Shown here: piece by piece, positions 1 to 22,887 of the stretch
How the letters are laid out: each line of letters opens with the position of its first letter
Numbering within the stretch: the first letter of the stretch is position 1
Source: a virus
Length of the DNA: 22,887 nucleotides
Strand: one strand, 5' to 3'
IMG/VR virus record: IMGVR_UViG_3300031456_000020
Span: 1 to 22,887 of that record
Program-made: the position numbers and the translations under genes
The notes under the pieces: model-generated
The model's input: only the letters and a program-made list of their open reading frames with translations
Database searches by the model: none
Told to the model about the DNA's origin: nothing

Positions 1-3000
1 CACCGCTGATATCGTTCACTGTGATATTCGCGCCGGCTCCGCGGCGTTCTAGTGTGTCGGTCAGCGTGTCGATTCGATCTTCGACGCCGGACATGCTCAC
101 GTTGCCGGCGAGCCCGCCGAGACCTCCTCGGCGGAGCAGTGCATCCGCGCGCGTGGGCCGGTTCAGCGGGATCACGGCCTCCGGTCCCGCCTCACCCATG
201 AGCCCGAACGTCGGTCGAGTGATGAGCCCGCCGTTCGCGAACGGCAGCGTCGCCCGGATGTTGAACATCGCGTTACCGGCACCGCGGGCACTTCCGCCCA
301 CGTGGGCTCCGACGCCGCCGGATGACTCGACGTTCATGCCGCCGAGCGTGCCGGCCATGTGGCCCGGGTTGCCCTTGAATGCGCCGATCTGGAAGCCGTT
401 GCCGAGCCCGGAGACGAAGCCGGGCCACGGGAACGTTCCGGTGGATCCTCGGCGGGAGTACGGGGGCCGCCCCTGCATGACGTTCAGGATCGCGCTCATG
501 AAGCCGGAGCAGTCGTACCCGGCCGGGCCCACGCCGCCCCAGATGTAGGGCTTGCCCACCTGCGACTTGGCGAATGCGGCTCCCGCAGCGGCGTTGCCCG
601 CGGGTCCTAGGTAGACGCCTCCGCCTCCGGCCGCCTCCGCAGCGGCCAACTCGTCGTACTTCTTTTTGATCATGTCCTTCATGCCGGTAATCGCCTTCGT
701 GGCGATCCCCTTGCCCATGGTGCCGACGATCCCGCCCGGCAACATCGACACCACGGCACCCGTGATCTCGTCGACGAGTTTGCCCACGCCGTCGCCTACC
801 CACGCCATCACGTCGCCGACCGCGCCGGCCACCGCCGACGCTGCGCCGGTGACTCCCTTCCACGCGCTCGACGCGGTGTCACCGATCCATCCGAGGATGC
901 CGCCGTCCGCGAGCAACTGCGTACCGAGCGACTTGTACAACTCGATCGCGCGCTTCCGGTGCTTCGGGTCCGTGGGGATGACGAACTCGGGGTGTGCCGG
1001 GTTGCCTTCCCCTACGATCGCCTGCGGTCCGTTCGTGACGAAGCCGGGTCCCACCTTTCCGCCCGATGCGAGGAACTGTGTACCGCCGACCAGTCCGCCC
1101 GCTTCGAGCCGTGGAACCGCGGGGATCTCCGGGATGAGGAGGAACTTAAGAACGACGTTCACCTTCGACGTCAGCCAGTTGATAGCGTCGATGACGCCGT
1201 TCACTCCGCCTTTGAAGATTTCCTTTACGCCGTTCCACACGTTCGTCGCAATGTCCTTGATCTTGTTCCACACCGTCTCGAACGTCGTCGTGATGCCTTG
1301 CCACACGCCCGACCAGAATCCTACGAACGCGTTGATCGCCGGTGTCAGGAACGCCACGATGCCGTTCCAGGTATTGCGGACGAAGGTACTGATACCGTTC
1401 CAGATGTTCGAGAACACCGTACTTACCGCGTTCCACACAGCCGACCACGCGGCAGAGAACGCGTTCACTCCGGCCGTGAGGAACGCAGATATCGCCGACC
1501 AAATCGCGGTGGCTACCGCGGATATCGCGTTCCAGATCGTACTAAACACCGTTGAGATCGCGGTCCACACGGTCTCCCAAATGATCCGCCATCCTTCGAG
1601 ACTCGCCGTGAAGAACGCGACGATAGCGTTCCAAATCGTCATCGCGACAGTTTGGATCGCCGTCCACACGACCGTAAAGATCGTCTGAACCGCGATGAGC
1701 GTTGACTCGAACATGAACGACAGGCCGTTCCAGATGGTAGTAGCTACCGCGACGATGCCGTTCCAAACGCCCGTCAGAAACCCAGTGATCGCATTCCAGA
1801 TTCCCATGAACAAGTCATAGTGTGCGTAGAACAGTCGAGTGAAGTAATCCGTTATAGCATTCCAAACGGTCGTCGCGATCGTCACGATCCCGTTCCACAC
1901 AGCGGTCAGAAATCCCGTGATCGCATTCCACACAGTCGTCACAAGCGAGTACACGAGATTTATTGGCGTCATGATCGCCCACACGATCGCATTCCACACC
2001 GCGGTCGCCGCTGCGGAGATACCATCCCACACGGCCGAGAGGAAGCTACCGATTGCGTTCCACACTGTGGACACAAGCCCGATTAGAGCGTTCCACGCTG
2101 TCGAGATACCGGTTCCTACGGCGATTGCCGCGTCTACGATCCCGGTAAACACGATCTTGATAAACGACCACGCGGCAGAGAACGCCGTTGTGATACCGGC
2201 CCACACTGCGTCGACGATAACGCGGAAGACTTCGAAGTTGTTATACGCCCAGATGATCGCAGCGACCAACGCGACGATCCCGATCACAATCCATGTGATC
2301 GGGTTTGCAAGCCACGACGCCGCGAGCGCGGTACTCGCCGCTGTCCACAACCATGTCGCCCCGGCCGCCGCGATCAGCACGCCGGCCACGACGCCGCCGG
2401 TCCCGGCCAGGAACCCCATGATGTCCTTCACCGGGCCCCACGCCTCACCGAAGATCGATGAACCGAACTGCGCCACGGTGTCGAACATCGGCAGTAGCTT
2501 CCCGCCGATCATGTCCACAAGGCCAGTCTCGATACTGCGCTTCAACGACTCGATCCGCCCGGACGCCGTGTCGCCCAGCGCATCATTCATCTTCTGCGCC
2601 GCACCGCCCACTTCGCCGAGACCCTTTACCGCCTCACTCGGGTCTAGCGCGTACAGCGCGTCGCCGAGATCCTCGGCTTGGGTCCCAAACAGGGCCACGG
2701 CCGTCTGCGACCGCTTCACCGGGTCGGGGATTTCCCGGAGCCGATCAAGTACGGTGTCGAGCGCGCCGGCCGCCTCCGGCCCGCCCTTGGCGAACTTGGC
2801 TGCCATGTCGCTAGCCGACAAGCCCAGATCCTCGAAGCCCTTCGCGCTTGCCTCGCTGCCGTCGACCGCTCGGATAGAGAATTCCTTGATCGCGTCGGCG
2901 ACGAGATCGGCGTCACGAGCACCCGCTTGCAAGCCCTGCGATAGAAGTCCGACGGCCGTTTGCCCGGAGATTCCGAACTTCTCGAACTGCGGCGAATATT

Positions 3001-3688
3001 CGTTCAGCGTGTCGAGGAAGTCCTCTGATTTATCGACACCCTTTTGGAACCCAACGGTGATGATGTCGAGAGCGGCGGTCGCGTCCGGCGCAAGCCCGTT
3101 CTTCAAGAGTGCGCCGACCGCCTTCGTGCTATCGGCGACGTCGATACCGAATGCGTCGGCAAGAGATAGGACCGTTGCCGTCGTGTCCTTCAACACGCCA
3201 TCCGACGACGTGAAGGATTCGCCGACGTTTTGGTGAACCTTGACGATCGCGTCGTTCACGGTTTCGAGCGAGTCGCCGAAGTTGTTCGAGTACAACTCTC
3301 CGGCAAGTTTGCCGTACTCCGCGGCTACGTCCTTCGTCGTGCCTAGCTGAACTTGCAGTTTCGCGATAGACGTTTCCTTGTCCATCGCTGCGCCGATCGA
3401 TGCCATGAGCGCGCCACCGATTGCGGTACCGGCGGCAGCGACGGCAACGATCCCCTTGCCGAGACCAGAGCCGAACTTGTCTCCCGCCTCTTCGCCGGAC
3501 GCCTCCGCTTGCTTGGCGACGTCGTCTAGCGCGCTCTCTGCCGGTGACGTGTCTGCGTCGATCCGAGCCGTGGACGTCAGACCGTCGAGCCGTTGGATCT
3601 GTCGTACCAACTGCTCGACAGCGTCTGCTACGCGGTTGAATGTCTGTGCCGAGCCCGCGTCGTTAACGCCTAGGTTCAGATCGGGCAC
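1..3688 (-). CDS. Tape measure protein with fused NlpC/P60 peptidase domain (3' end outside window)
   Basis: An uninterrupted frame from GTG 3688 (GGGAGGTGAG upstream) to the left edge, at least 1229 residues, with no stop seen. It contains, in order: a phage-tail tape-measure core (~60-420); a hydrophobic region at ~422-481 (GGVVAGVLIAAAGATWLW, ITWIVIGIVALVAAIIWAY); about 340 residues of the 11-residue-like repeat (x)VWNAIxxxxT, typical of tape measures; and an NlpC/P60-type domain at ~1040-1130 with GKPYIWGG then AGYDCSGF (Cys1060) and NPGHMAGTLGGMNVESS (His1110). MGEAGPEAVIPLNR follows. The protein sets tail length, and the peptidase domain would cut peptidoglycan during DNA entry. By the usual ~0.15 nm per residue, the visible part alone would give a tail of about 180 nm or more. 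Confidence 0.93.
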   Translation of the reverse strand, partial: MPDLNLGVNDAGSAQTFNRVADAVEQLVRQIQRLDGLTSTARIDADTSPAESALDDVAKQAEASGEEAGDKFGSGLGKGIVAVAAAGTAIGGALMASIGAAMDKETSIAKLQVQLGTTKDVAAEYGKLAGELYSNNFGDSLETVNDAIVKVHQNVGESFTSSDGVLKDTTATVLSLADAFGIDVADSTKAVGALLKNGLAPDATAALDIITVGFQKGVDKSEDFLDTLNEYSPQFEKFGISGQTAVGLLSQGLQAGARDADLVADAIKEFSIRAVDGSEASAKGFEDLGLSASDMAAKFAKGGPEAAGALDTVLDRLREIPDPVKRSQTAVALFGTQAEDLGDALYALDPSEAVKGLGEVGGAAQKMNDALGDTASGRIESLKRSIETGLVDMIGGKLLPMFDTVAQFGSSIFGEAWGPVKDIMGFLAGTGGVVAGVLIAAAGATWLWTAASTALAASWLANPITWIVIGIVALVAAIIWAYNNFEVFRVIVDAVWAGITTAFSAAWSFIKIVFTGIVDAAIAVGTGISTAWNALIGLVSTVWNAIGSFLSAVWDGISAAATAVWNAIVWAIMTPINLVYSLVTTVWNAITGFLTAVWNGIVTIATTVWNAITDYFTRLFYAHYDLFMGIWNAITGFLTGVWNGIVAVATTIWNGLSFMFESTLIAVQTIFTVVWTAIQTVAMTIWNAIVAFFTASLEGWRIIWETVWTAISTVFSTIWNAISAVATAIWSAISAFLTAGVNAFSAAWSAVWNAVSTVFSNIWNGISTFVRNTWNGIVAFLTPAINAFVGFWSGVWQGITTTFETVWNKIKDIATNVWNGVKEIFKGGVNGVIDAINWLTSKVNVVLKFLLIPEIPAVPRLEAGGLVGGTQFLASGGKVGPGFVTNGPQAIVGEGNPAHPEFVIPTDPKHRKRAIELYKSLGTQLLADGGILGWIGDTASSAWKGVTGAASAVAGAVGDVMAWVGDGVGKLVDEITGAVVSMLPGGIVGTMGKGIATKAITGMKDMIKKKYDELAAAEAAGGGGVYLGPAGNAAAGAAFAKSQVGKPYIWGGVGPAGYDCSGFMSAILNVMQGRPPYSRRGSTGTFPWPGFVSGLGNGFQIGAFKGNPGHMAGTLGGMNVESSGGVGAHVGGSARGAGNAMFNIRATLPFANGGLITRPTFGLMGEAGPEAVIPLNRPTRADALLRRGGLGGLAGNVSMSGVEDRIDTLTDTLERRGAGANITVNDISG

Positions 3689-3692
3689 TGTC

Positions 3693-4252
3693 TCACCTCC
3701 CGCGTCGCGCGTTTATCTGTCTCGTCTGCTTCTCTTGCTCGGCTTGCTGCTTAGCGTTCTCTCTCTCGATCGCGTCCGCCTGTTCGGCGAAGTGATCGAA
3801 CTCCGTGATGTAGAACGTGTCCACTTGGCGCGGATCGAAGTGCCAGTGTGTGGCGAATCCGATCCGATATTTCGACACGCGGAGTTCGGGATCGTCCCAC
3901 GCGTCTAGTCGCTTCTCGGCGTCCCCGACTCGACGGCGGCGACGGCGACGGGATTTGGGTCCCCTCCCTCACCTCCCTCGTCCGGCGCGTCGACGATCGC
4001 GGGCACTTCGTCCGTGAGTGCTTCAATCTCGTTCAGGTTCCATTCGTCGAAGTCGTTCCACTGCACGGCCCGCCCGCTCCGGCGGTAGGCGAGATAGAGC
4101 ATCGCCACGATGGAGTCGGGATCGCCGTTCTGTAGCCCTTCACTGAACGGTTTCAGTCCGAACCCGGTGAACTTTTTGATCGTCCGCGCTTCGGCTACGG
4201 ACATCACCGTCTGATCGAACGAGATAATCTCTTCTCGGTACTTGAAACGCAC
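3693..4252 (-). CDS. Tail assembly chaperone, -1 frameshift fusion (gpGT-like)
   Basis: The same start as the short form (4252). Ribosomes that slip back one base at 3953-3959 read residues 1-100 of the short form and then 86 residues in the -1 frame (total 186): an Arg-rich linker, AEKRLDAWDDPELRVSKYRI, then TFYITEFDHFAEQADAIERE and a Gln/Lys/Arg-rich end. The -1 frame has no stop between the slip site and 3695. The second frame has no convincing independent start: a start at 3878 would drop the conserved DAWDDPEL piece and has no clear binding site. Its stop lies just above the tape measure ribosome binding site. Family knowledge: the ratio of the two forms is important for tail assembly. 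Confidence 0.85.
3905..4252 (-). CDS. Tail assembly chaperone, short form (gpG-like)
   Basis: A 115-residue protein from GTG 4252 with GGGAG upstream. Start MRFKYREEIISFDQTVMSVA, followed by SIVAMLYLAYRRSGRAVQWN then DFDEWNLNEIEALTD, is typical for the first tail assembly chaperone of siphoviruses, which binds the tape measure before tube assembly. The identification is supported by a slippery heptamer at 3953-3959 and by an overlapping downstream frame, exactly between tail tube and tape measure. Translation without frameshift ends at TAG 3905-3907. Confidence 0.88.
   Translation of the reverse strand: MRFKYREEIISFDQTVMSVAEARTIKKFTGFGLKPFSEGLQNGDPDSIVAMLYLAYRRSGRAVQWNDFDEWNLNEIEALTDEVPAIVDAPDEGGEGGDPNPVAVAAVESGTPRSD
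3953..3959 (-). other. -1 ribosomal frameshift slippery site C CCA AAT
   Basis: On the minus strand the sequence in the chaperone frame is GAC CCA AAT, i.e. the heptamer C CCA AAT of X XXY YYZ form (X=C, Y=A, Z=T). Slipping by -1 re-pairs the tRNAs on CCC AAA and continues with TCC CGT CGC. A weak CCCG/CGGG stem downstream may help. Phase was checked: the downstream frame is -1 relative to the short chaperone. Confidence 0.88.
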
Positions 4253-4264
4253 TGCTCGGCTCCC

Positions 4265-4756
4265 TTACGTAAGCGACCGTAGGAACTTCTCAACGGCGGC
4301 CGTGACGTTCTCCTGTACACGCGGCGTGTACTTCGAGATCGTGGGGGCGAACCACGGGTGGCCGCGCTGTGTGACCCATGTCGCCCCACCGAACACAGGG
4401 TGGCGGAACGACGCTTTCTCAAATGCCCACGGCAGTAGCTTCGAGTCGGCCGGCAACTTCGCCCGGTCGACGTAGACGCGCAACCCTTTCGACGACACCT
4501 GATAGGTGATCGCCTGTGCGAGTTCCGTTCGAAACGACTTGCCATCCTGCCGTCGAGCGTCTGAGCGATCTTCGAACGACATCACCTCCCGTTTCAGCGC
4601 TTGCACGATCTCTTCACCGGCACGACGCAACTCGCGTTTTAGTTCATCTGAGAGTCCACCGTTGCCGGCGTCGCGCAACTTCCCGGCGAGCGTGACAAAG
4701 TCGGAGATGCCTCCGACATTCATCCCCATCACTGGCCGAGCAGTGCGCTTAGGCAT
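4265..4756 (-). CDS. HK97 gp10-like neck/tail-joining protein
   Basis: A 163-residue protein from ATG 4756. Helices (SDELKRELRRAGEEIVQALK) are followed by FRHPVFGGATWVTQRGHPWF then APTISKYTPRVQENVTAAVE, the HPVFG...HPWF pattern of the HK97-gp10-like family. Members sit at the head-tail neck or act in tail completion. In most related phages this gene lies before the tail tube; here it lies after, between tube and chaperones. The ribosome binding site overlaps the end of the tube gene (GGAGACGG). Confidence 0.8.
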   Translation of the reverse strand: MPKRTARPVMGMNVGGISDFVTLAGKLRDAGNGGLSDELKRELRRAGEEIVQALKREVMSFEDRSDARRQDGKSFRTELAQAITYQVSSKGLRVYVDRAKLPADSKLLPWAFEKASFRHPVFGGATWVTQRGHPWFAPTISKYTPRVQENVTAAVEKFLRSLT

Positions 4757-4759
4757 CGA

Positions 4760-5794
4760 TCAGAACACCGTCTCCGGTGTGATCAGCATGACCTGTAGTA
4801 CCGGGTTCGTACCGTCGCTGTACGCTTCGAAGTCGGTCGACATCTCGACGAGATCCGGGCCGCCGACGTTCGGCGCAGCCGCTTTCATCTTGCACGCCGG
4901 CATGATGATCGAGACAGTCTCGTACTGGCCGCTCGTCGCGATCTCCGCTCCGACAAGATCCATCTGTACGGGGATCGTGAGGTTGTTCGCGAACGCGTCG
5001 TACAACTCGTCTTCGTCGAACTCCGCACCGAACGAACCGGTGATGGTCGGAGTCCCGTTCTCCAACTGCTCCGCCTTAAGACCGGCGTTACCGAGACCGA
5101 ACCGCTCCGTCGCCATCGGAACTTCGCCGCTGACACTCATCTCGCGGACGATCGTTGCGATCGCCACGCCGCCCGTGATCGAGGTGACGCCGCTCGTGGT
5201 CTCCACGTCGCCGCCCAGTTTCAGCGTGGCCTGCGAGAAGTCGAACACGCCGGTACCCGCGAGGTACGACGGGACGACGAGCCCGGCTGAGGTGAGCTCG
5301 TCCTTCCCGTCCATGGTCAGCGTCAACTGCGGGATTTCCTGGTCCCGGACGCTGAACTCCCACCCGCCCACCTTGCAGCCGGTGTACGTGAAGGGCTTGA
5401 CCAGACCGGAGCCGGGCTCCGGCCGGCCAACCTGCACGGTGAGCCCGAGCCCGCGATAGTCGCCGGGCACGTGTGCCTGCCGGTACGCCACGGTCGACGC
5501 GATCTGCACCGGCGCGGACAGCGCGGACGCAAGCGCGTGCTTCCACAGGAGACCCATGCCCTTTGTGGAGTGCTCCACCGCGATGTCGCCGGACACGGTG
5601 CGTCGGGACTGACGGACGCGCGCCTCACGCTTGTACTTGACACCGGACCGCAGCGCGGTCGGTTCGAGCCAAGACGGCTCCATCTTCAATGACTCGGAGA
5701 TGAACTCGTACGCTCGCGCGGGAACGATGGGTGTTCCCCATACGCTCTCCGGCCCTAGGGCCAATTGCGCGTCGAGACCGGAACCGGTCGCCAT
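4760..5794 (-). CDS. Major tail tube protein
   Basis: A 344-residue protein from ATG 5794 with a strong GAGGAGG site. It matches the tail tube family of long-tailed actinophages: MATGSGLDAQLALGPESVWG then TPIVPARAYEFISESLKM at the N-terminus, the KPFTYTGCKVGGWEFSVRD turn in the middle and GQYETVSIIMPACKMKAAAP near the end. The protein polymerises into the hollow tube around the tape measure. Position immediately before the gp10-like gene and the frameshifted chaperone pair supports the call. Only three bases separate it from the next gene. Confidence 0.88.
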   Translation of the reverse strand: MATGSGLDAQLALGPESVWGTPIVPARAYEFISESLKMEPSWLEPTALRSGVKYKREARVRQSRRTVSGDIAVEHSTKGMGLLWKHALASALSAPVQIASTVAYRQAHVPGDYRGLGLTVQVGRPEPGSGLVKPFTYTGCKVGGWEFSVRDQEIPQLTLTMDGKDELTSAGLVVPSYLAGTGVFDFSQATLKLGGDVETTSGVTSITGGVAIATIVREMSVSGEVPMATERFGLGNAGLKAEQLENGTPTITGSFGAEFDEDELYDAFANNLTIPVQMDLVGAEIATSGQYETVSIIMPACKMKAAAPNVGGPDLVEMSTDFEAYSDGTNPVLQVMLITPETVF

Positions 5795-5796
5795 GG

Positions 5797-6069
5797 TCAG
5801 TCCTCCTCCGTGTCGGTCGTACTTGCCGGACGCCGCCGCGTGCTACGGGCAGGAGAGCCCTGCACCGCCCATACCGACGAAGGCCAGACGCGCGCGTTCG
5901 TGCCGTCGCCGATGAGGAAGAACCCATCGTCGTCGGCGGTGTCGGCGTTCTCGATCTCGCCCGGGATCTCGACGGTATCACCGTCCTTCACGTGGAACGC
6001 GCCGGCTTCGCCGGACGTGGCGTACAACGTGACGTCGCTGCCCGTGTTATTGATCAGTGTTACGCTCAT
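5797..6069 (-). CDS. Small hypothetical protein between terminator and tail tube
   Basis: I chose ATG 6069 (MSVTLINNTGSDVTLYATSG, 90 residues) because GAGGGAAGG precedes it at proper spacing; a GTG at 6084 would put the start inside the previous gene's stop. The first ~70 residues are beta-rich and acidic (HVKDGDTVEIPGEIENADTA, FFLIGDGTNARVWPSSVWAV); the last 20 are Arg/Pro/Thr-rich and probably flexible. Comparable small proteins precede the tail tube gene in other actinophages with no known role. Confidence 0.72.
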   Translation of the reverse strand: MSVTLINNTGSDVTLYATSGEAGAFHVKDGDTVEIPGEIENADTADDDGFFLIGDGTNARVWPSSVWAVQGSPARSTRRRPASTTDTEED

Positions 6070-6080
6070 CTGTCCTTCCC

Positions 6081-6578
6081 TCACATTCGCGTTCGGACGT
6101 GCACGTTGAACGACAGTCGCGGTTGTACGTCTGCTGATTCCATGAGCGGCATGTACGCACCGAAGTTGCGAATATCCGCAGTCATGTACGGAGTCGTTGG
6201 CGGTCCGAGCCCCAACGACGGATTAGCGTGAATCGAGTTGGCCATGAGGGTGAACATCCGGTATAGCCGATCGAAGCACCCGGCAACCCCATCGGCGTCC
6301 GTCTGCCCGGACCGGTTCATGATGCAGCACAATACGTCGAACTCTTCGTCACGTGCTTTCTGCCCGATCGCGCCCCACACCTGCGTGTGCCGGACACACT
6401 CGAAGTCGCCGAGTGGATCCCCGTCGTACCCGATGAACACCGCGTCATCCGGGTCGCCCGACACGAGCGGCCCTAGGTAGACGTCCACCGCGCCGTCGGA
6501 GTCCGGCGGGTACTCCACTTCGAGCGCCGTGCGAAAGGTGTCGCGGAGACGGGGGAGCACGATCCCTGCGCGGCTCAT
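6081..6578 (-). CDS. Tail terminator / head-tail joining protein
   Basis: A 165-residue protein. ATG 6578 (MSRAGIVLPRLRDTFRTALE) overlaps the adaptor stop as ATGA; longer readings upstream are antisense-like. The pattern VDVYLGPLVSGDPDDAVFIG then CCIMNRSGQTDADGVAG, with a basic C-terminus ending LSFNVHVRTRM, fits the tail terminator family of actinophages, which caps the tail tube and joins it to the head. Position between adaptor and tail tube agrees. A head-tail stopper role is the main alternative, as no separate stopper is obvious. Confidence 0.72.
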   Translation of the reverse strand: MSRAGIVLPRLRDTFRTALEVEYPPDSDGAVDVYLGPLVSGDPDDAVFIGYDGDPLGDFECVRHTQVWGAIGQKARDEEFDVLCCIMNRSGQTDADGVAGCFDRLYRMFTLMANSIHANPSLGLGPPTTPYMTADIRNFGAYMPLMESADVQPRLSFNVHVRTRM

Positions 6579-7405
6579 CCGACCAACGGTCCGGCTCGGC
6601 CGAGCAGATCCTTCGCCCGGTTCGGAATGGAGTACGTCGTCACGCCCGGCGTGTCGGCCGTTGCGCCGCCCGCGCGGGGCCGCTCGGCGCTTCCGCCGCG
6701 AGGCAACCACAGATGCTGAACGATGATCTCTGCCGCCTCTTGGAAGTGGTCCGGGATCACGACGTACCCGGCGATGATGGTGACGCGGATGTGTCCGATG
6801 AACGGGGCCCCGTATGAGCGCAGGATCCCGTGCTCGTCGACGTCGAGCAGTTCGGAGGCCCACGGGCCCGACGGGTTCGGGCCGAGCCCTTCGACCGACG
6901 TGACGGCGATGATCGGTCGGTGCAGGATCGTCAGCGACCGGCGAGCGCGGCGCACGTTGAAGGTGATCGCCCGCTCCCGCCGAACGATCGTTTCCTTCCG
7001 CTCACCCTCGCATGCGAACGTCGCCGAGCGGATCAGTCCGCGCAACTCGTCGTCATTCTTGTAGTCCGTCGCCGGGATCTTCAACAGCCGTTTAACCCGG
7101 CCGAGCGACACGATCCCGGCCGCCTGCGGGGGGATGACGTCGAACGAGCCCGATACTGCGAGCGTAGGCGTGACCGTGCGCCACACATACGTGTACCGAC
7201 CGGGAAGCGTCGGCAGATAGTCGAACCCGTAGAACCCCGCCTCCCCGGGTGGGTTACCGATCTGCGGATCCTCCACCACCAGATCAGGCCGGGTGATCGT
7301 AAGCGTCACATCGATCGCATTGATCGCCACGCCCTCTTCGTCCCGGACGACGATCCCCATAGGGAACAGTTCGCCGACTTCGAGCGACGCGTTCGCCTGC
7401 GTCAT
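6575..7405 (-). CDS. Head-tail adaptor (HK97 gp6-like) with N-terminal Ig-like domain
   Basis: A 276-residue protein whose ATG (7405) overlaps the giant gene's stop by four bases. Residues ~100-276 resemble the helical connector (gp6-like) family: LGRVKRLLKIPATDYKNDDE, LRGLIRSATFACEGE, then HFQEAAEIIVQHLWLPRG and a C-terminal SIPNRAKDLLG. It would bind under the portal as the first connector ring. Residues 1-95 are a separate beta-rich segment (VTLTITRPDLVVEDPQIG ... LPGRYTYVWRTVTPTLAVSG), of the kind seen in Ig-like or carbohydrate-binding add-on domains. The add-on is unusual relative to the ~100-180 residues of simple adaptors. Confidence 0.82.
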   Translation of the reverse strand: MTQANASLEVGELFPMGIVVRDEEGVAINAIDVTLTITRPDLVVEDPQIGNPPGEAGFYGFDYLPTLPGRYTYVWRTVTPTLAVSGSFDVIPPQAAGIVSLGRVKRLLKIPATDYKNDDELRGLIRSATFACEGERKETIVRRERAITFNVRRARRSLTILHRPIIAVTSVEGLGPNPSGPWASELLDVDEHGILRSYGAPFIGHIRVTIIAGYVVIPDHFQEAAEIIVQHLWLPRGGSAERPRAGGATADTPGVTTYSIPNRAKDLLGRAGPLVG

Positions 7406-10400
7406 CGACCCTCCCCGTTTTCTACGATCGAGCCGGTAGACCTAAGCCATTCGATCAACGCGGCCCGGACAGTCTCCCCCATGGGGCCGTGTACACGCCA
7501 CGTCTCCGACAGCGTGGCACCCCCGGGCATAGACTCGTGCGCCGACTCGTGTACACGCCACGTCTCCGACAGCGTGGCACCCCCGGGCACAAACTCTTGC
7601 GCCGACCCGCGCATAGCGGGCACCCTGACCAGCGCATCCGCGACCGCGATCATCGTTGCGACGTGGATCGCGAACGGCGACACCGCAACCCCGGTCCCGA
7701 GTGCGGCCACCGCAGCGGCAGCTACGTCCGCCGCTGCGTCCCGGGCTCGGCCGGCGATGACAGCGAGCCCATCGACCGACGAGCCCGCCGTGATGGCGAG
7801 CGTCGACACCGTGAGATCGGGCATCCACACCGTCACTCCGACGCCGGCCGGATCCGGGCTCGGCTGCGCCACCGCGAGCGCAGTCACCTCCGGCGTCTCA
7901 CCGTCGACAGAGCCCGTCGCCGCACCCACATCGGACGGGGTGACCGCAGCGGCCGAGCCGTCCGCGGTCACCGTCGCTCCCGCCGGGTTCGGCGTGCTCG
8001 TGCCTGTCACGCCGGGCGCGTACACGCCGCCTTCGACCGACAGTTCCGCCGTCTCCGGCAGCGCTTTCGGCGAGATCCGCAGGTTCGCCGGGTTCGTGCT
8101 GATCGGTGTCTCGATCGCGGCCGGCTCGACGTCGCGCGAGCCCGTGTAGAACAGGCTCGGCGTCAAGCCGGTCACGGTCACGCTCGCCGACCCGGCGGCC
8201 GTGGTCGCCGAGCCGCTCGCGGTCTCCCCGTCGACGGTGAGCCCGCTCCCATCCGATGTGGGCGCCACGCTCGGCGCGGCCGGGGCTCCGGTCACCGTGC
8301 CGGCCGCCGTGCCCGCGGATGGCGCCACAGCGGGCGACGGAGCCTGCCCGGCGGTCGAGGTCTCGGCAGGGTCCGGGGCCACGGACGCGGCACCCACGGC
8401 CGTGCCGGTGCCATCCTGTGCGGTATGCGTGGTGACCGCCGGAGCGACCGGCGTCGCCCCCACGCTGGCATGTGCGTCGGGCGGGTCACCCGGCGTCGCG
8501 TTCATGTCGACTGTCGCCGGGACGCCGGACACGGTGGCACCGACACCGGGAGCGGGAGCGGGAGCCGTTCCGCCCACCGTCCCGGTGTCGGGCCCGACGG
8601 CGACTCCTGCGGCCGGGTCGCCCGCCACAGCCGCGCCTACCGCCGAGATCGGGAGGGCTTGCGTCGTCGACTCGACGGAGATCGGTTGTGCGGATACCGA
8701 CAGATCGGCCTGATCGGCAGTCGGGCGCTGCGACAGACCGGCGATCGCGGGCACAGCGTCGAGCGACAGGAGCACCGGCACCACGTTCGGCGTCACCGAC
8801 TGGTCGGGCGCACGAGCGTCCGGCGCGAGCAACGCCGGGGCCGCGTCGACGGTGTTGAGCCGCTCCGTGTCGGTGTCGAGACCGGCCACGGCGAGCCCGG
8901 CAGTTTCGGAGGTGGCTCCCTGCCCACCGCGCGCATCGGCGCTCACAGACACGTCGAGCGGTGCCGTCTCGGCGGGCGCTTGCGCGGTGTCCTGTCGCTG
9001 CGCCACCGCGTCGGCTCCGTCGAGCGCGACCAGCGCGACCGGTGTTGTGGTTGTGGCGTCGGTGGTGACGGTCGACGTCGTGGGGCTCGCGACGACCGTG
9101 ACGTCCGCCTGATCGGGTGTGGGCGCCACGGACGGCGCGGCGTCGACGGCTTCCGCGAGGATCTCGGCATTGTCCGGTTGCGCGTACGACTGATTCGCTC
9201 CGGCTCCCACGGCCGGTCCGCCCTCGATCAGTACCGGGATGTCGTCGACGTTCACGGCGATCGCCGCCGATCCGTCGACGCCGACCGGCGCGGCGTCTGC
9301 CTGCGTGGCGACCGGTGCGACCGCCGGCTGTGCATCCTGCGTAGCGATCGACAGATCTGCTTGCGCGGCGCCCGGGTTCGAGGTGCGCGTGATGTCCGCA
9401 TCCTGCGCGGGCGCGGCGAGCGCGGCGACGTCCACTCCGGCCGGTGAGATGCCGGGGGATGGCGAGCCGCCGTCGATGACCGTGCCGGCTTCGGTGGTGC
9501 CACCGGGCGCGATCGCCCCGGAGGGATCGACGGGCGCAACGGAGCCGAGCGCGGTGTCACCGGTGGGCGCGACCGCGCTCGTGGTGTCCTGCGTGACGAT
9601 GCCGGCGAGCGCGGTGTCAGCGGTGGGGCTCTGCGCAGTGTCGGCGTCCGCGCCGGCCAGGGTGAGCAATGCCGGGTCCGTGGTGCCGGCGACAGCGCTC
9701 GTGGTGTCCTGCGCGGCCGGCGAGAGGGTGGCGGCGTCGGGGGTGGCGCTCTCGCTCGTCGACGGGTCCGGGGTCGGGGCCGTGTACACGCCTCCGGCCG
9801 TATCGGGCGTGGGTCCCACTGACCCCTGAATGTCGAGCGCGGCGGCCGTGGCGTCTGCTTGGGCCGCATCTCGCGCCACGCTGGCCGAGATGTCGGCGGG
9901 CTCCCCGTCCATGGTGGGGACGGCGGTGTCCGCAGGGATGGCGATCGCCACGGCGGCGTCGAGCCCGGCGTACGAGCCGGTCCCGGTGACCGGTGCGGCT
10001 TCGGTGGCGAGCGTGTGTGTCGTGACAAGTCCGTACTGCCGTACTTGTGCGTACTCGGTTGAGCTACCGGCGCTAGCCGTGTCGAACTGCGCGTAGGCGC
10101 CCGACTTGAAGTACCACGACGCGGATCCGGTCGTGACGAGTTGCCCGCTCACGGAGTAGGCGTCGTTATAGTAGATGTCGACGGCGCCTGCGCTGGACAC
10201 ACGCGCCTTGACTTTGAACCATGTTCCCTGCACGTAGTTCTCTTCGAACCGGATCGCGCTTGTTCCGTTGATCCGTACGAGTAGCTTCGTCGCGCCGCTG
10301 ATCAACTGTGTACGAACCGAGATGCGATCGTTCGACCCGTTGTGCAACTGCATGACCACAACTTCGGGGTCCGCGGCCGGCACATGCACGATACTCGTCC

Positions 10401-12276
10401 ACACCTCGAATTCGTGCGTGCCCGTCATCGCGTCGAACGCCGTTTGCGTCGTGCCGTCCGATTCCATCTCGCGGAGTTCCGTACGGCCCGTCGTCGCCCC
10501 ACTCGTCGGCTGCGCATCCGCCCGAATGCGGTATTCCACAACCGGGCCCGCAGTGCCATCCGCCACCGTCAGGAAGTTCGCGATCTGCAACCCGGCATCG
10601 ATATCCGCCATCGTGTACTCCGACGCCACCCCGGATCCGTCGATACACGTTTGCAGCTTGTACTTGTTCGACCGAGCCGACCCGATATCGAGCACCACGG
10701 CCGGCGTCGGCAAGTCCACAGCGGACGCCGTGGCATCCTGCGCGACGACCGTCGTCGCTGTCTGCGTGATCGCGGGCGCGAGCCCTGCGGATGCGTCGAG
10801 CCCAGCGAGCGTGGTGTCAGCCTGCCCGGCGAGCGTGGTCGTCGTAACCGACGCATCCGCCGCGGGCCCGGTGATCGGAGCCTGAGCAGGGCTCGGCCCC
10901 ACCGACACCACGGCATCGGAGTCGGGCGACGCCATGAGCAGCGCCACCGCGGCTTCCTGCGACGAGACGCCGATCTGTGCACCTTGCGCGGTGACCGTGT
11001 ACGCGACGTTGCCGGCGTTGACGTCAGTGTTCGGCGGCGTCTCCGAGAGGATCAACCACTCATAGAGCCATGCCGACGAATCGGGGTCCGTCCAGTCGAG
11101 CACCACCGACCCGCCCGACACGGATGCCGCGGTCTCCGCGGTGAGCCCCCGCGTGGTGGGCAGGTAGTACTGCATCGCCTTCGACGGACCGTAGGCGACG
11201 TTCGTGATTGCGGCCGTCGACTGGTCGTCCGAGTCCCACACGGTGACGCATGCTTGGGTGCCGTCGGATGCGAACACCCCATATGTCGTCATGCCATTAT
11301 TTGCCCCGGAGGTCACGTCCGTGTTCGCGACGGTCGATCGCTGTCCGAGGAACACTGCCGCCTTCGCCACGCCGGATGACGGTGTCAGCGTCTGCGTTCC
11401 CGACGCTGGCACCGCATCTTGTCCCACCGTTACTGTGGCGCCTGCGGCCAGTTTGAGCGCGAGATACGCAAACGGCATGGCCGCTGTCTGCGTCGTCCAC
11501 GTGACGCGGAATCCGTCGGTCGGCCATCCCGCAGCGGCTGCCAACGCACCGTTATTCTGGATCGTGCCCGATACGCCGCCGTAGAACAGCGTCGCGTTTC
11601 GGATCGACGTACGAACGTCCTGCGTCGCCGCCCCGTCGGTTCCTTGCTGATACACCATTCGGCCACCGGCGGCAGCCTTCGTAGCGAACCCGGTACCGTA
11701 TGGCGACTGGCCGCCGAGCGTGGTCACGGTAGTCAGGTCGCCGCCGTGCATGGCAAACAGGCAATCGGGTTGCCCGAACCCCGAGACAACGGTGACGTCT
11801 TGTGTCGCGGGAGTGGTCTGCGCGGTGAACAATCCGGCCATGGCGTCGGTGATGTCCGAGCCGCCGAGCACGAGAACCGTGAGTTTCACGCTCGCCGTGG
11901 TGTGTAGGTTCGACCAGTTCAGGACGAACTGCGACGTAGCGCCCGTCTGCATGGAGACGAGCGACACCACCATGTCTTGCGTGTTGTCCATACCGTTGGT
12001 CAACTTCGCAACGGCGTCGTTCGAGGTACGACCGAACGTGTCCTGTGCAGCGCCGAGATCTTCCGACTGCTGTTCGGTCCACATCTGCTGAACTACTGCG
12101 CCGCGATACGTGCCGTACCCCATCGACATCACCAGATGCGATTGGATACCGGCCGCCGCGCGCGGCTGCGCTAGAACGATGATCGCCTTCGGGTCGAAGT
12201 TCGACGCGAGGCTATACGTCTGATTACCGGTGGCGCCCGGCTGCGTGCACGTGACGACCGTTGCATTGAGCGCCAC
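7402..12276 (-). CDS. Giant virion-associated protein with polysaccharide lyase family 7 domain and repeat array
   Basis: A 1624-residue single frame from GTG 12276 (GGGAGG upstream). Residues ~18-412 hold three related beta-rich domains. Residues ~455-528 are an Ala/Thr/Asp-rich repeat block. Residues ~530-755 are a PL7 (alginate-lyase-like) domain: RTELREM (Arg602), VMQLH (Gln643, His645) and WYFKSGAYAQ (Tyr728). The repeats resume from ~763 to ~1555 with almost no Lys or aromatic residues, e.g. TQDTTSAVAPTGDTALG. A 20-residue tandem duplication (MPGGATLSETWRVH) is near the C-terminus. PL7 enzymes cleave uronate-containing polysaccharides by beta-elimination, so a depolymerase on a long flexible stalk is likely; the substrate is unknown. 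The gene lies between head and adaptor genes and overlaps the adaptor start as ATGA. Attachment to head or tail cannot be told from sequence. Confidence 0.9.
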   Translation of the reverse strand: MALNATVVTCTQPGATGNQTYSLASNFDPKAIIVLAQPRAAAGIQSHLVMSMGYGTYRGAVVQQMWTEQQSEDLGAAQDTFGRTSNDAVAKLTNGMDNTQDMVVSLVSMQTGATSQFVLNWSNLHTTASVKLTVLVLGGSDITDAMAGLFTAQTTPATQDVTVVSGFGQPDCLFAMHGGDLTTVTTLGGQSPYGTGFATKAAAGGRMVYQQGTDGAATQDVRTSIRNATLFYGGVSGTIQNNGALAAAAGWPTDGFRVTWTTQTAAMPFAYLALKLAAGATVTVGQDAVPASGTQTLTPSSGVAKAAVFLGQRSTVANTDVTSGANNGMTTYGVFASDGTQACVTVWDSDDQSTAAITNVAYGPSKAMQYYLPTTRGLTAETAASVSGGSVVLDWTDPDSSAWLYEWLILSETPPNTDVNAGNVAYTVTAQGAQIGVSSQEAAVALLMASPDSDAVVSVGPSPAQAPITGPAADASVTTTTLAGQADTTLAGLDASAGLAPAITQTATTVVAQDATASAVDLPTPAVVLDIGSARSNKYKLQTCIDGSGVASEYTMADIDAGLQIANFLTVADGTAGPVVEYRIRADAQPTSGATTGRTELREMESDGTTQTAFDAMTGTHEFEVWTSIVHVPAADPEVVVMQLHNGSNDRISVRTQLISGATKLLVRINGTSAIRFEENYVQGTWFKVKARVSSAGAVDIYYNDAYSVSGQLVTTGSASWYFKSGAYAQFDTASAGSSTEYAQVRQYGLVTTHTLATEAAPVTGTGSYAGLDAAVAIAIPADTAVPTMDGEPADISASVARDAAQADATAAALDIQGSVGPTPDTAGGVYTAPTPDPSTSESATPDAATLSPAAQDTTSAVAGTTDPALLTLAGADADTAQSPTADTALAGIVTQDTTSAVAPTGDTALGSVAPVDPSGAIAPGGTTEAGTVIDGGSPSPGISPAGVDVAALAAPAQDADITRTSNPGAAQADLSIATQDAQPAVAPVATQADAAPVGVDGSAAIAVNVDDIPVLIEGGPAVGAGANQSYAQPDNAEILAEAVDAAPSVAPTPDQADVTVVASPTTSTVTTDATTTTPVALVALDGADAVAQRQDTAQAPAETAPLDVSVSADARGGQGATSETAGLAVAGLDTDTERLNTVDAAPALLAPDARAPDQSVTPNVVPVLLSLDAVPAIAGLSQRPTADQADLSVSAQPISVESTTQALPISAVGAAVAGDPAAGVAVGPDTGTVGGTAPAPAPGVGATVSGVPATVDMNATPGDPPDAHASVGATPVAPAVTTHTAQDGTGTAVGAASVAPDPAETSTAGQAPSPAVAPSAGTAAGTVTGAPAAPSVAPTSDGSGLTVDGETASGSATTAAGSASVTVTGLTPSLFYTGSRDVEPAAIETPISTNPANLRISPKALPETAELSVEGGVYAPGVTGTSTPNPAGATVTADGSAAAVTPSDVGAATGSVDGETPEVTALAVAQPSPDPAGVGVTVWMPDLTVSTLAITAGSSVDGLAVIAGRARDAAADVAAAAVAALGTGVAVSPFAIHVATMIAVADALVRVPAMRGSAQEFVPGGATLSETWRVHESAHESMPGGATLSETWRVHGPMGETVRAALIEWLRSTGSIVENGEGR
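7488..7607 (-). repeat. Two tandem 60-bp direct repeats
   Basis: 7488-7547 and 7548-7607 are near-identical 60-bp units with the first ~40 bases identical; each begins with the palindrome CGTGTACACG (plus strand). They encode a 20-residue duplication, [FV/SM]PGGATLSETWRVH..., close to the C-terminus of the giant protein. The period is a multiple of three, so the frame is kept. High identity suggests a recent duplication compared with the degenerate repeats upstream. Confidence 0.92.
8138..8161. repeat. Degenerate copy of the extended palindrome
   Basis: GAGCCCGTGTA at the left and GGCTCGGC at the right, with the centre altered (GTAGAACA in place of GTACACG). It lies in the giant gene and encodes FYTGS, parallel to VYTGS at 22200. 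Likely a decayed relative of the same family. Confidence 0.5.
9781..9790. repeat. CGTGTACACG palindrome
   Basis: Exact 10-bp site in the repeat array of the giant gene (encodes GVYTAP). Outer bases are not paired. Confidence 0.8.
10012..10689 (-). other. PL7 alginate-lyase-like catalytic domain (region of the giant protein)
   Basis: Residues ~530-755 of the giant protein. Three signature blocks of PL7/alginate lyase 2 are in order: R-T-E-L-R-E-M (598-604), Q-L-H (643-645; the family has QIH or QVH) and Y-F-K-S-G-A-Y-A-Q (722-730; the family has YFKAGxYxQ). The four catalytic positions Arg602, Gln643, His645 and Tyr728 are all kept. Between them runs LLVRINGTSAIRFEENY then GTWFKVKARVSSAGAVDIYY, typical of a jelly-roll lyase. 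The length (~225 residues) is that of a complete domain. Repeat sequence flanks it on both sides. Confidence 0.88.
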
Positions 12277-12299
12277 CGGTCAACCTCCCTTCCGCTACG

Positions 12300-12656
12300 T
12301 TACGAGCGGTCGGGTACTCCGAGCCGCGTGCGCAGCGCGGCCGGCGTGTCGTACGGAGCGATCCCGAGATCGGCGAGCAAGAGTACCTCTTCGATTTCGA
12401 TGATCTTCGCCGCGCGACTTGCCGCCGCAACCGCTGTCACTGTGGCGATCAGATCTCCCGCTTCCCGCAGGCCGGCATCGTTGCCGGTCTGCGCGGCACC
12501 GAGGGTCTGCCCGTATTCCTCGGCGATGATGTTGTTCGCTTGCGCCGTAGTGAGTACGCCGCGCGACTGCTCGGCGCAGATCGCCAACAACGCGTGAACG
12601 GCGATCTTGTCCTTCGTCGGATGTAAGCGAAGGATGCGCTCGTACAGTTCGCCCAT
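12300..12656 (-). CDS. Hypothetical helical protein upstream of the giant lyase gene
   Basis: A 118-residue, largely helical protein from ATG 12656 (MGELYERILRLHPTKDKIAV). The 54-bp gap in front is the longest non-coding stretch of the window; I see no terminator or clear promoter there. The sequence is Ala/Leu/Ile/Glu-rich (KIIEIEEVLLLADLGIAPYD) with no cysteine pair or catalytic motif that I can assign. It ends 23 bases before the giant gene, separated by that gene's GGGAGG ribosome binding site. Function unknown. Confidence 0.7.
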   Translation of the reverse strand: MGELYERILRLHPTKDKIAVHALLAICAEQSRGVLTTAQANNIIAEEYGQTLGAAQTGNDAGLREAGDLIATVTAVAAASRAAKIIEIEEVLLLADLGIAPYDTPAALRTRLGVPDRS

Positions 12657-12710
12657 TACGTCACCACGCCCCGTTCGAGATAGCAGACGTGCTAGTCCTA
12701 TTCCCGCAGG

Positions 12711-13181
12711 TCACAAGGTTGCACGCCATATTCCGAGAACATTCCAGATGATCGTGAACGTACCATTCACCACGCTGTTCGGACCGCCGAAGTAGTTATA
12801 ACACACGCCCTGATTCGCGACGGGTGTTGCAACAACGTTCTCGTACACGAGACATCCGGTCGCGTTCGTAAGGTCCGCCGCCGATCCCGAGACAACGTCG
12901 TTCGCATCCCAAAAGACGACACCGGCCGTGCCGACGTTCAGGGACAGGCCCGCAAGAGCCACACCACCGGCCGCCCACTGACCGGACTCGGAGCACTCCT
13001 GCGCACTCGCCCACTGGCCCACGTTGTACGCGGAGTTCGCGGCCGAGACGTTCTGATCCGGGGTGATCGTGTTGTTGTACAGAGCGGCCTTGAAGGAACC
13101 GGAGTCGAGATCCAGCGCCGTAGTGTTACCCGCGATATCCGCGAGGAACTGGCGGAACATCTTCGATGCAGACCAGGCCAT
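12711..13181 (-). CDS. Phage structural protein, function unknown
   Basis: A 156-residue protein from ATG 13181, one base after the previous stop, with GAGGAA upstream. It starts MAWSASKMFRQFLADIAGNT followed by TALDLDSGSFKAALYNNTIT, a start I recognise from actinophage and prophage head- or tail-associated proteins of unassigned function. The rest is beta-rich and Gly/Ala/Asn-rich (LAGLSLNVGTAGVVFWDAND, FTIIWNVLGIWRATL). Similar proteins probably form virion appendages or decoration. The close position to the giant lyase protein could mean that they act together; this is inference from neighbourhood only. Confidence 0.75.
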   Translation of the reverse strand: MAWSASKMFRQFLADIAGNTTALDLDSGSFKAALYNNTITPDQNVSAANSAYNVGQWASAQECSESGQWAAGGVALAGLSLNVGTAGVVFWDANDVVSGSAADLTNATGCLVYENVVATPVANQGVCYNYFGGPNSVVNGTFTIIWNVLGIWRATL

Positions 13182-13182
13182 G

Positions 13183-13677
13183 TCAGTTCCTCGTTCCCGT
13201 CGATGTGGCGGGACCGGCCGTCGCGTTCACGGGCGCGCCCGGGGCGACTTCGCCGGTAGCGGCCTCCCCTGCGATCGCGGCCAGAGCAGACGCGATCTCT
13301 GCTCGTTCCTTCACGGCGGCAAGTTCGTCCTTTGCTCGCGCCTGCGCTTCCTTCGCCGCGTCGAGCAGCGCGGAGAACTTCTTCACCCGCTCGCCGGACC
13401 GTTCGAGCGCCTCCGCGTACGCGCCCACCTCACGATCCTCGTACGCCGCGGATGCCGCCGTCTTCTGCGCCATCATGTTGTCGAGCAGTTCGCGGGTCGG
13501 CTCCGTGTACTCGTCGTCGAGCCGCTTATCGACGGCCGCCTTCGAGACTTCGCCGGTCTCGTCGAGAATCGCAAGCGCGATGTCTCGGCGGGCCGCTTCC
13601 CGCATCGCTGCGGAGCGTCGCTTGCGCAACTGCGCTAGCGCCCGCTCGTGCGACTTCGTGTCGTCGCTAGTGGCCAC
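13183..13677 (-). CDS. Hypothetical helical (coiled-coil) protein
   Basis: A 164-residue protein from GTG 13677, chosen because GAAGGG lies 8 bases upstream; it overlaps the previous gene by 11 bases. Residues ~10-140 are highly charged and helical (SHERALAQLRKRRSAAMREA ... LDAAKEAQARAKDELAAVKE) with heptad-like spacing, suggesting a long coiled coil. The C-terminus is Ala/Pro/Thr-rich. No family is recognised. Coiled-coil proteins in head modules may be scaffolds or minor structural proteins, but scaffolds normally lie upstream of the capsid gene, so the role is open. Confidence 0.7.
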   Translation of the reverse strand: MATSDDTKSHERALAQLRKRRSAAMREAARRDIALAILDETGEVSKAAVDKRLDDEYTEPTRELLDNMMAQKTAASAAYEDREVGAYAEALERSGERVKKFSALLDAAKEAQARAKDELAAVKERAEIASALAAIAGEAATGEVAPGAPVNATAGPATSTGTRN

Positions 13678-14161
13678 CGGCCGATCCCTTCGCGTCGTGG
13701 ATATCGTCGTTCGTCGCCGTTGCTGCGGGCGCGAAGACGGTCGTCGAGTATCCGTCGTCGGTGTGGGTTTCAACCGACATGATCAGTCGGCCGTGCGTGT
13801 CCGTCACCGGTTGAACGCCTGCCGCGTCTGCGCCCACGTAGTCGGGCCGTTCGATCAGCCGGTGTGTTGCCTTTGTCCCCTTGCGCACGAGCGGCACCAT
13901 CACGCCGCCCTGCGCTGGGCACGGGTGGTACGGGATCTTGTGGTCCACGGTGCGCGCTGCCGCCCCGCAGTTCTCGTCCGTGCACGCCCAGATCTGCGGG
14001 CGCTCCGGGCTCGCGCCGAGCATGACGGCGCCAGACGGAGGGGTGATGCGTGGTCGACCCACCGCGGGATCGGAGACCGGCACCCCCAGCGGGTTCACTC
14101 GACCCGTGTACACGGGTCGAGCCTGCGGCCGGGGGTACCCCCGTGGTGGGTCGACGCTCAC
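13667..14161 (-). CDS. Hypothetical actinophage-type protein with a Cys/His cluster
   Basis: A 164-residue protein read from GTG 14161, which overlaps the previous stop by four bases; longer upstream readings are Arg-rich antisense-like sequence. A Cys/His cluster (C60, C65, H74, H79, C81, in WACTDENC...DHKIPYHPCP) could bind zinc. The second half (MVPLVRKGTKATHRLIERPD, then GRLIMSVETHTDDG and YSTTVFAPAA) resembles small proteins of unknown function found near capsid genes in actinophages. Residues 16-20 (PVYTG) are encoded by the 24-bp palindrome at 14098-14121. Function unknown. Confidence 0.7.
   Translation of the reverse strand: MSVDPPRGYPRPQARPVYTGRVNPLGVPVSDPAVGRPRITPPSGAVMLGASPERPQIWACTDENCGAAARTVDHKIPYHPCPAQGGVMVPLVRKGTKATHRLIERPDYVGADAAGVQPVTDTHGRLIMSVETHTDDGYSTTVFAPAATATNDDIHDAKGSAGGH
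14098..14121. repeat. 24-bp perfect palindrome around CGTGTACACG
   Basis: Perfect inverted repeat with arms CTCGACCCGTGT / ACACGGGTCGAG, located 40 bases inside the gene that starts at 14161, encoding RPVYTGRV. It is the longest of the family in this window. No U-run follows on either strand. Confidence 0.9.
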
Positions 14162-14574
14162 GTGACCGGCCGCCCCGAGCCCGATCCGAGCAGGAACAGC
14201 GCGCCCACGACGCCGCCGGTGGCGGGTGAGCCGCCGACGGTGACCTTCGCCCGGAGATACCGCTTCGTGTCCCGCAGCGCGAGACGCTGAACGGTGCTGC
14301 CGTTCGAGTCGTCGAAGGCGACGAGCGCGCCGCCGTCGTGCAGTTCCGCCGGAACCTCCGTCCATCCCGTCGAACCGTTGTCGCTGTGCTCGACGGTGAG
14401 CGTGTGCGTCCCGTCGGTGATCTCGCCCGCGACCGCGACGAGCATGACCGTGCGGAAGTAGTTGCGTGTCCCGGCGAGATCCACGGCCGCGCCCGCTGTA
14501 GCGCCGGCCGCATCCCGTACGGCGGGCGCGAGCGACGGCCGAGCCGCAACGTCATCGATCATGGAGTCACGCAT
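14158..14574 (-). CDS. Head-associated beta-sandwich protein (putative decoration or minor capsid protein)
   Basis: A 138-residue protein. I chose ATG 14574 (MRDSMIDDVAARPS) because GGAGAGGTG precedes it; the frame is open further upstream but lacks a good start. Residues ~40-138 show alternating hydrophobic strands: TRNYFRTVMLVAVAGEITDG, THTLTVEHSDNGSTGWTEVP, then TVQRLALRDTKRYLRAKVTV. The pattern (a signal over a 'HSDNGSTGW' turn followed by KRYLRA) recurs in small structural proteins of many tailed phages and prophages located next to capsid genes. A surface or decoration role is inferred from this pattern and position. It overlaps the next gene as GTGA. Confidence 0.65.
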   Translation of the reverse strand: MRDSMIDDVAARPSLAPAVRDAAGATAGAAVDLAGTRNYFRTVMLVAVAGEITDGTHTLTVEHSDNGSTGWTEVPAELHDGGALVAFDDSNGSTVQRLALRDTKRYLRAKVTVGGSPATGGVVGALFLLGSGSGRPVT

Positions 14575-14578
14575 TGGA

Positions 14579-14932
14579 TCACACCTCTCCGGGCGGCCGG
14601 GTTCCCGGGCGCCGGCCGGACGCGATGCGGCCCGCTGCGGTGACCGGTGCACGCACCGGCCCACCGGGCGGAGCCACGGCCGTTTCGACCGCCGGGTACA
14701 TGATCGGTCGGTGCTCGCGGGCCGCGGATTCCGATGTCATCACTTCGGGCGCACCGAACAGATGCGGCTGCGACGTGACGACGAAATCGTCCGCGTAGTA
14801 CAGACGATCCTTGTGCACCGGGGTAGGAACCCCCTGCGCATTGTTCGCCGTGAACGACGTCAGCGCCTGAACCATCGTGCGCTGTGTCTGCGGTTCCGGC
14901 TTCGCGGCCGGCTCCGGCTTCGACTCCGCCAT
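14579..14932 (-). CDS. Hypothetical small protein of the head module
   Basis: A 117-residue protein from ATG 14932 with AAGGGA upstream. An N-terminal Lys/Pro/Glu stretch is followed by a compact, well-mixed segment (MVQALTSFTANNAQGVPTPV, HKDRLYYADDFVVTSQPHLF) and a Pro/Gly/Arg-rich tail. Short proteins with a similar 'xDDxVVTxxPHLF' stretch are common just after the capsid gene of actinophages, but I know no assigned function. The stop is four bases before the next start and lies within the ribosome binding region of that gene, indicating translational coupling. Confidence 0.75.
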   Translation of the reverse strand: MAESKPEPAAKPEPQTQRTMVQALTSFTANNAQGVPTPVHKDRLYYADDFVVTSQPHLFGAPEVMTSESAAREHRPIMYPAVETAVAPPGGPVRAPVTAAGRIASGRRPGTRPPGEV

Positions 14933-14963
14933 CTGTTCGGTGTCCCTTCGAGATCAGTCGTGA

Positions 14964-15422
14964 TCAGACGTCGGAGCCCGGCTCACCGTCGGCACCCGCC
15001 GACGACGGGCCCGTTCCGTCTCCGCGCGGCTCGCGACCGTGCGGGCCACCGCCGAGCCGCTCGTCTCCGGCGTCGTCGTCGACGTCGAATTCCTTGCGGA
15101 ACGCGTCGCCGTACTGCTCGGCGTGCTCGGCGAAGTGCCCCACCTCCGGGCCGGGGAACTGCTGTGGCTTCGCCTTGAATCCACGAGCCCCGGGCCGCTG
15201 GTCTCCGAGCCGGTTGTCCAGAGCCGGATTCTGACCGGCCGCCGCGTACTCTGCCTGTGCAGCGTCGGTGTTGATCCCCGTCTTCGCACCGGACGAACGG
15301 TCGGAGTCGCTCTGCGCGGCGGACGGCTTGCGACTCGACGCCGGAGCCGCCTCCGACTTCGGGCCATCGCTTGCAGTGCTCGGCCCGCTCGACGCGGCCG
15401 GCTTATCTCCTGCTGTTGCCAC
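14964..15422 (-). CDS. Hypothetical head-region protein, acidic and low-complexity
   Basis: A 152-residue protein starting at GTG 15422 with GAGGTAG upstream, which overlaps the HNH stop codon. Residues 1-60 are Ala/Ser/Asp/Lys-rich and probably disordered. The most ordered-looking part is residues ~70-115 (GARGFKAKPQQFPGPEVGHF, AEHAEQYGDAFRKEFDVDDD). The C-terminus is Gly/Asp/Pro-rich. I do not recognise a family. Proteins of this kind often follow the capsid gene in actinophages, so a virion-associated or assembly role is possible but not shown. Codon bias fits a real gene, and upstream and downstream spacing is tight. Confidence 0.72.
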   Translation of the reverse strand: MATAGDKPAASSGPSTASDGPKSEAAPASSRKPSAAQSDSDRSSGAKTGINTDAAQAEYAAAGQNPALDNRLGDQRPGARGFKAKPQQFPGPEVGHFAEHAEQYGDAFRKEFDVDDDAGDERLGGGPHGREPRGDGTGPSSAGADGEPGSDV

Positions 15423-15426
15423 TGCT

Positions 15427-16143
15427 CTACCTCACTTCGAGTTGATCGGCCGGAAGGTTCGCGTACCGTTCGATGATCTCCAACGCGTACGCGAGTTTGT
15501 CCGCGGCGCGCTGACCGGCCGGCTGTGCCGACGACCAGAGTTCGAGATTAGAGATCGAGTTGTCAGAGCGGTCGCCGTTCCGATGATGGACCGTCTCATC
15601 CGGGAGTAGCTCACGCCCGATGTGGCGTTCCATCTCGACGCGGTGTTGGAGGATGACCGTCCCGCCACGACTCGGCCAGATGATGTATCCGTCCGCGTTC
15701 GGGCGCCACGTCGCTTCGCCGTTGCGAGCCTTTCGACGGGCCGCCTCTCCGGGCTCGCCGTGTCGCTTGATGCGTTCGAGATGCATCGCACAGTAGCCCT
15801 TGGCCTGATTCGGCAAGTCGCATCCGACGACGACGCAGGGCGGTTGCGGTGGCCGGACGTACCCGCGGGCACGAGCGTCCCGCTTGCCGTAGCGAGCCCT
15901 GCACTTCGGCGAGCAGAACCGGCGTACCGACCCATGCGGGCGAGCCCGAAACGTCTGGCCGCACGGGCACTCGTGATCCACATCCGCGTACTCGACACGG
16001 TGAAGGGGCAGACCCTTCCTGTCGATCGAGTGGGCCGGGCCGGGCTCGCCGAACTTGCGCACGCGGATGTAGTGCATGTTGCACCACCCCTTGGCGTACT
16101 CGACCCGACCGCACTCATCGACAACGCACGTCCTCTTCTCCAT
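15427..16143 (-). CDS. HNH endonuclease with three Cys-rich zinc-binding modules
   Basis: A 238-residue free-standing endonuclease starting at ATG 16143. An HNH_3-like domain occupies about residues 150-205: GYIIWPSRGGTVILQHRVEM, then ETVHHRNGDRSDNSISNLELW with His186, His187, Asn189, Asn195 and Asn199. In front lie three metal-binding-like modules: C6-C11-C21-H24, C59-C61-C77-C81, and C103-C108-C118-H121. The first and third are clear duplicates (CVVDECGRVEYAKGWCNMHY against CVVVGCDLPNQAKGYCAMHL, both ending KFGEPG or RHGEPG). The gene sits alone between capsid and small head genes, a common place for homing-type HNH genes. It may be a selfish insertion; HNH proteins can also act in packaging, but those normally lie beside terminase. 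Confidence 0.92.
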   Translation of the reverse strand: MEKRTCVVDECGRVEYAKGWCNMHYIRVRKFGEPGPAHSIDRKGLPLHRVEYADVDHECPCGQTFRARPHGSVRRFCSPKCRARYGKRDARARGYVRPPQPPCVVVGCDLPNQAKGYCAMHLERIKRHGEPGEAARRKARNGEATWRPNADGYIIWPSRGGTVILQHRVEMERHIGRELLPDETVHHRNGDRSDNSISNLELWSSAQPAGQRAADKLAYALEIIERYANLPADQLEVR

Positions 16144-16174
16144 GCCCCAAGTGTACGTTAATTACGGCGTAGAC

Positions 16175-17854
16175 TCAGGTCACGTCGAGAAGGCGGAAAG
16201 CTGCATCATTCACGGAGTCACTTCCGTGACGGACGTACGCCATCCACCCACGCTGCCCACTCGGCCGGTTGTTCGCCGTGTGGAAGAGATGCGGAATGAA
16301 CTCAACCGTCATTCCGATACGGTCCGCGATAACGAAGTTCGAGAAGTCACCGTGGATAAGGACGTTGTTCGTCTGCGTCGCGTTGATGACGCCGTCCATG
16401 TCCTCCGCTTCGAGCGCCGGCCGGCCGAGCAGCGACGGCTGACGGCCCTCCGACAGCGTGCCCCACAGTTCGTTACCCACCTGGAACTGCCGCACGATGT
16501 TGTACACCAGGTTGTTTCCGAGCCACGCCGTACCCGGCTGATTGCGGTACCGCGCTGGCAGCGAACCCTGCAACTTGAAGATGTCCGCGAGCGCCATCAC
16601 GTCCGTTGTGGTGCTCGGCACCACGGACGCCGTACCCGTCAGGGCGGTCACGATGCCCGTTGGCATGGCCACACCCGAACCGACAGCGAACGCGTTCGCT
16701 TCGAGCACGTCCCGGCCGAACGCGAGCAGCGAGCCCACCTCCGCCGCAACGTTCGATGCATCCTGCATGGCTTCGATCGAGATCGGGACGAACCCGTTCG
16801 CCTTGTAGATCGGGATCGCCGGGCCGGCGAATGTCGGCGTGTCGTCCGAGACCTCCGACGCCTCCGCGTCGTACGACCACGAGACCGCACCGGCGCTGAC
16901 ACCGTTCCACACGTCACCGGTGGCGACCACCTGCCGGGCCACCTGCCGGATCTGGTTCACCGAACCGTTCGCCGTGATGATGACGGTCGGGTCCAACTGG
17001 AGAGGGACCAAGTAACCACCGGCGGCGTCGGTCAGCGACATCGCTCGCGTGGTGCGGGCGGTGTGCCGGACGTGCGCGACCGCGCGCCGCTCGTCGTCGG
17101 TCAACTCCGCCTGCGAGCCGTCCATCCGGGCCATCTTCGACCACGCACGGAAGTACGCCGGGGCGGACAGCGCCAGCATGCACTGCGAGAGGTTCGCGTC
17201 CTGGTCGTCCCACCGCTCGACGATCCCGGTCGCTGCCTGCCGGATGGCGTCGGTGACGCCGACCATCTGCTCACATGCCGAGAGCGCGCGGGAGCGGAAT
17301 TCCTGCGCGACGTGCTCCGGCTCGCGGCCCATGGTCCGCATGTCGTCGGTGGCCCACGGGTTGCGGAACCGGTGCTCCTGAATGGAGTCCGGTTCGAGGA
17401 TGCCGTCACGGTCGAAGCCGTTCGAGTTGTCGTGGCGTTCGCCACCGGCACCGCGCTCCGTACGCAGGTAGCCGGCCGCGTTCAGCGTCGACGACACGTT
17501 CGAGACGCGTGCCAGGGTCGCCTGTCGCTCCAACCGGAGCCGGTGCGCATCCACGGTCTCGAACTCGGTAGCCAACTCGCGGAAGTATCGATCGTCCTCT
17601 TCGGACGGATTGTCGAGTTCCGCGATCTGGCCCATCTGCGCGCGGATGTCCTGCAACCGGTTGATGCAACCGGAGTGTGTGAGTGTTGGTGCGCCACCCT
17701 GGCCGGAGTCGGTGCCGGTCCCGCGCTGCGGGGTGCCGGTTCCCTCTCCGTCGCCGCCTGCGATCGGGTAGATCGGTGCACCATCGGCACGGAAGCCGAG
17801 CACCGTGCCGCGCGCGTTCGTCAGACCGGTCGCCCGGCCGTTGTCGGTCGCCAC
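16175..17854 (-). CDS. Major capsid protein, HK97 fold with N-terminal scaffold-like region
   Basis: I chose GTG 17854 (559 residues) because GAAGGGAG lies just upstream and directly follows the protease stop; the frame is open further up but overlaps the protease gene. Residues 63-118 (from CINRLQDIRAQMGQI through RLERQATLARV) are charged and helical, as in a delta or scaffold domain. The HK97-like body starts near residue 271 with AMSLTDAAGGYLVPLQLDP, followed by NGFVPISIEAMQDA and GSGVAMPTGIV. It ends with GWMAYVRHGSDSVNDAAFRLLDVT. The family forms the icosahedral shell. The large region before residue 271 would be removed by the neighbouring protease; the cleavage site cannot be fixed from sequence alone. 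Confidence 0.93.
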   Translation of the reverse strand: MATDNGRATGLTNARGTVLGFRADGAPIYPIAGGDGEGTGTPQRGTGTDSGQGGAPTLTHSGCINRLQDIRAQMGQIAELDNPSEEDDRYFRELATEFETVDAHRLRLERQATLARVSNVSSTLNAAGYLRTERGAGGERHDNSNGFDRDGILEPDSIQEHRFRNPWATDDMRTMGREPEHVAQEFRSRALSACEQMVGVTDAIRQAATGIVERWDDQDANLSQCMLALSAPAYFRAWSKMARMDGSQAELTDDERRAVAHVRHTARTTRAMSLTDAAGGYLVPLQLDPTVIITANGSVNQIRQVARQVVATGDVWNGVSAGAVSWSYDAEASEVSDDTPTFAGPAIPIYKANGFVPISIEAMQDASNVAAEVGSLLAFGRDVLEANAFAVGSGVAMPTGIVTALTGTASVVPSTTTDVMALADIFKLQGSLPARYRNQPGTAWLGNNLVYNIVRQFQVGNELWGTLSEGRQPSLLGRPALEAEDMDGVINATQTNNVLIHGDFSNFVIADRIGMTVEFIPHLFHTANNRPSGQRGWMAYVRHGSDSVNDAAFRLLDVT

Positions 17855-17879
17855 GTTGGGCGCTCCCTTCGGATGATGA

Positions 17880-19085
17880 TCATTCGTCCGAAGGCGGAAG
17901 GGTGAGCGCTCGATCGAGATAGGTCCGGTAGTCGGACCGCAGCGTATTGCGCCGGTCCGTCGGGTTGAGCGGACGCGTCTCGTCGGGGGTGTCACCACTC
18001 CGCGAGTGCGTCCCGGCGGTTGCATCGGTGGTCCCCGGCTCGCGCTGCGAGTGGTTCCCGGCCGTTGTCCCCGTGGTCTGCGGCTCACCTTCGGTGCTAC
18101 GGGACCGGCCCGTGTGCACGGCACCATTATGCACAGAGTCACCGTCTGGCGGAACCACCGGGGCCGTGTCGCCGCCCGCGTCTGCGACCCGAATTCCGAG
18201 CGCGGCGACGACTTCGAGTCGACGCGCTTTGCCCGCTTCGCAGTCCATGAGCGCGACGAGATCGGCGAGCGCGCCGCGATCCTCACGCAATGCGCCGAGA
18301 TCGATGACGAGCCGTCCACCGTCCGCGGAGCGTGCACCGACTTCGGTCTCTTGATACGCCGGCCACACGACGGGTCCGACTTCCGGTACCCGAACTTCGA
18401 TCAGTTCGCGCGTGATGGGTCCGCGGTCGCCCGCTCCGTAGTACAGCAACTCGAACAGTTCGTGATCATCCTTGATCACCTTGCCGTCGTTGTCTCGCCA
18501 CTCTTCCTTGACGACGGAGAACCGGAACGACATACCGTCTACGGCACCTTCGGCAATCGCCATACGGAACGGCTCAATCAGCCAATTGTCATACATGCGG
18601 CCGAGCACGTGTAGGCCGTGGTCGTCTTCCTCCACTGTCTCCCACCGGCCGAGCGGGAGCCCGCCGAGCAGCGGGTGATAGCCGTGATCAAACTGCATCT
18701 TCGGGGTGTTCTCGCGGATCGACTTACGGAACGCACCCTTACGGATCTTCTCGTTGAAGTGACCCTCCCACGAGTTGATCTCCGTATCGACGCCGAACAC
18801 CGCGCCGTACCCCTCGATCGTGCGGCCGTCCGACTCCGTCTCGTCCGTTCCATTGGTCTCGGGTGCCAGCGACATACGGAACGGCACCGTGCGGCACAGA
18901 CCCTCGCGCTGCACGTTCCCGGCCGCGACGTCGTTGACGTTCGACGACGATGCACCGGCGAAGCGCTCGGCCACGTTGAATCCGGCAGCGCGCATCCGCT
19001 CCGCCATTGAGGCGAGCGCGGTAGTGCGCTCCGCCCGTCGCGTGACATCCTTCATGATCGCTCGCCGTGCGGTAGTCGCCGTCAT
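17880..19085 (-). CDS. HK97-type prohead protease
   Basis: A 401-residue protein whose ATG (19085) overlaps the portal stop by four bases. Residues ~65-250 match the HK97 prohead protease family (peptidase S78/U35). TIEGYGAVFGVDTEINSWEG is followed by MQFDHGYHPLLGGLPLGRW with the candidate catalytic His134. AVDGMSFRFSVVKEEW carries the candidate nucleophile Ser186, and IEVRVPEVGPVVWPAY supplies a candidate third residue, Glu230. The enzyme removes the scaffold-like delta region of the capsid protein and then itself. The last ~120 residues are Ser/Thr/Gly-rich and low in complexity, unlike the compact family core. Position between portal and capsid is standard. No separate scaffold gene is visible, which fits a delta region in the capsid protein. 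Confidence 0.92.
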   Translation of the reverse strand: MTATTARRAIMKDVTRRAERTTALASMAERMRAAGFNVAERFAGASSSNVNDVAAGNVQREGLCRTVPFRMSLAPETNGTDETESDGRTIEGYGAVFGVDTEINSWEGHFNEKIRKGAFRKSIRENTPKMQFDHGYHPLLGGLPLGRWETVEEDDHGLHVLGRMYDNWLIEPFRMAIAEGAVDGMSFRFSVVKEEWRDNDGKVIKDDHELFELLYYGAGDRGPITRELIEVRVPEVGPVVWPAYQETEVGARSADGGRLVIDLGALREDRGALADLVALMDCEAGKARRLEVVAALGIRVADAGGDTAPVVPPDGDSVHNGAVHTGRSRSTEGEPQTTGTTAGNHSQREPGTTDATAGTHSRSGDTPDETRPLNPTDRRNTLRSDYRTYLDRALTLPPSDE

Positions 19086-22000
19086 GAGTGAACCCCGTTC
19101 GTCATCGGTATCGAGACCTCCGCAGCGACTGCGTAATCAACCCAATCGCGAGCGGTGTCGCTTCCCGTCCGCGCGACGGGGGCCGGCCGTGGCCCCGGTC
19201 GATCGTGCCCGCGAGCCTCACGCGCTCGTGCTGCGAAGTCCCGGGCGATGTACTCCAAGATCGCCGCGTCGTGCTGGTCGTACGACGGGCCGGCAACCGC
19301 CCGCGCGGCCATGGCGGGATCGTACGGAACGATCGCCGCCCGAGCCGTGTACACGGGCTCGGCCGAATTCGTGCCGTCCCCCGAGCCGGTCCCCGAGTCG
19401 TCCCCGGAGTCGTCCCCGGGCGCTGCGTCGTCCGCAGGCGCATCGTTGGCGGCCGGGGGCCCCGGCGGTGCCGGGGGAGGGGCGAGCAGCGGGGAGTCTG
19501 CCGGCAGCGCCGGGAGGTCAGCACCGGCACGGTTCAGCAGATCGCGCGCTTCCTCCACGGTGATGACCTTACCGATACCGAGATAGACCTTTTGGATCAT
19601 CTCCATGAGTAGCCGGATCTCGGCCGGCGTCTGCCCGTTCAGCCCGGACGCCGGGTCGGCAGCATTCGTTGCGTCCGCCTCTTTCTTCGCGTCCGCCACC
19701 GTGGCCGGTCCAGTCGTTCCGCCGCTGTCACTGGCCGGAGCCGCATCGCTCGATGCTGCGCCGGATTCGATCGCACCGTTCGCGCCGGGTGTCTGCAACT
19801 GCACGGACACCATGCCCGTGTGGATCAGTAGCGCCGGATCGCCCGCCTTGACAGCGAGGATCGCCGACTCGGGGGTGAACCCGGCCGTGATGTACGTATT
19901 GATCGTCGCCGCGTTGGTCTGCTCGATCCGCGCGGCCACCTCTCGATCCTCGCGGAGGAACGAGACGTCACGCGTGTCGTACCACAGTCGCGCGTCGCCG
20001 CCGGGCGGCCGGATGATCGTCTGTAGTGATGCCGCCGCGTTCGCCCACAGGGTCGCCATGGTGAGATCGGCGAACCGGCGCATCGCCTGTCCGTAGTTGC
20101 TGTACGTCGCCGACGACAGACCTTCGGACAGTCCGACGATGACGGCCGGCACACCCGCAGCCGCCGCAACGCGTGTCTCTCCGCGTCCCTGAACGCTGGC
20201 CATCTGCAACTGCTCGAAGTTCGAGCCGACCACTTTGACGTCAGCGCCACCGCCGAGATAGAGCGTCTTGTAGGCGTTCTCTGCGCCTACGTGCTCTTCG
20301 TCCATGATCGCCTTGAAACGTTCGAAATCCTCCGGGCTGATCGACTTGTCCAGCGCTACAGCGATGTTCGGCGTGTTGTGTGTCAACACGTAGTCGCTCG
20401 TGACGTACAGCGAGTCCGGCACATCGACGCGGATGCACTGCGCTTCCTCGCGCCGCACATACTCCACGCCGACGATGGAGCGCGACCGCTCGCCCCGATT
20501 GCCCGGCGGCGTGTACACGTTCGCCTTGCGCGACAGCGCGAACGGCACAATCGCCTCTGGCAGACGCTGCACGTGTACACGCCATTGACCGCGAGACGTC
20601 TCCGCGATCGTTGCCGTCCCGCCGAGCGAACGAGCCAACTCGCGCACGTTCTCCGCGAGCGCGCGCGACGTACTGATGAAGCGCACGAGATTCGGTTGAC
20701 GCCGATCCACCGATCCGTCGGTGTCGAGCAGTCCACGCAATAGCGCGAGCCGATCGGCGATCGACGCACGGAGGTACGCGGCCGGGACCCGCTTGTCCGG
20801 TCCGAGCGTGCCCCACACGTCGAGCCCTTCGAGCGCAGCGCGTAGCGGGTTCCCTGCCTTGCCGCCCGATCCTAGGTAGAACTCCGACCAGCCGCCCCGG
20901 TCACGCCGTGAGACCGTCACGCCGGCCGGCACGTGGGCCGCCAGTAGCGCGGCTGTGTCGTCGGCGTCGTCGGCCGCAGCGGCGAGCGTGGCCCCGCCGG
21001 GACCGGTCATGCACCCGTCGCCGAGTAGTGCCCCGAGTAGCCACGGGTCGACGGGCAACGGCTCGTCGCCTGCGAACTCGATCGGGTCGGCGAACGGTAC
21101 GGCCCACTTCGCGGCACCGCTCGCGTAGTGCGTCTGCTCCGCGATCTCCGCCGTCGTCATCAGCCGACCCACGCCGCGTTTGCGATCATAGAGCGACTGG
21201 ACTGCCCACACGTGATCTTCGGTGCACTCCACTTCCGAGCCGTCCGCGAACGACACGCGGTAGATGGACTGTTCGCCCTGCGGGAACACTCCGGTGACGC
21301 GGTGCGGCTTACCGTCGGAGCCGACCACTTCGGACCCGATGAGCATCGCGCCCATGGTCGACCATCCGCGCGGCGTGAGCACCGGTGCGGACAACGGCTG
21401 CGGTGCCGCGTTCTCGAAGAACCGTTGCTTATGCCGCTCCATCGTCTTATCGTTCGCGATCTCACGGATCGCAGCCGTCATCCACGACATGCCGCGATAC
21501 GATGCATGCGGGTCCGGTGTCGGCGCGAAGTGCGCAACCTCGCTCGTGCCGAACAATGCCACTTGCTCCGGCGGACACACCTCGATCCCACCGTGATGGT
21601 AGGTATAGCCCGCCTTCCGATAGCCGACGATACCGCCGTTCATCTCGATCGGCTCTAGCAGGATCTGCACCCACGTCGGATGTAGGCGATGCATCCACGG
21701 ACCGTTACGAATGTGATACGAGTTCCCCGCAAGATCGACGTCGAGCAGCATCCGCGACAGCAGATCCTGCGTCGACCCGGAAGGCCACGGCGTTTCGAGG
21801 GGGCCGAGCGAGGGAGTCCCGAACAGATCGGCCGGCCGGCCACCGCGGATCCGCTGATAGGTAAACCGAACGAGCGAGAACGCCGCCATGCGCACCGCCA
21901 TGATGGCGAACACGAGACCGCTCCCGCGATAGGCTTGTTCGCCGAGCGCAGCCATCGACTGCCCGACCCGTTCGGCCGGCTCTTTCTTCCACGTCTGCTC

Positions 22001-22177
22001 GAACGGGCCGCCCGACACTCCCCACTCGGAGAGATAGTCGGACATCATCGCCGCGTACTGATCGAGCGTGAATGCCTGGTCGCGGGCGCCCGCCTGCGGT
22101 ACGCCGAGCGGGTGGCCGGAGCGGACGGCAGCATCCGCGCGCCGAGCCCGGACCAAAGTCCGGCCGAGAGTCGGCAC
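19082..22177 (-). CDS. Portal protein interrupted by an intein (1031-residue precursor)
   Basis: The portal forms the dodecameric ring through which DNA enters the head and to which the connector attaches. The start is GTG 22177, preceded by GGGGAGGGG. Portal-like sequence is in residues 1-258 (e.g. DLAGNSYHIRNGPWMHRL) and from 602 on (TPNIAVALDKSISPEDFERF, then GLSSATYSNYGQAMRRF). Joining residue 258 to 602 gives FFENAATPN, the FF-N-ATPN stretch typical of HK97-type portals, so residues 259-601 are an insertion described as a separate intein feature. The spliced product would be 688 residues. That is longer than most portals because residues ~800-1031 form a Pro/Ala/Asp/Gly-rich extension. 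The stop overlaps the protease start as ATGA. Confidence 0.93.
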   Translation of the reverse strand: MPTLGRTLVRARRADAAVRSGHPLGVPQAGARDQAFTLDQYAAMMSDYLSEWGVSGGPFEQTWKKEPAERVGQSMAALGEQAYRGSGLVFAIMAVRMAAFSLVRFTYQRIRGGRPADLFGTPSLGPLETPWPSGSTQDLLSRMLLDVDLAGNSYHIRNGPWMHRLHPTWVQILLEPIEMNGGIVGYRKAGYTYHHGGIEVCPPEQVALFGTSEVAHFAPTPDPHASYRGMSWMTAAIREIANDKTMERHKQRFFENAAPQPLSAPVLTPRGWSTMGAMLIGSEVVGSDGKPHRVTGVFPQGEQSIYRVSFADGSEVECTEDHVWAVQSLYDRKRGVGRLMTTAEIAEQTHYASGAAKWAVPFADPIEFAGDEPLPVDPWLLGALLGDGCMTGPGGATLAAAADDADDTAALLAAHVPAGVTVSRRDRGGWSEFYLGSGGKAGNPLRAALEGLDVWGTLGPDKRVPAAYLRASIADRLALLRGLLDTDGSVDRRQPNLVRFISTSRALAENVRELARSLGGTATIAETSRGQWRVHVQRLPEAIVPFALSRKANVYTPPGNRGERSRSIVGVEYVRREEAQCIRVDVPDSLYVTSDYVLTHNTPNIAVALDKSISPEDFERFKAIMDEEHVGAENAYKTLYLGGGADVKVVGSNFEQLQMASVQGRGETRVAAAAGVPAVIVGLSEGLSSATYSNYGQAMRRFADLTMATLWANAAASLQTIIRPPGGDARLWYDTRDVSFLREDREVAARIEQTNAATINTYITAGFTPESAILAVKAGDPALLIHTGMVSVQLQTPGANGAIESGAASSDAAPASDSGGTTGPATVADAKKEADATNAADPASGLNGQTPAEIRLLMEMIQKVYLGIGKVITVEEARDLLNRAGADLPALPADSPLLAPPPAPPGPPAANDAPADDAAPGDDSGDDSGTGSGDGTNSAEPVYTARAAIVPYDPAMAARAVAGPSYDQHDAAILEYIARDFAARAREARGHDRPGPRPAPVARTGSDTARDWVDYAVAAEVSIPMTNGVHS
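19345..19356. repeat. 12-bp palindrome around CGTGTACACG
   Basis: CCGTGT/ACACGG in the portal C-terminal extension (EPVYTA). The outer arms (CCGAG- / -CTCGG) also match if one base is missing on the left, so it is an imperfect relative of the 20-bp site at 22200. Confidence 0.85.
20510..20519. repeat. CGTGTACACG palindrome in the intein
   Basis: Exact 10-bp site in the second half of the intein (encodes NVYTPPG), 62 bases from a second copy at 20572-20581. Confidence 0.8.
20572..20581. repeat. CGTGTACACG palindrome in the intein, second copy
   Basis: Exact 10-bp site in the intein, read in a different codon phase (WRVHV) from the neighbouring copy at 20510, which argues against a protein-level reason for the match. 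Confidence 0.8.
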
Positions 22178-22180
22178 GGG

Positions 22181-22477
22181 CTACCCCTCCCCGTCGGGTG
22201 AGCCCGTGTACACGGGCTCGGCTGGCACGTCAACGATGCCCAGCGCAAACCCCACGGTCAACACTCCCGCGGTGGCGAGTCCCCATCCGACGCCATACGG
22301 TGCGCCCCACGACGACCAGCACAGCACCGTCACGGCCGCGACGAGCATGCACCCGCCGAGCGCCACGAGCCCTTCGAGTCGGCGACGCAGCGCCGGCACG
22401 ACAGGCGCCAGGGTCTCTCCGTCCTCCACGGGCTCGACGAGACGCGGACCCCGTCCCCACTGATTCGGTGCTGTCAT
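22181..22477 (-). CDS. Small two-helix membrane protein, function unknown
   Basis: A 98-residue protein starting at ATG 22477, 7 bases after the terminase stop, with a purine-rich stretch (GGGATAGGGG) upstream. Two hydrophobic segments are clear, about residues 35-57 (LEGLVALGGCMLVAAV...) and 62-83 (GVGWGLATAGVLTVGFALG), giving a hairpin-like membrane protein with both hydrophilic tails on the same side. The last residues, AEPVYTGSPDGEG, are encoded by the 20-bp palindrome at 22200-22219. Its stop lies just below the portal Shine-Dalgarno sequence, so the two genes are probably translationally coupled. Small membrane proteins between terminase and portal occur in actinophages without assigned function. 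A longer in-frame reading upstream overlaps the terminase and was not used. Confidence 0.7.
   Translation of the reverse strand: MTAPNQWGRGPRLVEPVEDGETLAPVVPALRRRLEGLVALGGCMLVAAVTVLCWSSWGAPYGVGWGLATAGVLTVGFALGIVDVPAEPVYTGSPDGEG
22200..22219. repeat. 20-bp perfect palindrome around CGTGTACACG
   Basis: Perfect inverted repeat with arms GAGCCCGTGT / ACACGGGCTC. It lies in the last codons of the small membrane protein (PVYTGS) and ends 6 bases before the portal Shine-Dalgarno sequence at 22186-22194. In RNA it could fold into an 8-bp stem with a 4-base loop. No U-run follows, so it is not a standard terminator. Confidence 0.9.
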
Positions 22478-22484
22478 CGCGCCC

Positions 22485-22887
22485 CTATCCCCGGGATGCC
22501 CACGGCATCGTTCCCGTACGCCCGTACACGCGCCACCCGTGCAGCGCGAGCGTTGTCGCCATGAGTGGCGAGATGTCCGTACCTTCCTTGCGTGACCACG
22601 CCCACGCATCCGCCAGCGTGCGCGTCTGTGCCTCTTGCAACGCGTCCGTGAGGTTCCCCTGATCGCAGTGCCGCAACGTGTCGTGCTTCGGTTCGATCTC
22701 ATCGAAGAACGCGCCGCACGCCTGTGCAACATCGCGCGCCGTCACCCGGTGGATGTAGCGACCGGTGACACCCTTGATCTTCTCCAGCACGCCGGCCGTG
22801 ACGAGCGGCTCGATCAGCGATCCCGCTTGCGATGACGGGTCAATGGTGACCGCGACGACGTGATACCGCTCGACGAGATCCACAATC
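22485..22887 (-). CDS. Terminase large subunit, C-terminal part (5' end outside window)
   Basis: This is the C-terminal ~134 residues of a protein that enters from the right edge with no start in the window. The fragment contains VVAVTIDPSSQAG followed by a helical region ending in HGWRVYGRTGTMPWASRG, which resembles the end of the RNase H-like nuclease domain of phage terminase large subunits; the Asp of TIDP could be one of its metal-binding acidic residues. The family cuts concatemeric DNA and drives it through the portal by ATP hydrolysis. Position supports the call: only a 98-residue membrane protein separates it from the portal, the usual terminase-portal order. It stops with TAG at 22485-22487. 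The ATPase domain cannot be seen, so the call rests on the tail motif and gene order. Confidence 0.75.
   Translation of the reverse strand, partial: IVDLVERYHVVAVTIDPSSQAGSLIEPLVTAGVLEKIKGVTGRYIHRVTARDVAQACGAFFDEIEPKHDTLRHCDQGNLTDALQEAQTRTLADAWAWSRKEGTDISPLMATTLALHGWRVYGRTGTMPWASRG

Follow-up and report, generated by a model that had tools for sequence, protein, structure and literature searches.

The locus raises the question of whether an alginate-lyase-like domain lying inside a giant phage protein is a true PL7 lyase and, if it is, what such a domain would do for the phage. The window, by which we mean the whole 22,887-nucleotide stretch of viral DNA analyzed (IMG/VR record IMGVR_UViG_3300031456_000020), was found by ORF and profile searches to be a phage structural module with all of its genes on the minus strand. 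The gene order is portal protein (with an intein), maturation protease, HK97-type capsid, HNH endonuclease, small connector-type genes, the giant protein (P0001), head-tail adaptor, tail tube and tape measure, so that P0001 is encoded among virion structural genes, between the capsid/connector genes and those for the adaptor, tail tube and tape measure. The conserved part of the HK97-type major capsid protein (16175-17653, minus strand) matched PF05065 with 133.6 bits. The P0001 gene (7402-12276, minus strand) has a GTG start preceded by a GGGAGG ribosome-binding site, read at 12284-12289 on the same strand, and its stop overlaps the start of the next gene, a head-tail adaptor identified by its profile match to phrog_442 (6575-7405, minus strand), through an ATGA at 7402-7405. 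A small protein matching phrog_644 in PHROGs is encoded two genes before P0001 (12711-13181, minus strand).

Other features of the module were recorded in passing. The portal gene (19082-22177, minus strand) is split by an intein of about 340 residues (approximately residues 259-601) carrying a LAGLIDADG homing-endonuclease domain, and the portal genes of relatives align on both sides of the intein position and are free of it. The HNH endonuclease (15427-16143, minus strand) is free-standing and directly follows the capsid gene, a spot that it also occupies in the viral contigs L015 and L016. By eye, the head-tail adaptor has an apparent extra N-terminal Ig-like (BppU-like) domain ahead of its connector part, and the same is seen in the adaptor of contig L014.

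Matches to the tape-measure, protease and capsid proteins were led by, and largely consisted of, phages of Gordonia, Streptomyces, Microbacterium, Mycobacterium and Rhodococcus, in agreement with the earlier view that this is an actinobacterial-type phage. More distant relatives of the tape measure and capsid were also found in Firmicutes phages. A related capsid was encoded in 7 of 396 genomes from the phylum of a Micromonospora genome, the sole phylum sampled, with a best identity of 49%. Judged by its phage relatives, the host is likely actinobacterial.

The sequence-only reading had proposed a PL7 domain inside a giant phage protein at 10012-10689, which corresponds to residues 530-755 of the 1624-residue P0001, and had named a profile search and a structure prediction among the means of checking it. 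Both confirmed the assignment. The Pfam profile PF08787 (Alginate_lyase2/PL7) matched residues 537-754 with an E-value of 3.8e-18 and 66.6 bits against a cut-off of 29.7, and the match ran over positions 4-225 of the 225-position profile, that is, its full length. A phmmer search of the PDB retrieved AlgAT5 (E 6e-22) and a Corynebacterium polyguluronate lyase (E 3e-18). The AlphaFold2 model of the domain, built on an alignment with 36 related sequences taken from contigs of viruses and bacteria, was confident (mean pLDDT 91.4, pTM 0.90), and its best structural matches were all PL7 lyases: AlgAT5 (5zqi; Z 29.0, 1.9 A over 209 residues) at the top, followed by 1uai (Z 27.7, rmsd 2.2 A), A1-II' (Z about 26) and the PL7A beta-glucuronan lyase 7nde (Z 22.8). 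A PL18 lyase, an ulvan lyase and heparin lyase I came after these at Z 15-18. The lectin-like jelly roll that would have spoken against the proposal did not appear, as lectin-type folds matched far more weakly; in a BFVD search an alginate lyase of a giant virus came first, and the further matches were weaker, lectin-like folds. The domain is thus PL7 in family and, in the predicted model, a PL7 beta-jelly roll superposable on solved PL7 lyases.

The three sequence blocks on which the proposal had been built are indeed present in order in one open frame on the minus strand, with RTELREM at residues 598-604 (10485-10465), QLH from residue 643 (10350-10342) and YFKSGAYAQ at residues 722-730 (10113-10087). 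The conserved regions of PL7 are RXEXR, QXH and YXKAGXYXQ (PMC8618178), and the P0001 counterparts RTELR, QLH and YFKSGAYAQ agree with them except for one conservative Ala-to-Ser change. Alignment with A1-II' indicated that the full catalytic set is in place, as had been predicted: Arg598, the first Arg of RTELRE (10483-10485), Gln643 (10348-10350) and His645 (10342-10344) of QLH, and Tyr728 of YFKSGAYAQ (10093-10095), all on the minus strand, correspond to Arg146, Gln189, His191 and Tyr284, respectively. All four were invariant across the 37 aligned sequences, viral copies included. Since the PDB mutants H191N and Y284F, determined as substrate/product complexes, name two of the A1-II' residues, the offset between the two numberings is fixed. 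The catalytic scheme and the part of each of these residues in it are established PL7 enzymology.

The middle letter of QxH has been tied to polyM or polyG preference, with several named exceptions (PMC8618178), and because of these exceptions no specificity was predicted for the P0001 domain. This letter was I or V in the 82 bacterial domains sampled (79 QIH, 3 QVH and no QLH) and L or M in the window domain and in those of the viral contigs L026 and L027. Two readings of the domain, as a chance motif and as a lectin only, were rejected on the PF08787 score, the 37-row alignment, the PL7 lyases as top structural matches and a shuffling test in which the motif triple was not recovered in order from any of 20,000 shuffled domain sequences.

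The PL7 domain is one part of a giant, modular, fibre-like protein, whose regions are all given here on the minus strand. The N-terminal region (residues 1-436, 10969-12276) is without detectable relatives: nothing credible came from tblastn against phages, a scan of viral contigs, phmmer over all loci compared or a PHROGs search that admitted E-values as high as 5, and a single-sequence model had a pLDDT of 34.6, unusable for fold. A suspected set of three tandem copies in this region found no support. A linker rich in Ala, Thr and Val (residues 437-529, 10690-10968), which on inspection resembles the distal stalk in type, leads to the PL7 domain. After the domain comes a low-complexity stalk (residues 761-1500, 7777-9996) rich in Ala, Thr, Pro, Val and Gly, in which a degenerate repeat of about 10/20 residues was revealed by the autocorrelation of Asp (lag 10, 0.25; lag 20, 0.18; not reached in any of 2000 shuffles). 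The C-terminal region (residues 1501-1624, 7405-7776) contains a duplicated 20-residue unit; at the DNA level there is an in-frame 60-bp tandem repeat at 7488-7606, with two copies and 94% matches. The whole of P0001 had no relative among 50,697 phages and no match in PHROGs or NCBIfam.

Relatives of the PL7 domain itself were found in IMG/VR viral contigs, at 48-49% identity in L026 and L027, 39% in L034 and 33% in L028, and also in L124, while the best bacterial matches had 28-37% identity. In the tree the window domain grouped with those of L026 and L027 at 100/97; a viral core of six including the window had 99/94, and nine phage-clade rows stood apart from the sampled bacterial PL7s at 91/84. 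The L026 and L027 domains differ with dN 0.198 and dS 0.674 (dN/dS about 0.29), indicating purifying selection. Three tblastn queries (the window domain, one relative from the clade and one bacterial PL7) detected no clear PL7 among 50,697 deposited phage records; tblastn has lower sensitivity than a profile search, and records near the window may have been left out. A hypothetical protein of Pseudomonas phage Arace01 gave the one weak match (E 0.04). The 396 genomes of the Micromonospora phylum yielded only ordinary PL7 matches, at no more than 115 bits against 280-414 for the six core clade members. Ten contigs related through the tape measure gave no PL7 match, in a search whose control also had no match anywhere. 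On these sequence comparisons the window domain belongs to a phage-only PL7 branch, members of which do not seem to occur in sequenced phage isolates.

The viral domains were found in varied protein contexts. L028 and L124 each encode a single protein with the layout of P0001, in which an N-terminal domain is followed by PL7 and a long stalk of repeats. The L031 domain forms a fusion with a minor tail protein (phrog_1885, 1.7e-14), encoded shortly after the tape measure. In an L026 polypeptide (5340-9605), PL7 occurs together with a chondroitinase B domain of PL6 type (127 bits) and a weak GH16 match below cut-off, and in the second PL7 protein of L034 (7137-9719) it shares the chain with a GH46 chitosanase (192 bits) and a bacterial Ig domain. 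The viral PL7s of L029, L030 and L032 are short stand-alone enzymes. Directly before the adaptor, the capsid-related contigs L014 and L022 encode proteins of 455-507 residues that combine an N-terminal domain with degenerate repeats and lack PL7; a similar 508-residue protein, also without PL7, lies in the same interval of L017, and Gordonia phage Zirinka, a capsid relative at about 55%, has no such gene. The PL7-less fibre-like proteins in the same slot, taken with the varied PL7 fusions, suggest an exchangeable fibre slot that may have received a PL7 module.

In L026, otherwise a different phage from that of the window, a second PL7 is encoded next to the PL6/PL7 polypeptide (4327-5616), and a phrog_644 protein (3882-4316) precedes the PL7 genes. 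The phrog_644 proteins of the window and L026 showed no direct BLASTP match to each other and share the family by profile only; this protein is a possible companion of fibre genes.

We therefore favor, with reasonable confidence, the reading of P0001 as a structural protein of the phage, most likely a virion appendage of fibre type, that displays a catalytically competent PL7 lyase between its N-terminal region and its stalk. Because of the position of the gene and the fusion of relatives to tail proteins, P0001 would be a virion depolymerase, and we infer that its domain is probably a uronan lyase that is both active and carried on the virion. A PL7 domain on the fibre would thin the acidic exopolysaccharide that surrounds the host, and this thinning could in turn give the phage access to the cell, a putative role in adsorption. 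A complete PL7 domain in a fibre-like structural protein thus suggests that a coat of acidic sugars is probably cut by the phage as it makes its way to the host. A uronate is the predicted substrate, with mannuronate/guluronate polymers or glucuronan the likeliest, as the family comprises alginate lyases and beta-glucuronan lyases (7nde). Three observations count against the fibre-lyase reading: exact P0001 is known in one copy only; the N-terminal part that would anchor it is the very region lacking relatives and a usable model; and the gene sits in the capsid-to-adaptor interval, whereas the L026, L027 and L031 proteins sit after the tape measure.

The same active, virion-borne enzyme could instead be aimed at a polysaccharide that is not the host's, such as the alginate-type matrix of neighbours or algal or plant material, and would then aid diffusion and not receptor access. 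A mixed matrix would fit the related phage proteins in which PL7 occurs beside modules of PL6 type, GH46 chitosanase or, as a weak match, GH16, and we know of no alginate from actinobacteria. The phage depolymerases that have been studied, however, act mainly on host capsule or exopolysaccharide (PMC5380687), and we regard a non-host target as rather unlikely. Still less probable is that the domain has become a catalytically silent lectin that binds an acidic polysaccharide as receptor and leaves it uncut. Non-enzymatic jelly-roll domains are carried on many phage fibres, and such folds were the weaker viral matches in BFVD, but nothing would oblige a lectin to retain the catalytic residues, which are all kept in the window and throughout the 37-row alignment with its viral copies, and the purifying selection between L026 and L027 also argues against a silent domain.

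For soil viruses of the Aral Sea, PL7 genes have been proposed to be auxiliary metabolic genes (PMC9948696), and the short, stand-alone PL7s of L029, L030 and L032 would suit an enzyme feeding the infected host with alginate products. For P0001 we consider this highly improbable: its PL7 domain is internal to a 1624-residue repeat protein of the structural operon, not a free-standing enzyme with an export signal encoded outside that module, its N-terminus has by eye no signal-peptide-like start, and its clade-mates are located in large fibre-like or tail-type proteins. Returning to the fibre-borne lyase, we put forward as a tentative extension, doubtful in its full form, that a phage-specific PL7 subfamily, marked by QLH or QMH and an additional strand-connecting insert, has evolved on modular, repeat-stalked fibres of actinobacterial phages, cuts an undescribed actinobacterial surface uronan and spreads as a swappable fibre cassette.

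Phage depolymerases are best known from phages of Gram-negative pathogens, and to our knowledge the polysaccharide that actinobacterial phages have to cross is mostly unknown. A lyase of defined chemistry, with unsaturated uronate products absorbing at 235 nm, makes the coat-crossing question directly assayable. The present results also suggest that viral-contig PL7 genes read as auxiliary metabolism could partly be virion enzymes, and, for work on PL7 specificity, they contribute a divergent clade. PL7 lyases and phage depolymerases were already known; as far as searched, what is new is a phage-only PL7 clade on repeat-stalked fibres.

Compared with known systems, the P0001 domain shares family, fold and the RxELRE, QxH and YxKxGxY blocks with AlgAT5 (5zqi) and the Corynebacterium ALY-1 polyguluronate lyase (1uai), but these are bacterial enzymes of about 30% identity and not parts of phage fibres. 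It differs from bacterial PL7 by an insert, RTQLISGATKL, between strands, by an NKYKLQ-type start in place of the bacterial NWKLTLP, and by QLH. The Trichoderma PL7A beta-glucuronan lyase (7nde) has the PL7 fold in common (Z 22.8), but is fungal and 19% identical. The alginate-degrading enzymes of Pseudomonas phage PT-6 and an Azotobacter phage have long been known biochemically (PMC5380687) and provide phage-associated cleavage of a uronate polymer by beta-elimination, an activity that for the P0001 domain is predicted only; their accession is given as ND in the table of PMC5380687, and their hosts are Gram-negative alginate producers. The closest counterparts are the large proteins of L026, L027, L034, L028 and L124, which belong to the same clade (99/94) with 33-49% identity in PL7, but differ from P0001 in their N-terminal domains and gene positions.
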